Positions 1 through 64,000 of a stretch of 64,000 nucleotides of DNA are shown here, piece by piece. Below the pieces are notes generated by a model. That model saw nothing but the letters and a program-made list of their open reading frames with translations, was not told where the DNA came from and did no database searches. How positions within the stretch are numbered: the first letter of the stretch is position 1; each line of letters begins with the position of its first letter. The position numbers and the translations under genes are program-made. Source of the DNA: Desulfoglaeba alkanexedens ALDC (lineage in GTDB: Bacteria; Desulfobacterota; Syntrophobacteria; Syntrophobacterales; DSM-9756); contig NZ_CP040098.1 in assembly GCF_005377625.1 (NCBI RefSeq), forward strand, positions 2,349,501 through 2,413,500, read 5' to 3'.

Positions 1-369
1 GCCGCCAACGCCGCTTTGAGAACAGGCGTCACCTTCGGCTTCGAGGCGCACTCGGCCGTTTTGACCAACGCCGCCGACCTGAAGGAAGGCTACGACGGGG
101 CCGACACCATCGAGCGGATGGCCGCCACCCGGTCCTCCATGGTGATTTTCACCATGTTCGTGGAGCTCGATGAATTGGTTGAAAAGCTCTCCCGCCACTA
201 TCCCGCCGACACTCCGGTGGCCATCGTGGTCAAGGCCGGTTACGAAAAGGAACAGAAGATCATCCGCGGAACGCTCAAGGACATCGTGCAGATCGCGGCC
301 AAAGAGGGAGATATTTCTTTCGAGCACCTGATCTACGTCGGCGATTTTCTAAATGGCCAGGCCGCATGA
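1..369 (+). CDS. Tetrapyrrole methylase C-terminal part (precorrin-4/cobalt-precorrin-4 C11-methyltransferase-like), 5' end outside window
   Basis: The reading frame is open from the first base of the window, so the start lies upstream; about 122 residues are visible. The segment around TPVAIVVKAGYEKEQKIIRGTL followed by a short tail resembles the C-terminal lobe of SAM-dependent tetrapyrrole methylases, where a conserved P-D-T-P-V-A-[IV]-V strand and an RGTL motif occur. Among these the CbiF/CobM type (C11 methylation of precorrin-4 in cobalamin synthesis) fits best, but CbiL or another family member cannot be excluded from this fragment. The stop overlaps the start of the following permease gene by four bases (ATGA), which suggests co-transcription. 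Enzyme family is fairly sure; exact step is not. Confidence 0.6.
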   Translation, partial: AANAALRTGVTFGFEAHSAVLTNAADLKEGYDGADTIERMAATRSSMVIFTMFVELDELVEKLSRHYPADTPVAIVVKAGYEKEQKIIRGTLKDIVQIAAKEGDISFEHLIYVGDFLNGQAA

Positions 370-1811
370 TGCACCACGACGGCAGCGGTGAGCTGAAACG
401 CGAGATCGGCCCTTTTTCCGCCGTGAATCTGGTGATCGCCAACATGGTGGGCACGGGGATCTTTACCACCTCCGGGTTCATGATGCAGGCGCTTGGCGAT
501 CCGGGCGCCATGCTGCTGTGCTGGCTGGCCGGCGGGCTGTTCGCCCTTTCCGGAGCCCTCTGCTACGCGGAGCTGGGCGCTAGGTTCCCCAGAGCCGGCG
601 GGGAGTATGTCTTCCTGAGGGAAAGCTTCGGCTCCGCCACCGCCTTTCTCTCCGGCTGGATCTCGCTGGTGGTGGGGTTCTCGGCGCCCATCGCCGCCGC
701 GGCCATCGCCTTTGCCACCTATCTGCTGCGGGTCCTGCCGGCGGGCGGCATCCCAGCCGGTGCTCCGGGCGCGATGCCGCTTTCCGCGGTTTCGCTGACG
801 GCCTCGGCGGCCATCGTGCTGCTGACCCTGGCTCATACCCGCAGCCTACGGCTGGGCAAAGGCGTCCAGAACCTGTTGACCCTCTTCAAGGTCGGCTTCA
901 TCGTCTGCTTCATCTGCTTGGGCATCTGGAAGGGAGAAGGCTCGGCCGCCCATTTCGCCTCCGGCGACATCACGGGCAAACTCTTGGATGCGCGTTTCGC
1001 CGTGGCCATGATCTTTGTTTCCTTTTCCTTTAGCGGATGGAATGCGGCCGCCTACATCGGCGGTGAAATCCGCAATCCCCGGCGCAACATCCCTTTGGCG
1101 CTGATCGCCGGCACGTCCATCGTCATCTGCCTGTACCTGCTGCTCAACGGCGTTTATGTCTGGGCGCTGTCTCCGGCGGAAATGTCCGGGATCGTTGATA
1201 TCGGCGCCGCCGCGGCCGCCGCCCTGTTCGGAGACGCCGTGGGCCGGTATCTGAGCGCCGCTATCGCAGTCGGTCTGCTGTCCACCCTGAGCGCCATGAT
1301 CGTTACCGGCCCGCGGGTTTACTACTCGATGGCCAAAGACGGCATGTTCTTTCGCCTCTTCGGCAAAATCGATGCCCGGCACCAGACCCCCGGCAGGGCG
1401 GTCTGCCTGCAAGCCGGCCTTGCCGTCTTCATGGTGCTGACGGCCTCCTTCGAACGGCTCCTGCTGTACATCGGATTCACCCTGTCGCTGTTTTCCATGC
1501 TGGCCGTGGTCGGCATGATCAAGCTGCGACTGACAAACCCTGGCCGTGTGCCGAGCTACCAGACCCCGGGCTACCCGGTGACGCCGCTTGTTTTCATCGC
1601 CGGCAACCTTTGGATCATCGGCTATTCGATCCTCACCCGCCCGGTGGCCGCGCTCTGGGCGCTGACCACCATCGCCGCCGGGATGCTGGTCTTTTGGCAG
1701 TTTCGCAGACAAGACGCGCAAGACGGGACCGCGCCGGAGGTCACCTGGATCGGAGAAGCTGCGCCGTCCAGCCCGGCGATGCCGGAACCGAAACCGCGAA
1801 GCAGATTCTGA
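366..1811 (+). CDS. APC-superfamily amino acid permease
   Basis: A 481-residue polytopic membrane protein with about 12 hydrophobic segments. The N-terminus has the family hallmark of amino acid/polyamine/organocation transporters: a first helix with G-T-G-I-F (near residues 29-33) and, after it, the E-L-G-A-x-F-P-x-x-G-G-E-Y motif (near residues 69-81) that follows TM2. Length is typical of APC exchangers. It would act in the cytoplasmic membrane moving amino acids or polyamines; substrate cannot be read from sequence. The ATG overlaps the stop of the upstream methylase gene. The final 30 residues are polar and proline-rich and lie in the cytosol by inference. Confidence 0.85.
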   Translation: MMHHDGSGELKREIGPFSAVNLVIANMVGTGIFTTSGFMMQALGDPGAMLLCWLAGGLFALSGALCYAELGARFPRAGGEYVFLRESFGSATAFLSGWISLVVGFSAPIAAAAIAFATYLLRVLPAGGIPAGAPGAMPLSAVSLTASAAIVLLTLAHTRSLRLGKGVQNLLTLFKVGFIVCFICLGIWKGEGSAAHFASGDITGKLLDARFAVAMIFVSFSFSGWNAAAYIGGEIRNPRRNIPLALIAGTSIVICLYLLLNGVYVWALSPAEMSGIVDIGAAAAAALFGDAVGRYLSAAIAVGLLSTLSAMIVTGPRVYYSMAKDGMFFRLFGKIDARHQTPGRAVCLQAGLAVFMVLTASFERLLLYIGFTLSLFSMLAVVGMIKLRLTNPGRVPSYQTPGYPVTPLVFIAGNLWIIGYSILTRPVAALWALTTIAAGMLVFWQFRRQDAQDGTAPEVTWIGEAAPSSPAMPEPKPRSRF

Positions 1812-1837
1812 AAGAGATCTTCATGGAGGCGTCGTAT

Positions 1838-2617
1838 ATGGATCAGATCGCAAGAGGATTGTACCACGGGGCCATGCTCCTGTATCTGTATGGGTTTGCA
1901 TGGCTGTGCGCTGCAAACGACCCGATCCGCCGGAGTCGCGCGACCTGGATCTTCTGGTCCGCGCTGGCCGTTCTCACAGTTGCGGTCATACTCTACGCCG
2001 TTGTGCGAAGGGGCATCCCGATGGACGTGCCCACCCAGGATGCGCTGCTACGTTCCTGGGGCCTGGGCCTGGTACTGGTTTTCATCTCGGCCAGATACAA
2101 GGAACGGTTGCTTTTGCTGGCCGTCGGGCTCGCCATGGCGCTGCTGTTCGTTTTCGCCTTTCCCATGCCGCTGCCCTCGAAGATGAGGATGCCCCCGTTT
2201 CTCTCCAGGGGGCTGGCCCTGCCGCTGTCCGTGCTGATCTACGATGCCGCTGCGGTCGTCTTTGCGTATTGCTTCAGCCTCTCGGTATTTTCCCTCTTCC
2301 GGAAGAAGCCGGCGCCGGGACATGCGTCCGATGGCGCCCCGTCCAAACCCGTTACCGCCCGGATCGGTGACTGCGCGCTGTGGGGCCTGTTCATTTTCAC
2401 CGTTTCCCAGGTCACGGCTTTCATCGGCAACCTCATTCATCACGGCACGTACTGGGAGTGGAACCCGATTCACCTGACGCTTGTCTCGGTCTGGATGCTC
2501 TATGCCGGGATGGTTCACCTGCGTTGGGTCAACAGCATTTCGCAAAAGACATTGCCTGTGGCGGGCATCCTCGGGTTCTTCACCATCCTCGGCTTTCAGG
2601 TCATCCGGAGGCTTTAG
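1838..2617 (+). CDS. CcsA/CcmC-like cytochrome c assembly membrane protein
   Basis: A 259-residue protein with about eight hydrophobic segments. The region near residues 197-230 carries paired histidines (201-202), a W-E-W triplet (206-208) and further histidines (212, 227), resembling the tryptophan-rich haem-handling loop and flanking helix histidines of CcsA/CcmC haem-handling proteins. I chose the ATG at 1838 because GGAG(G) at 1825-1829 is well spaced; an in-frame ATG at 1823 is the alternative. The next gene encodes a ResB-like partner, matching the two-protein System II of cytochrome c maturation. It is shorter than classical CcsA (about 320 residues), so it may be a divergent, specialised version. 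Family call is by motif and context, not by a database search. Confidence 0.6.
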   Translation: MDQIARGLYHGAMLLYLYGFAWLCAANDPIRRSRATWIFWSALAVLTVAVILYAVVRRGIPMDVPTQDALLRSWGLGLVLVFISARYKERLLLLAVGLAMALLFVFAFPMPLPSKMRMPPFLSRGLALPLSVLIYDAAAVVFAYCFSLSVFSLFRKKPAPGHASDGAPSKPVTARIGDCALWGLFIFTVSQVTAFIGNLIHHGTYWEWNPIHLTLVSVWMLYAGMVHLRWVNSISQKTLPVAGILGFFTILGFQVIRRL

Positions 2618-2725
2618 CAGTTCATGCCACTTTCGAGGTTTACGGGTCCGAAGGCTGTTAGGGCGGACGGGTTTGCACCCCGCTCCTGCCATCATCAAAA
2701 TGCCCCAACACAGGAGATTCGAACA

Positions 2726-3595
2726 GTGAAAACCAATGCTTCACTTTTCCGTCGATGGCTGGACCCCCTGGCCTCGGCAAGGTTTTTCTTCTGGCTTGCG
2801 ATGCTGATCGCCGTTCATTTCTATTTGGCGGCGATCCTGTTCAAGACCGGGTTCGACGGTGCGGGCTTCATGAAGCTCAACAACCGGCTCCTGCTCGATT
2901 GGCTGTTGCAGGACGCCGGCGCTCATCCCATGGTCGCCACCTGGCTCGTTTTCACCTACATCCTGTTTTTCATCCTGGCGGTCAACATCTGCTGCCGGGT
3001 CTGGGTGGAGTTCGATTCGCTGCGCATCGCCGCCAGGGCAAGCGCTTGCGAAGCATCCGGACCGAATCGCTTCCTGCTGCGGAAAATCTTTGTCTTTTGC
3101 ATTCACTTCTCATTCATTCTGATGATCTCCTTTTACGGCCTCTCCTCGGCGACCGGCTTCAAGTTCATCGGACCGGCGCTCAAAAAGGGAACCGTGCTGG
3201 AGCATCCGTCGCTTCCCTACGCCATCGAGTGCCTGGAAATCGACAAGGCCGGCAAACAGATGGAGAAGCCGCGCATCGTTGTCAAGCCGGCCGGCGGGCC
3301 GGTCGGATCGGAATTCAAGATCCCCGGCTGGCACGATGGGGTCTACTACGATGTGTGCACAGCCATGGCTTCGCCCGCGAATAAAACGGCTCCGGGTGAA
3401 AAGCCGGCCCGGGGGCTCCAGTTGCAGCTTCTGGCCCATCGCTTCAACGTCGTTCTCTTCGTTGTGGTCCTGGGCCTGTGGTTTGCCGGATTTTTCGGTT
3501 TCATGCTGATCCGGTTCCGGGACATCGATTGGTTTGGTCGTCGTAAACGAAAAGATACCCGCGGCATTGCCAACTCGCGGTGTGTGCCTCAATGA
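2726..3595 (+). CDS. ResB-like membrane protein (cytochrome c biogenesis, System II-like)
   Basis: 289 residues starting at GTG 2726, preceded by AGGAG at 2712-2716; longer readings from 2624 have no ribosome site. It has hydrophobic segments near residues 20-42, 68-90 and 127-150, then an extracytoplasmic domain of about 100 residues and a last helix near 249-272 followed by a basic tail. Three helices, a soluble domain and a terminal helix is the ResB layout, and the gene directly follows a CcsA-like gene. No haem-binding signature is obvious, and it is smaller than typical ResB. It probably works with the preceding protein in haem delivery or c-type cytochrome assembly; this rests mainly on topology and pairing. 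Confidence 0.45.
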   Translation: MKTNASLFRRWLDPLASARFFFWLAMLIAVHFYLAAILFKTGFDGAGFMKLNNRLLLDWLLQDAGAHPMVATWLVFTYILFFILAVNICCRVWVEFDSLRIAARASACEASGPNRFLLRKIFVFCIHFSFILMISFYGLSSATGFKFIGPALKKGTVLEHPSLPYAIECLEIDKAGKQMEKPRIVVKPAGGPVGSEFKIPGWHDGVYYDVCTAMASPANKTAPGEKPARGLQLQLLAHRFNVVLFVVVLGLWFAGFFGFMLIRFRDIDWFGRRKRKDTRGIANSRCVPQ

Positions 3596-3961
3596 AATCT
3601 TGGAAACTGAAAGCGACCGGGCCGCCCCGCCGCGCTTCGGCCCGGCTTCGTCCTTTTCTCCATCGCCGAACCTTTGAATAGGTAACTTTCGGGGATGCAT
3701 TTCCGGCCCTCCGGGTGATCGGATCAGGCCGGAAGGGCAAATTTTTCGGCCGCATGGGTTAGATTTATCAACCAAACGTTGATATCTCTATCCTACCTGG
3801 TCACTATGCCAGCAGTTTGATCATTGAGGCAACGATCAACGATACCCGTGGGGACGCCGGCTTTTCGGGGTTGATCGGGCCTTATGATCATTTGTCGGCG
3901 TTCTTGGAACCTTTTTAAGAAGAAAATCGAGTTTTAATCGAAGATGAAAGGGAGCATGGCA
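3596..3961. other. Intergenic region with a hairpin and a possible gene remnant
   Basis: No convincing gene. Near its left end is an 8-bp perfect stem (3617-3624 with 3638-3645, CGGCCCGG) followed by a weak T-rich stretch, a possible terminator for the ccsA/resB-like genes. Between 3763 and 3918 a 51-codon frame without an ATG reads like the tail of a degraded gene; I could not assign it. The right end supplies GGGAG at 3950-3954 for the next gene. Confidence 0.4.
3617..3650 (+). terminator. Possible weak terminator after the ResB-like gene
   Basis: CCGGGCCG at 3617-3624 pairs with CGGCCCGG at 3638-3645, leaving a 13-nt loop, just after the stop at 3595. The downstream tract is only partly T-rich, so intrinsic termination is uncertain. 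Confidence 0.35.
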
Positions 3962-4771
3962 ATGAAGAAATTACTGCACGTAGTAAGGGCGGCAATCCTG
4001 ATTGCGATCCTGCCGTCGGCGGGTTTCGCCCATGTCATCTGGATCAACGCGACAGACTTTTCCCCCGCTTTCCATCAGAAATTCGGCGCCGCGACGAAGA
4101 TTTACTTCGGTTACGGTCACCGATATCCGGTGGATGACTTTCTGCCGGCCGACCATCTGTCGGAATTCGTCCTGATCGGCCCCGACGGCGGGAAGAACTC
4201 CGTCGAGCTCGATAACAAAGCCGGTTTTCTGGAAACGAGGATTACGTTCAAGCAACCGGGTCAATACATCGTTGCCGCGTCCCTGCGTCCGGGTTTTTAC
4301 ACGATGTACACGGCCGGCGACGAAATCCGCCACAAGCTCGGTCCCAAAAGCGGCCTGGAGGCGGTCATTGTCAGCCAGTACTTCGAACAATACACAAAGA
4401 GCCTGATCAACGTCGGCGAGGCAACCGGTGAATCATTCCTCAGTCCTGTCGGCCACCGCATGGAAATCGTCCCGCTGAGCAATCCGTACAGCCTGAGAGG
4501 AAACTTGGGAGACACGATGGACGTCAAGGTGCTGTTAGATGGAAAACCGGCTAAATTCTGCGATGTTTTTGCGACGTACAACGGATTTTCCAACACGGAC
4601 GACTTTGCCTTCGCCACCAAGACCGACGCAAACGGCATCGCCAATATCCGCCTTACCCACTGGGGGAACTGGCTTGTCAAGGCAACGATGAAGGTTCCGC
4701 CGACCGCGGAAATGCGCGATCAATGCAACGACATGCACTATACGGCGACACTGACTTTCGAGATTGATTAG
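3962..4771 (+). CDS. DUF4198 periplasmic protein (NikK/CbiK-like, metal uptake associated)
   Basis: 269 residues. The start at 3962 is chosen over ATGs at 3944 and 3956 because GGGAG sits 7 nt upstream. A signal peptide is clear: basic start, hydrophobic core to about residue 22, then A-H at the mature end (FAHVIWIN). DUF4198 proteins typically start the mature chain with such an AH-hxW sequence and are periplasmic or exported beta-rich proteins found beside nickel/cobalt importers and TonB-dependent receptors. Here it lies 44 nt before a TonB-dependent receptor gene, so a role in binding or passing a metal across the periplasm is likely. A second DUF4198 gene lies at 11073-11870. The metal is not known from sequence. 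Confidence 0.75.
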   Translation: MKKLLHVVRAAILIAILPSAGFAHVIWINATDFSPAFHQKFGAATKIYFGYGHRYPVDDFLPADHLSEFVLIGPDGGKNSVELDNKAGFLETRITFKQPGQYIVAASLRPGFYTMYTAGDEIRHKLGPKSGLEAVIVSQYFEQYTKSLINVGEATGESFLSPVGHRMEIVPLSNPYSLRGNLGDTMDVKVLLDGKPAKFCDVFATYNGFSNTDDFAFATKTDANGIANIRLTHWGNWLVKATMKVPPTAEMRDQCNDMHYTATLTFEID

Positions 4772-4815
4772 TTTCCATTTACGAACGCATCGTTTTTAGA
4801 TGAAAGAGAAAAACA

Positions 4816-6630
4816 ATGGCAAAAGTTATTTTGATTGGATTTGTATTGTGCATATTTACCTCGATTTTTGCAATTACTTTCTTTGCACAGGCGCAGGAAG
4901 CGGTAGAACTCGAGAAAACGGTGGTTACAGCCACCAAGACCGAGCACACCTTGGGTGATGTGCCGGTGGCAGCCGAGGTGATTACCAAAGAGGAGATTAA
5001 GGCGAAAAATATCAAGACCGTTCAGGATGCCCTGAAGTATATCAGTGGAATAAAAATAGATAAAAACTGTGGTGAATGGGGGGGTAAGGGAAAGGTGGAA
5101 ATTCAGGGTCTCAGTGCAAATTACACCCTCATTTTAGTAGATGGTCAAAGATATCATGGTGGCCATGGAGAAGGGGTTGATTTGCAATCTATTCCCATAG
5201 AGATGATTGAAAGGATAGAGATTGTAAAAGGACCTGCCTCTGCCCTCTATGGGAGTGATGCCTTAGGTGGAGTGATCAACATCATTACCAAATCCGCCCC
5301 GGAAAAACCGAGTTTTACTGCATCAACTTCCTTTGGTACCCGACATACACAGGTTCATGAAGCAACCGGTGGCATTAAAGCCGCTGGATTCGGGACATTC
5401 TTGAATTATACCAGGAGAGAATCGGAGGGCATTGAAGCCGAATTTGATGAGTATGAAGAGGATATCTTTCAGGGAACCCTCCAGTATGACTTTACACCAC
5501 AATCGCAGTTGATCGTGAAGCCCTATTATTCCGAGCATAGAATGGAATATGAGGATAGAACCCAAAAAAGATCCGGCCTCAATACTTTATGGGAATGGAG
5601 ACCTGATGACCTATCAAAATTCAACCTAAGGGGTTCCTGGTTCAACTATGAGCATTACACCGGTGACAGAGTATCGGACTGGGATGATGACAATTACGAA
5701 GTAGAGATAAATTACAGCCGATCAATCTTGGGTAGGCACATCATAACCGGTGGGTACCACTATCAAGGAGAGGAGATAGATGATGAGGGCAAAGGATATG
5801 ATGCTGACCAGACCTTAAACAGCTTCTTTCTCCAGGACGAGATCGATCTTTCTCCTTTTGTGCTTGTCTTAGGCCTTAGGGTGGATGACCACGATGAATG
5901 GGGAACCGAGACAAATCCCAAAGCAAGCCTGATGTATAAAGTAAGCGACGCCTTTAAATTGAGGGCATCCGTGGGCCGAGCCTTCAGGGCCCCTGACCTG
6001 GTCAAACTTTATGGGGGCTGGAGGATGGGCCCCTATATGGTTCAGCCGAATCCGGATCTGGATCCTGAGACCTCCATCGGCTACCAGGTAGGGGGGGAGT
6101 ATCAGTTTTCAAAAGACTATTTAGCCAAGGTATCCCTCTTCAGAAATGAGGTTGCGGATATGATAAGTCATCGAATTGTAAGGAAGGGGCGTCCTCCATG
6201 GGATATGTACTGGGAAAACATTGATGAAGCAGCCACCCAGGGGGTAGAAGTAGATCTGGTCGCTCGTTTAATAGACAATCTAACCGCAAAACTGGCCTAT
6301 ACTTATCTGGACACGGAAGACGAGGAAACAAATAAAGAACTCATCGAGAGAGCAAATCACAAGGTCGATATTGAGTTAAATTGGAAGATTCTTGAATTCG
6401 GTTTGAACCTAAATCTTGCAGGTCAATACGTGGCGAGAAGATACGAAGACGAGGAAAACACAAAAAGATTGGGCGGCTACAGCACATGGGATCTTGCCTT
6501 AACCAAGGATATTACAAAATACGCAGAGACCTTTGTCAGGATAGATAATATCTTCGGTAAGGACAATATCGTGGATGAATATGACATAGATGGCACTGAA
6601 TTTCTGGGTGGTTTGAAGATAACGTTTTAA
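4816..6630 (+). CDS. TonB-dependent outer-membrane receptor
   Basis: 604 residues with a signal peptide (cleavage after the AQAQ region near residue 27). A TonB-box-like segment ([10 protein letters not shown], about residues 32-41) is followed by a plug domain: V-Q-D-A-L near 73, the L-V-D-G-Q-R motif near 111, and the [17 protein letters not shown][10 protein letters not shown] core near 135-161. The rest is a beta-barrel ending in a C-terminal aromatic residue (LKITF), as needed for outer-membrane assembly. At about 600 residues it is of the smaller BtuB/CirA size. It would import a metal chelate, cobalamin or siderophore with energy from TonB-ExbBD, which are not in the window. The coding sequence is clearly richer in A/T than neighbours, which suggests separate ancestry. 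Confidence 0.9.
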
Positions 6631-6668
6631 TAAGCAATCTATGGAGAAAAAAATGAAGAAGGGGGAAA

Positions 6669-6965
6669 ATGAACCTTTTTGGTCTGATCATGGGTGCCGT
6701 GACGGTATTGGCGATTGGCTTTTGTCATATACTTGTCATGAAGGGTGAGTATTATTGGGGAATTCGGTGGTGGCCGGCACTCCTCTTTGGAGGCTCTTTT
6801 CTCATTTTGGTTTCACTTCTGATAGACGATACATTTCTGTGCGGCGGTTTCGGCATTTTAGGATTTTCCCTCTTGTGGAGCATATATGAACTTTTTAAAC
6901 AAAAGGAGCGGGTCAAAAAAGGATGGTTCCCTAAAAATCCAAAAAGAAAGGACGATGATTTATGA
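6669..6965 (+). CDS. Small membrane protein of unknown function
   Basis: 98 residues, ATG preceded by a strong purine-rich site (AAGGGGGAAA). Three hydrophobic segments are visible (about residues 3-23, 35-53 and 57-76), then a lysine-rich cytosolic tail ending KRKDDDL. It follows the TonB-dependent receptor by 38 nt, shares its A/T-rich character and is probably in the same transcript. I do not recognise the family. It could be an accessory inner-membrane component of the same uptake system. Confidence 0.6.
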   Translation: MNLFGLIMGAVTVLAIGFCHILVMKGEYYWGIRWWPALLFGGSFLILVSLLIDDTFLCGGFGILGFSLLWSIYELFKQKERVKKGWFPKNPKRKDDDL

Positions 6966-7028
6966 CAACTGACCTTGATTTTAAACTGATTAATGTAAAA
7001 GGGTGCGGATCTTTTAGAACGACATCCA

Positions 7029-7148
7029 GGGTGACCCTCTGAGGTAGATCCAGATGGCCTTGAAGCAGCGAGCGCATCAGCTCCGTTTCCCCTCGTTCCC
7101 AAGCTGGAGCTTGGGAACAAGGTGGAAGGTACAGCTTGGGAACAAGGT
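7029..7148. repeat. Dispersed repeat copy (partner at about 22700-22805, inverted)
   Basis: The block runs from a GTGACCCTCTGAGG-like end through a 24-nt palindrome GTTCCCAAGCTGGAGCTTGGGAAC (7095-7118). Its reverse complement is recognisable at 22705-22802, including the same ATCCAGATGGCC and TTGAAGCAGC words. Confidence 0.8.
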
Positions 7149-7290
7149 CAAAAAATCCCCCTCTCCCTTGATGGGAGAGGGCTGGGGGTGAGGGTGAAGA
7201 AATTAACGTATGTCAATCAGTTACATTCCCCTCCCCTTAATCCCCTCCCACAAGGGGAGGGGAAATAGAATTCCCCTCGTTCGCAAGCTC
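7140..7290. repeat. CT/AG-rich dispersed repeat (inverted partner at about 60285-60425)
   Basis: Purine- and pyrimidine-rich blocks (CCCCTCTCCCTTGATGGGAG, then CCCCTCCCCTTAATCCCCTC) flank a unique-looking TACGTATGTCAATCAG core. The same blocks in the same order appear as the reverse complement at 60285-60425, about 53 kb away. Confidence 0.8.
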
Positions 7291-7294
7291 TGGC

Positions 7295-7402
7295 GTGGGA
7301 GCGGCCTCATGGGAATCGAAGCTGGAGCTTCTGCACAGTTGTGTTCCCAAGCTGGAGCTTGGGAACAAGGTGGGAAAATCGGCATTCTCGGACAGGCTCC
7401 TA
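7295..7402. repeat. Dispersed repeat with palindromic core (inverted partner at about 58228-58340)
   Basis: Contains GCCTCATGGGAATCGAAGC, then the palindrome GTTCCCAAGCTGGAGCTTGGGAAC at 7343-7366, then AAATCGGCATTCTCGGACAG. The reverse complement of the whole string is present at 58228-58335 with few changes. Confidence 0.85.
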
Positions 7403-7691
7403 GTCGGTGGTGCAGCAGGAATACTTCCAGAATTTTCGCGCTCTCAGCAATAGCGCGATTTGTTACAATAATTATGTCAAGGAGCCGCGACAATCAGCAA
7501 GACTGGATGCCGTTGGCCGCCTGAAGGCGGTAAAATTTTGGACTGTCGAGACACGTAGAAAGTCCGAAAACACTCCTTCTGCCAATTTATGCTCAATGAG
7601 TTCAATGTGTTACGGTAACGACGACAGCACCAACCTGGAGTGCCCGCCAACGCCGGCCCCCGTGATCATTCTGTGGGCGTTAAAATTCGGC

Positions 7692-7719
7692 TTGACAAGA
7701 CTACAGGATCGAGTATTTT
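7692..7719 (+). promoter_or_regulatory. Probable sigma-70 promoter of the feoAB leader
   Basis: TTGACA at 7692-7697 matches the -35 consensus fully; after 16 nt TATTTT at 7714-7719 matches the -10 in four of six positions. It would start a transcript near 7726 with a leader of about 160 nt before feoA. Confidence 0.5.
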
Positions 7720-7800
7720 AGAGTTGTTTGTTGGGTAGAGGTATCTATCTCTAGTAGCAAGTCCTTACGGCCTTTGGCCTGCCCGGCGCGAAGGAAGTGA

Positions 7801-7844
7801 AGGCGCAACCGGCGGTTATCTCCGTCTAAGGTTGCGCCTTTTTT
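7801..7844 (+). terminator. Intrinsic terminator in the feoAB leader (possible attenuator)
   Basis: AGGCGCAACC (7801-7810) pairs perfectly with GGTTGCGCCT (7830-7839); inside, GGCGG and CCGTC extend the stem across a TAA bulge; six T residues end at 7844. This is a strong intrinsic terminator. It lies between a good promoter (7692-7719) and feoA (7887), so it either ends a small RNA or works as a regulated leader terminator. Upstream leader segments form smaller hairpins (GGCC-TTT-GGCC near 7769-7779 and AGAG/CTCT near 7757-7772). Confidence 0.75.
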
Positions 7845-7886
7845 GTTCAAGGGCCGCTATGCGGCGTTCATCGATGAGGAGGAGCC

Positions 7887-8116
7887 ATGACCCTGGACGA
7901 ACTCAAACCCGGCAGCCTGTGCTATGTCAAGCGCCTGGCCGCCCGCGACCACCTCGGACAACGCCTGATGGACATGGGACTTTACCCGGGGCTCTATTTG
8001 CGGGTGGTCCGCAACGCCCCCTGAAAGATCCCATGGAGGTGGAAATCGAAGGCCGTTTCCTCAGCCTGCGGCACGCCGAGGCCCGGTTCGTGGAGGTAGA
8101 AGGACGTGACCGATAA
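7887..8116 (+). pseudogene. feoA: feoA with a one-base frameshift
   Basis: ATG 7887 follows GAGGAGGAG. The first 45 codons read MTLDELKPGSLCYVKRL and GQRLMDMGLYPGLYLRVVRNAP, a normal FeoA start (SH3-like fold; cytosolic partner of FeoB). The frame then hits TGA at 8022-8024. The remaining FeoA C-terminus (about LKDPMEVEIEGRFLSLRHAE, ending at 8116) continues in another frame. Adding one C to the C run at 8017-8021 would restore a normal product of about 77 residues. So there is either a real loss, a programmed slip, or a sequencing error in a homopolymer. feoB begins at GTG 8106 inside the feoA tail, the usual coupled arrangement. Confidence 0.85.
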
Positions 8117-10580
8117 AAAGATCCTCGTGGCCCTGGCCGGCCAGCCCAACTGCGGCAAGTCCACCGTCTTCAACGCCCTGACCGGCGCCAGCCAGCACGT
8201 GGCCAACTACCCCGGGGTCACGGTTGACAAAATGTCCGGCCGCTACCGCTACGACGGCCGCACGGTGGAGGTGGTGGATCTGCCGGGCACCTACAGCCTG
8301 ACCTCCTATTCGCCCGAGGAGCGGGTCTCGCGTGATTTTATCCTGCACGAAAAGCCCTCGCTGGTGGTCAACGTCACCGACGCTTCCAACCTCAAGCGCA
8401 GTCTTTATCTCACCTTTCAACTGCTGGAGATGGAAATTCCGCTGGTGCTCAACCTGAACATGATGGACGTGGCCAACCGGCTGGGGGTGGTCATCGATAC
8501 CGAAGGGCTGGCGGAACACCTGGGAGTGGCGGTGGTGCCGACGAGCATGAGAGACGGAACGGGCAAGAAGGCCCTCATGCACGCCGTGGACGCCGCCGCC
8601 GCTGCGGCCGGAGGTAGCCGAAAAACGGCGGTGCGTATCGACTATGGGGAGATGGAACCTTTTTTGCGGGATATCGAAAAAAGGTTGGCCGATGAAACCA
8701 CCCTGCCAGCCTTCTATCCGTCCCGCTGGGTGGCCATCAAGTTGATGGAAGGCGACAGCGAGGTACAACGCTTGGTGCGCGCCGACAGCCCGCGCGCGGA
8801 GCATCTGCTGCGCTTCGTCGAACGGCTGCGCAACGATTTCGAGGATCGTGTCGGCGAAGCTCCCGAGCTGTTCATCGCCCACCGGCGTTACCGCGAAGCC
8901 GACGATATCGAGCGTCGCTATGTAACACCGGGCCGACAGGGAGTGGGCACTCTTTCGGATCGCATCGACAGGGTGGTTTGCCACCGGCTTCTCGGTCCCA
9001 TCGTTCTCGTGGGGGTCATCTGGCTCCTCTACTATCTGTCCATCGTTCAAGGATATCGCATTACCAACTACACCTGGCCACTGCTGGCAAAGATTCGTTC
9101 TCTGGCGGAAGCCGTCACTCCCCAGCCGGGCTTCATCGAAATCCCCATGTTGCGGGCTCTGGTGCTCTGGTTCGTCGACAGCGTCAACGCCCTTTTAAAC
9201 TACATCCCGATCTTCTTCATCCTCTTCGGGCTCATCGCCATCCTCGAGGACAGCGGCTACATGCCACGCATGGCCTTCATCATGGACAGGCTCTTTTCCC
9301 GCTACGGCCTGCACGGTCAGTCGACCCTGCCCATGGTCCTGGGAGGCATCTACGTCGGCGGCTGCGCCGTGCCAGGGGTCATGGCCTGCAAGGGAATCCC
9401 GGACGAGCGTTCGCGCCTGGCCACCATCCTGATCATCCCGCTGCTCAACTGCCTGGCCAAGGTGCCCCTCTACGTGCTGCTGATCAACATCTACTTCGCC
9501 GCCCACAAGGCCTGGGCGATGTTTTTCATCTCCACCATCAGCCTGCTGATGGTGCTGCCGATCTCGCGCATCCTGACCATGACGGTGCTGCGGGACAAGG
9601 AGACGGCGCCCTTCGTCATGGAAATGCCCCCCTACCACCTGCCCACGGTGCGCGGGGTGTTGGGCCGGGCGGTGGAACGGGTCTGGCTCTTCATCCGCAA
9701 GATCACCACCATCGTGGCGGCGGTGGCCGTGGTGATCTTCGTCCTACTGCAGTTTCCTGGAATCGACGACGAACGTATGGCCTACTACGAGACCCGTAAG
9801 GAAAAGGCGATCGCCGTCTTCCAGGAAAAAATCAGCAAGGTCCCCTACGCCGCCGAACTCCAGGGCCACAACCTCATGGCCCTGGTGCGCTACTGGGACG
9901 ACTACAAGGGCGACAAGATGCTTGTCAGGGGAAGGGAGGCGATGGACGCCCTGAACGCCGAATACGAAAAGCGCAATCCGCTCTTTTTCAAGATCGTTCA
10001 GCCCGGGGCGGACAAGGACGCCAAGACGATCAACCGGGCTTTCAAGGGTCTGTACCGGGAGCGCCAGGCGCTTCTGCGGGAGATGCGCAAGGAGAGAATC
10101 GACAAGAGTTTTCTCGGCCGCCTGGGCCGATGGCTGGAGCCGGCCACCCGTTTCGCGGGCTTCAACTGGCGCGTCAACGTCGCCTTGCTCAGCGCCTTCG
10201 CCGCCAAGGAGAGCAGCGTGGCGACCCTCGGCGCGCTCTACGAACCCGAAGAACGGGGCGAAGCCCTGGAAACGCGCATGGCTCGGGGCGAGGAGGGGTT
10301 CACCCCCTTGCACGCCCTGGCGCTGATGCTCTTCATGGTGCTCTACCCACCGTGCCTGGCCACTTCCATCGCCGTCAAGCTCCAGTCGGGTTCCGTTAAA
10401 TGGATGCTCTTTTCGATGTTCTACCCGATGGCGCTGGGGCTGATCGTGGCGGTGGCGGTTTTCTCCGGCGGCAGCGCCCTCGGGCTTACCGGGCTCCAGG
10501 CCATGATCGTCTTCTACGGCCTGGCACTCGGCTTTACGATCTTCATGGGCATTTACAAACAGCAACCGCAATTCAATTAG
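8106..10580 (+). CDS. feoB: Ferrous iron transporter FeoB
   Basis: 824 residues. The N-terminal G domain shows G1 (GQPNCGKS, residues 12-19), G3 (DLPG, about 60-63) and G4 (NMMD, about 118-121). The membrane part has the FeoB gate motifs, including GGIYVGGCAVPGV with its conserved cysteine, and ends with an NFeoB-typical helical core and C-terminal helices. The protein imports Fe2+ through the cytoplasmic membrane using GTP-regulated gating. A polar insert near residues 560-680 lies between the two Gate domains and is longer than in E. coli FeoB. GTG start at 8106 overlaps the tail of feoA. Together with the ferrosome-like block downstream it makes this region an iron acquisition and storage locus. 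Confidence 0.95.
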   Translation: MTDKKILVALAGQPNCGKSTVFNALTGASQHVANYPGVTVDKMSGRYRYDGRTVEVVDLPGTYSLTSYSPEERVSRDFILHEKPSLVVNVTDASNLKRSLYLTFQLLEMEIPLVLNLNMMDVANRLGVVIDTEGLAEHLGVAVVPTSMRDGTGKKALMHAVDAAAAAAGGSRKTAVRIDYGEMEPFLRDIEKRLADETTLPAFYPSRWVAIKLMEGDSEVQRLVRADSPRAEHLLRFVERLRNDFEDRVGEAPELFIAHRRYREADDIERRYVTPGRQGVGTLSDRIDRVVCHRLLGPIVLVGVIWLLYYLSIVQGYRITNYTWPLLAKIRSLAEAVTPQPGFIEIPMLRALVLWFVDSVNALLNYIPIFFILFGLIAILEDSGYMPRMAFIMDRLFSRYGLHGQSTLPMVLGGIYVGGCAVPGVMACKGIPDERSRLATILIIPLLNCLAKVPLYVLLINIYFAAHKAWAMFFISTISLLMVLPISRILTMTVLRDKETAPFVMEMPPYHLPTVRGVLGRAVERVWLFIRKITTIVAAVAVVIFVLLQFPGIDDERMAYYETRKEKAIAVFQEKISKVPYAAELQGHNLMALVRYWDDYKGDKMLVRGREAMDALNAEYEKRNPLFFKIVQPGADKDAKTINRAFKGLYRERQALLREMRKERIDKSFLGRLGRWLEPATRFAGFNWRVNVALLSAFAAKESSVATLGALYEPEERGEALETRMARGEEGFTPLHALALMLFMVLYPPCLATSIAVKLQSGSVKWMLFSMFYPMALGLIVAVAVFSGGSALGLTGLQAMIVFYGLALGFTIFMGIYKQQPQFN

Positions 10581-10599
10581 CAGAAGGGAGGTACATGTC

Positions 10600-10920
10600 A
10601 TGCAACACGGCAAGTTTCTGGTCATCGGCATTATGGTTCTGGCGCTCGCCTGGGCTGCCCCGGCCCTGGCCCACACGCCCCTGTGCGCCTGCTACGACAA
10701 CGGCGACGGAACGGTCACCTGCGAGGGCGGCTTTTCCGACGGCTCATCGGCCGCCGGGGTAGCGATGCGCGTGGAGGCCGGCGGCAAGGTCGTGATTCAA
10801 GGCAAGATGGACGAGAACAGCGAGTTCAGCTTCAAGAAGCCCGCGGGCGACTACAAGGTCGTCTTCGACGCCGGCGAGGGGCACAGGATCGAGATCGAGG
10901 GGAAAGACATTCTGGAGTGA
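10600..10920 (+). CDS. Small exported protein of unknown function next to feoB
   Basis: 106 residues, start at 10600 behind AGGGAGGT (10585-10592). A signal peptide ends at the A-L-A-H boundary near residue 25. The mature part starts HTPLCACYDNGDG with three cysteines in the first 20 residues, then a beta-rich segment that looks like a carboxypeptidase-regulatory-like (transthyretin-type) fold. It lies 19 nt after feoB and upstream of a DUF4198 gene. Pairs of a DUF4198 protein and a small exported protein (NikK/NikL) are known beside ECF-type Ni/Co importers; here the pair follows feoB, so it may serve iron. Function not established. Confidence 0.65.
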   Translation: MQHGKFLVIGIMVLALAWAAPALAHTPLCACYDNGDGTVTCEGGFSDGSSAAGVAMRVEAGGKVVIQGKMDENSEFSFKKPAGDYKVVFDAGEGHRIEIEGKDILE

Positions 10921-10931
10921 GCTGAGGTTAA

Positions 10932-11028
10932 GAGTGACTAAAGTGAAGGACGCGCTTTCGCGCGGGCTGTCTAATTGAAATGCGGAGCGTAGCGACACCT
11001 CAACTTTAGACACTTTAGCTCACTCGAA
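10932..11028. repeat. Imperfect inverted repeat between two exported-protein genes
   Basis: GAGTGACTAAAGTG near 10932-10945 faces CACTTTAGCTCACTC near 11013-11027 as an inverted pair with one extra base. It could form a hairpin at the end of the feoB transcript, but no T run follows. Confidence 0.4.
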
Positions 11029-11072
11029 ACTCGTAACTAAAACATTCAGGTTTAAGAAAGGAGCATTTCATC

Positions 11073-11870
11073 ATGCGGAAAATCGTCGTTGCGGCAACAA
11101 TTCTGTCTCTCCTTCTGGCTACGCCGGCGTTGGCCCACTTTCAGATGATTTACACCCCCGAGTCGGCGCTGGTACAGGGGAGCGAAATCAGTCTGGACCT
11201 GGTGTTCACCCATCCCTTCGAAGCCGGCCATACGATGGATATGGGGCAACCGGAGCAGTTTTTCGTCGTGCGCAAGGGAAAGAAAACCGATCTTCTACCC
11301 ACCCTCAAACCGATGGTCTGGACCAGCTTGACCAATAGCGGAGCGGCCTACGAAACCACTTTCAAGCTGCGGGGCATGGGCGACAACGCCTTCTGCCTGG
11401 TGCCGGCCCCCTATTACGAAAAGCAAGAAGACATCTATATCCAACAGATCACTAAACTAATTGTGAACACCGGCGGGTTCCCCACTGACTGGGATGCCCC
11501 GGTGGGCCTGCCGGCCGAGATCGTGCCCTTGGACAAGCCCTACGCCCTGTGGACCGGCAACGTCTTTCGCGGGGTCGTGTTGAGTGACGGCAAGCCGGTG
11601 CCCAACGCCGAGATCGAAGTCGAGTACCTCAACCACGCCCCGCTGCCGGAGAAGAACGCCTTTGCCAAAGAGGCTGAAGTCGAGGCGCCCCAGGACGCCT
11701 TCGTCACCATGGGCATCCGTGCCAACGCCGACGGGGAGTTCGTCTTCGGCATCCCTCGGGCCGGCTGGTGGGGCTTTTGCGCGCTCGGCGTGGGACCTGC
11801 CAAGACGTTCGAGGGCAAGGAGCTGTCCCAGGACGCGGTGATCTGGGTCCAGGCTCGGGATATGAAATAG
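11073..11870 (+). CDS. DUF4198 periplasmic protein (second copy)
   Basis: 265 residues. Start at 11073 behind AAGGAG. Signal peptide to about residue 20, mature chain beginning A-H-F-Q-M-I as in DUF4198 proteins. The chain contains three conserved blocks of the family: an early D-L-x-F-x-H-P-F-E (near 48-56), a central segment of variable beta strands, and a late repeat-like Ig segment with G-x-x-V-x-N-A-x-x-E-V-E. It differs strongly from the 3962-4771 protein, so the two are not a recent duplication. Position after feoB and the small exported protein implies a periplasmic role in metal delivery. Which metal it binds is unknown. Confidence 0.75.
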   Translation: MRKIVVAATILSLLLATPALAHFQMIYTPESALVQGSEISLDLVFTHPFEAGHTMDMGQPEQFFVVRKGKKTDLLPTLKPMVWTSLTNSGAAYETTFKLRGMGDNAFCLVPAPYYEKQEDIYIQQITKLIVNTGGFPTDWDAPVGLPAEIVPLDKPYALWTGNVFRGVVLSDGKPVPNAEIEVEYLNHAPLPEKNAFAKEAEVEAPQDAFVTMGIRANADGEFVFGIPRAGWWGFCALGVGPAKTFEGKELSQDAVIWVQARDMK

Positions 11871-11878
11871 CTCTGCTT

Positions 11879-12036
11879 CAGCAATTTCCGGAGCAGATCG
11901 CTTTGGGTACAGAGTGGGCAAGAAAAGAGGGCCGTCGGATTTGCGAAAACGAGATCCTCCATGGCTCGTTTTTTCGAGCACTTACAGAGGCTCCGGAAAT
12001 TGCTGTTCAAGTCTTTACAGCGGCTCTGGGAATTGC
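11879..12036. repeat. 16-bp inverted repeat plus a third degenerate copy before the ferrosome-like cluster
   Basis: CAGCAATTTCCGGAGC at 11879-11894 is the exact reverse complement of GCTCCGGAAATTGCTG at 11990-12005, and a near copy (GCTCTGGGAATTGCTG) follows at about 12021-12036. A small hairpin, GCTCG-TTTTTT-CGAGC, lies between them near 11964-11979. Could be the ends of a small decayed element or a regulatory structure. Confidence 0.6.
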
Positions 12037-12065
12037 TGACTGAAAACGATCCTTAAGGAATTGGA

Positions 12066-14309
12066 ATGACCGCCATGAATACGGGTTCGGAGAAGTTCAG
12101 GGTCAAGAGCCGCATCCCCGGACGCCTGCGCCTGAGGGTGCCGGCCATTCGGTTCTCTAAGGAGCGCGCCGACGCTCTGCAGGCCTGGCTTTCCTCGCAC
12201 CCAAGTGTCGTGAGCGCTGAGGCCAGGCCCAGGAGCGCCAGCGTCATTTTGTTCTTTGATCCTCATCATATGGAAGCCAGTGTTATCCTGGATATTGTGT
12301 CCAGTGCCCTGTCTGGAGTTCTCCATGGTCCTTTGGACAGGGTCTCCTTGTCCGGGCACACCGCGTGCGGCCTGGACTGCAAGGTCTGCCATCCGATACC
12401 GAGGACCTTGAAGCGCCAGTCTCTGAAGGGGCGGTTGGTGGAAGTGGTGGCTATCACCGCCTTTGTGGGCTACACCCTCATCCGCCGGTTGCTTTTCAAA
12501 TCGCCCCTGGCGCAGGGTCCTTTTTCCATTGTCGCAGGCGTCGCGCTGATCGCGGCCATTCCCCTGTTCCGACATGCCCTGGAAGATCTCAGGCAGGGAA
12601 AGGCCATGAGTCTCTTTCCCTTTCTGGCCGGCACCTGCGTCCTCGCGATTGCGATGGGGGAGGCCATGACCGCCCTGGAGGTGATCTGGATCCTGCGCGT
12701 GGGTATGCTACTGGAAGACTATGTGGCCGAGCAGTCCCGCCGGGCCATCAGCGAGATCCTCCAGGTAGCGACAAAAGACACCTATATCCTCGTGGACGGG
12801 GTGGAGGTCCAAGTCCCGGTGGATCAGGTTCAGAAGGGAGATCTCCTCATCGTTCACACCGGCGAAAAGATCCCTGTGGATGGGATAGTGGAGCGTGGAG
12901 AAGCCCTTGTGGACGAGGCCCATATCACCGGAAGGGCCGAGCCGGAGCTTCGCAGTACCGGGGACCGGGTCTTTGCCGGGACCATCGTTCAGAAAGGGGT
13001 CATTGTTGTTTCAGCGGAAAAGGTGGGGGACGATACCTATCTCTGCCGCATTCTCCACATGGTGGAAGACGCCATCGAAAACCGCGCCCCGGCTGAAAAA
13101 CAGGCGGATGTTCTGGCTGGGCGTCTCTTCCGGCTCGGCGCCTTCGCCACCGTAACGACGCTCCTGCTGACCGCAGATCCCCTTCGCGCCTTCACCGTCA
13201 TGCTGGTGATGGCCTGTCCCTGCGCCACGGTCCTGGCCGCATCCACGGCCGTGAGCGCAGCCCTGGCCAACGCGGCGCGCAACCGCATTCTGATCAAAGG
13301 CGGTCTGCATCTCGAGACAGTGGGCAAGGCCGACTGCTTCTGCTTTGACAAGACGGGCACCATTACGGCCGAGGTCCCCGAGGTGATCGAGGTGATTCCA
13401 CGGGCGCCTGGACAGACCGAGGTCCAGGTCTTGGCCACGGCCGCCATTGCCGAGATCCACAATGAGCATCCCATGGCCAAGGCTGTGCTTTACGCGGCCA
13501 AGCGCCGGGACATTGAACCTGCACCCCATGCCGAATGTGAATTTGTCCTGGGTCGCGGCGTTACGGCCAGGACCAACGGGGACGTCATTCTGGTGGGGAA
13601 CGACCGGTTCATGAAGGAGCATCAAATACCTCTAACGTGTTTCAATGCCCGATCGGATGAGCGGATTGGGCAGGGAAACACGGTCCTCTATGTGGCTAAA
13701 AACGGGAAGCTCCAGGGGATGATCGTGGTGGCCAATGGGGTAAAGCCCAATGCAAAGGCCGTTCTGGACTGGCTCCGGAAAGACGGCGTGTCATCGCTCT
13801 ATCTTGTCACCGGAGACACCCAGCCGGTGGCGGAAGCGATTGCTCAGTCCATGAGTTTTGACGATTACCGCGCGAATCTGCTTCCTGAAGACAAGGCCTC
13901 TTATGTGGAGCGGCTCGAACAGGGCGGCAAACGGGTGGTGATGATCGGCGACGGCGTCAATGACGCCCTGGCCCTGTCCAAGGCCACGGTGGGCGTGGCC
14001 ATGGGGGCCGGAGGGGCCGAGGTGGCCATCGAGGCGGCCGATATCGCCCTGGTGGACAGTGAACTGGAGCATCTGGTTACGCTGCGGCAACTCAGCCATA
14101 AGACCCTGAGGACCATCGAGCAGAACTACTATCTCGCGACCTCTACCAATGTTCTGGGGGTTGTCCTGGGCGCAGCAGGATGGCTGACCCCTGTCATGGC
14201 CGGCATGCTCCATATCGTGCATACATTGGGGATTCTGCTCAATTCGTCTCGACTGTTGAACTGGAAAGCGCCCGGGTTGCCCCAAAATCGCGAGAAGGAA
14301 AATGGATGA
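12066..14309 (+). CDS. P1B-type ATPase with CPC motif, RxxGRxR-type N-terminus and altered TGE loop
   Basis: 747 residues, ATG 12066 behind AAGGAATTGG. The N-terminus (residues 10-90) has an HMA-like fold but no CxxC; instead it has I-P-G-R-L-R-L-R (17-24). A cysteine cluster follows at C101, C105 and C108. Membrane segments near 123-170 and 185-215 precede an actuator domain with GEKIPVDG and, at 288-290, T-G-R in place of the T-G-E that P-type ATPases need for dephosphorylation. TM with C-P-C is at 384-386; the phosphorylation site D-K-T-G-T is at 428-432; a G-D-G-V-N-D-A hinge and a final N-S-S-R-L-L helix complete the fold. It would move a transition metal ion, though the TGE change questions turnover. 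It overlaps the next gene by ATGA and heads the cluster. Confidence 0.85.
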   Translation: MTAMNTGSEKFRVKSRIPGRLRLRVPAIRFSKERADALQAWLSSHPSVVSAEARPRSASVILFFDPHHMEASVILDIVSSALSGVLHGPLDRVSLSGHTACGLDCKVCHPIPRTLKRQSLKGRLVEVVAITAFVGYTLIRRLLFKSPLAQGPFSIVAGVALIAAIPLFRHALEDLRQGKAMSLFPFLAGTCVLAIAMGEAMTALEVIWILRVGMLLEDYVAEQSRRAISEILQVATKDTYILVDGVEVQVPVDQVQKGDLLIVHTGEKIPVDGIVERGEALVDEAHITGRAEPELRSTGDRVFAGTIVQKGVIVVSAEKVGDDTYLCRILHMVEDAIENRAPAEKQADVLAGRLFRLGAFATVTTLLLTADPLRAFTVMLVMACPCATVLAASTAVSAALANAARNRILIKGGLHLETVGKADCFCFDKTGTITAEVPEVIEVIPRAPGQTEVQVLATAAIAEIHNEHPMAKAVLYAAKRRDIEPAPHAECEFVLGRGVTARTNGDVILVGNDRFMKEHQIPLTCFNARSDERIGQGNTVLYVAKNGKLQGMIVVANGVKPNAKAVLDWLRKDGVSSLYLVTGDTQPVAEAIAQSMSFDDYRANLLPEDKASYVERLEQGGKRVVMIGDGVNDALALSKATVGVAMGAGGAEVAIEAADIALVDSELEHLVTLRQLSHKTLRTIEQNYYLATSTNVLGVVLGAAGWLTPVMAGMLHIVHTLGILLNSSRLLNWKAPGLPQNREKENG

Positions 14310-14644
14310 GAGAAATTGAAGGCATGAATAATGAGAAAATTATTGCGGGTCTTATGAGCATTGTGCCGCATGCGGTCATCGCCCATCATATTCCGGGCCG
14401 GATCCGGCTCAAGATCTCCCTTGAGGGCGTCAAGACCCTCAACGGCAAGATGGATGCCCACGATCCCCTGCGGGTTCCCGGCATCCTGAGCACACGGATC
14501 AACAGGTTCGCTCGATCCATCGTCATCGATTACGAGGAGAAAAGGATACCGTATGACCTGTGGGAGCGTCTTGGTCAGATCAAGGAACGGCCTGAAGCGG
14601 GTGCCGATGTGGGTGAAGCAGTTCAGGGCGGTGCTGGCCAATGA
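14306..14644 (+). CDS. Small HMA-like protein with IPGRIRLK motif
   Basis: 112 residues, ATG 14306 overlapping the stop of the ATPase gene (ATGA) with AAGGAAAATGG upstream. It consists of one HMA-like domain bearing I-P-G-R-I-R-L-K at residues 29-36, the same motif that begins both ATPases of this cluster, then a predicted beta-alpha-beta region (V-P-G-I-L-S-T-R-I-N, F-A-R-S-I-V-I-D-Y) typical of ferredoxin-fold metal-binding domains. No CxxC is present, so it is not a classical copper chaperone. It looks like a free-standing version of the ATPase N-terminal domain and may act as a partner or adaptor. Resembles HMA_2-type domain proteins; ferrosome role is inferred from context. Confidence 0.7.
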   Translation: MREIEGMNNEKIIAGLMSIVPHAVIAHHIPGRIRLKISLEGVKTLNGKMDAHDPLRVPGILSTRINRFARSIVIDYEEKRIPYDLWERLGQIKERPEAGADVGEAVQGGAGQ

Positions 14645-14748
14645 AGGCTGAGGCGGCTTAACAGCCAAACGCCCAAGACACTGAAAAGCTCAAAGCTGAA
14701 AGCCGAAACGAATTATCGGTTGTCAGGGCTCGAATCAAATCAATGACC

Positions 14749-14780
14749 ACTGAATGGCTACTGAATGGCTACTGAATGAC
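14749..14780. repeat. Three tandem 11-bp repeats
   Basis: ACTGAATGGCT occurs twice, followed by ACTGAATGACC, in the 216-nt gap before the Gly/Pro-rich protein gene. Apart from this and the ribosome site GAGAGGAG near 14847-14854 I see nothing notable in the gap. Confidence 0.7.
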
Positions 14781-14860
14781 CAAGTGGTCTGATCACCGAT
14801 CATCTGAGCCCCAGCAACTCATTGAAAGGGCAAAAACGCCAAACAAGAGAGGAGACCATA

Positions 14861-15889
14861 ATGGAAGGAAACACAGGAATGGAACCACAACATGGTGGGC
14901 GGATGAACGGTCCGCCTGCGGACGGCCAGGCCGGAACCGCGGCCATGGCCGGCGCCCAGGGAGGACAACCCCTCCCTGCCCAGGGTCAACCACAGATGGG
15001 AGGGCCCATGATGAGCGTGGGAGGCGCCGGGAATCCCCCCGGCCAGGGGGGCGGCACCGAGGAGTCCTGCTCATGCAGCGAACATGAACCCCAGGCGCCT
15101 GCCGGATCGGGGCAGGGTTCTGTCCCTCCAGGTCCATCGGGCACCACAGGCACATATCCAGGGGCCATGGGCTCTCCAGGCATGAACCCGGGGTTCACGG
15201 GGCCTGCAGGCATGCAGCCGGGGTCCACGAGATCTTCCGGGGCTCCCGGCATGAACCCGGGGTCTGCGGACATGAATGCGGGTCAGTCTGGATCGCAGGG
15301 AGCCTGGCATCCTGGCAACCCGCCCTATTCACCGGGCGCAATGGGAAATCCCGGACCTTCTGCGGGACCGTTTTCCCAGCCGGGTCAGGCACCATGGTCC
15401 TTCCCGGGCCCTGCGCAGATGGGACCGCAACCGGGGGCCTATCCGGGCCAGGGACCAGAGCCCCCGTTTCCACCCCACTATACGGCAGGTCACAATCAAC
15501 CAGCGCATCAACCCTGGAGCCATCCTGCTTCCGGCCCACAGGGATTCGGGCCGTCCACAGCCCCTCATATGGGCCATGCGGCTCCTGTACAGGGAATCGG
15601 CTACATGGGCGCGGACGCCCCTCATATCCACCATGACGAAAACCGCTTCGGTCAGATGGCCGACATGGTGGGGCGGTTTCTGAAGGGTGAGGCCACCACT
15701 GCGGATATGGTCAACGGCCTGTTCAGCCTCAACTTTCGGGACGACCAGTTCTGGAAGGGGGCGCTGCTGGGGGCCGTGGCTGTACTCATTTTTAACAGTG
15801 ATGCGGTTCATCAGGGCTTAGGCAAGCTCTTCAGGAGCAAATCTTCAGATGCCGATGCAGCGAGTGCGGCCGCTGAGAAGACCGCCTAG
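14861..15889 (+). CDS. Gly/Pro/Met-rich disordered protein with C-terminal membrane helix
   Basis: 342 residues. Start 14861 (ATG) follows AGAGGAG. Residues 1-250 are low complexity, rich in Gly, Pro, Met, Gln and Ser, with recurring G-M-N-P-G / P-G-M-x-P-G units (seven or so between about 100 and 145) and a His-rich patch (HIHHDE near 255). The last 90 residues differ: an amphipathic helix (M-A-D-M-V-G-R-F-L-K-G), then N-F-R-D-D-Q-F-W-K-G-A and a single hydrophobic helix, and a polar tail ending in Ala/Lys. The NFRDxQFWKGA element with its helix recurs in the 16433-16867 protein. It may scaffold or coat a membrane compartment; no known family recognised with confidence. Confidence 0.75.
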   Translation: MEGNTGMEPQHGGRMNGPPADGQAGTAAMAGAQGGQPLPAQGQPQMGGPMMSVGGAGNPPGQGGGTEESCSCSEHEPQAPAGSGQGSVPPGPSGTTGTYPGAMGSPGMNPGFTGPAGMQPGSTRSSGAPGMNPGSADMNAGQSGSQGAWHPGNPPYSPGAMGNPGPSAGPFSQPGQAPWSFPGPAQMGPQPGAYPGQGPEPPFPPHYTAGHNQPAHQPWSHPASGPQGFGPSTAPHMGHAAPVQGIGYMGADAPHIHHDENRFGQMADMVGRFLKGEATTADMVNGLFSLNFRDDQFWKGALLGAVAVLIFNSDAVHQGLGKLFRSKSSDADAASAAAEKTA

Positions 15890-15946
15890 AAGAAATCAAA
15901 ATAGACAGAGAGACGCGTTTCGTCTTGATATGAAAAGGAGATCACC

Positions 15947-16333
15947 ATGCCAAATCATTTCCATCACCCCCATGCGCTTCAGCAGTCTTCCTATGCCGCG
16001 GCGGCCCCATCCGCTTATATGGCCCCCAATTACTATGTATCCGCGGGCATCCTCGGGATGGTCGTAGGCGGTAGTGCAGCGCTTGCCTCAAACCTGCACA
16101 AGGTTCAGGACAAGGAAATGACGATGAGAGAGGCCTTTGTGGACAGCCTTGCCAAAGGCGCCGGCGCTGGGGTCGCCACAGCCGCCGCCACTGCCGTGGT
16201 TTCATCGGTCCGCCTGGGCTCGTTCGGGTCCTTCGTCCTGATGTTGGCCACGGCTACGGGTGTGGGCTATGTATTGAATTCTGTTGGAGAGTCTGTTTCC
16301 GAAAAGGCCTTGGGGGCCGCAAAGAAAAAATAG
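15947..16333 (+). CDS. Small Gly/Ala-rich membrane protein of the ferrosome-like cluster
   Basis: 128 residues, start 15947 behind AAGGAGATCACC. The N-terminus is His-rich (MPNHFHHPHALQQ), then a hydrophobic glycine-rich helix near residues 28-46, a charged linker (Q-D-K-E-M-T-M-R-E-A-F-V-D) and a second glycine/alanine-rich hairpin near 65-110 with G-x-G-A-G-V-A-T. The tail is Lys-rich. Glycine-zipper hairpins of this kind occur in proteins that bend or line membranes (for example magnetosome MamC and MamD-like proteins), but I see no specific homology. The histidines could bind iron. Role unknown; assigned to the cluster by position and style. Confidence 0.65.
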   Translation: MPNHFHHPHALQQSSYAAAAPSAYMAPNYYVSAGILGMVVGGSAALASNLHKVQDKEMTMREAFVDSLAKGAGAGVATAAATAVVSSVRLGSFGSFVLMLATATGVGYVLNSVGESVSEKALGAAKKK

Positions 16334-16353
16334 CCAAGAACATTTTGGAATTT

Positions 16354-16371
16354 AGGAATTGTGCAATTCCT
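16354..16371. promoter_or_regulatory. 8-bp perfect palindrome between two cluster genes
   Basis: AGGAATTG-TG-CAATTCCT at 16354-16371 lies in the gap between the 128-residue and 144-residue protein genes. It has dyad symmetry of an operator, or could form a small mRNA hairpin. Confidence 0.4.
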
Positions 16372-16432
16372 CGGTTCGTTAAAAAAACAACCCGGTGGAG
16401 CATGTTTCACACTGAAAGAAAGGAAGGATCTT

Positions 16433-16867
16433 ATGTCAGCACATCATCATCCGGATTATTCAAGCCCCGGCATTCACCCGGGGTCACCGGAAGCACCGAT
16501 GCACCAGCCTGTCGCCTATGACGGGGGTGTTTACCATCAGGCTGCAGGACCGGGGCCGCTGCCTTATGGCGTCTATGGACAAATTGACGGGTATCCGGGC
16601 GTGGGTTATGCGGCCGCAAGCTATCCCCAGGCACAGCCATACCCTTCAACCACCTTTCTTGGCCTCAATTTTCGAGACCAGCAATTCTGGAAAGGGGCCG
16701 TCCTGGGCGCCGCTGTTACCCTGCTTTTGACCAGCGAGACCATGCAAAAGGGAATCATAAGAGGCGTTGCCAAAATGTATGGGGCGGTCCAGGGCGGCAT
16801 TCAGGAGATCAAGGAGAAATTTGAGGACGTTCAGGCGGAACTGCACCGGGAAAGCGAAAAGAAATAG
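16433..16867 (+). CDS. Membrane protein sharing the NFRDxQFWKGA module
   Basis: 144 residues, ATG 16433 behind AAAGGAAGGATC; an in-frame start at 16361 has no ribosome site. Residues 1-70 are His/Pro/Gly/Tyr-rich (MSAHHHPDYSSPGIHPG). Residues 78-110 hold G-L-N-F-R-D-Q-Q-F-W-K-G-A followed by one hydrophobic helix (V-L-G-A-A-V-T-L-L-L), nearly the same module as the C-terminus of the 14861-15889 protein. The end is a charged helix likely to form a coiled coil (I-Q-E-I-K-E-K-F-E-D-V-Q-A-E-L-H). It appears to be a shorter paralogue that keeps the membrane anchor and adds a coiled coil. YtxH-like anchors have a similar layout. Function unknown. Confidence 0.7.
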   Translation: MSAHHHPDYSSPGIHPGSPEAPMHQPVAYDGGVYHQAAGPGPLPYGVYGQIDGYPGVGYAAASYPQAQPYPSTTFLGLNFRDQQFWKGAVLGAAVTLLLTSETMQKGIIRGVAKMYGAVQGGIQEIKEKFEDVQAELHRESEKK

Positions 16868-16877
16868 GCGGAGAACC

Positions 16878-17081
16878 ATGGATAAGGCTGCGGTAAAGGA
16901 GCTCACTAAATCAGGGATGGTCGTCTCCCTCGGTGTCCTTGCCTGGACGGCCCTGGGAAAAGGGCGCCGCAACTGGACCCTGCACACCTGGGCCGGCATT
17001 GCCCTGGTAGGGTTTTCCGTGTGGCACTACAATACGTACCAGCCGCATGGAAAAAGGCATTTATCACACAGAAAGGAGTAG
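16878..17081 (+). CDS. 67-residue membrane protein
   Basis: ATG 16878 lies 10 nt after the previous stop with GGAG upstream. Two hydrophobic segments are visible (about 13-28 and 37-50) around a basic G-K-G-R-R-N-W turn; the tail is basic and His-rich (H-G-K-R-H-L-S-H-R-K). Tight spacing places it in the same operon. I do not recognise the family by sequence; small two-helix proteins (FezA-like) occur in described ferrosome operons, so it is a candidate for such a role. Confidence 0.6.
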   Translation: MDKAAVKELTKSGMVVSLGVLAWTALGKGRRNWTLHTWAGIALVGFSVWHYNTYQPHGKRHLSHRKE

Positions 17082-17085
17082 GATT

Positions 17086-17232
17086 ATGCCAATGCCGTTT
17101 TTTTCCCGTCCGATCGGATGGTTGATTCTTGGCACCGTAGGGTACCTGATTTACAGGTCCGGGAAGAAAGCGGGAGAAAAAAAGGTGGAAGACGGGGATG
17201 AGAGCAAGCCGGTGAAACAGAAAGACGCGTAG
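17086..17232 (+). CDS. 48-residue single-helix membrane protein
   Basis: ATG 17086 follows AAGGAG at good distance and begins 4 nt after the previous stop. One hydrophobic helix (about residues 8-21, GWLILGTVGYLIY) is followed by a highly charged tail (Lys/Glu/Asp). No family recognised. It ends the first half of the cluster and its stop is embedded in a terminator-like hairpin. Confidence 0.6.
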   Translation: MPMPFFSRPIGWLILGTVGYLIYRSGKKAGEKKVEDGDESKPVKQKDA

Positions 17233-17244
17233 CTGTCTTTTTTT
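17221..17244 (+). terminator. Probable terminator of the first half of the ferrosome-like cluster
   Basis: AAAGAC (17221-17226) pairs with GTCTTT (17235-17240) and runs into seven T residues (17238-17244). The stem is short and A/T-containing, so strength is moderate. Confidence 0.5.
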
Positions 17245-17632
17245 CGTCCGCTTATCGATCGAAGGGCCAGGGCGCCCGCCGTATGGTGAGGGTCAAGGCT
17301 CCGTACGAGCGCCCAGAGATGTCTTTTACTTTTTTTTGAGGCAATCGGTTGCAGTGCACCCAAGCGTGCCCCTACCATGCGCAGGCATCCGGGCTCTCGT
17401 TCCCAAGCTCCGGCACCCAAGGTCTGGTTCCCAAGCTCCGGCACCCAAGGTCTGGTTCCCAAGCTCCGGCACCCAAGGTCTGGTTCCCAAGCTCCGGCTT
17501 GGGAACCTCTTTGTTCGGGGAAGCTCCGGCTTCCCATCCTTTGCGCGAACAGTTGCTCATGGTTCAATACAGACCGATCACCGACTGTCTGAAACCTGAA
17601 ACCGTCATAGGGCAGGGACAGGATGAAAGGCC
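17245..17632. other. Intergenic region with tandem repeats between the two cluster halves
   Basis: 388 nt without a gene. It holds a second T-rich stretch near 17322-17338, the 28-bp tandem repeats (17400-17504) and then 120 nt leading into the second ATPase gene with AGGGACAGGATGAAAGG before the start. No clear promoter found. Confidence 0.5.
17400..17504. repeat. Three and three-quarter tandem copies of a 28-bp unit
   Basis: Units begin with TTCCCAAGCTCCGGC at 17400, 17428, 17456 and 17484; the first three continue ACCCAAGGTCTGG without any spacer, while the last one ends as the complete palindrome found elsewhere in the window. It is an expansion of the dispersed palindrome family. Confidence 0.9.
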
Positions 17633-19813
17633 ATGACAGAGGGAGACCACCCGCCAAAACACCGGCTGCAAGTCGTTCACGATATACCGGGCCGAATCCG
17701 GATTCGCAGCCCATATTTGGGTGATCCGTTTGTGGACACCCGTTACCTGGAGGCCTTCCTCCAGGCGGTTCCCGGCATAGAAAGTGTTCGGTTGAACAAA
17801 CCGGCCGCCTGCGTGGCGGTTCGTTATGATGACGGCGCCGGCACCCGAAAGAAGATTCTCGATGTCTTGGAATGTCCTCCCGGGGAGATCCATTGCCAAA
17901 CGTACGATTTTTCCCATCCCCCGGACCTGACCAAGACCATCCGGGTGGCCTTGTCTCTTATTCTTGTGCCGTTCTTGCCTATGCGCCTTCGGGCGCTCCT
18001 GACCTGGTTCACGGCGCTGCCGATTCTGGTCAAGGGCGCGGACGCCATCCTCAACGAAGGGGTTACGGTCGAGGTCCTGGATGCCGGGGCTGTTACGTTT
18101 ACCCTGATGCGGCGGGACTACTTCTCATCCAACGCCATTGTGCTGTTGTTGACCTTCGGGGATTATTTGCAGGAACTCACGGAATACAAATCCAACCGCC
18201 TCCTCTTGAGCCTCTACAAACAGGAGGTCGAATGGGTATGGGTTGAAGTGGGCGGCGTAGAGACACGGTTTCCCGTGGACGAGGTAAAGGTGGGAGATAT
18301 CGTCGTTTGCGGCCACGGGGAACTCATTCCCGTGGACGGGGTGGTGGTGGAAGGGGCCGCTGCCATCAATGCCAGTTCCATCACGGGAGAACCCCTGCCT
18401 GTGGATGCGACGCCGGGTACCGAGGTGTTTTCGGGGACGGTGATCGAAGAGGGCCGCATCAAGATCAGGGCCGTACGGGTCGGCTCCGAATCCACTACGG
18501 CCAAGATCAGCCAGTATATTGAAAAATCGCTCAAGAACAAATCTCGGGTGCAGACCGAGTCGGAAACCATGGCCAACCGTCTGGTGCCTCTGACCTTCGG
18601 GATGGGCCTTGGCATCTTTGCCGTCACCGGAGATATCCGGCGTGCCTCGGCCGCCCTGACCGTGGACTATTCCTGCGCCCTGAAACTGTGCAGTCCGGTC
18701 GCGGTCAAGACCGGCATGAACTCGGCCGCTCAGGGGGGTCTGGTGATCAAGGGCGCCTCAGCGTTGGAGGCCTTTTCAAAGGTCGATACCTTTGTGTTTG
18801 ACAAGACCGGCACCCTCACCCAGGGGTCTCCGGAGGTGACGGACATTGTCTCTTTCGGTGAATGCAGCCAAAACGAGGTGCTGGCCCTGGCCGCCTCCGC
18901 GGAAGCGCACTACAAGCACCCGATTGCCTCGGCTATTGCGACGGCTTCAAAACAACGGGGCGTGCCGCTTATTGAGGCCGGGGAATGTGATTTTATCGTT
19001 GCACATGGGGTTTCCGCTTTTGTGGCTTCCCACGAGGTGTTAGTGGGAAACCGTCATTTTGTGGCTGAAGACGAGGGGATTGATTGCAGCATGGGCGAGG
19101 AAAGCGCCAGGGCGCTCCACGCCGAAGGAAAATCGACCCTTTATGTTGCAAAGGACGGCGAATTGGCCGGATTAATCGCCATTCGTGACGTGATTCGGCC
19201 CGAGGCGAATGCGGCCCTTTGGCGATTGAAATCCCTGGGAATAAAGCATCTGGTGGTTCTTACCGGCGATCAGAAAGAAGCGGCCGAGGCCGTCAAACGG
19301 GCGCTGCCCATCACAGAGATTCACTGGAATCTACTGCCCGAGGAAAAGGCCGTCATCCTTGAAAGGCTCAAGGCCGAAGGCCGTTCCATCGCCTTTGTCG
19401 GCGACGGCGTCAACGATGCGCCGGCCCTGATTCGAGCCGATGTGGGGGTTTCCATGCCCGGCGGCGCGGACCTGGCCAGGCAAACGGCCCAGGTGCTGCT
19501 CTTGAGGGAGGACCTGATGACGCTTCCCTTTGCCCGGGAGATTTCCCAGCGCGTCATGAGCGTTTTGCGAAACAACTTTCGTTTGACCGTGGGAATCAAT
19601 AGTGCCGTGTTGCTGATGGCGCTCACGGGCCTTGCGTCTCCATTGGCCGCAGCGATCCTTCACAACGGCACTACCATTGGACTTCTGACCTATGCCATGC
19701 GCGCCACCACGCTGCGGCCCCAAGGGGAATCAGAAGAATTTCATGCAATGCCGCTGATGCGAGCCAATGGGGGATTCGTAAACCCGGACGCGCTTTTGAA
19801 CGGAGAACGATGA
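17633..19813 (+). CDS. fezB: P1B-6-type ATPase, FezB-like (ferrosome-associated)
   Basis: 726 residues. The N-terminal HMA-like domain lacks CxxC and carries I-P-G-R-I-R-I-R at 18-25, the R-rich motif I associate with FezB proteins. Actuator loop T-G-E is intact (251-253). The metal-site helix has S-C-A-L (347-350) with C353-S-P instead of CPC, the signature described for the P1B-6 class to which FezB of Desulfovibrio magneticus and Clostridioides difficile belongs. D-K-T-G-T is at 390-394, the H-P dipeptide at 429-430, G-D-G-V-N-D-A at 590-596, and a late helix has L-H-N-G-T-T (676-681). In ferrosomes this pump is thought to load iron into a membrane-bounded granule. It overlaps the next gene by ATGA. 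I am sure of P1B ATPase, fairly sure of P1B-6. Confidence 0.8.
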   Translation: MTEGDHPPKHRLQVVHDIPGRIRIRSPYLGDPFVDTRYLEAFLQAVPGIESVRLNKPAACVAVRYDDGAGTRKKILDVLECPPGEIHCQTYDFSHPPDLTKTIRVALSLILVPFLPMRLRALLTWFTALPILVKGADAILNEGVTVEVLDAGAVTFTLMRRDYFSSNAIVLLLTFGDYLQELTEYKSNRLLLSLYKQEVEWVWVEVGGVETRFPVDEVKVGDIVVCGHGELIPVDGVVVEGAAAINASSITGEPLPVDATPGTEVFSGTVIEEGRIKIRAVRVGSESTTAKISQYIEKSLKNKSRVQTESETMANRLVPLTFGMGLGIFAVTGDIRRASAALTVDYSCALKLCSPVAVKTGMNSAAQGGLVIKGASALEAFSKVDTFVFDKTGTLTQGSPEVTDIVSFGECSQNEVLALAASAEAHYKHPIASAIATASKQRGVPLIEAGECDFIVAHGVSAFVASHEVLVGNRHFVAEDEGIDCSMGEESARALHAEGKSTLYVAKDGELAGLIAIRDVIRPEANAALWRLKSLGIKHLVVLTGDQKEAAEAVKRALPITEIHWNLLPEEKAVILERLKAEGRSIAFVGDGVNDAPALIRADVGVSMPGGADLARQTAQVLLLREDLMTLPFAREISQRVMSVLRNNFRLTVGINSAVLLMALTGLASPLAAAILHNGTTIGLLTYAMRATTLRPQGESEEFHAMPLMRANGGFVNPDALLNGER

Positions 19814-20532
19814 TGGTGAACCTTGAAGAAGCCGATCCAGGAAATGTTTTGCGGGTTGTGCGTGTTGAGAGCAGCCATCTGGCGCACGACCTGTATCGCA
19901 TTGGTCTCGAGCCGGGAAGCAAACTGATCAAGTTCCCAAAGGATGAAATTAAACGGCGCTCGGTACGCGTCGCGTGTCCCGATGGAAACCATCGGGTTCT
20001 GGGCGGCGGCATGAGCGCCAAGATCGTTGTAGAGAGACCCGATGGTTCCAAGACGCCGCTGTCGCAGATGAAACCCAAGGAGCAGGGCAAGATCATTGCC
20101 CTCACCGGAGGCCCCGGGTTTCGGGATACCCTGAAAACCCTCGGTTTTTCCATCGGGGACACGATTCGTCTCATGCGTTTGCTGCCCCCCATGGAATATA
20201 TTGCAGTGGTGGACAAACACAAGCACGTCCACCTTCAGGAAGGGATCGCCTCCAAGATATGGGGCGTTTCAGAGGGCGCTGAAAGGCAGTTTACGTCCGC
20301 CGGGAAACGAAAGGACTTCGAGGTCACGAAGCTCTTGGGAGGCGCCAGGGCCAGGGGCTATCTGGAAAACCTCCATATTGGCCCGGGCACAAACCTGGTT
20401 CTTATCGACATTGAGCCGAGCAAGCCCATTGCCTTCGGCCCTCAGGATCATCTCGCCATCGAGACCATGGATGGCCTCCGCATTCATCTCGGACCTAATG
20501 AAGCCAGGGCAGTCTTTGTGGAAAAAGTGTAG
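19810..20532 (+). CDS. Protein with three tandem FeoA-like domains
   Basis: 240 residues, translation-coupled to the ATPase (ATGATGG; 4-nt overlap). The chain divides into three SH3-like units: about 7-75, 88-156 and 166-240. Each has the FeoA pattern of a first strand, a short helix, L-x-x-x-G-[LF]-x-x-G-[DS]-x-[IL] (for example Y-R-I-G-L-E-P-G near 29-36; L-K-T-L-G-F-S-I-G near 116-124; L-H-I-G-P-G near 190-195) and a closing strand after G-x-x-A-x-x-I/V. Single FeoA domains bind FeoB or serve as C-terminal regulatory domains of DtxR/MntR. A cytosolic triple repeat has no transmembrane part and could contact the adjacent ATPases the way FeoA contacts FeoB. Confidence 0.75.
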   Translation: MMVNLEEADPGNVLRVVRVESSHLAHDLYRIGLEPGSKLIKFPKDEIKRRSVRVACPDGNHRVLGGGMSAKIVVERPDGSKTPLSQMKPKEQGKIIALTGGPGFRDTLKTLGFSIGDTIRLMRLLPPMEYIAVVDKHKHVHLQEGIASKIWGVSEGAERQFTSAGKRKDFEVTKLLGGARARGYLENLHIGPGTNLVLIDIEPSKPIAFGPQDHLAIETMDGLRIHLGPNEARAVFVEKV

Positions 20533-20619
20533 GTATCCCTCTTTACCTATGATGATTGGATATTCATCCCAGGGCAAATTATCGCACAAGGTGGAGGGCG
20601 GGAAAGGAAGTGAGTGGTT

Positions 20620-20862
20620 ATGGATGAAAGATACATTCCGCTGAACCCCCGCGTCGATTACATCTTTGTATCCCCCAGGATAACGGTGGACCAGGCCCGG
20701 GTGCTGCCCCATATGCATCAAGCCAAGGCAGCGGGCACGAGGAGTCAGTCCCTGGGAGCGCGGGGGTCTCGCCGGCAGAAAATGCCATGGGCCTATGAGT
20801 TGCGGGCGTCTCGCCCGCGCTTCCAGGTTGTTGCCCACCTGATTGTGGGGTCATGCGCTTAG
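20620..20862 (+). pseudogene. Truncated or fused short ORF running into a repeat
   Basis: ATG 20620 follows GGAAGTGA and gives 80 residues. The first 38 or so (MDERYIPLNPRVDYIFVSPR and a following helix) look like the start of a real protein, placed 87 nt after the FeoA-like gene. From about 20735 the sequence is repeat-like (inverted GCGGGCGTCTCGCCCGC words), so the original 3' part seems replaced. I do not recognise the product. Confidence 0.35.
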
Positions 20863-21140
20863 TACAGCTCTACACAATTAAGTGGCTACTATGCAGCAGT
20901 CTTCGGTGGGGTGAACATAAGCCATGATGTTTGCTACAGACTCGGTAGTCCAGTTAAAGGAAGGGTGCAGATCTTTTTCCCACGTTCCCAAGCTCCGGCT
21001 TGGGAACAAGGTAGAAGGTGGAAGGTGGCGCATTGTAGCAGCGGCGTCCCCGCCGTGATGAACCAACCCGAATGCTCCGCCCCGCTCCGTCGGCCCGACG
21101 ACGGGCCTCCTACAGCGATCGGGATCGCCGGTGAGTCCGA
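20735..21140. repeat. Repeat-filled region between the cluster and purM
   Basis: Holds a GCGGGGGTCTCGCCGGC / GCGGGCGTCTCGCCCGC element (20758-20820), the palindrome GTTCCCAAGCTCCGGCTTGGGAAC at 20984-21007 and a GC-rich REP-like block with GTAGCAGCGGCGTCCCCGCC (about 21034-21053) and its mate GGGCCTCCTACAGCGATCGG (21104-21123). No gene supported. Confidence 0.6.
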
Positions 21141-22184
21141 TCAGGCCATCCGGATCGGTGGAGCCCCCGGTTCCCTGGCGACGATTTCTCCAATCGCGTA
21201 AGACGGATAACCCATGCCGGTGAGCCTTCCCGCCACTTCCTCCGAGTGCTCTTCCTTGACCACCAGGACGTATCCGATGCCGCAGTTGAAGACGCGAAAC
21301 ATTTCTTCTTCGGAGATGTTCCCCTTTTCCTGGAGAAACCGGAAAATGGGCGGAATCGGCCAGGAATCCCGGCGAATGACGGCCTGGCAGGTTTGCGGCA
21401 GAATCCGTGGGATGTTGTCGAAAAAGCCTCCCCCGGTGATGTGGGCCATGCCGGCGATATCGAACTGCCTGAGGATTTTCAGTACGGGTTCCACGTAAAT
21501 GCGGGTGGGTTCCAGCAGTTCTTCGCCGACCGTACGGGCGCATTCTGGAAGGAAGGTGTCGGGGGGCAGCTTCAGCTCATCGATCACCACGCGGCGCACC
21601 AGGCTGTAACCGTTGGAATGAAGGCCGCTCGAGGCGATCCCCACGATCCGGTTTCCTACACGGATGGTGGATCCGTCAATGATGTTGGGGTTGTCCACGA
21701 TACCGACGGCGAAGCCGGCGAGGTCGTATTCGTGTTCGCCGTAAAAGCCGGGCATTTCCGCCGTTTCGCCTCCTATGAGCGAGCAGTTGGCTTCCTTGCA
21801 GCCGGAGACGACGCCTCGGATGATCGCTTCCACCCGGTCCAGGTCCATCTTCCCCACCGCCAGGTAGTCGAGGAAAAAAAGCGGACGCGCCCCTTGGACG
21901 ACGATGTCGTTCACGCACATGGCTACGAGGTCGATCCCCACCGTGTCGTGTTTTCCCGTCCAGAAAGCGATCTTGAGCTTGGTGCCGACGCCGTCGGTGG
22001 AAGCCACCAGGACGGGATTCTTGAGCCCCGAACAGTCCAAGGAATAAAGGCCTCCGAATCCTCCGATATCTGTGATGACGGCACCATGGAAGGTGCTCCG
22101 GGCCAGCGGCTGTATGCGCTCGACCAGTTTGTTGGCCTTGTCGAGATCGACGCCTGATTCCTGGTAGCGGGAATGGTGGGGCAT
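21141..22184 (-). CDS. purM: Phosphoribosylformylglycinamidine cyclo-ligase
   Basis: 347 residues from the ATG at 22184, which has GAGAGGAAG upstream and gives the expected family length; a longer reading to 22250 is less likely. It makes AIR from FGAM with ATP, the fifth step of purine synthesis. Family motifs: start with Y-x-x-S-G-V-D near 7-13, the S-T-D-G-V-G-T-K-L loop near 62-70, V-N-D-I near 91-94, G-G-E-T-A-E-M-P-G near 137-145, and H-I-T-G-G-G near 247-252. Acts in cytosol as dimer. It is separated from flanking genes by repeat-rich gaps, so it is probably a single-gene unit. Confidence 0.95.
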   Translation of the reverse strand: MPHHSRYQESGVDLDKANKLVERIQPLARSTFHGAVITDIGGFGGLYSLDCSGLKNPVLVASTDGVGTKLKIAFWTGKHDTVGIDLVAMCVNDIVVQGARPLFFLDYLAVGKMDLDRVEAIIRGVVSGCKEANCSLIGGETAEMPGFYGEHEYDLAGFAVGIVDNPNIIDGSTIRVGNRIVGIASSGLHSNGYSLVRRVVIDELKLPPDTFLPECARTVGEELLEPTRIYVEPVLKILRQFDIAGMAHITGGGFFDNIPRILPQTCQAVIRRDSWPIPPIFRFLQEKGNISEEEMFRVFNCGIGYVLVVKEEHSEEVAGRLTGMGYPSYAIGEIVAREPGAPPIRMA

Positions 22185-22860
22185 GAAGGTCGCTTCCTCT
22201 CCATCAGTGGGTGACGGTTCAGAACTCTCGGGTGTTGGGGGCCGGGCCATAAGAGGTTGTCCAAAAACAAGTTCACGAAAGTCGGGCCCTGAGGTTCCTT
22301 GTTTCTGCAGGAGCGGACTTGGCCGCGATCGGGATCGCCGACAAGCCGGCTCCTACGGTGCATGAGTCGTTGTAGGAGCGGCGTCCTCACCGCGATGAAG
22401 AAAGGTTCCGCGGTCAATCCACCAAATTAATATATTCTATGCGGAAGAGACAGTTGCTGTCAATCTGGGCGAAGGGATTTCGCAGGCGAAGGGAAAAGTC
22501 GGGGAACGCCGGCATTTTCCGTGTGCGCGCCGGGAAGCGGAAGGTGGTGCAAAATGGGGAGGGTTGAAGGGGGTGCGATGATGCCTCCTGGAGGGTCAAG
22601 GGGCATCCCCCATAAGCGCTAAGTTATTTTGTAAACATCCACGGGTTGCATTTGTGCCATTGGACTGTTTTTTTAAAGATGAACGTCGAACATCGAACAT
22701 TCCACCTTGTTCCCAAGCTCCAGCTTGGGAACGAGGGGAAACGAAGCTGATGCGCCTGCTGCTTCAAGGCCATCTGGATGTACCTCGGAGGGTCACTCTG
22801 GTAGCCTTTCTTCATCTTTTCCCATTCATCATTCAACGTTCGATGTTCGATGTTCAATGT
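22185..22860. repeat. Intergenic region with several repeat families
   Basis: No gene. Contains REP-like arms (GCAGGAGCGGACTTGGCCGCG at 22308-22328; GGCTCCTACGG and TTGTAGGAGCGGCG around 22347-22384), the palindrome at 22709-22732 inside the 22700-22805 block that mirrors 7029-7120, and short GTTCGATGTTC repeats at 22833-22868 plus their inverse at 22680-22700. The last motif recurs at 40590-40640. Confidence 0.7.
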
Positions 22861-24228
22861 TCAATGTTCAACTGTGGGTTTTCCGAGACGCGCGGCGATG
22901 GCGCGGGCGGCCAGGATGCCGCTGGCCGACGCCTGAAGCAGCCCGCGGGTGATGCCGGCGCCGTCTCCGATGGCGAAGAGATTTGCCACCTCGGTTTCCA
23001 TCTCCCGAGAAACGTGGATGCGGTTCGAGTAAAATTTGACTTCCACGCCGTAAAGGAGGGTATGGCGGGAGGCGACGCCGGGGGCCAGCTTGTCCAGCGT
23101 CTGAAGCATTTCGATGATGCTCACCAGGTGGCGGTAAGGGAGGACGAAGCTCAAGTCGCCGGGGGTGGCGTCTTGAAGTGTGGGGCGGGTTAGGCACCGC
23201 AGGATCCGTTCCCGCGTGCTTCGCCGCCCGGCCAGCAGGTCTCCCAGCCGCTGTACGATGGCGCCCTTTCCCAAGAGGTTTGCCAGACGGGCGATGTAGA
23301 GCCCGTAGCCGATGGGGTCGTCGAAGGGTTCCGTAAACGCACTGCTCACCAGGATGGCGAAATTGGTGTTCTCGGTCCGGCGCTCCGCGAAGCTGTGACC
23401 GTTCACGGTGACGATATCGTCGACCGTTTCGATCACCACTTCGCCGAAGGGGTTCATGCAGAACGTTCGGACCTTATCATCGAAGGTCGTGGAGTAGTGG
23501 ACGAGCTTGGCTTCGTAAGCGGTATCGGTGATTTCCCTCAGAACGGGTGCCGGCAGTTCGACGCGGACGCCCAGATCCACGGGGCTCGCCATGGTTTTGA
23601 GCCCCAGGGCTGCGGCTTCCTTTTTCATCCAGCCCGCCCCCGAGCGGCCCGGAGCCGCCACCACGAACCGACCCGACACGGTATCGCCGTCGGTCAGCCG
23701 AACCCCGCGGGCCTTTCCTCCTTCTGCCAGGATGCTGTTCACGCGGCACCCGTGGCGGACGTCGACCCGGCCTTCCAGGGAACGTCTCAGGCGATCGAGA
23801 ACCACGCGGCAGTTTTCCGTTCCGATGTGACGAATGCGCATGGGGATGAGCAGGAGGTCGGCCAGGCGGGCTCGATCGGCGAGTTCTTCGGTTCTTGGCG
23901 ACGCATCTCCGAAGATGCGATCGGGCGCGCCGTGTTCCACGTAAACGCGATCGGCGGCTTCCAGGATTTGCTGGAGGGATCGCCAGTCCATGAATTCGTT
24001 CAGAAACCCGCCGACTTCCGGCGAGATGGTGAGTTTGCCGTCGCTGTAGGCGCCCGCGCCTCCCCAGCCGCAAAGCATGTCGCGGCTGCGGGCACGATCC
24101 CTTTGAGCCAGTTCTTTTCCCTGTTCCAGGATGAGGACCGGGCCCACGCCGCATCGCGACAGCGTGAGCGCAGTGAAAATGCCGGCCGGACCAGCGCCGA
24201 TCACGATGACCTCATAGTCCATCCGCAT
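22861..24228 (-). CDS. FAD-dependent dehydrogenase (COG2509-like NAD(P)/FAD oxidoreductase)
   Basis: 455 residues with an N-terminal dinucleotide-binding motif (V-I-G-A-G-P-A-G, residues 9-16) and a C-terminal FAD block (L-F-A-I-G-D-G-A-G-I-T-R-G-L-L-Q-A near 420-436). Between them G-G-A-G-A-Y-S-D-G-K-L (about 56-66) and T-R-P-T-L-Q-D are typical of the uncharacterised COG2509 family. Cytosolic flavoprotein; substrate unknown. It ends the series purM side and is 9 nt downstream of the CBS-domain gene, so these two likely form one transcript. Confidence 0.8.
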   Translation of the reverse strand: MRMDYEVIVIGAGPAGIFTALTLSRCGVGPVLILEQGKELAQRDRARSRDMLCGWGGAGAYSDGKLTISPEVGGFLNEFMDWRSLQQILEAADRVYVEHGAPDRIFGDASPRTEELADRARLADLLLIPMRIRHIGTENCRVVLDRLRRSLEGRVDVRHGCRVNSILAEGGKARGVRLTDGDTVSGRFVVAAPGRSGAGWMKKEAAALGLKTMASPVDLGVRVELPAPVLREITDTAYEAKLVHYSTTFDDKVRTFCMNPFGEVVIETVDDIVTVNGHSFAERRTENTNFAILVSSAFTEPFDDPIGYGLYIARLANLLGKGAIVQRLGDLLAGRRSTRERILRCLTRPTLQDATPGDLSFVLPYRHLVSIIEMLQTLDKLAPGVASRHTLLYGVEVKFYSNRIHVSREMETEVANLFAIGDGAGITRGLLQASASGILAARAIAARLGKPTVEH

Positions 24229-24237
24229 CCTCTCCCC

Positions 24238-24921
24238 TCAATCTTTTCGGTTCCGCTTTTCGACGTCCAGGTACCATTCCAGCGGATCGAGGAGCGTGTA
24301 GCCCTTTTCCTTGAAGCGGCGCTTCAAGGGGCCGACGTTGATGCTGAATACGTACGGAAAGACGGCCCGTTTTCCGGGTTCCCAATACCTTGCCACCAGG
24401 ATGCTTCCGATGGAAATGCGTTCTTCGTAGATGGTGTCCACGATCTGCTTCATCTGGCCGAGCTTGTCTTCCACCACGATGCAAAGGAGGGTGCCGGGTT
24501 CTCCGATGCCGAGGACGCTGACAAACGACCGCAGCAGGTCCTTCACGGTGACAATGCCGACAAGTTTCTGGGCTTCATCCACCACGGGGAGGCAGCCGAT
24601 TTCGTGCTTCAAGATAAGGAGCAGGGCGTCCTGGATGGTGTCCCGCACGGAAAGAAGGATCACGTTTTGGGTCATCACGTCTTCCACGCGGAAACGCTCC
24701 AGTTTGGCTCGTTCCTCGGGGCTCCCGGTCTGGTAGTAGAGGCTCGACGGCAGGGCCGTCCGCAGGTCCCGGTCGGTGATGACCCCGACCACGTGCTCTT
24801 CAGGGTCCACCACGGGAACGTGCTGAATGCGGTTGGCCTTCATGAATTCCCGGGCGTGGATGAGGCTGTCGCCGGGTTTCAGTGTGAAAACCTTTCGCGT
24901 CATGGATCTGCTGATAAACAT
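24238..24921 (-). CDS. CBS-pair protein with C-terminal ACT-like domain (AcuB-like)
   Basis: 227 residues. Two CBS domains occupy about 7-60 and 78-135 (M-T-x-x-V near the start of each, V-V-D and G-I/V-I/V-T-x-x-D-L at their ends), followed by an ACT-like ferredoxin-fold region near 140-220. This domain order is that of AcuB. CBS pairs bind adenine nucleotides or S-adenosyl compounds and sense energy state. The gene lies directly downstream of an AcuC-like deacetylase gene, so the two probably work together, as acuB and acuC do in Bacillus. Confidence 0.75.
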   Translation of the reverse strand: MFISRSMTRKVFTLKPGDSLIHAREFMKANRIQHVPVVDPEEHVVGVITDRDLRTALPSSLYYQTGSPEERAKLERFRVEDVMTQNVILLSVRDTIQDALLLILKHEIGCLPVVDEAQKLVGIVTVKDLLRSFVSVLGIGEPGTLLCIVVEDKLGQMKQIVDTIYEERISIGSILVARYWEPGKRAVFPYVFSINVGPLKRRFKEKGYTLLDPLEWYLDVEKRNRKD

Positions 24922-25002
24922 GCGTGCTCCTGTTCGCTGAGTGACCGTCTGTGAAGAATGTCGAAACGCGTGCCGGTGGGGAAGGAGGGAGAACCGGCGG
25001 TT

Positions 25003-25953
25003 TCAATCTTCGAGTAATACGGACACGTGGTTCCGTGCCAGTTCGGGCAGGTGCTGGAGGCAGTAGCCGCCTTCCAGGATCGAAATCAGGCGGCCAGTGC
25101 AGAGCCGGTCCGCGACCTGTTTGATGATCCGTATGATCTGCGTGAACGCTTCGGTGGAAAGCTTGAGATCGGCCATGTCGTCATCGGCATGAGCGTCGAA
25201 CCCGGTGGAAACGAGGATCACCTGGGGGAGGAACGCGTCAAGAAGCCTGGAAATCTCCGGCTTCATGAGTTCCAGGTACTCGGCGTCGCTGGTTCCGGGA
25301 ATGACGGGCCGGTTCCGAGTAGTACCCCTTCCGGGTCCCTTGCCGATGTCGAATTCACGCCCGGTTCCCGGATAGGAAAAACTGGGATGCTCGTGAATGC
25401 TGTAATAGAAGACCGTGGGGTCGTCTTCGAAGATGAGTTGCGTGCCGTTTCCGTGATGGACGTCGAAGTCGATGATCCCCACCTTTTCGAGGCCCCAGCG
25501 TTCCTGGATGTAGCGGGCTGCAATGGCGATGTTGTTGAAGTAGCAAAAGCCCATGGCCCGGGTCGGTTCCGTATGGTGTCCGGGAGGGCGCACCGCGCAG
25601 AAGGCGTTGTCCAGGTCCCCGCGCATCACCAGGTCCACCGTTTCCAGGATGCCGCCCACCGCCAGCAGGGCCACGTGGAAGGTCTCCGGGCACATCTGGT
25701 TGTCGGGCGAGTCGAACTCACGGACGCCGTTCAGGCAGGCTTCTTGGAAGCGGTGGATGTACTCGCGCGGGTGCACCCGCTCGATCCATCGCTGCTCGGG
25801 TACGCTCGCGGTGATCCGGTGCACCTTTTCGAGCAGGCCGCCGGCGGCGATGCCCTGGTAGACGGCCTTCAGTCGCTCGGGGCATTCGGGATGGTAAGGC
25901 CCCGTGCGGTGGAGCAGGTATCTGTCGTCGTAGAGGAAGCCGGTGCGTCGCAT
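25003..25953 (-). CDS. Histone deacetylase family protein (AcuC/HdaH-like)
   Basis: 316 residues from the ATG at 25953; the upstream open frame to 26544 has composition of an out-of-frame shadow and overlaps two genes. Catalytic residues of class I/II deacetylases are all present: H126-H127 in R-P-P-G-H-H, the zinc ligands D164 and H166 in D-F-D-V-H-H-G-N-G and D253 in G-F-D-A-H, and Y297 in E-G-G-Y. It would remove acyl groups from lysine or acetylated polyamines in the cytosol. Beside an AcuB-like protein it may control acetyl-CoA or propionyl-CoA synthetase activity; this is inference. Confidence 0.85.
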   Translation of the reverse strand: MRRTGFLYDDRYLLHRTGPYHPECPERLKAVYQGIAAGGLLEKVHRITASVPEQRWIERVHPREYIHRFQEACLNGVREFDSPDNQMCPETFHVALLAVGGILETVDLVMRGDLDNAFCAVRPPGHHTEPTRAMGFCYFNNIAIAARYIQERWGLEKVGIIDFDVHHGNGTQLIFEDDPTVFYYSIHEHPSFSYPGTGREFDIGKGPGRGTTRNRPVIPGTSDAEYLELMKPEISRLLDAFLPQVILVSTGFDAHADDDMADLKLSTEAFTQIIRIIKQVADRLCTGRLISILEGGYCLQHLPELARNHVSVLLED

Positions 25954-26024
25954 GGATTCGTTCCGTGGGGGTGCGGCCGGGCGGTGGCGTCTTGCGGGTC
26001 GCTTCAGGTGCCGCCGAAGCATCC

Positions 26025-26240
26025 TCAGCGCCGGGGCTGAAGGAAGTTGGCCCGAACCCAGCTCCAGTTCAGCATCACGTGGATGGCGGCCGCAACGAGG
26101 AGCGCCACGCCTCCGCCGATGTGCAGTCCTTCGAAGAATTCCAGGTCGAAGGTGCTGTAGAGCAGTCCGCTTAGCGGCTGGTTGAGCAGGAGGACCGCCA
26201 GGACGGGGTTCAACAATTTGAGCGTCACCGTCTTGTTCAT
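26025..26240 (-). CDS. DUF4405-like small membrane protein
   Basis: 71 residues, ATG 26240 behind AGGAG. Two transmembrane helices (about 7-27 and 39-60) with a conserved G-L-H-I-G-G-G motif in the loop/second helix and a W-V-x-x-N end. DUF4405 proteins resemble the helices of b-type cytochromes, and the H in L-H-I-G-G plus H in A-I-H-V-M could hold haem. Physiological role unknown. It lies 33 nt downstream of the cyclase gene and could share its transcript. Confidence 0.6.
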   Translation of the reverse strand: MNKTVTLKLLNPVLAVLLLNQPLSGLLYSTFDLEFFEGLHIGGGVALLVAAAIHVMLNWSWVRANFLQPRR

Positions 26241-26273
26241 GACCTTTTTCTCCTGAAAGCCGTTGGATTTGAT

Positions 26274-26915
26274 TTATTCCGCCTTGCTCACCACCGTCAC
26301 GTCCGCCTCCGTCTCTTCCCGGTACGGCCCGGAAAGGTGCACACTGTAGCGGCTGAGGAGCCAGATTTCGGGAAGGATTTCCGAAATGAGTTCCCCTCGG
26401 TCGAAGACCCGAACCACGGAACTCTCCGAGACCACCACCGCCACGGCCTCTGTCTGCCGTGTGATGGAAGCGGCCGCCATATGGCGGCTTCCGAGACCCA
26501 GGGGGATCTGGATGTCTTCCGCGGAGGCGTTGAGATACCGGCATGCCGAAATCACGATGCCTTGACCGGAAACGACGAAGGCTCCGTCCAATTGAGCCAG
26601 TTCCTTGACCGTCTCCCGCATGTCGGGGCTTTCGATGGACTTAAGCGGATCCGGGTGCCCCAGGAGCGGGTCCAGGATGAGGTTCTTGGAGTTCCGCAGG
26701 ACGCCTTCGGAATCCCCTACGACGAAGAGTGTGCCGATGCGGCGGCCTTCCCGTCCTTCCCGGGCGATTTCGACGGCCAGGGAAATCACCGCTTCCAGCA
26801 CGTGAGGTTCCAGATCGCGCTGGGTGCGGCAGATCCTACGGCAAATCGATTCGAAGATGGAACAGGGCCGACTGCTGTGCCGGCCGGAACGTGTCGTCCA
26901 AGTGAATGCCATCAT
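26274..26915 (-). CDS. Diadenylate cyclase (DisA_N/DAC domain only)
   Basis: 213 residues; ATG 26915 behind TGGAG. It contains the DAC catalytic signature: D-G-A at 110-112 and G-S-R-H-M-A-A at 142-148, with a G-x-x-x-x-x-x-G-D-x-x-x-V element upstream, so it should make cyclic di-AMP from two ATP. It has no DNA-binding RuvA-like domain (so not true DisA) and no clear transmembrane helices (so not CdaA). The N-terminal 30 residues are basic and Arg-rich and belong to no domain I know. Stand-alone cytosolic DAC proteins are typical of the CdaZ/DacZ-like group. Confidence 0.8.
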   Translation of the reverse strand: MMAFTWTTRSGRHSSRPCSIFESICRRICRTQRDLEPHVLEAVISLAVEIAREGREGRRIGTLFVVGDSEGVLRNSKNLILDPLLGHPDPLKSIESPDMRETVKELAQLDGAFVVSGQGIVISACRYLNASAEDIQIPLGLGSRHMAAASITRQTEAVAVVVSESSVVRVFDRGELISEILPEIWLLSRYSVHLSGPYREETEADVTVVSKAE

Positions 26916-27300
26916 GCCACAAACTCCAGAGACTTGGGGTCAGGGAGGAGAAAAAAGACCTGGCGCCACTATAGCAAGGTGCGGCTCCGATTTGAAGCCC
27001 CTCGTCGGGGCGGTCACGGGACACGCTGAACGTTTTGTTCTCAGTGCATTGAATCTACACGGTTTTTGTGGCAGCAGCGGGCATTATGGGAGCGGCGCCC
27101 CCGCCGCGATGGGAGAGGCTAGAGTTTAGACATTAGACTTTACAGTCTACAGTCTAGACTTTAGACGTTAGCCGGGATGAGCCAACCCGAATGCCCGCCC
27201 CCCATCGGCCCGGGGGGGCGGGGCTCCTACAGGTGGCCCATTGCAGGAGCGGAGCGCTTGGTCGTCTTGGGCTGAGGGAAGGGGAAGGGGGCTGACGGGC
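26916..27300. repeat. Intergenic region with REP-like and AGTCTA-type repeats
   Basis: Contains GAGCGGCGCCCCCGCCGCGA (27092-27111), a palindromic T-A-rich array with TAGAGTTTAGACATTAGAC and ACAGTCTAGACTTTAGACG (27119-27170), and another REP pair around 27200-27260 (GGGGCTCCTACAGGTGG; TGCAGGAGCGGAGCGC). Nothing in it looks coding. Confidence 0.6.
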
Positions 27301-28092
27301 CTACCGGGGGCCCGGCGGCAGGAGGCTTTCTTCTCCCAGTATGGTGAAGGGCGATTTGCCGTCGGGGAGGCCCGTCTTGTATGCGAAAATATCTTCCACC
27401 AGCTGGTTGACCCGCTTGTAGAGGGCGCGGAGCGGGATGTTGGCCGGGCAGGTTTCTTCGCACAAGCCGCAGTCGATGCAACGGCCCGCCATGTGGACGG
27501 CCCGCACCAGGTGGAAGGATGTATCCGGTGGGAGCTTTCCCGCCGGGATGAGTTCACTGTGTTCCAGGCTGCATTCCGTGCAGAAGCAGACGGGACACAC
27601 GTCCCGGCAGCCGAAGCACCTGATGCACCGGTTGAAGTGGGTGAGCCACCACGAGAGGCGGTCCGTTTCCGGCATGGCCTCCAGTTCCTTTACCCGCCGG
27701 CTTTCCGTGACCGCTTCCACGGGTTCGCCGTAATCGACCGTGTCAGGATAGGGCTTCCAGCATTCACAGTAGCGCGCCAGATCTTCCGGACAGCATTGGC
27801 CCAGCACCACCACCTTTTCGGGATCGAGCTGATTCCACTTGAATAGTTCGTGAACGGCGCGTTCTTCGCAGCCGCGGACCAGCACCCCGAAGGTCTTTTC
27901 CGGATGCTGTCGGGCCTGCATCAACAGCAGCTTGGTCATGGGATAGCGCGCCTTGAACGGCGCCCAGCTTTCCAACTCGTCGGTGTTTTCTTTCGTGAAA
28001 AGATACGGAAAGGGGAGGCCGTGGATCGTTTTATAGGCCAAAAAGGCGTCCACGCGGCCTTCTTCCAGCAACTGTCGCACTTTGGTCTTCAT
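27301..28092 (-). CDS. FrhB/FdhB-like Fe-S protein with two [4Fe-4S] motifs
   Basis: 263 residues. The first half matches the N-terminal part of F420-hydrogenase beta-like proteins, with G-V-L-V-R-G-C-E-E-R-A at 69-79 and Q-C-C-P-E near 99-103. The second half has two ferredoxin motifs, C156-x2-C-x2-C-x3-C and C205-x2-C-x2-C-x3-C (CIDCGLCEETCP). The protein would pass electrons between ferredoxin or flavin and the MvhD-HdrA pair encoded directly upstream (183-nt gap containing repeats). Similar proteins accompany HdrA/MvhD in Desulfobacterota. Exact partner and electron source are unknown. Confidence 0.75.
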   Translation of the reverse strand: MKTKVRQLLEEGRVDAFLAYKTIHGLPFPYLFTKENTDELESWAPFKARYPMTKLLLMQARQHPEKTFGVLVRGCEERAVHELFKWNQLDPEKVVVLGQCCPEDLARYCECWKPYPDTVDYGEPVEAVTESRRVKELEAMPETDRLSWWLTHFNRCIRCFGCRDVCPVCFCTECSLEHSELIPAGKLPPDTSFHLVRAVHMAGRCIDCGLCEETCPANIPLRALYKRVNQLVEDIFAYKTGLPDGKSPFTILGEESLLPPGPR

Positions 28093-28274
28093 GGGGGTTT
28101 ATCCTGTCTGGGTTGAGCGCTCTGTCGGGTTTCGGCGATCGCGGGCAAGGCCGCTCCTACAGTGTAATGGAGGGGCAGGCAAGCCCGCTCCTACAGGCCG
28201 TTTTTAGCGATGCGGGCCGCCTGGTTTCCCGGGCCGTCTCTGGGGGCAGGCAAGGCCGCTCCCACAAGCCGTTG
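28093..28274. repeat. REP-like elements between mvhD and the Fe-S protein gene
   Basis: Three related arms: GCGGGCAAGGCCGCTCCTAC (28140-28159), GGCAGGCAAGCCCGCTCCTAC (28175-28195) and GGCAGGCAAGGCCGCTCCCAC (28246-28266). They belong to the same family as those at 47698-47755 and 22308-22384. Confidence 0.8.
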
Positions 28275-28718
28275 TTAAAGGCCCACGGCCAGCCGAGGAC
28301 TCGCTTCCAGTGGCGGCGCCGGTCCGAGGGAGCGGATCTTTTCCGTGAAATCCCGGACCACCTCGGCGAACTTGACCCCTTCCGCCGAACTGATCCATTC
28401 CAGGCGCAGCCGTTCCGGGTTGTAGCCCGCAAACCGGATGAGTTCCTTGACGAAGGTGACGCGTTTCAAGGTCATGTAGTTGCCCTTCAGGTAGTGGCAG
28501 TCGCCGATGTGGCAGCCTGCCACCAGGACACCGTCGGCTCCCCGCTGCAGCGCGTGAATGACGTGGTGCGGGGAAACGGTCCCGGAACACATCACGCGCA
28601 CCACCCGAATGTTGGGCGGATATTGGAGGCGGCTCACGCCCGCCAGATCCGCTCCGGCGTAGCTGCACCAGTTGCAGAGGAAAGCGAGGATTTTCGGTTC
28701 GAAGCGTTCTTCCGCCAT
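28275..28718 (-). CDS. mvhD: Hydrogenase iron-sulfur subunit MvhD/FrhD-like
   Basis: 147 residues, start behind AGAGGA. The hallmark C-N-W-C-S-Y-A-G-A-D at 15-24 starts the [2Fe-2S] domain, followed by V-M-C-S-G-T-V (43-49) and G-C-H-I-G-D-C-H-Y (68-76), all typical for the MvhD delta subunit that connects hydrogenase or formate dehydrogenase with HdrA. Here no hydrogenase large subunit lies nearby; the neighbours are HdrA and NfnAB, so MvhD probably feeds electrons into or out of HdrA within this complex. 182 nt separate it from hdrA, holding nothing obvious. Confidence 0.9.
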   Translation of the reverse strand: MAEERFEPKILAFLCNWCSYAGADLAGVSRLQYPPNIRVVRVMCSGTVSPHHVIHALQRGADGVLVAGCHIGDCHYLKGNYMTLKRVTFVKELIRFAGYNPERLRLEWISSAEGVKFAEVVRDFTEKIRSLGPAPPLEASPRLAVGL

Positions 28719-28900
28719 GTGTGGTCCTCTTTGCGGTTAAGGCGGCTGGAAGCCGCGTCGTCACGTTGTCCCCCCACTTCAGCCCCTTCCCCATCACAGG
28801 GAGAGAGGAACATCATCCATTCCGCGGGTGCATCCTTCGCGCCTTGGGCTCCGGCGAATGGAAAGGTGAGGGGCATTTACCAGAAAGATCCGTGTCGGTC

Positions 28901-31900
28901 CTACGCCGAAAGCGCTTCGTCGATCTGGGTGTAGAGCTGCATGTGCGTAAATCCCCGTAGCGAGATGGCTTCCGACGGGCACGTGGCGGCGCAGGTGCCG
29001 CAGCCCTTGCAAAGCGCCTGGTTCACCTCGCACTTGTTTTCCTGTTCCAGGTAGCTGATGGCTCCAAACGGGCACGTCATGACGCACGCCTGGCAGGCGC
29101 AACACAGGTCCTTGTTGATGTGGGCGACGACGCCTCCCGCCATGATGAAGTCTTTGGAGAGCACGGTCGCGGCCCGGGCCGCGGCCGCCTTGGCCTGCGC
29201 GATGCACTCTTCCATCGGTTTGGGGTAATGGGCCAGCCCGGCCACGAAAACGCCGTCGGTGGCGAAATCCACCGGTCGCAGCTTGGCATGGGCTTCCAGG
29301 AAAAAGCCTTCCGCGTTTACCGCCACCTTGAACCGTTTCGCCAGTTCTTCGGAGTCTCGGGTCACGATGGCGCTCGCCAGCGTTAAGATGTCGGGCTGCA
29401 GTACCACAGGCCGTTGCAGCACGTGATCCACCACGGTGACCTTGAGGGTTCCGTCGGCGGCCACGTCCACCACGGGTTTACGGTCCAGGCTGAAGCGGAT
29501 GAACAAGACCCCCGCGGCCCGGGCTTCCTTGTACAGATTTTCCCGGAGGCCGTAGGTCCGGATGTCCCGGTAGAGGATATAGACGTCCATATCCGGGTTG
29601 AGCCGCTTGAGGCGCAGTGCGTTTTCAATGGAGTGGCTGCAGCAGACGCGGCTGCAGTAGGGCCGGTGCGGTTCTCTGGAACCCACGCACTGGATGAAGG
29701 CGGCCGATCGGGCGTTGACGACCACATCGCGGCGTTCGCTGATGGCCTGGTCCAGGTCGAGGTTGAGGAAAATGCGATCGCTCTTTCTGTAGCCGTATTC
29801 ATCGGGCTTGAGGGAATGGGCGCCGACCGCGATGACGGCCACGCCGTGTTCCACCTCTCTTTCCTTGCCGTCCACTTGGAGGAGCGTTCGGAAATTGCCG
29901 ACGAACCCGTTCACCTCTTTGACTTCGGCGTTGCAGAACACCGTGATGTCCGGGTGCCGCTCGACCCGCTGCACCAGTTCTTCCAAGTACGGTGCGATGG
30001 GTTGCCCATCCCACGTCTGGTGGAGTTTCCGGCCGTGGCCGCCCAGGACGCCCTTCTGTTCCACCAGCGTCACCGGGTAACCCTGGTCGGCGAGGCTGAG
30101 AGCCGCCGTCATCCCGGTGATCCCCCCGCCCACCACGAGCGCGCTCTTGGTGACGTTCAGCCGGCATTCTTCCAGCGGCTGCTGGAGGGCCACCTTGGCT
30201 ACGGCCATGCGGACCAGGTCCTTCGCCTTTTCGGTGGCGGCCTCCGGATCGTTCTGGTGGACCCAGGAATCCTGGTTGCGGATGTTGGCCATTTCGAAAA
30301 GGTACTTGTTGAGCCCGGCTTCCCTGATGGTTTCCTGGAAGAGGGCTTCGTGGGTCCGGGGCGAACAGGCCGCCACCACGATCCGGTTCAGCTTGCGATC
30401 GCGGATAACCTCCTTCATCTTGTCCTGAGTGTCCTGGGCGCACGTGAAAAGGTTTCGCTCCACGTAGGCCACGTGGGGCAGCGTTTCTGCGTAGTCGGCC
30501 ACCGCCTCCACGTCCACGACGCCGGCGATGTTGGTGCCGCAGTGGCAGATGAAAACACCCACTTGCGGTTCTTCAGCTGTCACGTCGCGTTCTGTGAGTT
30601 CCGGCGGCTTCTTGGTGAGAGTCCCGCGGGCCTGAGCGAGAAGCGTGGCGCATTCGGATGCCGCCGCCGAGGCTTCCATGACCGAGATGGGGATATCTTT
30701 CGGGCCCTGGAAGGCGCCGCACACGTAAATGCCCGGCTTCGACGTCTTCACGGGATCGAACGGAGACGTGGCTGCAAAGCGGCTGTCGTTCACGTCGATA
30801 CCCAGGCGCGCCGCCAGTTCCACCGTTTCCTTGGGAACCTGGAGCCCGACGGAAAGCACCACCAGCTGGAAGGTTTCTTCCTGGAGCGTTCCGTCTTCTT
30901 TCACGTACTTAATGGTCAGGTCGTCGCTTCCGGGCACCGGTTCGATGGTGTGGACCCGGGAACGGATAAACCGCACGCCTTTTTCGTCTTTGGCCCGGTT
31001 GTAGTATTTTTCGAAGTCTTTTCCGGGAGTGCGCATGTCCATGAAGAAGATTGCCGCATCCAGATGATCGCCCGCATGTTCTTTCGCGATGATGGCTTCC
31101 TTTACGGCGTACATGCAGCAGACGGCGGAGCAGTATCCGTTGTCGCAGTGGTGAATGTCCCGGGAACCCACACACTGAAGCCACGCGATCCGTTCCACTT
31201 CCTTGTGGTCCGACGGCCGCACCAGGTGTCCTTCAAACGGTCCGGTAGACGAAAGGATCCTTTCGAATTCCATAGCCGTGACCACGTTGGGGTGGTGGGC
31301 GTAGTTGTAGGCGTCGTAGATTTTGGGATCAAAGGGCTCGAAACCCGGAGCCAGGATCACCGCTCCCACCCGGAGTTCTCTGACGCGCGGTTCGTCGTCG
31401 TGGCGGATGGCTCCCGCCAGGCAGGCGTCCACGCACCGGTAGCACTCGGAACAGACGCCGCAGGCAAGGCAGCGGGACGCTTCCTTCCTGGCCTGTTCTT
31501 CCGTGAACCCCAGTTGGACCTCCCGGTAATCGGCTTTTCGCTTTTCGGGTTCGAGCCGCGGCATCCGTTGGCGGGGTATTCGGTCGTAGCCTTCCGTTCG
31601 AACATCCTGGACCGCCTGCCATTCCTTTTCCCGCCCCTCCCGCAGATCCACACCGCGAAGGAACCGGTCGATGGATACAGCCGCCTGCTTTCCGGCCGCA
31701 ATGGCCTCGATCACCGTCTTGGGACCGGTCACGGCGTCCCCGCCGGCGAAGATGTCCGGATCGTCGGACTGTAGCGTCAGCGGGTCCACCCGCATCGTCC
31801 CCCAATCGCTCAAAGTGCAGGCGCATTCCGGGGTGAGGCACGCCCAATCGGTTTCCTGGCCGATGGCCGGAATCACCGCATCCACTTCGATCACGAATTC

Positions 31901-33352
31901 GGAACCGGGGACCGGCACCGGCCGCCGCCGCCCGCTGGCGTCCGGTTCCCCCAGGGCCATCTTCACGCATTCGATGGCTTTAACCCGGCCGTTTTCCCCG
32001 ATGATCCGGGTCGGGTTGGTAAGCGTCAGGATTTCGATCCCTTCTTCCTGGCACTCTTCGATTTCTTCGGCGTTTGCCGGCATCTCTTCGAAGCTTCGCC
32101 GATAGATCACGAAGGGCTTCTTGGATCCCGTCCGAAGCGCCGTGCGCACCGCATCCATGGCGACGTTTCCGCCGCCGACGACCGCCACCCGATCCCCCAG
32201 GGCGATCCTTCGGCCCAGGTTCACTTCCCGGAGGAAGTCAACCCCGGGGAACACTCCATCCAGATCCTCGCCTTCAATCCTCAGCGCCTTGCATTCATGG
32301 GCCCCGATCCCGATAAAGACCGCCTTGTAACCCTCTTCCCGAAGCTGGGCGATGGTGACGTCTTTTCCGATTTCCACACCGGTTTTGAAGGCCACCCCCA
32401 TGTCCCGGATGACCTGGATTTCCGCCTCGATGATGTCCCGCGGAAGCCGGTAGGCGGGGATGCCCACGGTGAGCATGCCGCCGAGCACCGGAAGCCTTTC
32501 AAAGACCGTCACTTGGTAGCCTTCTATAGCGAGATAGTAGGCGCAGGTCAGTCCCGCGGGACCGGAACCGATCACCGCCACCTTCTCCTGCCGCCGGGTC
32601 TTGATTTCCGGCACGTAGCGGGTTTCGGACCGTAGGTCCAGGTCCGCGATGAAGCGCTTGACGGGATTGATGGCCACCGGTTCGTCCACCCGCCCGCGCA
32701 TGCACGCCGATTCGCACGGATGATGGCAGACTCGGCCGCAAATGGCGGGAAGCGGGTTTTCCTGTTTGATGAGTTTCAGCGCCTCCTGAAAGCGACCGGC
32801 GGCGGCCAGCGCCAGGTAACCCTGGACCGAAATGTGAGCGGGGCAGGCGACCTTGCACGGAGACGTCCCGCGCTTTTCGATGGCGAAGGCTCCCGGAACC
32901 GCCTGCGCGTAGCGGCGGTAGATCGCGCGCCGCTCACTCAAGCCCATGTCGTATTCGTTTTTGACCACCACAGGGCAAACCCGGGCACATTCCCCGCAGC
33001 CCGTGCACTTGTCGGGATCGACGAAACGGGGATGCTGGAACACCGTCGCCCGGAAGTTTCCCGGTTCTCCGGAAACTTCCCGGAGTTCGCTCAGCGTGAG
33101 CAGTTCAATGTTACGATGCCGGCCGACCTCGACCAGTTTCGGCGAGAGAATTCACATGGCGCAGTCGTTGGTGGGAAAGGTCTTGTCCAACTGTGCCATG
33201 ACGCCGCCGATGGCGGAGGTCTTTTCCAGTAGATGGACATAGTAGCCGGTTTCCGCCAGATCGAGCGCGGCCTGGACTCCGGCTATACCGCCTCCGACGA
33301 CGAGGACGGAGCCGAGCGGGTTGGAAGCGACGTTGGTTGCTGCTTTCGCCAT
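28901..33352 (-). CDS. hdrA: Giant HdrA fusion (HdrA N-part - GltD/NfnB-like domain - second HdrA), selenocysteine-containing
   Basis: 1483 residues when the in-frame UGA at 33152-33154 is read as selenocysteine 67; the same frame stays open on both sides of it. Start 33352 is chosen for AAGGAG 8 nt upstream. HdrA-1: FAD motif G-G-G-I-A-G (20-25), Sec67 after N-D-C-A-M where homologues have Cys or Sec, then a ferredoxin motif C-T-G-C-G-E-C near 116. From about 160 to 640 a GltD/NfnB-like part follows (C-x-x-x-C-P, [13 protein letters not shown]). A second HdrA occupies about 940-1483 with its own G-G-G-I-T-G FAD site near 1085 and two C-terminal [4Fe-4S] motifs at 1417-1428 and 1448-1459. Likely the bifurcating core of the operon. 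Confidence 0.85.
33122..33154 (-). promoter_or_regulatory. UGA (Sec) codon and putative SECIS hairpin in hdrA
   Basis: TGA at 33154-33152 interrupts HdrA at its conserved Cys/Sec site. Eight bases later (33143-33122) the mRNA can fold with GCCG pairing CGGC and an inner ACT/GGT pairing, leaving an apical loop with GGUC, comparable to the bacterial fdhF SECIS where a GGU(C) loop recruits SelB. Folding was judged by eye only. Confidence 0.7.
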
Positions 33353-33421
33353 GATGCGTTCTCCTTCAACGGGTCGTTTGGGACCTTGCAAACGAAGGCT
33401 CTTCCATAAAGAACAGGTAGT

Positions 33422-34909
33422 TCAGGCATCCCCTCCGTCTTTGGACGGCGACGGCGGGATGATCTTCTTATGGCCGTTCATCAGAAAGTCGTGCATGGCC
33501 GCGGCCGCGATCCGGCCTTCGCCCATGGCGCTGATGACGGTGGCGCCGCCCGAGACGATGTCGCCTCCGGCCCAGACCCGGGCCTTGGAGGTACGCCCCG
33601 TCTTTTTGTCCACCACCACGGTTCCCCAACGGGTCACTTCCAGATCCGGCGTGGTCGCGGGAATCAAGGGGTTGGGTGACGTGCCCAGGGACACCACGAC
33701 GGTGTCCACATCCATGATGTATTCGCTTCCCTTGATGGGAACGGGACGGCGGCGCCCGCTTTCATCGGGTTCGGTGAGCTGCATGCGGACCAGTTCCATG
33801 GCGGCCACGTTGTTTCGGCCGTCGCTCAAAAAGGCCGTAGGGTTGCACAGGAAGTGGAATTCGATGCCTTCCTCTTCCGCGTTTTCCACTTCTTCGAGGC
33901 GTGCCGGCATTTCGGCGCGGGTCCGGCGATAGATGACGTAGACTTCCTGGGCCCCCAGCCGCACGGCGCAGCGCGCCGAATCCATCGCCACGTTGCCGCC
34001 GCCAATGACGGCCACCCGTTTCCCCATCTTCACCGGCGTGGCGTATTCCGGGTACAGGTAAGCCTTCATGAGGTTCGTACGCGTCAGGAATTCGTTGGCC
34101 GAATAAACCATGTTCAGGTTTTCCCCGGCGACGCCCATGAACTTGGGGAGTCCGGCTCCCGGCGCCAGGTAGACGGCGTGGTAGTCGGTGTTCAGCAGTT
34201 CGTCCAGGCTGTAGTTGATGCCGATGACGGTGTTGAGTCTGAGGTCCACGCCGAGGGACTGCACGTACCGGACTTCCCGCTGAACGATGTCCTTGGGAAG
34301 GCGGAATTCGGGGATGCCGTACATGAGAACGCCCCCGGCCACGTGAAGGGCTTCGAAGAGCACCACTTCATGGCCTCGGATCGCCAGGTCGGAAGCCACG
34401 GTGAGACCCGAAGGTCCGGAACCCACAACGGCCACTTTTTTTCCCGTCGGGGCGGCGATTTCCGGAGTGGTCGATGCGCCTTGCTCCCGCTCCCAGTCGG
34501 CGATGAACCGTTCGAGGCGGCCGATGGCTATGGGAGCGCCTTTCTTGTTGAGGGTGCACGCCCGTTCGCACTGGAGTTCCTGGGGGCAGACCCGGCCGCA
34601 CACGCCCGGCAGCGACGTCTTGGCCTTGAGGATCCGGGAAGCCCGTCCAATATCACCGTCCTGCAGCGCCTTGATGAAGTCGGGAATATCGATGTTGACG
34701 GGGCAGCCTTGCTGGCAGTTCCGCGACTTGCACTGGATGCATCGGCCGGCCTCTTCCATGGCCATCTCATACGTGTATCCCTGCGCCACCTCGTTGAAGT
34801 TGCTCCTGCGTGTCACTTCGTCCTGCTTGGGCATTTCAACGCGGTTGAGGTTGATTTTTTTCTTTTCTTTTTTTTGCGGAGATCCCTTGGGATCTTTCGT
34901 TTCGCTCAT
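33422..34909 (-). CDS. nfnB: NfnB/SudA/GltD-like NAD(P)-binding flavoprotein
   Basis: 495 residues; start 34909 (ATG with AAGGAG 8 nt upstream) rather than 34942. The N-terminus is Lys-rich, then the GltD cysteine region C-I-Q-C-K-x-x-x-C-Q-x-G-C-P-V (about 57-71) and C-G-R-V-C-P-Q-E-L-Q-C-E-x-x-C (about 104-118), an FAD motif V-V-G-S-G-P-S-G near 161-168, and an NADPH motif [10 protein letters not shown] near 304-313. With the adjacent SudB/NfnA-like protein it would form an NADH-dependent ferredoxin:NADP+ oxidoreductase or a sulfide dehydrogenase. It is also related to the GltD part of the HdrA fusion next door. Confidence 0.85.
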   Translation of the reverse strand: MSETKDPKGSPQKKEKKKINLNRVEMPKQDEVTRRSNFNEVAQGYTYEMAMEEAGRCIQCKSRNCQQGCPVNIDIPDFIKALQDGDIGRASRILKAKTSLPGVCGRVCPQELQCERACTLNKKGAPIAIGRLERFIADWEREQGASTTPEIAAPTGKKVAVVGSGPSGLTVASDLAIRGHEVVLFEALHVAGGVLMYGIPEFRLPKDIVQREVRYVQSLGVDLRLNTVIGINYSLDELLNTDYHAVYLAPGAGLPKFMGVAGENLNMVYSANEFLTRTNLMKAYLYPEYATPVKMGKRVAVIGGGNVAMDSARCAVRLGAQEVYVIYRRTRAEMPARLEEVENAEEEGIEFHFLCNPTAFLSDGRNNVAAMELVRMQLTEPDESGRRRPVPIKGSEYIMDVDTVVVSLGTSPNPLIPATTPDLEVTRWGTVVVDKKTGRTSKARVWAGGDIVSGGATVISAMGEGRIAAAAMHDFLMNGHKKIIPPSPSKDGGDA

Positions 34910-35021
34910 GGCCTGAACTCCTTGGATGGACTCACGACTCAAGGCCGGAACCGTCCGGGACGCCGGGCCTCGGCCGGAATCCCGGGTTTCCCCTTTGAAC
35001 GCGCCCCGCTTCCGGCACCGC

Positions 35022-35867
35022 TCACCACTGGGAACACCCGCGGCACTGGAACCCCTGCTGCAGAATGCTCTCGTCGGCGTAGGTGCAGCGGCGGGCCATC
35101 AAAACCTCCCAGCTGTCCACCTCGTGCCCGTCGAATTCGGGTCCGTGGACGCAGGCGAAGCGGTTGGCGCCCCCGACGCTCAGCCGGCATGCACCGCACA
35201 TCCCCGTGCCGTCCACCATGACCGGGGTGAGGTGCACCATGGTCTTGATGCCCTGGGGGCGGGTCATTTCGGAAATCACGCGCATGAGGCACAGTGAACA
35301 CATGGCGACCACGCGGTCGATACGGTGGCGGGGATGGCGGTCCAGGAGTTTCCTCAAGGCCAGCGTGGTGCTTTCCATCATATGCTCACCCCGGGTGCCC
35401 ACGGCCAAGATCAGGTCGTCGCTCAGCGCCCGGAGTTCGTCTTCATTGAAGAGCCGTTCCCGGTCGGGTGCCTGAACGATGGTGGTGATCCGGTTTTCCT
35501 TTTCTTTCAGTGCCTTGAGGATGGGAGACATGGCCGCGATCCCGTAGCCGCTCAAAATCGTCACCACGTGCCCATAGTGGTCCACTTCGGCGGGTCTTCC
35601 GAGAGGACCCACGAAGGTGGCCAGTTGATCGCCTTCGCGGAGCGTCGCGAGCTGCCGGGTGGTGTTTCCCACTTCGATGAAGACGAAGTCCACGGTCCCT
35701 TCTTCCACGTTCCAGCCGCTTATGGTGAACGGAACGCGTTCGCCCTTTGGGTCGATGATGAGGATCACGAACTGGCCGGGCCTGGCCTTTTCTGCGACCA
35801 CGGGCGCCTTGACGGTGAGCCGGTGTACCTTCGGAGCCAACTCTTCATGTCCAACGATGGGATACAT
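35022..35867 (-). CDS. nfnA: NfnA/SudB-like ferredoxin-NADP reductase subunit
   Basis: 281 residues, starting 2 nt after the NuoG-like stop. N-terminal ferredoxin-reductase FAD domain (P-G-Q-F-V near 30-34, V-P-F-T-I-S near 45-50, the R-x-Y-S-x-T equivalent), NAD-binding G-Y-G-I-A-A-M-S-P near 107-115, and a C-terminal [2Fe-2S] group around G-M-C-G-A-C (near 225-230) and F-A-C-V-H-G-P (near 238-244), with the typical closing F-D-G-H-x-V-D. This is the alpha subunit partner of NfnB. Together they may move electrons between NADH, NADPH and ferredoxin in the operon's complex. Confidence 0.85.
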   Translation of the reverse strand: MYPIVGHEELAPKVHRLTVKAPVVAEKARPGQFVILIIDPKGERVPFTISGWNVEEGTVDFVFIEVGNTTRQLATLREGDQLATFVGPLGRPAEVDHYGHVVTILSGYGIAAMSPILKALKEKENRITTIVQAPDRERLFNEDELRALSDDLILAVGTRGEHMMESTTLALRKLLDRHPRHRIDRVVAMCSLCLMRVISEMTRPQGIKTMVHLTPVMVDGTGMCGACRLSVGGANRFACVHGPEFDGHEVDSWEVLMARRCTYADESILQQGFQCRGCSQW

Positions 35868-35869
35868 AG

Positions 35870-38476
35870 CTATTTTTTCTCCACTTTTGCGGCATAGACC
35901 CTGCCTTCAACGGGTGTCCCGCCCGAAACCGCCTGCATCATGGAAGCCGGAACCGCCACCAGGCCCCGGGGAAGGTGAATGTTGAGCGCCAGACGCCCGC
36001 TGAGTTCGCCCAGGCGCAAGGAAACGTTCACCGCATCGCCCGGCAGGCACCCCAGGGGGTAGGCGTCGGCGGGGTTCATTTCGATCTCGCCGTCGAAAGA
36101 AAGAGCCGCCAGGGCTTCCGGAGCCAAGAGGGGCCCCGAGTAGGCGGGGCGCAGGCTTTCCTTGGTGACCGCCCGGTATGGGAAATCGGCGTCCGGGCTT
36201 TCTTCCGGATCCTGAGGTCGAAGGGCCGGAGCCCGCCACCCGTTCCAAGCCGGCTCTTCGCACTCAAACAGGACGGGAGTGCCTGGGTGATCTTCTGTGG
36301 GGCAAGGCCACTGGACCGGCTGGAACTTCGCCCGGCTCATGGAAATGCCTTCGCTTCCCGCTGCCGATCGAGTCGCTTCCACAAACAAGGCTTCCGCGGA
36401 TTCCGGAAGGAAGGATTGGGTCCCCATACGCTCCGCCAGGGCACTCAAGGCGGCAAAAACGGGCTTTGCGTCCCCGGGCGGATCCAACACGGCCTCGGTC
36501 CACTGGACGCGGCGTTCGAGGTTGGTGAGCGAACCTTCCTTTTCCATGATGGAAGCCTGGGGGAGGGCGACATCCGCCTTGAGGTTTTCCGGCGGACGCA
36601 CCACATCCTGGACGGCCACGAAGTCGACGCCGCCAAGGAGTGGGGCGAGGGCGTCCAGAAGGTCGGGTTCGTAGGTTTCCATGGCCAGGTAGAGGGCCTT
36701 GATCTTTCCGGCCTTCAAAAGTTCCAGTCCATCGAAGCGGAACCCCAGGTTTCTTGCGCCTTGGAGGTTGCTGGTTCCGTAAAGCGGTGCGACGCCGCCG
36801 CCGGGCCGGCCCAGGCTGTCCGTCATGCGAACCAGAGCGCAAAGGGCGCGCACCGCTTCCGCGGCGTCCGGGGACCGGGTGAGGCCTCGTCCAAAGATGG
36901 CGGCCACCGGGTGGTGAGCCGCCAGCATGCAGCCGGCTTCCACCAGGAGTTCTTCATGGATGCCGGTGAGGTGGCTCACGGTTTCCAGGTCGTAGGGCTC
37001 CAGGCTCTTTCGGACCGCCTTCAGTTCATCGGCGTGCTTTGCGGCGAACTGTTCGCCCGCGCCCCGGTTATCAACCATCACCCGGATCAGCCCGCAAATC
37101 AAGGGGAGCTCTGTGCCGGGGGCGTATCGCAGGTGAATGTGGGCATAGCGGGCGATGGCGATGTCGTAGGGGTTGGCCACGATCAGCTTGGACCCGCCTA
37201 GGACCGCCTCACGGATGCGTGTGCCGGCGATGGGGTGCGTGGCCGCAGGGGCGAACCCGAAGGCGAGGATCGTTCCGGCATGCGGGAGATCCGCGTAGCT
37301 GTTGGTGCACCCGACCAGGCCCAGCTCTTTCTGGAGCGCGAGGCTCGTAGCCGCATCTTCCTCGGGCGACACCACCGCCACCGCCGGCGTTTTCAGAACG
37401 TCTTCGGCGAAACGTTTCAGGGCGTAGAGTTCCTCATTTGTGGCCCGGCCGTCGGTGAGGACAGCGGCGGCACCCGGGGCGTGAGCCTTGAAGGCTTCGG
37501 CCGCGCGATGGAGTGCCGTCTCCCAGTCCGTCTCCTTCAGTCCGCCGCCGTTATCGATAAGTGGTTTCTGCAGTCGATCCGGACGGCCGCGATAACGGTT
37601 GAGCAGGAACCGACCCTGCACGCAGGCCTGTCCGCGGTTGCTCGGTCCGTCCACATCGGGTTTCACCCGCATGATGTCGCCGTCTGGGGAGAGTTCGTAG
37701 AGGAGGCGGCAGCCCGCCCCGCAGACCGGGCATATGCCCGTTTTCCAGATGCTTTCCAGTTCCTTCTTGTAAAGGTGGGTGACAATGGCGGTCAGGCGTT
37801 CGCAAACCGCCTGGATATGTTCGCGGGATTCCCGGTGGAAGTCCTGCAGGTTGTCCCGGAGTGCGCCCACCGGGCAAACATCCACGCACGCGCCGCAGAA
37901 CTCGCACCCTACGGCCTCCAGGGGCCGGTCGAAGGGGGTGCCCACTTCCTGGCGTCCGACCACTTCGCGGAAAACGATGGCCCGGGCGCCGCGCACTTCA
38001 TGGCAGATCCGCACACAGCGGCCGCAGCGGACGCAAAGGCTGTAGTCCCTTTCAAAATACCGTCCTCCGGGCATGGCAGGGGGCCGGTTCACGGAAGGCG
38101 CCGGGTAGGGGAAGTCGATCCCCACAGCCGCCACCAGTTGCTGCAGTTCACAGCTCCCGTTCCTGGGACACCCCAGGCACTCCCGCGGGTGATCCTGCAG
38201 GATAAGGCGGAGCATTTCGCGGCGGAAGTCGATCACCTTGGGGGTTTGCGTTTGAATCCGCATGCCTTCTTCCACGGGGGTGGAACAGGCGGCCGGAAGA
38301 CCCCGGTAGCCCTCGATTTCAACCGCGCACAAACGGCAGGAGCCGCTGGGTTCCAGGGCTGGATGGTAGCACAGCCTGGGGATGTACGTCCCAACGGCGT
38401 CGGCGGCCTGCATGATGGTCTGCCCCACCTTGGCCTTCACTTCTTGATCATTGATCCATATCCTAATGTCGCTCAT
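35870..38476 (-). CDS. NuoG/formate-dehydrogenase-like Fe-S molybdopterin-fold protein lacking the FDH catalytic loop
   Basis: 868 residues from the ATG at 38476 (better spaced from AGGGGA than 38479). N-terminal [2Fe-2S] domain (C-Y-H-P-x-L-x-x-x-G-S-C-R-L-C), the NuoG His/Cys cluster H-P-R-E-C-L-G-C, two ferredoxin motifs (C-V-R-C-G-R-C, C-E-F-C-G-A-C), then the C-P-V-C-G-A-G-C [4Fe-4S] site and a molybdopterin-oxidoreductase fold. The segment where formate dehydrogenases have the catalytic Cys/Sec and the following H-x-P-x-V-A-G-L is missing (L-G-L-V-G-C-T-N-S-Y goes straight to the next motif). So it is more likely an electron-transfer or scaffold subunit like NuoG than an active formate dehydrogenase. 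First gene of the operon. Confidence 0.8.
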   Translation of the reverse strand: MSDIRIWINDQEVKAKVGQTIMQAADAVGTYIPRLCYHPALEPSGSCRLCAVEIEGYRGLPAACSTPVEEGMRIQTQTPKVIDFRREMLRLILQDHPRECLGCPRNGSCELQQLVAAVGIDFPYPAPSVNRPPAMPGGRYFERDYSLCVRCGRCVRICHEVRGARAIVFREVVGRQEVGTPFDRPLEAVGCEFCGACVDVCPVGALRDNLQDFHRESREHIQAVCERLTAIVTHLYKKELESIWKTGICPVCGAGCRLLYELSPDGDIMRVKPDVDGPSNRGQACVQGRFLLNRYRGRPDRLQKPLIDNGGGLKETDWETALHRAAEAFKAHAPGAAAVLTDGRATNEELYALKRFAEDVLKTPAVAVVSPEEDAATSLALQKELGLVGCTNSYADLPHAGTILAFGFAPAATHPIAGTRIREAVLGGSKLIVANPYDIAIARYAHIHLRYAPGTELPLICGLIRVMVDNRGAGEQFAAKHADELKAVRKSLEPYDLETVSHLTGIHEELLVEAGCMLAAHHPVAAIFGRGLTRSPDAAEAVRALCALVRMTDSLGRPGGGVAPLYGTSNLQGARNLGFRFDGLELLKAGKIKALYLAMETYEPDLLDALAPLLGGVDFVAVQDVVRPPENLKADVALPQASIMEKEGSLTNLERRVQWTEAVLDPPGDAKPVFAALSALAERMGTQSFLPESAEALFVEATRSAAGSEGISMSRAKFQPVQWPCPTEDHPGTPVLFECEEPAWNGWRAPALRPQDPEESPDADFPYRAVTKESLRPAYSGPLLAPEALAALSFDGEIEMNPADAYPLGCLPGDAVNVSLRLGELSGRLALNIHLPRGLVAVPASMMQAVSGGTPVEGRVYAAKVEKK

Positions 38477-38828
38477 CATGTCCCCTAGCTTCGAAGGTCC
38501 AGTCCAAGCCGTATTCGAGAAAAAAATCACGTTGAAGGGGTCTCAAAAATCCGACGGCGCCCGCCGTTACCGGCCGCCCGAAAAGCAAGTCGGTGAACCA
38601 TAAATGTCAAGGCCTCGTTTGTCAATAATCTGAATGGACGGCTTGCAGGCGCGGCCATCTCCTTGGGTCGCGAAAGCTTCATCGAAAAGGGCCTAAACGA
38701 TACCGGCCGGATGTGGTATAGAGAACAACGGACCGCCCGACGGGAGCGTTTCATCGGAGGGCGAACCCGACGGCGGTTGCAGGCGAGGGATGCGGCGAAC
38801 CGTGGACCGGGAAAAGAGGAAAGTCCTT
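38477..38828. other. Divergent intergenic region between the electron-transfer operon and glgP
   Basis: 350 nt without a gene. It holds the - strand promoter at 38597-38625. For glgP only a weak GTATAG-like -10 near 38715 is visible. AGAGGAAAG before 38829 is the glgP ribosome site. Confidence 0.5.
38597..38625 (-). promoter_or_regulatory. Probable sigma-70 promoter of the NuoG-like/Nfn/Hdr operon
   Basis: On the - strand TTGACA (38625-38620) matches -35 fully and TATGGT (38602-38597) matches -10 in four positions, 17 nt apart. A second TTGACA at 38610-38605 lies inside the spacer. Start would be near 38590, giving a leader of about 115 nt. Confidence 0.55.
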
Positions 38829-40445
38829 ATGAAGATCGCCTACTTCTGCATGGAGGTCGGACTCAACGAAAACATCCCCACCTACAGCGGCGGCCTGGGA
38901 GTGCTCGCCGGCGACCACATCAAGTCCGCCGCCGATCTCAACCTGCCGCTCGTTGCGGTCACGCTTCTCTACAAGCGCGGCTACTTCATTCAGAACATCA
39001 ACGGCATGGGTGAACAGGAGGAGATCTATCCCTATTTCGATCCGCGGGCGTTTATGGAGCAACTTCCGTTCAAGGTCACCGTTCGGATCGAGGGGCGGGA
39101 CGTACACGTGGGCGTTTGGAAGTACAACCAGGTGGGGCTTCGCGGCCGGGTGCCGGTCTACTTCCTCGATACCGACATCCCCCTCAATTCGCCGGAGGAC
39201 CGACTCATCACTCACTACCTCTACGGGGGAGACCACCACACCCGGATCTGCCAGGAGGTGGTGCTCGGCATCGGCGGCTACCTGGCGCTCAAACGCCTGG
39301 AACGGGACGTCACCACCTACCACATGAACGAAGGCCACGCGGTGTTTCTCACTCTGGCCCTGCTGAAGGACCACGACGGCAGCGTGGAAAGAGTCCGGGA
39401 AAAGTGCGTGTTCACAACTCACACCCCGGTTCCGGCCGGGCACGACAGGTTTTCCTACGATTTGGCTCACCGCGTACTCGGTCCGTACCTTCCGCCGAAC
39501 ATCAAGGACTTGGCCGGCGACAAGGAACTCAACACCACCATCCTCGCCCTCAACCTTTCCAGGGCCAGCAACGGCGTGAGCCAGCTCCACGGAGAGGTCT
39601 CCCGCCAGATGTTTCCGGGTTACGACATCGGCTACATCACCAACGGCGTGCACCACTTGAGTTGGACCGGGCCCGAGTTTTCGGCCCTCTACGACGAACA
39701 TCTGCCGGGATGGCGCGAACAGCCGCAGCTTCTATCCAAGGCCCACGACATCCCAGACGAAGCCGTCCGATCCGCCAAGAAAAAGGCGAAGAGGCGCCTC
39801 ATCAGCTACATCAACGCCGTTTCCGGGGCGGGTTTCAGTGAGGAACTGCTCACGGTCTGCTTCGCGCGCCGAGCCGCCGCGTACAAGCGGGCGACCCTCA
39901 TCTTCGCCGACATGGAATACCTCTTGAACCTCTCCTTCGACCGCGTGCAATACATCTTTGCAGGGAAGGCCCACCCCAAGGACCATGCGGGTAAGGACCT
40001 GATCAAGGAGTTGGTGCGCATCGGCAAGCAGTACGAAGACCGGTTGAGGCTCGTGTTCGTTCCCAATTACAATATTTGGCTGGGCGCGCTCATGACCCAG
40101 GGGGCCGACGTGTGGCTCAACACGCCGAGGCGGCCCCGGGAGGCGTGTGGAACCAGCGGGATGAAGGTGTGCTTCAACGGGGGCGTGAACATGAGCGTGC
40201 TCGACGGCTGGTGGCGGGAAGCCTGCCGGGATCGGGTCAACGGCTGGGCCGTAGGAGACGATGAGGATCAGACCGATGAAGAGGCGGCCGGCGATCTCTA
40301 CCAGGAAATCGACGATCTCGTGACCACCTACTACGCAAGCCCCCGGAAATGGACGGACGTGATGAAAAACTCCATGGCGGACGTGAGCCCATTTTTCAAT
40401 ACGCACCGCATGGTCCTCGAATACCTCCACAAGTACTACCTGTAA
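38829..40445 (+). CDS. glgP: Alpha-glucan (glycogen) phosphorylase, short GlgP type
   Basis: 538 residues from ATG 38829, preceded by AGAGGAAAG. It begins with the bacterial short-form signature (I-A-Y-F-C-M-E-x-G-L, then S-G-G-L-G-V-L-A-G-D-H). The end contains E-A-C-G-T-S-G-M-K (the PLP lysine) near 430-440 and N-G-G-x-N-x-S-V-L-D-G-W-W. The enzyme releases glucose-1-phosphate from glycogen with phosphate. Length is that of the TIGR02094 group, not of the 800-residue long type. It is isolated from other glycogen genes in this window. Confidence 0.93.
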   Translation: MKIAYFCMEVGLNENIPTYSGGLGVLAGDHIKSAADLNLPLVAVTLLYKRGYFIQNINGMGEQEEIYPYFDPRAFMEQLPFKVTVRIEGRDVHVGVWKYNQVGLRGRVPVYFLDTDIPLNSPEDRLITHYLYGGDHHTRICQEVVLGIGGYLALKRLERDVTTYHMNEGHAVFLTLALLKDHDGSVERVREKCVFTTHTPVPAGHDRFSYDLAHRVLGPYLPPNIKDLAGDKELNTTILALNLSRASNGVSQLHGEVSRQMFPGYDIGYITNGVHHLSWTGPEFSALYDEHLPGWREQPQLLSKAHDIPDEAVRSAKKKAKRRLISYINAVSGAGFSEELLTVCFARRAAAYKRATLIFADMEYLLNLSFDRVQYIFAGKAHPKDHAGKDLIKELVRIGKQYEDRLRLVFVPNYNIWLGALMTQGADVWLNTPRRPREACGTSGMKVCFNGGVNMSVLDGWWREACRDRVNGWAVGDDEDQTDEEAAGDLYQEIDDLVTTYYASPRKWTDVMKNSMADVSPFFNTHRMVLEYLHKYYL

Positions 40446-40705
40446 CCGGCGGGCGCGGCTGTTCGGGCCCTTTGTTATGGATTTTGTAGCGGGTTCGCAT
40501 GGGTCGCGGCCTCATGGGAACCAAAGCTGGAGCTTCTGCACCGTTGTGTTCCCAAGCTGGAGCTTGGGAACAAGAAGCAACCCGGTTTTTTTCATTCGAT
40601 GTTCAACGTTCGATGTTCGATGTTCGATGTTCGACGTTCATCTTTAAAAACAACCCAACGGCATAAATGCAACCCGGTTTTCCCCTCGTTCCCAAAAGCT
40701 CTGGC
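40446..40705. repeat. Intergenic repeats between glgP and argJ
   Basis: Contains CCTCATGGGAACCAAAGCTG and the palindrome GTTCCCAAGCTGGAGCTTGGGAAC (40548-40571), both shared with 7295-7402, and a run of GTTCGATGTTCGA-like repeats at 40590-40640 shared with 22680-22870. Convergent gene ends on both sides. Confidence 0.8.
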
Positions 40706-41893
40706 TTAGGTTCGGTAGGCGCCGTTGATCTTCACGTAATCGTAGGACAGATCGCACGTGTAGACAGTCTCTTCGGCGGTTCCGACCCCGAGGTCCAGGC
40801 GAATGTCGATGGCCTTACCTCGAAAAACCTCGGTGGCCCTGGCTTCCAGATCCTCTCCGTCCAGGGGCGCGCCGTTTTGAAAAACGCAGACGTTTCCGAA
40901 GGTCAGGGAAACCCGGTCGGGATCGAGCGGGACGCCGGCTCGCCCCGCCGCCGCGACGATGCGGCCCCAGTTGGCGTCGCCGCCGAAGAAGGCGGTTTTG
41001 ACAAGCGGCGAGTTGGCGACGGTGAAGGCGACCTTCTTGGCGCTTTCGGCATCCGGGGCCCCGGTGACCTGAAGCGCGACGAACTTGGTGGCCCCTTCCC
41101 CGTCGAGAATCACCTGTCGGGCGAGATCCAGGAGAACGGCCGTGAGCGCTTCGCCGAAGCAACGCCCTTCCGGGCTCAGCGGATCGCGGATCACGGGGTA
41201 AGCCGCCGTTGCGGCGGCGAGGGCGATGAGTGTGTCGTTGGTGCTGGTGTCACCGTCCACAGTAATGCGGTTGAAGGAGCGTTCGGCTCCCGCCCGCAGC
41301 CAATGCCGGAGCACCTCGACGGACATGGGGGCGTCGGTGGCCACGAAAGCGAGAAGAGTGGCCATGTCGGGAGCGATCATGCCGGAGCCCTTGGCGATCC
41401 CGCCCACGGTGAATTCAGAGCCGCCGAAGGACAGGCGGGTGTGAGCGGTTTTGGGGCGGGTGTCGGTGGTCATGATGGCGGAAGCCGCATCTTCCCAGCC
41501 CTCGGGCCGGAGCGATCGGGCCAATTCGGGAAGCGCTTCACGGATCGGTTCCAGCCGGATCTGAGGGCCGATGACTCCGGTGGAGGCCACAAGCACCGCT
41601 TCGGGCTGGAGGCCGAGCGCTTCCGCGGCGAGGGTCGCCATGGATTCCGCCCGCCGAAGGCCTTCTTCTCCGGTACAGGCGTTGGCGATGCCGGCGTTGG
41701 CCACCACCGCGCGAATCCCAGCAGCGTGCCTTTCCAGCCGGGCTCGGCACAGCCGCACAGGGGCGGCCGCGAACCGGTTTCGTGTGAAGACGCCTGCGGC
41801 CGAGACGGGGTGATCCGAAACCACGGCGGCGAGATCGAGCCGGTTTCGATAGCGCATGCCCGTGGACGCGGTTCCCACCCGAAATCCGGGCAC
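40706..41893 (-). CDS. argJ: Glutamate N-acetyltransferase / amino-acid acetyltransferase
   Basis: 395 residues from GTG 41893, which has AGGGGGG upstream; the frame continues into secA but homologues start at the equivalent of V-P-G-F-R-V. ArgJ moves the acetyl group from N-acetylornithine to glutamate in arginine synthesis. Family motifs seen: A-N-A-G-x-A-N-A near 65-72, the self-cleavage site K-G-S-G-M-I-A-P-D-M-A-T-L-L-A-F (catalytic Thr) near 170-185, T-V-D-G-D-T-S-T-N-D near 215-224, and G-A-D-N-W-type ending N-W-G-R near 300. It starts 14 nt after the secA stop, so it is probably in the secA transcript. Confidence 0.95.
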   Translation of the reverse strand: MPGFRVGTASTGMRYRNRLDLAAVVSDHPVSAAGVFTRNRFAAAPVRLCRARLERHAAGIRAVVANAGIANACTGEEGLRRAESMATLAAEALGLQPEAVLVASTGVIGPQIRLEPIREALPELARSLRPEGWEDAASAIMTTDTRPKTAHTRLSFGGSEFTVGGIAKGSGMIAPDMATLLAFVATDAPMSVEVLRHWLRAGAERSFNRITVDGDTSTNDTLIALAAATAAYPVIRDPLSPEGRCFGEALTAVLLDLARQVILDGEGATKFVALQVTGAPDAESAKKVAFTVANSPLVKTAFFGGDANWGRIVAAAGRAGVPLDPDRVSLTFGNVCVFQNGAPLDGEDLEARATEVFRGKAIDIRLDLGVGTAEETVYTCDLSYDYVKINGAYRT

Positions 41894-41906
41894 CTGGAAC
41901 GCCCCC

Positions 41907-44432
41907 CTAACGACCGCAACACTTCTTGTACTTTTTCCCGCTTCCGCAGGGGCAAGGGTCATTTCGTCCCACCTTTTTCGTTTTCTTGACGGGTTCCCGG
42001 CGCGTCGATCCGCCGCCGGCCGGTCCATAAAACATGGACTGTTCTTCCTGTTCCTTCCGGAGGGTCTGGACCTCGTCTTCGCGCTGGATCTGGACGTGGA
42101 AGAGAAGGCGCAGGGTTTCTTCGCGGAGCCTCGAGATCATGTCGTCGAAAACCGCATGACCTTCCCGCTTATAGGCGACCAGGGGATCCTGCTGCGCGTA
42201 GCCTCGAAGCCCAATGCCTTCCTTCAGGTGATCCATGTTGAGCAGGTGGTCCTTCCAAAGGCTGTCCAGGGTCTGCAGCAGGATGTAGTTTTCCAGGTCC
42301 CGCATGATGGTTTCGCCGAATTCCTTTTCCCGACTTTCGTAGCGTTCCAGGATCCGGTCCCAAAGTTCCTCGCGAAGCCCCGTCTGGTTCGTGTGCTCGA
42401 GCGCTGCCGGGCTGAGGTCCGGCTGAAGCCCGAAAATACGGAAGAGGTCCTTTCCGAGGCCTTCCAGGTCCCAGTCTTCGGCGTAGGTTTTCTCATCCGT
42501 GTGTTCCTGAACGATGAGGTCCAGGACTTCTTCGGCCATGTCCAGGATGACCGGTTTCAGGTCGCCGCCCTTGATGGCTTCCCGGCGCTGTTCGTAGATC
42601 ACCTGCCGTTGCTGGTTCATCACGTCGTCGTATTCGAGGAGTTGCTTGCGAATACTGAAGTTTTGAGCTTCGACGCGGCTTTGAGCGTTTTCGATGGCGC
42701 GGCTGATGAGGCGGTGCTCGATGGGTTCGTCTTCTTCCATGCCGATCCGCTGCATGAGCCCCGAGATCCGATCCGCGGCGAAGATTCGCATGAGGTCGTC
42801 TTCCAAAGAAAGATAAAACCGCGAGGAACCCGGGTCGCCCTGGCGGCCGGCACGGCCTCGAAGCTGGTTGTCGATCCTTCGGGATTCATGACGTTCCGTA
42901 CCGATGATGTGGAGTCCGCCCAGTTGGGCGACGCCGGGGCCCAACACGATGTCGGTACCGCGGCCGGCCATGTTGGTGGAAATGGTCACGGCTCCGCGCC
43001 GGCCGGCCTGAGCCACGATTTCCGCTTCCTTTTCGTGGTGCTTGGCGTTCAGAACCTGGTGGGGGATGCCTTCGCGTTTGAGCATGGCGCTCAGGCGTTC
43101 GGACTTGTCGATGTTGACGGTTCCGACCAGCACCGGCCGCCCCTGTTCGTGCAATTCCTTGATCTCGCGGACGACGGCACGGAATTTTTCCTGCTCTGTC
43201 CGATAGATACAGTCGGGGTGATCGGTGCGGATCATCTTTTTGTGGGTCGGAATGACCACCACCTCCAGGTTGTAGATCTTGGCGAATTCTTCGGCTTCCG
43301 TGTCCGCGGTGCCGGTCATTCCCGCGAGCTTGTCGTACATGCGGAAGTAGTTCTGGAAGGTGATGGAAGCCAGGGTTTGGTTTTCATTTTCCACCCGCAC
43401 GCCTTCTTTGGCTTCCAGAGCTTGGTGAAGGCCGTCGCTGTACCGCCTCCCAGGCATGAGCCGCCCGGTGAATTCGTCCACGATGATGACCTTGCCCCCC
43501 TTGACGATGTAATCGACGTCTTTCTGGAACAAGGTGTGAGCGCGGAGCGCCTGGTGGACATGGTGCAGGAGATCCATGTGGCGCGGGTCGTAAAGGTTTT
43601 CCACGCCCAGGAGCGTTTCGGCGCGTGCCACTCCGTCTTCCGTGAGGGCCACGGTGCGGCTTTTTTCGTCCTTGGTGTAATCGGTTTCCGGCCGTAGCTG
43701 AGGGATGATGCGGTTGATGCGGTTGTAAAGTTCGGTGGACTTTTCGGCCGGGCCGGAGATGATCAGCGGCGTTCTCGCCTCATCGATGAGAATACTGTCC
43801 ACTTCGTCCACGATGGCGTAATGGAGGTCCCGTTGGACCATGTCGTTCAAGCTGAATTTCATGTTGTCGCGAAGGTAGTCGAATCCAAACTCGTTGTTGG
43901 TCCCATAGGTCACGTCGGCGGCGTAGGCTTCCCGGCGCTCCCGGTCGTTCAACCCGTGCACGATGCAGCCGACTTCCAGGCCGAGAAACCGGTAGACCTT
44001 GCCCATCCATTCGCTGTCGCGCCGCGCCAGGTAGTCGTTCACCGTCACCACGTGGACGCCGCGCCCGGTGAGGGCGTTCAGGTAGACGGGCATCACGGCG
44101 ACCAGGGTCTTTCCTTCACCGGTTTTCATTTCGGCGATCTTGCCCTGGTGAAGCACGATGCCGCCGATGAGCTGAACATCGAAAGGGCGCATGCCCACCG
44201 CCCGTATGGACGCTTCCCGAGCCACGGCGAAGGCTTCCGGAAGAAGGTCGTCCAGGGATTCGCCCTTGGCCACCCGTTCCCGAAACGCCGCCGTCTTGGC
44301 ACGAAGGTCGGCGTCGCTCAGGCCGCGCACGGTGGGTTCGAGCGCGTTGATGGCATCCACGATGGGCGCGATGCGCTTGAGGTTGCGTTCGTTTTGGGTG
44401 CCGAAGATCCGCTTAAGTATAGAACCAATCAT
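41907..44432 (-). CDS. secA: Protein translocase ATPase SecA
   Basis: 841 residues, typical length. Motor of the Sec secretion pathway. Motifs: N-terminal I-L-K-R-I-F-G, Q[22 protein letters not shown] (Walker A) near 83-108, [14 protein letters not shown] (Walker B region) near 208-221, N-M-A-G-R-G-T-D-I near 488-496, and a C-terminal C-P-C-G-S-G-x-x-Y-K-x-C-C zinc motif. It has its own probable promoter just upstream (44493-44521). Confidence 0.97.
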
Positions 44433-44492
44433 TGTTGGCTTGGTCTCCCCTCTTCGAGAAAGCTCATAAAATCCCGTCTTTTCTTTTCACCG

Positions 44493-44521
44493 TCTATACC
44501 TCAGCCGACCGGGTTTTTCAA
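44493..44521 (-). promoter_or_regulatory. Probable promoter of secA-argJ
   Basis: On the - strand TTGAAA (44521-44516), 17 nt, TATAGA (44498-44493); five and four matches to consensus. Lies in the 187-nt gap between nusB and secA. Confidence 0.55.
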
Positions 44522-44619
44522 TTGAAGCCGGACGGCGATCGGGATGTCTGACGGGGCAGGGGAGAGCGGAAACCGCTGGTGGGAAAGAGGGTGGCTTCTC
44601 GGTGCCGGGGTGCCCTCGG

Positions 44620-45054
44620 TCAAGGTTCGGGTTCCGGTGAAGCCTCCCGGACCGCTACCAGGTTGAGGATGTGGTCCAGCACGCCGTTCACGAAAGCCCG
44701 TGAATCTGCGCTGCCGTATCGTTTGGCCAGTTCGATGGCTTCATTGACGGATACCCTGGGCGGAATATCGTCGCAAAAGAGGATTTCGTACAGGGCGATT
44801 CTGAGGATGTTCCGGTCGACGGGAGACATGCGATCCACACGCCAGTTTTCGGAAGCCGAGGCGAGCGTCCGGTCGATGTGATCCCGGTGGGTTCTCACGC
44901 CGGTCACCAGAATTTCCGCGAACGGACTCGCGGACCGGGGAGCTTCGAAGTGCTCCACAACGCGACGGACGGCTTCTTCCGGCGGCATTTCGTTGATCTC
45001 CAGCTGATAAAGAACCTGGAGGGCGATTTCCCTGGATTGTCGGCGTGAACCCAT
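44620..45054 (-). CDS. nusB: Transcription antitermination factor NusB
   Basis: 144 residues from ATG 45054 (start [16 protein letters not shown] as in homologues). Helical NusB fold with D-R-N-I-L-R-I-A-x-x-E near 94-104 and the C-terminal [11 protein letters not shown] and F-V-N-G-V-L-D near 117-140. It works with NusE on boxA RNA of rRNA operons. Placement after ribH is the classical ribH-nusB pair. Confidence 0.93.
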
Positions 45055-45176
45055 GGACGTTGGCACCTTTTCAGGCTTTACGGCTCCGAACAGGCATCGC
45101 CGGCCGCCGTCCGTCAGCCCATCCGCGTCGCCCCTTGAAACACGAAGGCGTCGGTGCACAGATTCGTACTTTCACG

Positions 45177-45644
45177 TCAGATGTCGATCTGTCTCAACAG
45201 GTCGGCCATTTCCACGGCGGCCATGGCGGCTTCGAAGCCTTTGTTCCCGGCTTTGGAGCCCGCGCGTTCGATGGCCTGTTCCAGGGTGTCCGTAGTGAGG
45301 ACGCCGAAGGTGACGGGGATGGCCGATTCCAGGCTGACCGCAGCAATCCCCTTGGACACTTCATTCGCTACGTAGTTGAAGTGAGGCGTGGACCCGCGGA
45401 TCACGGCTCCCAGGCAGATCACCGCGTGGTAACGGTTCGTCCCGGCGGCTTTTTTTGCGGCCAGCGGGATCTCGAAGGCTCCCGGAACCCTGAAAACCTC
45501 GATGTCTTGCTCGTCGGCGCCGCTTCGCCTCAAGGCGTCCAAGGCCCCGCCCAGCAGCCTGTCACAAATGAAGTCGTTGAACCGGCTGACCACAATACCG
45601 AACCGGAGTCCCTGAGCCAGGAGTCTCCCTTCAAACACTTTCAT
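45177..45644 (-). CDS. ribH: 6,7-dimethyl-8-ribityllumazine synthase
   Basis: 155 residues. Penultimate step of riboflavin synthesis. Conserved S-R-F-N-D near 20-24, P-G-A-F-E-I-P near 56-62, G-A-V-I-R-G-x-T-P-H-F near 83-93, and P-V-x-F-G-V-L-T near 115-122. The start lies inside the ribBA tail (14-nt overlap), with GAGGT upstream, so translation is coupled. Confidence 0.96.
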
Positions 45645-46869
45645 GTTCTGCGACCTCGTCTTTCAGGCAGTTGAGCATATGTCCCATCTTGGCGCACTTG
45701 GTCTTCAGGTAGTGGATGTTGCATTCGTTGGGCGGAATTTCGATGGGGACTCTCTCGGTGACGGTGATGCCGTAGCCTTCGAGTCCGACGATCTTCTTGG
45801 GGTTGTTGGTCATTAGGCGCATCTTGCGGATCCCCAAGTCCACGAGGATTTGAGCTCCAATGCCGTAATCGCGAAGGTCGTCCTTGAATCCCAGCGCAAG
45901 ATTGGCTTCGACGGTGTCGTAGCCCTGTTCCTGGAGCGCGTAGGCCTTGATCTTGTTGACGAGCCCGATGCCGCGTCCTTCATGGTTGCGCATGTAAAGG
46001 AGAACACCTTTGCCCTCCCGGTCGATCTGGCGGAGGGCGGCGCGCAGCTGGTCGCCGCAGTCGCAGCGCCGCGACCCGAAGACGTCTCCCGTAAGGCATT
46101 CCGAGTGCACCCGGACCAGCACTTCGTCTTCCGGCCGGATTTCGCCGCGGACCAATGCCAGGTGGGCGTAATCGTCGATGATGCTGGTGTAGGCGATGGC
46201 TTGGAATTCGCCGCCGAACAGGCTGGGCAGGTTCGCCGACGCGGCCCGCTGAACGAAGCTTTCGGTCCTCATCCGGTATTCGATGAGGTCCGCGATGGTG
46301 ACGATCTTCAGGTCGTGCTGTTCGGCGAAGGCTTCCAGGTCCGGTATGCGGGCCATGGTGCCGTCGTCTTTCATGATTTCACAGATGACCCCCGCCGGTT
46401 TCAGGCCGGCCAGGCGGGCCAGGTCCACCGAGCCTTCGGTCTGGCCGGTCCGCACCAATACGCCGCCCTTCTTCGATCGCAGAGGAAAGATGTGGCCGGG
46501 GCTGACCAGGTCTTCCGGCTTGGCGTCGTCCTGGACCGCCGTGAGGATCGTGTGGGCTCGGTCGGCCGCGCTGATGCCGGTGGTGACTCCGGTTCTGGCT
46601 TCGATGGAAACGGTGAAGGCGGTTTCGAAGCGTGACCGGTTGTGCTGAACCATCATCGGCAGGCGGAGCCGCTCGACCCATTCCGGGGTGAGCGACAGGC
46701 AGACGAGACCACGGCCGTATCGGGCCATGAAGTTGATGGCTTCCGGAGTGACCTTCTCGGCGGCCATGCAGAGGTCGCCCTCGTTTTCACGGTCTTCGTC
46801 GTCCACGAGGATGACCATTTTTCCTTGCCGGATGTCATCCAATGCTTCGGGAATGGAGGCCACAGGCAT
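45631..46869 (-). CDS. ribBA: Bifunctional DHBP synthase / GTP cyclohydrolase II
   Basis: 412 residues from ATG 46869 with GGGAG 7 nt upstream. Residues 1-200 form RibB ([10 protein letters not shown] near 25-34, T-x-x-S-A-A-D-R near 105-112), making the four-carbon unit from ribulose-5-phosphate. Residues 205-412 form RibA with the zinc motif [15 protein letters not shown] near 264-278 and R-N-H-E-G-R-G-I-G near 310-318. Part of the ribD-ribE-ribBA-ribH operon. I saw no FMN riboswitch before it or before ribD. Confidence 0.96.
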
Positions 46870-47016
46870 GGTGTTACTCCCTTCCAAAAAGAGAATCGGG
46901 GGGCTTCCGGCCCCCACAGACAAACCGCTGAACCTATAGCACGAAGAACCTTGCGGCTCAAGGCGGCTCTACGATCCGACGCTGGAATCCGTCCTTAACC
47001 TCTCCACGCCTCCGGT

Positions 47017-47682
47017 TCAATCCAGAAAACCGTGTTTTCTGAGAAAAGCCGCGCTTACCCTTTGTTCCGGCCGGTTCTCTTTCAGTCCCACCAAGCGGCT
47101 GCTCAGCATCTTTTCCACGTATTTTCCGATGAGATCCGTTTCGATGTTGACCTCGTCGCCCACCGCCAGATCGCCGATGGTGGTGAGCCCCGCCGTATGC
47201 GGAATGATGTTGATGTGAAAGCGCGCCCCTTCGCATCCGTTGACGGTGAGGCTTACGCCGTTGACGGCTATGGAGCCCTTTTCGATGATGTGGGATGTGA
47301 GGCTTTCCGGCACCTGGAAGACCATCCGCCAGGACCGGCCGTCCGTAAAACGTTCCACCAGTTGTCCAAGGCCGTCCACGTGCCCGGTGACCAAGTGGCC
47401 TCCCAGACGGTCGCCCACCTTGAGAGCCCGTTCCAGGTTGCAGCGGCTTCCAGGGCCCTTTCGGCCCAGAGTCGTTCGTGTCAGGGTTTCCGAGGACACG
47501 TCCACCGCAAAGACGTCTCCGGTAAAGTGAACCACGGTGAGGCAGGCGCCGTCCACAGAGATGCTTTCGCCGAGCGTCAGGTTCTCCATCTCGAAGTCGG
47601 GCCGAAGGATCATGCGGGCGTCGATCTCCTGCCGATCCACTCGCATCACGCGTCCGGTTCCTTCCACGAGGCCTGTAAACAT
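47017..47682 (-). CDS. ribE: Riboflavin synthase alpha chain
   Basis: 221 residues from ATG 47682 (M-F-T-G-L-V-E-G-T-G), behind AGAGGA. Two lumazine-binding halves of about 95 residues, each with a G-D-S/E-x-x-x-x-G-A/V-C/S-L-T block (E-S-I-S-V-D-G-A-C-L-T near 41-51; G-S-I-A-V-N-G-V-S-L-T near 135-145). Catalyses the last riboflavin step. The upstream open frame to 47772 is made of REP sequence and not used. Confidence 0.94.
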   Translation of the reverse strand: MFTGLVEGTGRVMRVDRQEIDARMILRPDFEMENLTLGESISVDGACLTVVHFTGDVFAVDVSSETLTRTTLGRKGPGSRCNLERALKVGDRLGGHLVTGHVDGLGQLVERFTDGRSWRMVFQVPESLTSHIIEKGSIAVNGVSLTVNGCEGARFHINIIPHTAGLTTIGDLAVGDEVNIETDLIGKYVEKMLSSRLVGLKENRPEQRVSAAFLRKHGFLD

Positions 47683-47697
47683 GTTTTTCTGGTCCTC

Positions 47698-47755
47698 TGT
47701 AGGAGCGGGCTTGCCCGCGTGATCCGTGGTAGTAGGAGCGGGCTTGCCCGCGATC
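47698..47755. repeat. Two REP-like elements between ribD and ribE
   Basis: TGTAGGAGCGGGCTTGCCCGCG (47698-47719) and AGTAGGAGCGGGCTTGCCCGCG (47732-47753) stand in direct orientation inside the rib operon gap; the second abuts the ribD stop. Confidence 0.9.
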
Positions 47756-48874
47756 CTAATAAAGTTCTTCACGAAACCGACCGTGCACCATCACGTCTTG
47801 GCCGAATCGGTGGGTCTTTACGTTGTGGAGGCGGACGGCGTCGAGCATCCTTTCGCGGGGTGTGCCGGAAACGGCCGGCACACCGCCGGGATCGCCCAGG
47901 ATCTTCGGAGCGAAAAACCAGAAGGCTTCGTCCGCGACTTCTGCATCGAGAAAGCTCCCCGTGACCCGCGCTCCGCCTTCCACCAGAACACTGGTGACGG
48001 CCCGTCGCCCCATCCCCTCCAGGAGCTGGTGCAGGTCAAGGCCGCGATCGGAACGGTTCAATCGAATCACTTCCGCCCCCAGGTCGCGAAGGCGCGCTTC
48101 CTTTTCCGGGGAGGCGGTTTCCGCGCATGCGATCCAGAGGGGCACCTGGCGTGCGGTTCCAGCCAGCCGACTGGAAAGCGGAAGACGAAGCTTGGAATCC
48201 AGAACGATCCGTATCGGCTGGCGGCAGGGCCGGCGGCCGAGCCGCGCCGTAAGCAGGGGATCGTCTGCGAGTGCCGTTCCCACACCCACCAAGACGGCGT
48301 CCAGCCGGTGCCGGAGAACATGAACGAACCGGCGCGAGCGTTCGTTGGTGACCCACCGGGCGTCGCCGGTTCGCGACGCGATGCGCCCATCCAGGGTCGA
48401 TGCCGTTTTCAATGTGACATAAGGAAGGCCCTGCGTCACGTGTTTGATGAAGGGCTGATTCAGAAGTCGGCATTCCCGTTCCATCACCCCCAGGTCGACC
48501 CGCAAGCCGTGGGCCTCGAGAAACGCGGCGCCGCCGCCCTGGACCCTGGGGTTGGGGTCCTTCATGCCGGCGACCACGCGCTGAATACCGGCTTCCAGGA
48601 CGGCCCAGGTGCATGGCGGCGTCCTTCCCGTGTGGTTGCAGGGTTCGAGCGTAACGTAGAGCGTCGCACCTCGGGCGGCTTCACCGGCGCGGCGGATGGC
48701 GTTCACTTCGGCGTGGGGGCCGCCGGCCTTTTCATGCCAGCCTTCGCCCACGACGGTTTCCCCGCGAACCACCACGGCCCCGACCATCGGGTTGGGGCTG
48801 GTCCATCCTTCGCCGCGCCGGGCGAGCTTCAAAGCCCGGCGCATGTAACTGATGTCAAGGTCGAGGGTGGGCAA
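47756..48874 (-). CDS. ribD: Bifunctional pyrimidine deaminase/reductase
   Basis: 372 residues. N-terminal deaminase with the zinc motif P-H-A-E-V-N-A (near 53-59) and L-E-P-C-N-H-T-G-R-T-P-P-C near 75-87; C-terminal reductase with T-L-K-T-A-S-T-L-D-G-R-I-A near 152-164 and N-x-S-R-R-x-V-H region. Second and third steps of riboflavin synthesis from GTP. Directly downstream of glyA (30 nt). Confidence 0.95.
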   Translation of the reverse strand: MPTLDLDISYMRRALKLARRGEGWTSPNPMVGAVVVRGETVVGEGWHEKAGGPHAEVNAIRRAGEAARGATLYVTLEPCNHTGRTPPCTWAVLEAGIQRVVAGMKDPNPRVQGGGAAFLEAHGLRVDLGVMERECRLLNQPFIKHVTQGLPYVTLKTASTLDGRIASRTGDARWVTNERSRRFVHVLRHRLDAVLVGVGTALADDPLLTARLGRRPCRQPIRIVLDSKLRLPLSSRLAGTARQVPLWIACAETASPEKEARLRDLGAEVIRLNRSDRGLDLHQLLEGMGRRAVTSVLVEGGARVTGSFLDAEVADEAFWFFAPKILGDPGGVPAVSGTPRERMLDAVRLHNVKTHRFGQDVMVHGRFREELY

Positions 48875-48904
48875 TTGGGGCCTCTCGAAGGGTTTTTCCG
48901 CGCG

Positions 48905-50152
48905 TCATCCGGTGATGGGGACGTGAAGCGGAAAGGCGCTGCAGAAATCCGCCACTTCCTGCTGCAGCCGATTCAGGATGTTCGGGTCGTTCCTTGCGGT
49001 CAAGGCTTCATGAATGAACGCCGCCACCTGGACCATGTGTTCGGGGGTCATGCCCCGGGTGGTGACCGCCGCGGTGCCGATCCGGATGCCGCTGGATACA
49101 TTGGGTTTACGAGGATCGTACGGGATGGAATTCTTGTTCACCGTGATACCCGCCCGGTCCAGGGTTTCCTCGGCCTCCTTCCCGGTGATGTCCGTCGCCG
49201 TCAGATCCACCAGCATGAGGTGATTGTCCGTGCCTCCGGAAACCAGCCGATATCCCCGCTGCATCAATTCCTGAGCGAGTCTTTCGCTGTTTTGCAGGAT
49301 GCGGCGCTGGTAGTCCTTGAAAGTCGGTTGGAGCGCTTCCTGAAAGGCCACCGCCTTTGCGGCGATGACGTGCATCAACGGTCCTCCCTGAATGCCCGGA
49401 AAGATTTGACTGTCCAGTTGCCGGGCGTAGCGTTCGTGAGCCAGAATCAGCCCGCCGCGGGGGCCGCGGAGCGTCTTGTGAGTGGTGGAGGTCACAGCGT
49501 CTGCATGAGGGAACGGATTCGGGTGCAGCCCGGCGCTCACCAAGCCGGCGATGTGTGCCATGTCCACCATGAGGTGCGCGCCCACTTCGTCGCAGATCGC
49601 CCGGAAGCGCTGGAAATCGATGAGGCGCGGGTAAGCGCTGGCTCCGGCTACGATGAGCCGGGGGCGATGCTCCCGGGCCTTGGCCGCCAGATCGTCGTAA
49701 TCGATGGTCTCCGTATCCCGCCTCACCCCGTAAGAAACCACCCTGAAAAACCGCCCGGAAAAGCTCACGGGGCTTCCGTGGGTCAGGTGCCCGCCCTGGC
49801 GCAGGTCCATGCCCATGATAGTGTCGCCCGGCTGGAGCAACGCGAAATAGACGGCCATGTTGGCTTGAGACCCGGAATGGGGCTGAACGTTCACGTAGTC
49901 GGCCCCGAAGAGCTTTCGGGCTCGTTCCCGGGCCAGGCATTCCGCCATGTCCACGAACTCACAGCCGCCGTAATAACGGTTCCCCGGGTATCCCTCGGCG
50001 TACTTGTTGGTCAAAACGGAGCACTGGGCTTCGCGGACGGCGTCGCTCACGAAGTTTTCAGACGCGATGAGCTCCAGTTTGCGCCGCTGGCGGTCTTCTT
50101 CGTTTTTGATAACCCTTGCGATCTCAGGGTCGATCTGTGCCAACGTGGCCAT
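48905..50152 (-). CDS. glyA: Serine hydroxymethyltransferase
   Basis: 415 residues from ATG 50152, with AAGGT upstream; an extension to 50170 or 50233 is less likely. PLP enzyme linking serine/glycine with tetrahydrofolate. Motifs: L-I-A-S-E-N-F near 29-35, Y-A-E-G-Y-P-G-x-R-Y-Y-G-G near 51-63, [11 protein letters not shown] near 92-102, and the PLP lysine in [11 protein letters not shown] near 222-232. Confidence 0.97.
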
Positions 50153-50242
50153 ATTGCGGTGACCTTTCATCTGCCGGAACAGCCCCTCCGAGGCGTAAGT
50201 CAGGTTCCGTGAATCAATGAAGAAGGGTGGCACCAGACGGTC

Positions 50243-50692
50243 TCAACCGTTCCTGTTCTGAGTCAGCGTGTCGATCATCGCGATGCGGCGTGCGTGGCGG
50301 TCCCCCTCGAAAGGTTCCGTCAGCCAGACGTCGATGATCGCCATGGCGAGATCTTCGCCGATGAATCGCCCGCCCAGGCAGAGGACATTGCTGTCGTTGT
50401 GCCGGCGGCTCATTTTGGCCGCATAGGGCTCGTTGGTGAGCGCAGCGCGGACGCCGGGGACACGGTTGGCGGTGATGCACATGCCGATGCCGCTGCCGCA
50501 GATGAGGATACCTCGGTCCGACGTTGCCTTGGCCACGCCTTCGGCCACCTGGAAGGCGTAAATGGGGTAATCCACGGAGGATTTCCCGTGGGTTCCCACG
50601 TCGACCACTTCGTGGCCGAGCCGGTGCAGGTGCTGCGCCACCTTTTCCTTCAGTTCAAAGCCCGCGTGATCGGCGCCGATCATGATCTTCAT
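50243..50692 (-). CDS. rpiB: Ribose-5-phosphate isomerase B
   Basis: 149 residues from ATG 50692 (AAGGGA upstream). RpiB/LacAB family: I-G-A-D-H-A-G-F-E-L-K near 4-14, V-G-T-x-x-x-x-S-V-D-Y-P near 32-43, C-G-S-G-I-G-M-C-I-T-A-N near 66-77 with the catalytic cysteine, and a His in the N-D-S-N-V-L-C-L-G-G segment region. Interconverts ribose- and ribulose-5-phosphate. Usually paired with glyA as here. Confidence 0.95.
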   Translation of the reverse strand: MKIMIGADHAGFELKEKVAQHLHRLGHEVVDVGTHGKSSVDYPIYAFQVAEGVAKATSDRGILICGSGIGMCITANRVPGVRAALTNEPYAAKMSRRHNDSNVLCLGGRFIGEDLAMAIIDVWLTEPFEGDRHARRIAMIDTLTQNRNG

Positions 50693-50718
50693 ACGCGATT
50701 CCCTTCGTGAGCCGCCGG

Positions 50719-51975
50719 TCAAGAACCGGTCCATTTGCGGAAAGCCACGGCGCCGTTGGTGCCCCCGAAGCCGAACGAGTTGGACAGGGCCACACGGATG
50801 TCCGCCCTGCGGGCCGTGTTCGGCACGTAATCCAGGTCGCAGTCCGGGTCCGGCGTTTCATAATTGATGGTGGGCGGAATGACGCCGTGGCGCATCGCCA
50901 GCACCGTGTAAGCCGCTTCCACGCCGCCGGCGGCGCCGAGCATGTGCCCGGTCATGGACTTGGTGGAACTGACCGCAAGCTTGTAGGCATGGTCTCCGAA
51001 TACGGTCTTGATCGCCTGGGTTTCGAATTTGTCGTTGAGGTCCGTGGACGTTCCGTGTGCATTGATGTAGTCCACTTCCCGGGGGCTGAGTCCTGCATCT
51101 TCCAGGGCCATTTTCATGCACCGAGCGGCGCCTTCGCCTTCGGGGGCGGGAGCCGCCATGTGGTAGGCGTCCCCGGAGCAGCCGAAGCCCACCACTTCCG
51201 CATAGATTTGAGCGTTGCGCTGCAGCGCCATCTGCAGTTCCTCCAGGATAAGGACGGCGGCGCCTTCACCGAGCACAAAGCCGTCCCGGTCCTTGTCGAA
51301 GGGTCGGGAGGCCTTTGAAGGCTCGTCGTTTCGGGTCGAAATCGCCCTCATGGCATTGAACCCGGCGACACAGAGGGGAGTTATGGTGGATTCCACGCCC
51401 CCCGTCACCATGATGTCGCAGACTCCGTCGCGGATCAGGTGAAAGGCATGGCCGAGCGCATGGGTTCCCGCCGCGCAGGCGGTCTGGATGGAAAGGTTCG
51501 GCCCCTTGGCCTTGTGATTGATGGAAATCAGCCCAGGAGCCATGTTTCCGATCAGCATGGGGATGAAGAAGGGACTGACCTTCTTGGGGCCCGATGCCAG
51601 GAGCGTCCGGTGGGTATCCTCGATGGTGGTCAGACCCCCCAGGCCGCAGCCCAATACCACGCCGGCACGGTCCTTCAGCTCTTCCGGGATTTCGAAGGCC
51701 GCATCGTCGAAGGCCAGCTTGGCGGCGGCTACGGCGTAGGTGAGAAAGATATCCATCTTTCGGATATCCTTCCGGGGGATGAAATCCTCGGGATTGAAGC
51801 CCTTGACTTCGGCGGCGATCCGGGTGCTGAAGCCCGAGGGGTCGAAGCGCGTAATAGGCCCGATTCCGGACGTTCCGTTCACCGCGTTCTTCCAATTTTC
51901 CTCGACCCCCACTCCCAGGGGAGTGACCAGTCCCAAGCCCGTCACCACCACTCGGCGTTTTTTTGTTCCGCCCAT
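50719..51975 (-). CDS. fabF: Beta-ketoacyl-ACP synthase II
   Basis: 418 residues from ATG 51975. Elongating condensing enzyme of fatty acid synthesis with the Cys-His-His triad: T-A-C-A-A-G-T-H near 163, H in N-A-H-G-T-S-T near 303, and H in S-T-K-S-M-T-G-H near 340. The C-terminal G-F-G-G-T-N glycine loop is present. It lies 43 nt after fabG; no acpP is found between them, which differs from the usual fabG-acpP-fabF order. Confidence 0.95.
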
Positions 51976-52018
51976 CAAACCTCTCCGCAAAACGTCAGGT
52001 TGGTCCGTATCCACCGGA

Positions 52019-52762
52019 TCAGCCCATGTGCATCCCGCCGTTGACGTGAAGCACCTGGCCGGTGATGTAGCCCGCGCCTTCCGAGGCCAGAAACCGCACG
52101 GCCAGTCCCACTTCCTCGGGTTTCCCCACCCGCCCCGCCGGAATCTGTCCCAGCAGGGCCTCTCGAGCCTTTTCCGGAAGATTCGCCGTCATTTCCGTTT
52201 CGATGTAACCGGGAGCCACCGCGTTCACGGTGATGTTGCGTGATACGAGTTCGCGGGCGAGGGACCGGGTGAGTCCGATGAGGCCGGCCTTGGCGGCCGA
52301 GTAGTTGGCCTGGCCGGGGTTGCCCGTGACCCCGACCACCGACGTTATGTTCACGATCCGCCCGAAGCGCTGCCGCATCATGGGTCTCACCGCCGCCTGG
52401 CAACACAGGAACGCGCCCCTCAAGTTGGTGTTCATCACATCGTCCCATTCGGTGAGCTTCATCCTCGGGAAAACGTTGTCCCGGGTGATCCCCGCGTTGT
52501 TGACGAGGACGTCGAGTCGGCCCAGCTGGTCCGTTACTTCCTTGAAGGCCTCTTTTACCGCTTCAGGGTCCGCGATGTCGAAGGGTTTCAGATGCGCTTC
52601 GCCGCCGCGGGCGGCCACGGCCTCGGCGGTTTCCTCGGCCGCCTGACGGCCGGAATGAAAATTGATGACCACGTGCCAGCCCGGTTCCGCGAAGACCTCG
52701 GCGATGCCCCGCCCGATGCCGCGACTCGCCCCCGTCACCAGGACCACTCTTTCCAGATCCAT
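52019..52762 (-). CDS. fabG: 3-oxoacyl-ACP reductase
   Basis: 247 residues from ATG 52762 (GGAAGG six nt upstream); length equals the family norm. Short-chain dehydrogenase: T-G-A-S-R-G-I-G near 11-18, N-N-A-G-I-T near 88-93, catalytic Ser in N-I-T-S-V-V-G and Y-S-A-A-K near 154-158. Reduces beta-ketoacyl-ACP with NADPH. Neighbours are fabF and, upstream, etfA. Confidence 0.95.
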
Positions 52763-52812
52763 CTTCATCCTTCCGTCCATGAGCCGGCCGGGCGATCTGT
52801 CGCCGGCGGCCC

Positions 52813-54000
52813 TCATTCGCCGCGTTCTTCCTTCACTTTCCGGATGAAAGCCGGAACGAACTGAAAGAGATCCCCCACCACGCCATACGTGGCGACGTCG
52901 AAAATCGGTGCTTCGGGATCCTTGTTGACGGCGACGATGATCCTGGAACCCTGCATCCCGACGATGTGTTGGATTGCCCCGGAAACCCCGATGGCCATGT
53001 AGAGGCTCGGGGCGACGGTCTGTCCTGTCTGTCCCACTTGGTGCGACGGGCCGATCCAGCCTTCCTCAACCACGCTCCGGGACGCTCCCACGGCCCCTTT
53101 GAGAAGCCGGGCCAGCTCTTCCACCATCCGGAAATGTTCCCGCTTCTGGAGGCCACGGCCTCCCGTGACGATCACTTCCGCTTCGGAGAGTTTGGCCGTT
53201 TCATCGGTTTCGGCAATGACCTGGAGCACTTCCACGCGGTGTTCGAAGCACCGTTCCGGAAGCGTCACCGCTTCCACGCGCCCGTTTCGACGATCCACCG
53301 CCGGCTTCATCACCCGAGGGCGTACGGTGGCCATCTGAGGGCGGCGGTTGGGGCAAACGATGGTAGCCATGACGTTTCCGCCGAAGGCCGGGCGGGTTTG
53401 AAGCAGAAGCCCGTTTTCACCGATATCCAGGTCGGTGCAGTCTGCGGTGAGGCCGGTTTGCAGGAGGGCGGCCACCCTGGGGATGAAGGACCGGCCCATG
53501 GTGGTCGCGCCGGCCAGAAGGATTTCCGGCTTGTGCCGGCGGGCCAGTTCCACCAGTGAGGCGGCGTAGGTTTCGTCCGTGAAGCGCGCCAGTTCCGGAT
53601 GGTCCACCACGTAGACCACGTCGGGCCCGTAATCCAGCAGTTCTGCGGCGGCCGCTTCGATCCGGTGGCCCAGCAGCACCGCCGCCAGTTCCACGCCTCG
53701 CTTGTCCGCGAGCTTTCGGCCTGCGCCCAGGAGTTCCCGGCTTACCGGATGAACGACGCCGCTACGCCATTCGGCGAAAACCCAGACCCCGCGGTAAGAC
53801 TCGAGATCCTCCACAGGGCGCGCTCCAGCCTCGGGAAGCGACAGGGCTCCAAATTCGCAGGCATCCACGCACAGGCCGCACAGCGTACAGGCGTCGGATA
53901 CTTCAGCGATGGTTTCCGTAACGGTGATGGCCTCCACCGGGCAGACGCCTTCGCATACGCCGCAGGCGGTGCATTTCCTGGGATCGACGAGCGCCTTCAT
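52813..54000 (-). CDS. etfA: Electron transfer flavoprotein alpha with N-terminal 2[4Fe-4S] ferredoxin domain
   Basis: 395 residues. Residues 1-62 form a ferredoxin with [12 protein letters not shown] and [11 protein letters not shown]; the remainder is EtfA, ending in the FAD motif (G-Q-T-G-Q-T-V-x-P, then [10 protein letters not shown] near 330-350, N-K-D-P-E-A-P-I-F). EtfA proteins carrying such a ferredoxin head occur in anaerobes and can link acyl-CoA or lactate oxidation with ferredoxin. It overlaps etfB by 4 nt and follows an acyl-CoA dehydrogenase. Confidence 0.93.
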
Positions 54001-54794
54001 AGACCTGGAACCTTGACTTCCTTGAGGTAGCGGTAAAGCTGTTCGACCTGTTCTTCAACCGCGCCTTGAATGAGGATGCGATCGGAGCGGCGCGGCGGGC
54101 TGAAGACACGGACCACCTGGGTGTACGATCCGGAAAGACCCACAGCGTCGGGATCCAGGCCCAGGTCCCCATGCCCCCATACGGGGATGTCCGCCTTCTT
54201 GGCGCGCATCTTGTGCTTGAGAGACGGCACGCGGGGGTTCCCCACGTCCCGAAGTACGGTTACCAGCGCCGGGAGCGGCAGCTTCCAAATCTCGGTTCCC
54301 TCGTCGGTACGCCTGACCGCCTTCAGGTGGCCGCCTTCGAGCAGCTCGAAGTCCTTGACGAGGGTCGCATAGGGGATGTCGAGGATTGTGGCGAGTTCGG
54401 GCCCCACCTGAGCGGTGTCGCCGTCCACCGCCTGCTTGCCGCAGAAGATCAGGTCCACGTCGCCGATCTTCCGGACGGCGGCGGCGAGGGTTCCGGCGGT
54501 GGCCCAGGTGTCGGCACCGGCAAAGGCCCGGTCGCTCAAAAGGAGGGCGTCGTCCACGCCGCGCGACAGCATGTCCCGGAGGGCCTCCTCGGCCTGGGGC
54601 GGCCCCATGGTCACGGCGGTGACCCGGGCGCCGCAGGCGTCCTTGAGGCGAAGCGCCGCTTCGACGGCAAAGAGGTCAAAAGGGTTGATGATGGCATCGA
54701 CCCCCTGGCGTACCAGGGTGTGCGTGTCGGGATCGATCCGTACGTTCTTTGCGTCAGGAACCTGCTTGATACAAACGACGACGTGCATCGGCAT
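53997..54794 (-). CDS. etfB: Electron transfer flavoprotein beta
   Basis: 265 residues starting M-P-M-H-V-V-V-C-I-K-Q-V-P-D, the EtfB opening. N-P-F-D-L-F-A-V-E-A-A near 37-47 and G-x-x-A-x-D-G-D-T-A-Q-V-G near 120-128 fit the AMP/FAD-binding parts. Partners with etfA; electrons probably come from the acyl-CoA dehydrogenase whose gene ends 13 nt upstream. Confidence 0.94.
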   Translation of the reverse strand: MPMHVVVCIKQVPDAKNVRIDPDTHTLVRQGVDAIINPFDLFAVEAALRLKDACGARVTAVTMGPPQAEEALRDMLSRGVDDALLLSDRAFAGADTWATAGTLAAAVRKIGDVDLIFCGKQAVDGDTAQVGPELATILDIPYATLVKDFELLEGGHLKAVRRTDEGTEIWKLPLPALVTVLRDVGNPRVPSLKHKMRAKKADIPVWGHGDLGLDPDAVGLSGSYTQVVRVFSPPRRSDRILIQGAVEEQVEQLYRYLKEVKVPGL

Positions 54795-54807
54795 TGCGAA
54801 AACCCTG

Positions 54808-55977
54808 TCAGATGAACGATTCCTTGAGGCGGCCGTATTCCTTGTTCAGTTCCTGCCCGATGATGTTTCGCTGAATTTCGTTGGTGCCTTCGTAGATCTG
54901 GAGGATCTTGGCGTCCCGCAACATCTTTTCCACGGGGTAATCGCGCATGTATCCGTAGCCGCCGAAGATCTGGACGGCTTCCGTGGCCACTTCCATGGCG
55001 GTGTCGCTGGCAAAGACCTTGCCTATGGCGGCCACCTTGCTTGCATCCGCCGGATCGGTATCCAGGTGGCGCGCCGCGGCATAGATGAGGGCCCGCGCCG
55101 CCTCCGTCTTGATGGCCATGTCCGCCAGCTTGTGCTGGATCGCCTGGAAGCTGATGATGGGTTTTCCGAACTGAACCCGCTTTCTCGCGTATTCGACGGA
55201 AACGTCCAAAGCGCCCTGAGCCAGTCCGACCCCCAGGGCCCCGATGCCGGGCCGCGATTTGTCGAAGGTCTTCATGGCGATGATGAACCCCATCCCTTCA
55301 CGGCCGATCAGGCGGTCTCCGGGGATGCGGCAGTCCTGGAAGACGAGTTCGCGCGTGGCCGACGCTCGAATGCCGAGCTTCTTTTCCTTCTTGCCGAAGG
55401 AAAAACCCGGATCACCCTTTTCCACAACGAAGAAACTGGCGCCCCGGGGCCCCTTGCTCCGATCCGTGATGGCGAGCACCGAATAGATTTCCGCTTCGCC
55501 GCCGTTGGTGATCCACTGCTTGGTGCCGTTCAAAACGTAGGTGTCCCCGTCGCGCACCGCTGTGGTCTTCACGGCGGTGACGTCGCTTCCGGCTCCCGAT
55601 TCCGTTACGGCGAAAGCAGCGAGGCGCCGGCCGCTCGCAATATCCGTGAGGTAACGTTTCTTCTGCCGATCGTTTCCGTAGAGCAGGATCGGGTAGGCGC
55701 CCAGGCCGCTCGCCGCAAAGGTTGTGGCCACCCCCACGCACGCGCGTGCCAGCTGCTCCACGGCCAGGCAGTTTTCCAGGATGCCGCCGCCCAAGCCCCC
55801 GTATTCTTCGGGGATGTAGAGACCGAAAAGGTCCGACTGGGCGAGAACATTCATCAACTCCGTGGGAAACGCCTCGGCTTCATCCAGCTCCGCACGCTGA
55901 GGCCGGATCTTCTCTCGGGCGATCTGAGCGGCGAGATCCTGGATCATCTGCTGTTCTTCTGTCAGGAAGTAATTCAA
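54808..55977 (-). CDS. Acyl-CoA dehydrogenase
   Basis: 389 residues from an apparent TTG start at 55977 with GGGGAGG just upstream. Short-chain/butyryl-type: [11 protein letters not shown] near 120-130, W-I-T-N-G-G near 155-160, and the catalytic glutamate in [11 protein letters not shown] near 364-374. It oxidises acyl-CoA to enoyl-CoA, passing electrons to EtfBA next door. Such a catabolic enzyme within a lipid-synthesis operon is unusual. Confidence 0.94.
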
Positions 55978-55999
55978 AAGGTCCTCCCCTTTGTGAGCG

Positions 56000-57085
56000 T
56001 CAGGATTTCTGGCCGAATCGCCATGTTTGCTTCAGTCGTTCCAAAGCGTAGACGGCATGCTGGTGCTTGAGTTCACTGAGGATGCGGGACTGCTCGCAGT
56101 CTTCGGCCATGCGCCGGAAAAGATCCGAAGATGCCGAAAGAAAAGCCTCCCCGACGGCGTTGGCGATCGACGGCGCCTCCGACCTCCCATGGGCGATCAC
56201 GACGGGTTTGAGCACGCCGAGCAGCGGCGCGCCTCCCAATTCCCGGGCCGCCATCCGCTCGGCCCATTCCTTCCAGGGGTTGGAGGACGGCGAACCCCCG
56301 GAAGCCGGTTCCAGGCAAGGTTCGATCGCCGCCGAGCGCCTCAGGAACTCCGCTACCCCTTCGAGGAATTTGAGGAGGTTGTTCCCAGAAAAACCGTCAC
56401 AGACCACTGCGTCCGTCGTACCTTCCAGAACCTGGTGGGCTTCCACGTTCCCGATGAAATGGAGAGTCGTCCGCTCCAGGAGCCCATAGGCTCCTCGAAC
56501 AACCTTGGGGCCTTTGGACGCTTCTTCGCCGATGTTCAGCAGGGCGATCCGCGGCCGGGTCAGGCCGTCTTTCAATCTCAGGTACGCGTCGGCCAAGACG
56601 GCCGATTGGGCCAGGTGGATGCCCTTGGCTTCAACGTGAGCCCCTGCGTCCAGCAGCAGAGCGTTTCCCCGGAGAGTGGGAATGACAACAGCCAGGACCG
56701 GGCGCCGAAGACCTGGAACGAGCCCCAGGTGGTGCTTGGCGTGAGCCACCACGGCGGCGCTGTTTCCCGCGCTCACCACCGCGTCCGCCTCGCCGGCGGC
56801 CAGCAATCCCATGGCCACGGCGAGAGACGAAGCCTTTTTCTTTCTGAGCGCCGCCGGCCCCGCTTCGTCCATGCCCACGACTTCCGGTGCGTGGACTATG
56901 GAAACACCACCGGAAACGGCCGCCTCGGGTCGTGATTTCAGAAGGTCTGCGAACAAGGGTCGAAGTGTTGATTCATCGCCCGCCAGGACGATCTCGGCAG
57001 GGCATCGGGTCCGGGCCAGCAACGCGCCCTCTACCAGCGATCGGGGGGCACGGTCGCCTCCCATGGCGTCCAGAACGATTCTCAT
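56000..57085 (-). CDS. plsX: Phosphate acyltransferase PlsX
   Basis: 361 residues beginning [11 protein letters not shown], the family hallmark. Makes acyl-phosphate from acyl-ACP for phospholipid synthesis. Further motifs: S-A-G-N-S-A near 104-109, N-I-G-E-E near 176-180, and a D-G-F-S-G-N near 221-226. rpmF-plsX is a classical pair. No fabH, fabD or acpP follow; the acyl-CoA dehydrogenase does. Confidence 0.94.
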
Positions 57086-57115
57086 CCCCCCAACCCCTTG
57101 CGCACATCCCCAATG

Positions 57116-57298
57116 CTAGGTTTCCTCCACCTCCAGCACGGTACGACCGTGGTAGTGGCCGCACGCAGGGCAGACGCGGTGAGGCAGTCTCAACTCGCGG
57201 CACTGCGGGCACGTGGCGAAGGAAGGTGCGGCCAGTCTCTTGTGACTGCGGCGCTTGTCACGCCGGGACTTGGATGTTTTGTGTTTCGGGACAGCCAT
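57116..57298 (-). CDS. rpmF: Ribosomal protein bL32
   Basis: 60 residues. Begins [13 protein letters not shown] and carries the zinc site C-P-Q-C-x9-C-P-A-C-G (near 34-48). Lies between DUF177 and plsX, as in many bacteria. Confidence 0.96.
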
Positions 57299-57407
57299 GA
57301 TACCACTCCTTAGACGTTGTGAAGACGAAAACCTTACACAGGATTTGTCGCGGTTGAAGGCGATCGTTCAGATCTGCGGCCGTGCGCCCGTCGAGACCCC
57401 TTCACGT

Positions 57408-57950
57408 CTACTTGGACCATTGGGACCGGAGCCGTTCCAGAGCCTGAAACGGGGATTCCTTATCGGACTTGGAACACCGACATGTCTCGCGGTTGAGATT
57501 GGCTCCGCACCCCGGGCAAAGTCCCCGGCATTCCTCCGAACAAAGGGCTCGGAACGGCAGAGCGAGAAACACCTCTTCCGCCACCAACCGATCGATGTCG
57601 ATCTCCTCGCCGTCGAAAAATTCCACCTCCAGATCTTCCGGTTCCAGCTCCACCTCTTCTTCGTCCGGGAGGTCTTTTTCTACGAGCAACAGCGTGTCCA
57701 CATCCTGAAGCAGCTGCCACGGGTAAGGATCCAGGCACCGGTGGCATTGGAGTTGGAACCGCGCGCTGAAGCTCCCCCGGATGCGGACATGATCCGCACC
57801 CTTGTGAATCTCCAAATCTACGCTGACAGGCTGCAGCGTCTCCATTTCAAAAGGATCGTTGGGGGGCATGAAATCTTTCAGCCGGTTTCTATCCCAATGA
57901 TAATGGAGGACGCGTCCTGACTCCGGTATGTCGTCGACACGAATCCGCAT
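57408..57950 (-). CDS. DUF177/YceD family protein (23S rRNA accumulation protein)
   Basis: 180 residues from ATG 57950 behind GGAAGGAAGC. Contains Q-C-H-R-C-L-D-P near 68-75 and a zinc-like C-S-E-E-C-R-G-L-C-P-G-C-G-x-N-L near 136-151, then C-R-C. The YceD/DUF177 protein is nearly always encoded directly upstream of rpmF and is thought to aid 23S rRNA maturation. It opens the long operon and has a strong promoter (58044-58071). Confidence 0.88.
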   Translation of the reverse strand: MRIRVDDIPESGRVLHYHWDRNRLKDFMPPNDPFEMETLQPVSVDLEIHKGADHVRIRGSFSARFQLQCHRCLDPYPWQLLQDVDTLLLVEKDLPDEEEVELEPEDLEVEFFDGEEIDIDRLVAEEVFLALPFRALCSEECRGLCPGCGANLNRETCRCSKSDKESPFQALERLRSQWSK

Positions 57951-58043
57951 TCCGCTTCCTTCCAAGGGTTCCGTCCCCCGAGGGATCGCGCGGGAGACCG
58001 CGTTTCCATCGGAAAGCACCCTTCCGCAGCGAGTAAATGGTTG

Positions 58044-58071
58044 AGTATAGGGATAGGCTCGGCACTGTCAA
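58044..58071 (-). promoter_or_regulatory. Strong sigma-70-like promoter of the DUF177-rpmF-plsX operon
   Basis: On the - strand TTGACA (58071-58066) matches -35 in all six positions and TATACT (58049-58044) matches -10 in five, 16 nt apart. Transcription would start near 58037, about 85 nt before the DUF177 start. Confidence 0.7.
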
Positions 58072-58227
58072 GGAGTTTTGCTCCACGCCGGCGATCCTTC
58101 CCGCCGAGTGCATTCGCCGGCTCCTCCCATTCAAGACCTCCGGGGCATTCGGGTTACCGTTGCTTCGATCCGGCCATCCCCTTCCATAGGACCCGCTTGC
58201 CGGCGATCCAGGTCGCTTACCGGCGGT

Positions 58228-58340
58228 CCAGGAGCTTGTCCGAGAATGCCGATCTTTCCACCTTGTTCCCAAGCTCCAGCTTGGGAACACAACTGTGCAG
58301 AAGCTCCAGCTTCGATTCCCACGAGGCCGTTCCTAAGCCA
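58228..58340. repeat. Dispersed repeat, inverted copy of 7295-7402
   Basis: Reads AGGAGCTTGTCCGAGAATGC, then the palindrome GTTCCCAAGCTCCAGCTTGGGAAC (58265-58288), then CTTCGATTCCCACGAGGCCG; this is the reverse complement of the block at 7295-7402. Confidence 0.85.
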
Positions 58341-58766
58341 GAGCCTGGGAACGAGGGGAATTGCGTTGCCCCGAAGGGTTGATTCTGTGTCTTCGGACAG
58401 CCTCCTAGGTCGCGGGCGAGGCGGCTCTCACAAGGAGGCGAAAACACGGTTTCTCTACATTAACGTAAAAGCAAGTCCAGGCGAAGGGTTGTCTTTCGGC
58501 CGCAAAGACTTCGGACCCTGGAGCCATGTTCGGTTCGGGACGGAGCGGCGTCGGCCCTTCCGGCTGCCTTGTACTCGCAGGGGCTTTGTGTTATTCGGAA
58601 TCGTACTGAGCGGGGACTTCGCGTCGGCGGGTCCAAGGCGCGTCGCGCCGCTTGAGCGGGGCGGCGACCACCGGTTGCCGGCTGAATCGCGAGGGGCCTT
58701 TGCAGCCGTTCCCCGGGGTCGGCACAAGAGGTCAACCATTCCATTTCCGAGCGGAGTCTGTACGTT

Positions 58767-60212
58767 ATGGAATCGAGCGAACGTGACCGCGTGGTCACGC
58801 GATTTGCCCCGAGCCCCACGGGCACCCTCCACATAGGGGGAGCCCGAACTGCACTGTTCAACTGGCTGTATGCGCGTAACCGGGGCGGTCGTTTCATCTT
58901 GAGGATCGAGGACACCGACCTTGCCCGGTCCACCGAAGAATCCATCCGGGCGATCCTCGATGCCATGGAATGGCTCGGACTGGACTGGGACGAAGGCCCT
59001 TACTACCAGACGGAGCGATTGGATGTCTACCGCGAGTTCATCGAACGTCTGCTCGATTCCGGCCATGCCTACTATTGCGACTGCAGCGCCGAAGACCTGG
59101 AAAGAAGGCGTCAGGCTGCTTTGGCGGAAGGCAGGAAGCCCAAATACGACGGCAGATGCCGCCACCGGGGGCTCGGTCCAGGGCCCGACCGGGTGGTGCG
59201 CTTTCGGGCGCCCGAATCCGGCCAGACGTTTCTGCGCGACCTGATCAAAGGCCCCATCGCCTTCGATAACGCCGAGTTGGACGACTTGGTGCTTCTGCGG
59301 AGCGACGGCATGCCCACCTACAACTTCGCCGTGGTGATCGACGACATCACCATGGGCGTGACCCACGTCATCCGCGGCGACGACCACGTGAACAACACGC
59401 CGCGGCAGATCCTAATCTACCAGGCCCTGGGGGCGCCTCTTCCCCGGTTCGCCCACGTGCCGATGATCCTCGGCCAGGATCGAACGCGGCTTTCCAAGCG
59501 CCACGGAGCGACCTCCGTCATGGCCTATCGGGACATGGGCTACCTGCCCGAAGCGCTGGTCAATTACCTGGTCCGACTGGGGTGGTCCCACGGCGATCAG
59601 GAGATCTTCACGCGCGAAGAACTCATCCGGAAGTTTTCCCTGGAAAGCGTCGGCCGATCGGCCAGCGTGTTCGACCCGGAAAAGCTCCTGTGGCTGAACG
59701 CTCATTACATCCGGGAAAGGAAAGCCGAGGAATTGGTCGTGCTCCTGGAACCCTTTCTGGCCCAGCGCGGCTACCCGAAAAGGGATCCGGCGTATGTGGC
59801 TCGAGCGGTAAGTACCCTTCAGCCGCGGTCCCGCACGCTGGTGGACATGGCCGACGGGCTCAAGTTCTTCATGGTGGACGAGGTGGACTACGACCCCGCG
59901 GCGGCCGCGAAATTCCTCAAGCCCGACATGGTGGAGCCCTTCGAACAGCTGATCCGCGAATTGGAACAACTGGACGCTTTCGACGAAAAGACGTTGGAGG
60001 CGGCCTTCCACCGGCTCAGCGAAAGACTTCAGATGAAACTGGGAAAGATCGCCCAGCCGGTCCGGGTGGCCCTGACGGGCGTCACGGCGAGCCCCGGGCT
60101 TTTTGAGGTCATCGATATCCTGGGTAAGGAGCGGGTCCTGCAACGTTTGCGGCGGGCGCTGGATTTCATGCGAAGGGAAGACGGCGTTGCTCCCGCAATG
60201 GAGCACCTGTAG
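58767..60212 (+). CDS. gltX: Glutamate-tRNA ligase
   Basis: 481 residues. Class I synthetase with the HIGH motif ([11 protein letters not shown], near 16-26) and the K-M-S-K-S equivalent R-L-S-K-R-H-G near 243-249. Length fits GluRS. It is monocistronic by position, with repeat-rich gaps on both sides. Confidence 0.96.
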
Positions 60213-60667
60213 GAGGCCCGCCCTCGGGCCGATGGGTGGAGCATCGAGGTTTCTCCACCTCGTTCCCAAGTTCCAGCTTGGGAACGAGGTGGAATTCTAT
60301 CTCCCCTCCCCTTGTGGGAGGGGATTAAGGGGAGGGGAATGTAACTGATTGACATACGTTAGTTTTCTCACCCTCACCCCAACCCTCTCCCATCAAGGGA
60401 GAGGGGGATTTTCACCTTGTTCCCAAGCTCCGGCTTCGATTCCCACGAGGCCGTTCCCAAGCTGGAGCTTGGGAATGAGGGAAATTCTATCTCCCCTCCC
60501 CTTGTGGTAGGGGATTAAGGGGAGAGGGGAGAGTGGGATTTCCTCCTTGTTCCCGAGCTCCGGCTTCGATTCCCATGAGGCCGTTCCCAAGCCAGAGCCT
60601 TGGAACGAGGGGGACAGTTAATGTTGGACGGCGTCTTGGAAGACCCTAACACTTCGGCGGTGACTTT
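60213..60667. repeat. Repeat-filled gap between gltX and the histidine kinase
   Basis: No gene. Palindrome variants at 60262-60285, 60418-60478 and 60545-60612, and two copies of the CT/AG block (60285-60425 and 60480-60535). The first is the reverse complement of 7140-7290. Confidence 0.85.
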
Positions 60668-62908
60668 ATGGCGTGGCTGACGAGCCGAAAACGGGAAACA
60701 AAAAACCGTCTTGCATGGTTCAAAGACCTTCCGCTCCGGTACCGCCTGATCGTTCCCTTTCTTGGCCTGGCTTTTTTCGGAACCTTTTCCCTGGTCTGGC
60801 TTTTCATCATGAGCCAAAACGACCTGATGGGAAAGCAGGAAGACCGCTGGCTCCTTGGGATTTATCATTCGTTTCAGCACACCGTGGATCTGCGCGGACG
60901 CTGGGCGGTCTCGCTGGCCTCCGGTTTCGCTCGAAACCCCGAGGTGGCGGCGGCCCTGGCGGAACGCGATCGCGGCCGGTTGATCCAGCTGTGTTATCCC
61001 GCTTTCATCTTCTTAGACCAACATTACGGCATCAAGCAGTTTCATTTCGAAGTTGTACCGGGGCGTTCGTTCCTGCGGCTTCACCGGCTGTACCAGTACG
61101 GCGACCTGCTCACGCCCTACCGGAAGCTGATCCAGGATGTTCTGGAAAAGGGTGTTGAGGTTTACGGCCTGGAACGCGGAGCGACGGGGTACGGCATCCG
61201 GGGGGCCGTCCCGGTCCACTGGGAAGGCCGGCTGGTGGGCGCGCTGGAAATCGGCTTCGCATTGGGCGAGGAGCTGTTGGGCGAAGTGCGGCGCCGTACC
61301 AACGTCGAAATCAGCCTGATGTTGCCCGGAGACGAGGACGGGGTTTTCCAAGTGTTTGCGACCAGCCTTCCCGAGGCCTTCGATCGGAAGGATTCCGTAT
61401 ACAGGGAAGTCTTTGCGACAGGGAAGCCACGGATCTTCGTCCGCGAGCTGTTTTCTGAGCCCTATGCCGTGCTTGTCGGGCCCATCAGAAACTACGCGGG
61501 TGAAACCGAGGCCCTGGTCGAGCTCCTAGTGAACCGTTCGGAAATACTGGCTCTCGCCACGCGATATCGCCACTGGATGCTGGGGATCGGGGTCCTGGGC
61601 ATGATCCTGTCGGTGGGGGCGATCTACGTGGTGAGTCTCATGTTCACCCGCCCCATCGCCCGGATGATCGAGATGGCTCGGGAGATAGCCTCGGGGAAGC
61701 CGGTCAGACCGACCGCATTGCGTCCTTCCGGGGAATTGGGCGTTCTGGCCGACGCCCTGGACGAGATGGTTTCCTCCCTTGAAGCCTCCCGCCGGAAAAT
61801 CAGCGAATACGCGGACAATCTGGAAGACAAGGTGCGGGAACGCACCCAGGCGTTTCGCGAATCGGAGGAAAAGTACCGCACGCTGGTGGAGACGGTTCCC
61901 CTGGTGGTGTACCGGCTGGATCGGGAGGGGCGGATCATCTACATCAACCGCTTCGTCGAAGAACTCCTGGGGCTGTCCCCTGAGACCGTTCTCAGGGAGC
62001 CCGATTTCTGGAAGATGAAGGTCTGTGAAGAGGACCGGGAACGCGTGTGGCCGCTCATGGAGCGCTGTCTGAGGGAGGGAACCGAGTTCAAAGCGGAATA
62101 CCGTGTCTGCCACGCCGGCGGGCGATACGTGTACGTCCTGGACCACGCGCTCCCGGTGCTGCATGAAGACGGGTCGCTGCGTGTCGTGGACGGCTTCCTC
62201 GTGGATGTGACCGACCGGCATCGCCTGCAGCAACAAATCATTCAAACCGAGGAATTGCGGACGTTGAGTGAAATCTCCGCCCGTTTGGCCCATGAAATCA
62301 GGAACCCTCTGGCGGTGGCGGGAGGTTTTGCCAGGCGGCTCCTTCTGAAGCTTCCGGAAGACGATCCCAACCGGCGAAAGGTTTCGATCATCCTGGAGGA
62401 AGTGATGCGGCTGGAAGGGATCCTGGAGCGAATTCTCGCTTACCTCAAGCCGGTGGAAGTGTCCCTGGAACGTATGGCCCTGAACGACGCCGTGGCCGAT
62501 GTGATTCGCGACAACGCCCAGTATCTCTCCCAGGCCGGCGTAAATTATCAGTTGGAGTTGGCCGAAGGGCTCTGTTCCCTGATGCTGGATCGTGCCCTTT
62601 TCAAACAGGCTCTGGAAACGCTGCTCCGGTCGGTGGTCGGGTTCGTGCGGCCGGAAGGAGGGCAGCTGCTGGTTCGCACCGGCTGCAGTGACAATAACGC
62701 CCAATTGGAATTGATCGCCCGGGGCGTCCAGGTCTCGGAAGACGATCTGGACCATTTCTTCTATCCCTTCACGAGCCGCATGGACGAAACCCGGACGCTG
62801 GACCTTCCCCTGGCGAAGATGATCGTCTACAAGCACGGTGGACTCATCCAGGTGTATCGGAAGGGCTCGGAGGAACTGCATTTGAGCCTCAATGTGCCGC
62901 TGTCCTGA
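60668..62908 (+). CDS. PAS-domain membrane histidine kinase with degenerate ATP-binding domain
   Basis: 746 residues. TM1 near 27-49, an extracytoplasmic sensing region of about 250 residues (Cache-like), TM2 near 303-326, HAMP near 326-380, PAS near 400-520, then a HisKA domain with H542 in L-A-H-E-I-R-N-P-L. The HATPase part is unusual: the N-box reads E-T-L-L-R-S-V-V without the usual asparagines, and the G1 position lacks D-x-G-x-G (D-N-N-A-Q-L-E-L-I-A-R-G), though the F-box and D-L-P-L-A-K-M-I-V-Y-K-H-G-G remain. It may be phosphorylated in trans or serve as a phosphatase or sensor only. No response regulator gene adjoins it. Confidence 0.85.
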   Translation: MAWLTSRKRETKNRLAWFKDLPLRYRLIVPFLGLAFFGTFSLVWLFIMSQNDLMGKQEDRWLLGIYHSFQHTVDLRGRWAVSLASGFARNPEVAAALAERDRGRLIQLCYPAFIFLDQHYGIKQFHFEVVPGRSFLRLHRLYQYGDLLTPYRKLIQDVLEKGVEVYGLERGATGYGIRGAVPVHWEGRLVGALEIGFALGEELLGEVRRRTNVEISLMLPGDEDGVFQVFATSLPEAFDRKDSVYREVFATGKPRIFVRELFSEPYAVLVGPIRNYAGETEALVELLVNRSEILALATRYRHWMLGIGVLGMILSVGAIYVVSLMFTRPIARMIEMAREIASGKPVRPTALRPSGELGVLADALDEMVSSLEASRRKISEYADNLEDKVRERTQAFRESEEKYRTLVETVPLVVYRLDREGRIIYINRFVEELLGLSPETVLREPDFWKMKVCEEDRERVWPLMERCLREGTEFKAEYRVCHAGGRYVYVLDHALPVLHEDGSLRVVDGFLVDVTDRHRLQQQIIQTEELRTLSEISARLAHEIRNPLAVAGGFARRLLLKLPEDDPNRRKVSIILEEVMRLEGILERILAYLKPVEVSLERMALNDAVADVIRDNAQYLSQAGVNYQLELAEGLCSLMLDRALFKQALETLLRSVVGFVRPEGGQLLVRTGCSDNNAQLELIARGVQVSEDDLDHFFYPFTSRMDETRTLDLPLAKMIVYKHGGLIQVYRKGSEELHLSLNVPLS

Positions 62909-62909
62909 T

Positions 62910-63821
62910 TTAGACGTGCTTTCCCTGGACCAGTCCGTGTTCCTTCATATAATGAAAGACGGCTTGGAGGTTTTTCTGCTTTTCGATGGCCCAGCGTGGA
63001 GCGGCCAGTTCCTCGGGATGAGGGTCTCCGGTGAGCCGCTGGACGATGATATCCGGGCGAAGGCGGGCGAGGAATTCCCCCGCACAGCGTGCATATTCGG
63101 CGCGGGTGAGGCAGCGGTGGCGCCCGGAATTCAGCCACTGTTCCAGGACCGTGCCCCGCACAACGTAGAGCAGATGGATTTTCACCGCCTGGATGTCCCG
63201 GGAAGACAGGAAGCGGGCGGTGGCCATCATGTCTTCAAAGGATTCGCCGGGGAGTCCGAGAATCACATGGGCGCAGACGGGCAGGGCCCGATCTCGGGTT
63301 CGCCGGACGGCGTCGTCAAAGGCCGCCACCGAATGGCCGCGCCGGATGCGCTTAAGCGTCGCGTCGTTGGCGGACTGCAGGCCGTATTCCAGCCAGACGA
63401 GGTGGTTGCGGGAGACCGCCGCCAGGTGATCGAGGACGTCGTCCGGGACGCAGTCGGGACGGGTTCCGATGGAAAGACCGACCACGTCGGGGTCGGAAAG
63501 GGCCTCGCCGTAGAGGCGCCTCAGGTGCTCCAAGGGAGCGTAGGTGTTGGTGTAGGATTGAAAGTAACCCAGAAACTTTTTGGCCTTGTAACGACGGGCG
63601 AGGACGGTCTTCGCCCTCTGAATCTGCTCGGCGATGGTCAGAGTGTCCGCGGCCCCGGTCCCCGAACCCCTCGCATTGCAGTAGATGCAGCCGTGGCGCC
63701 CGAGCGTGCCGTCGCGGTTGGGGCAGGTGAGGCCCGCGTCCAGGGAAATCTTCTGAACGCGGCAGCCGAACCGTTCCCGCAGGTAAGAAGGGTAATCGCG
63801 ATACAGCTTTTCGGAATCCAT
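62910..63821 (-). CDS. Radical SAM protein, TIGR01212/YhcC-like
   Basis: 303 residues from ATG 63821 (AAGGA upstream); 63851 is an alternative. Starts [13 protein letters not shown]. Iron-sulfur cysteines C33, C45 and C48 in L-T-C-P-N-R-D-G and G-C-I-Y-C are the signature of this family. R-P-D-C near 121-124 and E-Y-G-L-Q near 144-148 fit the SAM fold. The family is related to Elp3 and its substrate is not settled. Stops 1 nt from the convergent kinase stop. Confidence 0.85.
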
Positions 63822-63876
63822 CGGTTCCTTGTCTCCCGTCTTCGGGATCATAGCGAAAGGTGAAGGAAGTGTGAAG

Positions 63877-64000
63877 ATGACTCCAGTCTACGATGTGATC
63901 GTGGTGGGTGCCGGACATGCCGGGTGCGAGGCGGCGCTTGCGGCCGCGCGCATGGGGTGCCGGACCCTCCTTTTTTCGATCTTTCTGGACACGGTGGCCC
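63877..64000 (+). CDS. mnmG: tRNA uridine-5-carboxymethylaminomethyl modification protein MnmG, 3' end outside window
   Basis: Only 41 codons are present. Start at ATG 63877 with AAGGA nine nt upstream (GTG 63871 possible). The opening [15 protein letters not shown] is the FAD motif found at the start of MnmG/GidA, and the spacing to R-M-G-C-x-T-L-L fits. Forms the wobble-uridine modification with MnmE. Confidence 0.9.

Follow-up and report, generated by a model that had tools for sequence, protein, structure and literature searches.

A probable enlarged ferrosome (fez) operon with a MamC-family protein in Desulfoglaeba alkanexedens ALDC

The window, by which we mean the whole stretch of 64,000 nucleotides of Desulfoglaeba alkanexedens ALDC DNA that was analysed, carries the genes described here on its + strand. 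The first-pass annotation had placed a ferrosome-like cluster at 12066-20532, and all of its elements were found there: two P1B ATPases, three proteins with an IPGR motif, four small membrane proteins (15947-16333, 16433-16867, 16878-17081 and 17086-17232), a disordered low-complexity protein and a protein with three FeoA stretches. The motif reads IPGRLRLR in ATPase 1 (12066-14309), IPGRIRLK in a stand-alone protein of 112 aa (14306-14644) and IPGRIRIR in ATPase 2 (17633-19813), and each time it lies inside a Pfam HMA_2 domain (1.5e-8, 4.7e-5 and 5.9e-7, respectively). Genes of the cluster overlap or are separated by short distances, except for 400 bp before ATPase 2.

The cluster had also been described as lying downstream of feoAB, and this holds for feoB (8106-10580; ferrous iron transporter, NCBIfam TIGR00437, 2.3e-139); however, the iron uptake gene feoA (7888-8110) contains a frameshift: near 8020 a C run (8017-8023) is one base short, through either a true mutation or a sequencing error. 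Two genes stand between feoB and the cluster. They encode exported proteins of 106 aa (10600-10920; relatives in L037, L038, L041 and L181) and 265 aa (11073-11870; judged DUF4198-like from its sequence; relatives in L037, L041, L044 and L181), both recurrent neighbours of feoB. Just 5' of feoA, at about 7800-7850, a strong stem-loop is followed by a T run and is possibly a leader terminator; a search against Rfam gave no match, this stem-loop included.

The 400-bp gap ahead of ATPase 2 holds a tandem array of 28-bp units as well as a stem resembling a terminator, and for this reason the cluster may form two transcripts. The array (17395-17498; 3.7 copies of the 28-bp unit) is related to the palindrome TTCCCAAGCTNNAGCTTGGGAA, which has 11 near-matches in the window (7096, 7344, 17484, 20985, 22710, 40549, 58266, 60454 and others) and is present without mismatch at 349 places in the genome of 3.37 Mb, where the reversed control has 0. 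A search for DtxR-like palindromes returned no match.

Ferrosomes are membrane-bound iron stores built by fez genes. In ATPase 2, the fourth transmembrane segment (TM4) carries DYSCALKL at the position where ATPase 1 has CPC, in agreement with the SCAL replacement noted earlier, and in the FezB alignment DY-CALKL and HNG-T are invariant. A quick tree, with SH-aLRT as its only support and no bootstraps, groups ATPase 2 in a single clade with ATPases from fez-type operons of named Proteobacteria (SH-aLRT 100), and both cluster ATPases fall apart from E. coli CopA and ZntA. The AlphaFold model (pLDDT 80) shows a P1B fold preceded at the N-terminus by an HMA-like domain. Taking the ATPases of the named operons as reference, the phylogeny thus bears out the earlier assignment to the FezB type, with no contrary placement, and ATPase 2 is by tree and motif FezB-like. 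Fe(II) has been given as the substrate of the P1B-6 class (PMC7558416). A copper or zinc pump was considered for this protein and ruled out by tree, motif and gene context.

To survey the neighbourhoods, we located ATPase 2 relatives across 297 genomes of the window's phylum and retrieved the surrounding DNA. The whole set or large parts of it recur in about ten loci, some of them broken by contig ends, and this recurrence rules out a chance assembly of the genes. The recurrent extended set comprises ATPase 1, the HMA_2 protein, the disordered protein, a MamC-like, a YtxH-like and a FezC-like protein, FezB and the FeoA triple (absent in L044), and several of these loci are flanked by feoB and the genes for the 106-aa and 265-aa proteins. 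The conserved neighbours are feoB, FeoA and HMA2 proteins, and not copper or zinc resistance genes. A shorter cluster type, with YtxH-like, FezB, HMA_2 and FeoA genes, is found elsewhere in the phylum, and one genome (G165) has both types. Another variant (L059:3138-10781, in G212) carries a second CPC ATPase and, in the stretch examined, lacks a FezB-type ATPase.

Beyond the phylum, fez-type operons were found in Azospirillum, Cereibacter, Arcobacter, Vibrio, Shewanella, Photobacterium, Ferrimonas, Enterobacterales and Chromatiaceae, in a sample of plasmid records plus 80 named genome contigs that were the best matches to a Vibrio query and therefore lean towards Gammaproteobacteria; the label "fez-type" rests here on the common FezB clade and the gene set. 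Complete operons occur in many Enterobacterales (L106-L123: Kluyvera, Hafnia, Pluralibacter, Budvicia, Brenneria and one Serratia record). The usual order in the named loci is HMA_2, disordered FWKGA protein, MamC-like protein, YtxH and FezB, each gene being present in 71-82 of 84 loci (HMA2 in 71, FWKGA-disordered in 78, YtxH in 82), as counted with HMMs whose seeds came in part from these loci. The window matches most of the 84 loci in the set and order of the genes that accompany FezB. Most of the pieces that had been taken for undescribed components are, then, ordinary fez-operon genes, and this includes the low-complexity protein and the NFRDxQFWKGA pair, whose relatives belong to the core of fez-type operons across Gammaproteobacteria.

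Both members of that pair can be recognized in the window. The disordered protein (14861-15889) has 55 Gly and 46 Pro among residues 1-240, and its C-terminus consists of NFRDDQFWKGA and a hydrophobic membrane segment; by alignment, the FWKGA segment is shared with the YtxH-like protein at 16433-16867, which carries NFRDQQFWKGA. The 67-aa protein (16878-17081) has two His that are invariant in 13 sequences and a weak match to Pfam DUF4405 (E 0.0054, under the cut-off). FezC has been described as a heme protein, a DUF4405-type cytochrome (PMC11334425), and the 67-aa protein is a candidate for a FezC-like cytochrome of this type. It is followed by a 48-aa protein with a single predicted transmembrane segment (17086-17232; relatives in L040 and L059). 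The last gene (19810-20532) starts within the fezB stop codon, with a 4-bp overlap, and encodes the FeoA triple (Pfam FeoA, 3.6e-21, over three stretches), relatives of which follow fezB in L037-L043; Pfam and NCBIfam searches found no DNA-binding domain in it.

ATPase 1 forms a clade of 8 members (SH-aLRT 100) of its own. It retains the CPC motif of soft-metal pumps, and its clade occurs in 15 of the 297 phylum genomes, five of which lack a MamC gene; it might, on these grounds, be an unrelated exporter of a soft metal (Cu, Zn or Mn) that merely adjoins the fez operon. We regard this as unlikely, though deserving some weight, since 10 of the 12 genomes with a MamC gene also carry ATPase 1 (Fisher p 1.5e-13, with genomes treated as independent of kinship), the clade is distinct from CopA and ZntA, and the stop of the ATPase 1 gene overlaps by 4 bp the HMA_2 gene of the fez set. 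In G228, a relative of ATPase 1 sits beside FezC-like, CDF-like, FeoA, FeoB and DtxR-like genes (the CDF and DtxR labels being judged from sequence), with neither FezB nor MamC-like genes; this neighbourhood points to iron or manganese. ATPase 1 relatives at L182, L184, L185 and L186 are accompanied by other HMA_2 proteins in the same cluster or genome; a P-type ATPase of ~1000 aa with an HMA_2-like start is present in three of these and YtxH-like genes in two.

MamC (Mms13) is a magnetosome protein that controls the size and shape of magnetite crystals. The 128-aa membrane protein encoded at 15947-16333 matches the NCBIfam MamC model NF038051 (3e-13), with a score of 49.9 bits where an equivalog needs 100 bits, and is by profile a relative in the MamC family, not MamC itself. 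The first-pass annotation had recognized neither this family nor the FezC-like gene at 16878. The same model matches 12 of the 297 phylum genomes, with 11 hits inside fez-type clusters; one of these 11, in G171, is on a short contig that also carries YtxH-like and FWKGA pieces, apart from the FezB contig of that genome. The hit that stands alone (L164:2776-3153, in G070) is a MamC-family gene outside any fez cluster and has the top MamC score in the phylum sample, 61 bits. Among the named fez-carrying genomes, 23 of 29 are matched. A search with NF038051 for true MamC found it in 0 of 385 alphaproteobacterial genomes and 0 of 14 controls; because three alphaproteobacterial fez relatives (Methylocystaceae, Cereibacter and Azospirillum) escaped the model, this absence is partly a matter of sensitivity. 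An HMM built from the window's phylum alone found the gene in 80 of the 84 named loci (best 1e-23) and gave 0 matches among 4200 shuffled sequences; both this test and that with NF038051 are independent of the seeding of the 84-locus counts. The profile match is thus significant and cluster-specific, and places the protein, as judged by profile, in the MamC superfamily.

Could the match be a chance likeness of Gly/Ala-rich membrane helices, in a protein unrelated to the magnetosome one? The score is half of the equivalog cut-off, and the structure model, which has helices at 27-54, 60-87 and 92-127, is of modest confidence (pTM 0.33) and found no match among PDB folds with Foldseek; of MamC, the PDB contains the loop only, and a PDB sequence search with the whole protein returned a chance hit only. 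We nevertheless find chance very improbable, given that the match covers about 80 of 97 positions with the soluble loop included, that off-cluster hits number one in 297 genomes and none in 385, and that no shuffled sequence was matched by the phylum-only model. A 28-aa query of the MamC loop matched PDB entries 6eqz, 5e7u and 5mm3, and in the loop alignment (5e7u, 5mm3) Glu66 and Asp70 of MamC stand opposite E62 and D66 of the window protein. In vitro work has linked E66 and D70 to the binding of magnetite (PMC6206293, PMC6584501). Besides the window protein, those of L059, L038 and L164 retain both acidic residues; most of the other relatives have lost them, and so the pair may not be essential.

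Taking into consideration that: (i) ATPase 2 belongs to the FezB-type clade and shares its TM4 motif, (ii) the core order HMA2, FWKGA, MamC-like, YtxH and FezB is that of most of the 84 named loci, (iii) a FezC-like gene with an invariant His pair is present, and feoB and FeoA are neighbours in several loci, (iv) MamC-family membership is cluster-specific in the phylum, and (v) R. palustris is reported to form ferrosomes from six fez genes (PMC12016538); we consider it likely that the cluster is an enlarged ferrosome (fez) operon with a MamC-family, iron-binding lumenal protein. Several observations speak against this reading: a search for Fur-type sites near the cluster found none; the MamC match is below the cut-off; the acidic pair is lost in most fez relatives; and the genome also encodes a ferritin, so that a ferrosome would not be its sole option for iron storage.

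P1B ATPases are best known as exporters, and G228 has the ATPase 1 relative among feo, CDF and DtxR-like genes with neither FezB nor a MamC-like gene. The cluster might accordingly serve efflux or detoxification of iron (or manganese) at the cytoplasmic membrane, where the small proteins would form a membrane platform around the pumps without any vesicle being made. This seems improbable to us, as the cluster shares its five-gene core with fez-type operons, fez operons are reported to make ferrosomes (PMC12016538, PMC11334425), and the MamC-family protein points to a compartment that contains mineral.

For the ferrosome, the homologies, motifs, gene order and phylogeny given above suggest the following model, in which activities, the direction of transport, the orientation of the MamC loop and the formation of a vesicle are what we infer. 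FeoB would import Fe(II) into the cell, and the FezB-type ATPase, aided by its own HMA_2 domain and by the stand-alone HMA_2 protein, would pump it into a vesicle. In the vesicle membrane, the MamC-family protein would turn its loop towards the lumen, where acidic residues could hold iron and help mineral to form, while the FezC-like cytochrome would tune the redox state of the iron. Shaping or tethering of the vesicle may fall to the disordered FWKGA protein together with its YtxH-like relative; the FeoA triple may act as a cytosolic modulator of FezB or FeoB, and the CPC-type ATPase 1 would serve this organelle by moving iron or a different metal.

The MamC-family protein, being present in nearly all the fez-type operons examined, is a concrete candidate for the part of the ferrosome that contacts the mineral. 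The extended set would further point to a second pump and to a FeoA-domain partner for FezB. At somewhat less than even chances, we also suggest that MamC branched off from a protein of the ferrosome core, so that magnetosomes would owe a mineral-binding part to the ferrosome, the more widespread of the two. In that case the MamC-family protein of ferrosomes would nucleate or hold iron mineral in the vesicle lumen, and the family would tie by descent two organelles that are treated as genetically separate. No statement of a link between MamC and ferrosomes was found in the literature searched, which did not include the two founding ferrosome papers.

Compared with known systems, both cluster ATPases share the P1B fold with P1B-1 and P1B-2 pumps (CopA, ZntA), and ATPase 1 keeps their CPC; unlike those pumps, both fall in an HMA_2-bearing group. 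The 15947 protein resembles MamC (Mms13) in profile family, in two helices with a loop between them and in E62/D66 as counterparts of E66/D70, but it scores below the equivalog cut-off, has a longer, His-rich N-terminus, and its gene sits in a cluster of iron-storage type instead of with magnetosome genes. Like FezC and the DUF4405 cytochromes (PMC11334425), the 67-aa protein is a short protein of the membrane that has two conserved His, and its gene adjoins fezB; its Pfam match is under the cut-off, and its heme binding is a prediction. The 19810 protein shares with FeoA its domains and an iron context, but has three domains in one protein, and its gene begins within the stop codon of fezB, not ahead of feoB. 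As the fez operons of D. magneticus, R. palustris, S. putrefaciens and C. difficile presumably do, the operon described here brings together in one cluster a FezB-type ATPase and HMA2, FWKGA, MamC-like, YtxH-like and FezC-like proteins, a likeness drawn through fez-type loci and at the level of genes; unlike them, it adds a second P1B ATPase of CPC type and the FeoA triple.
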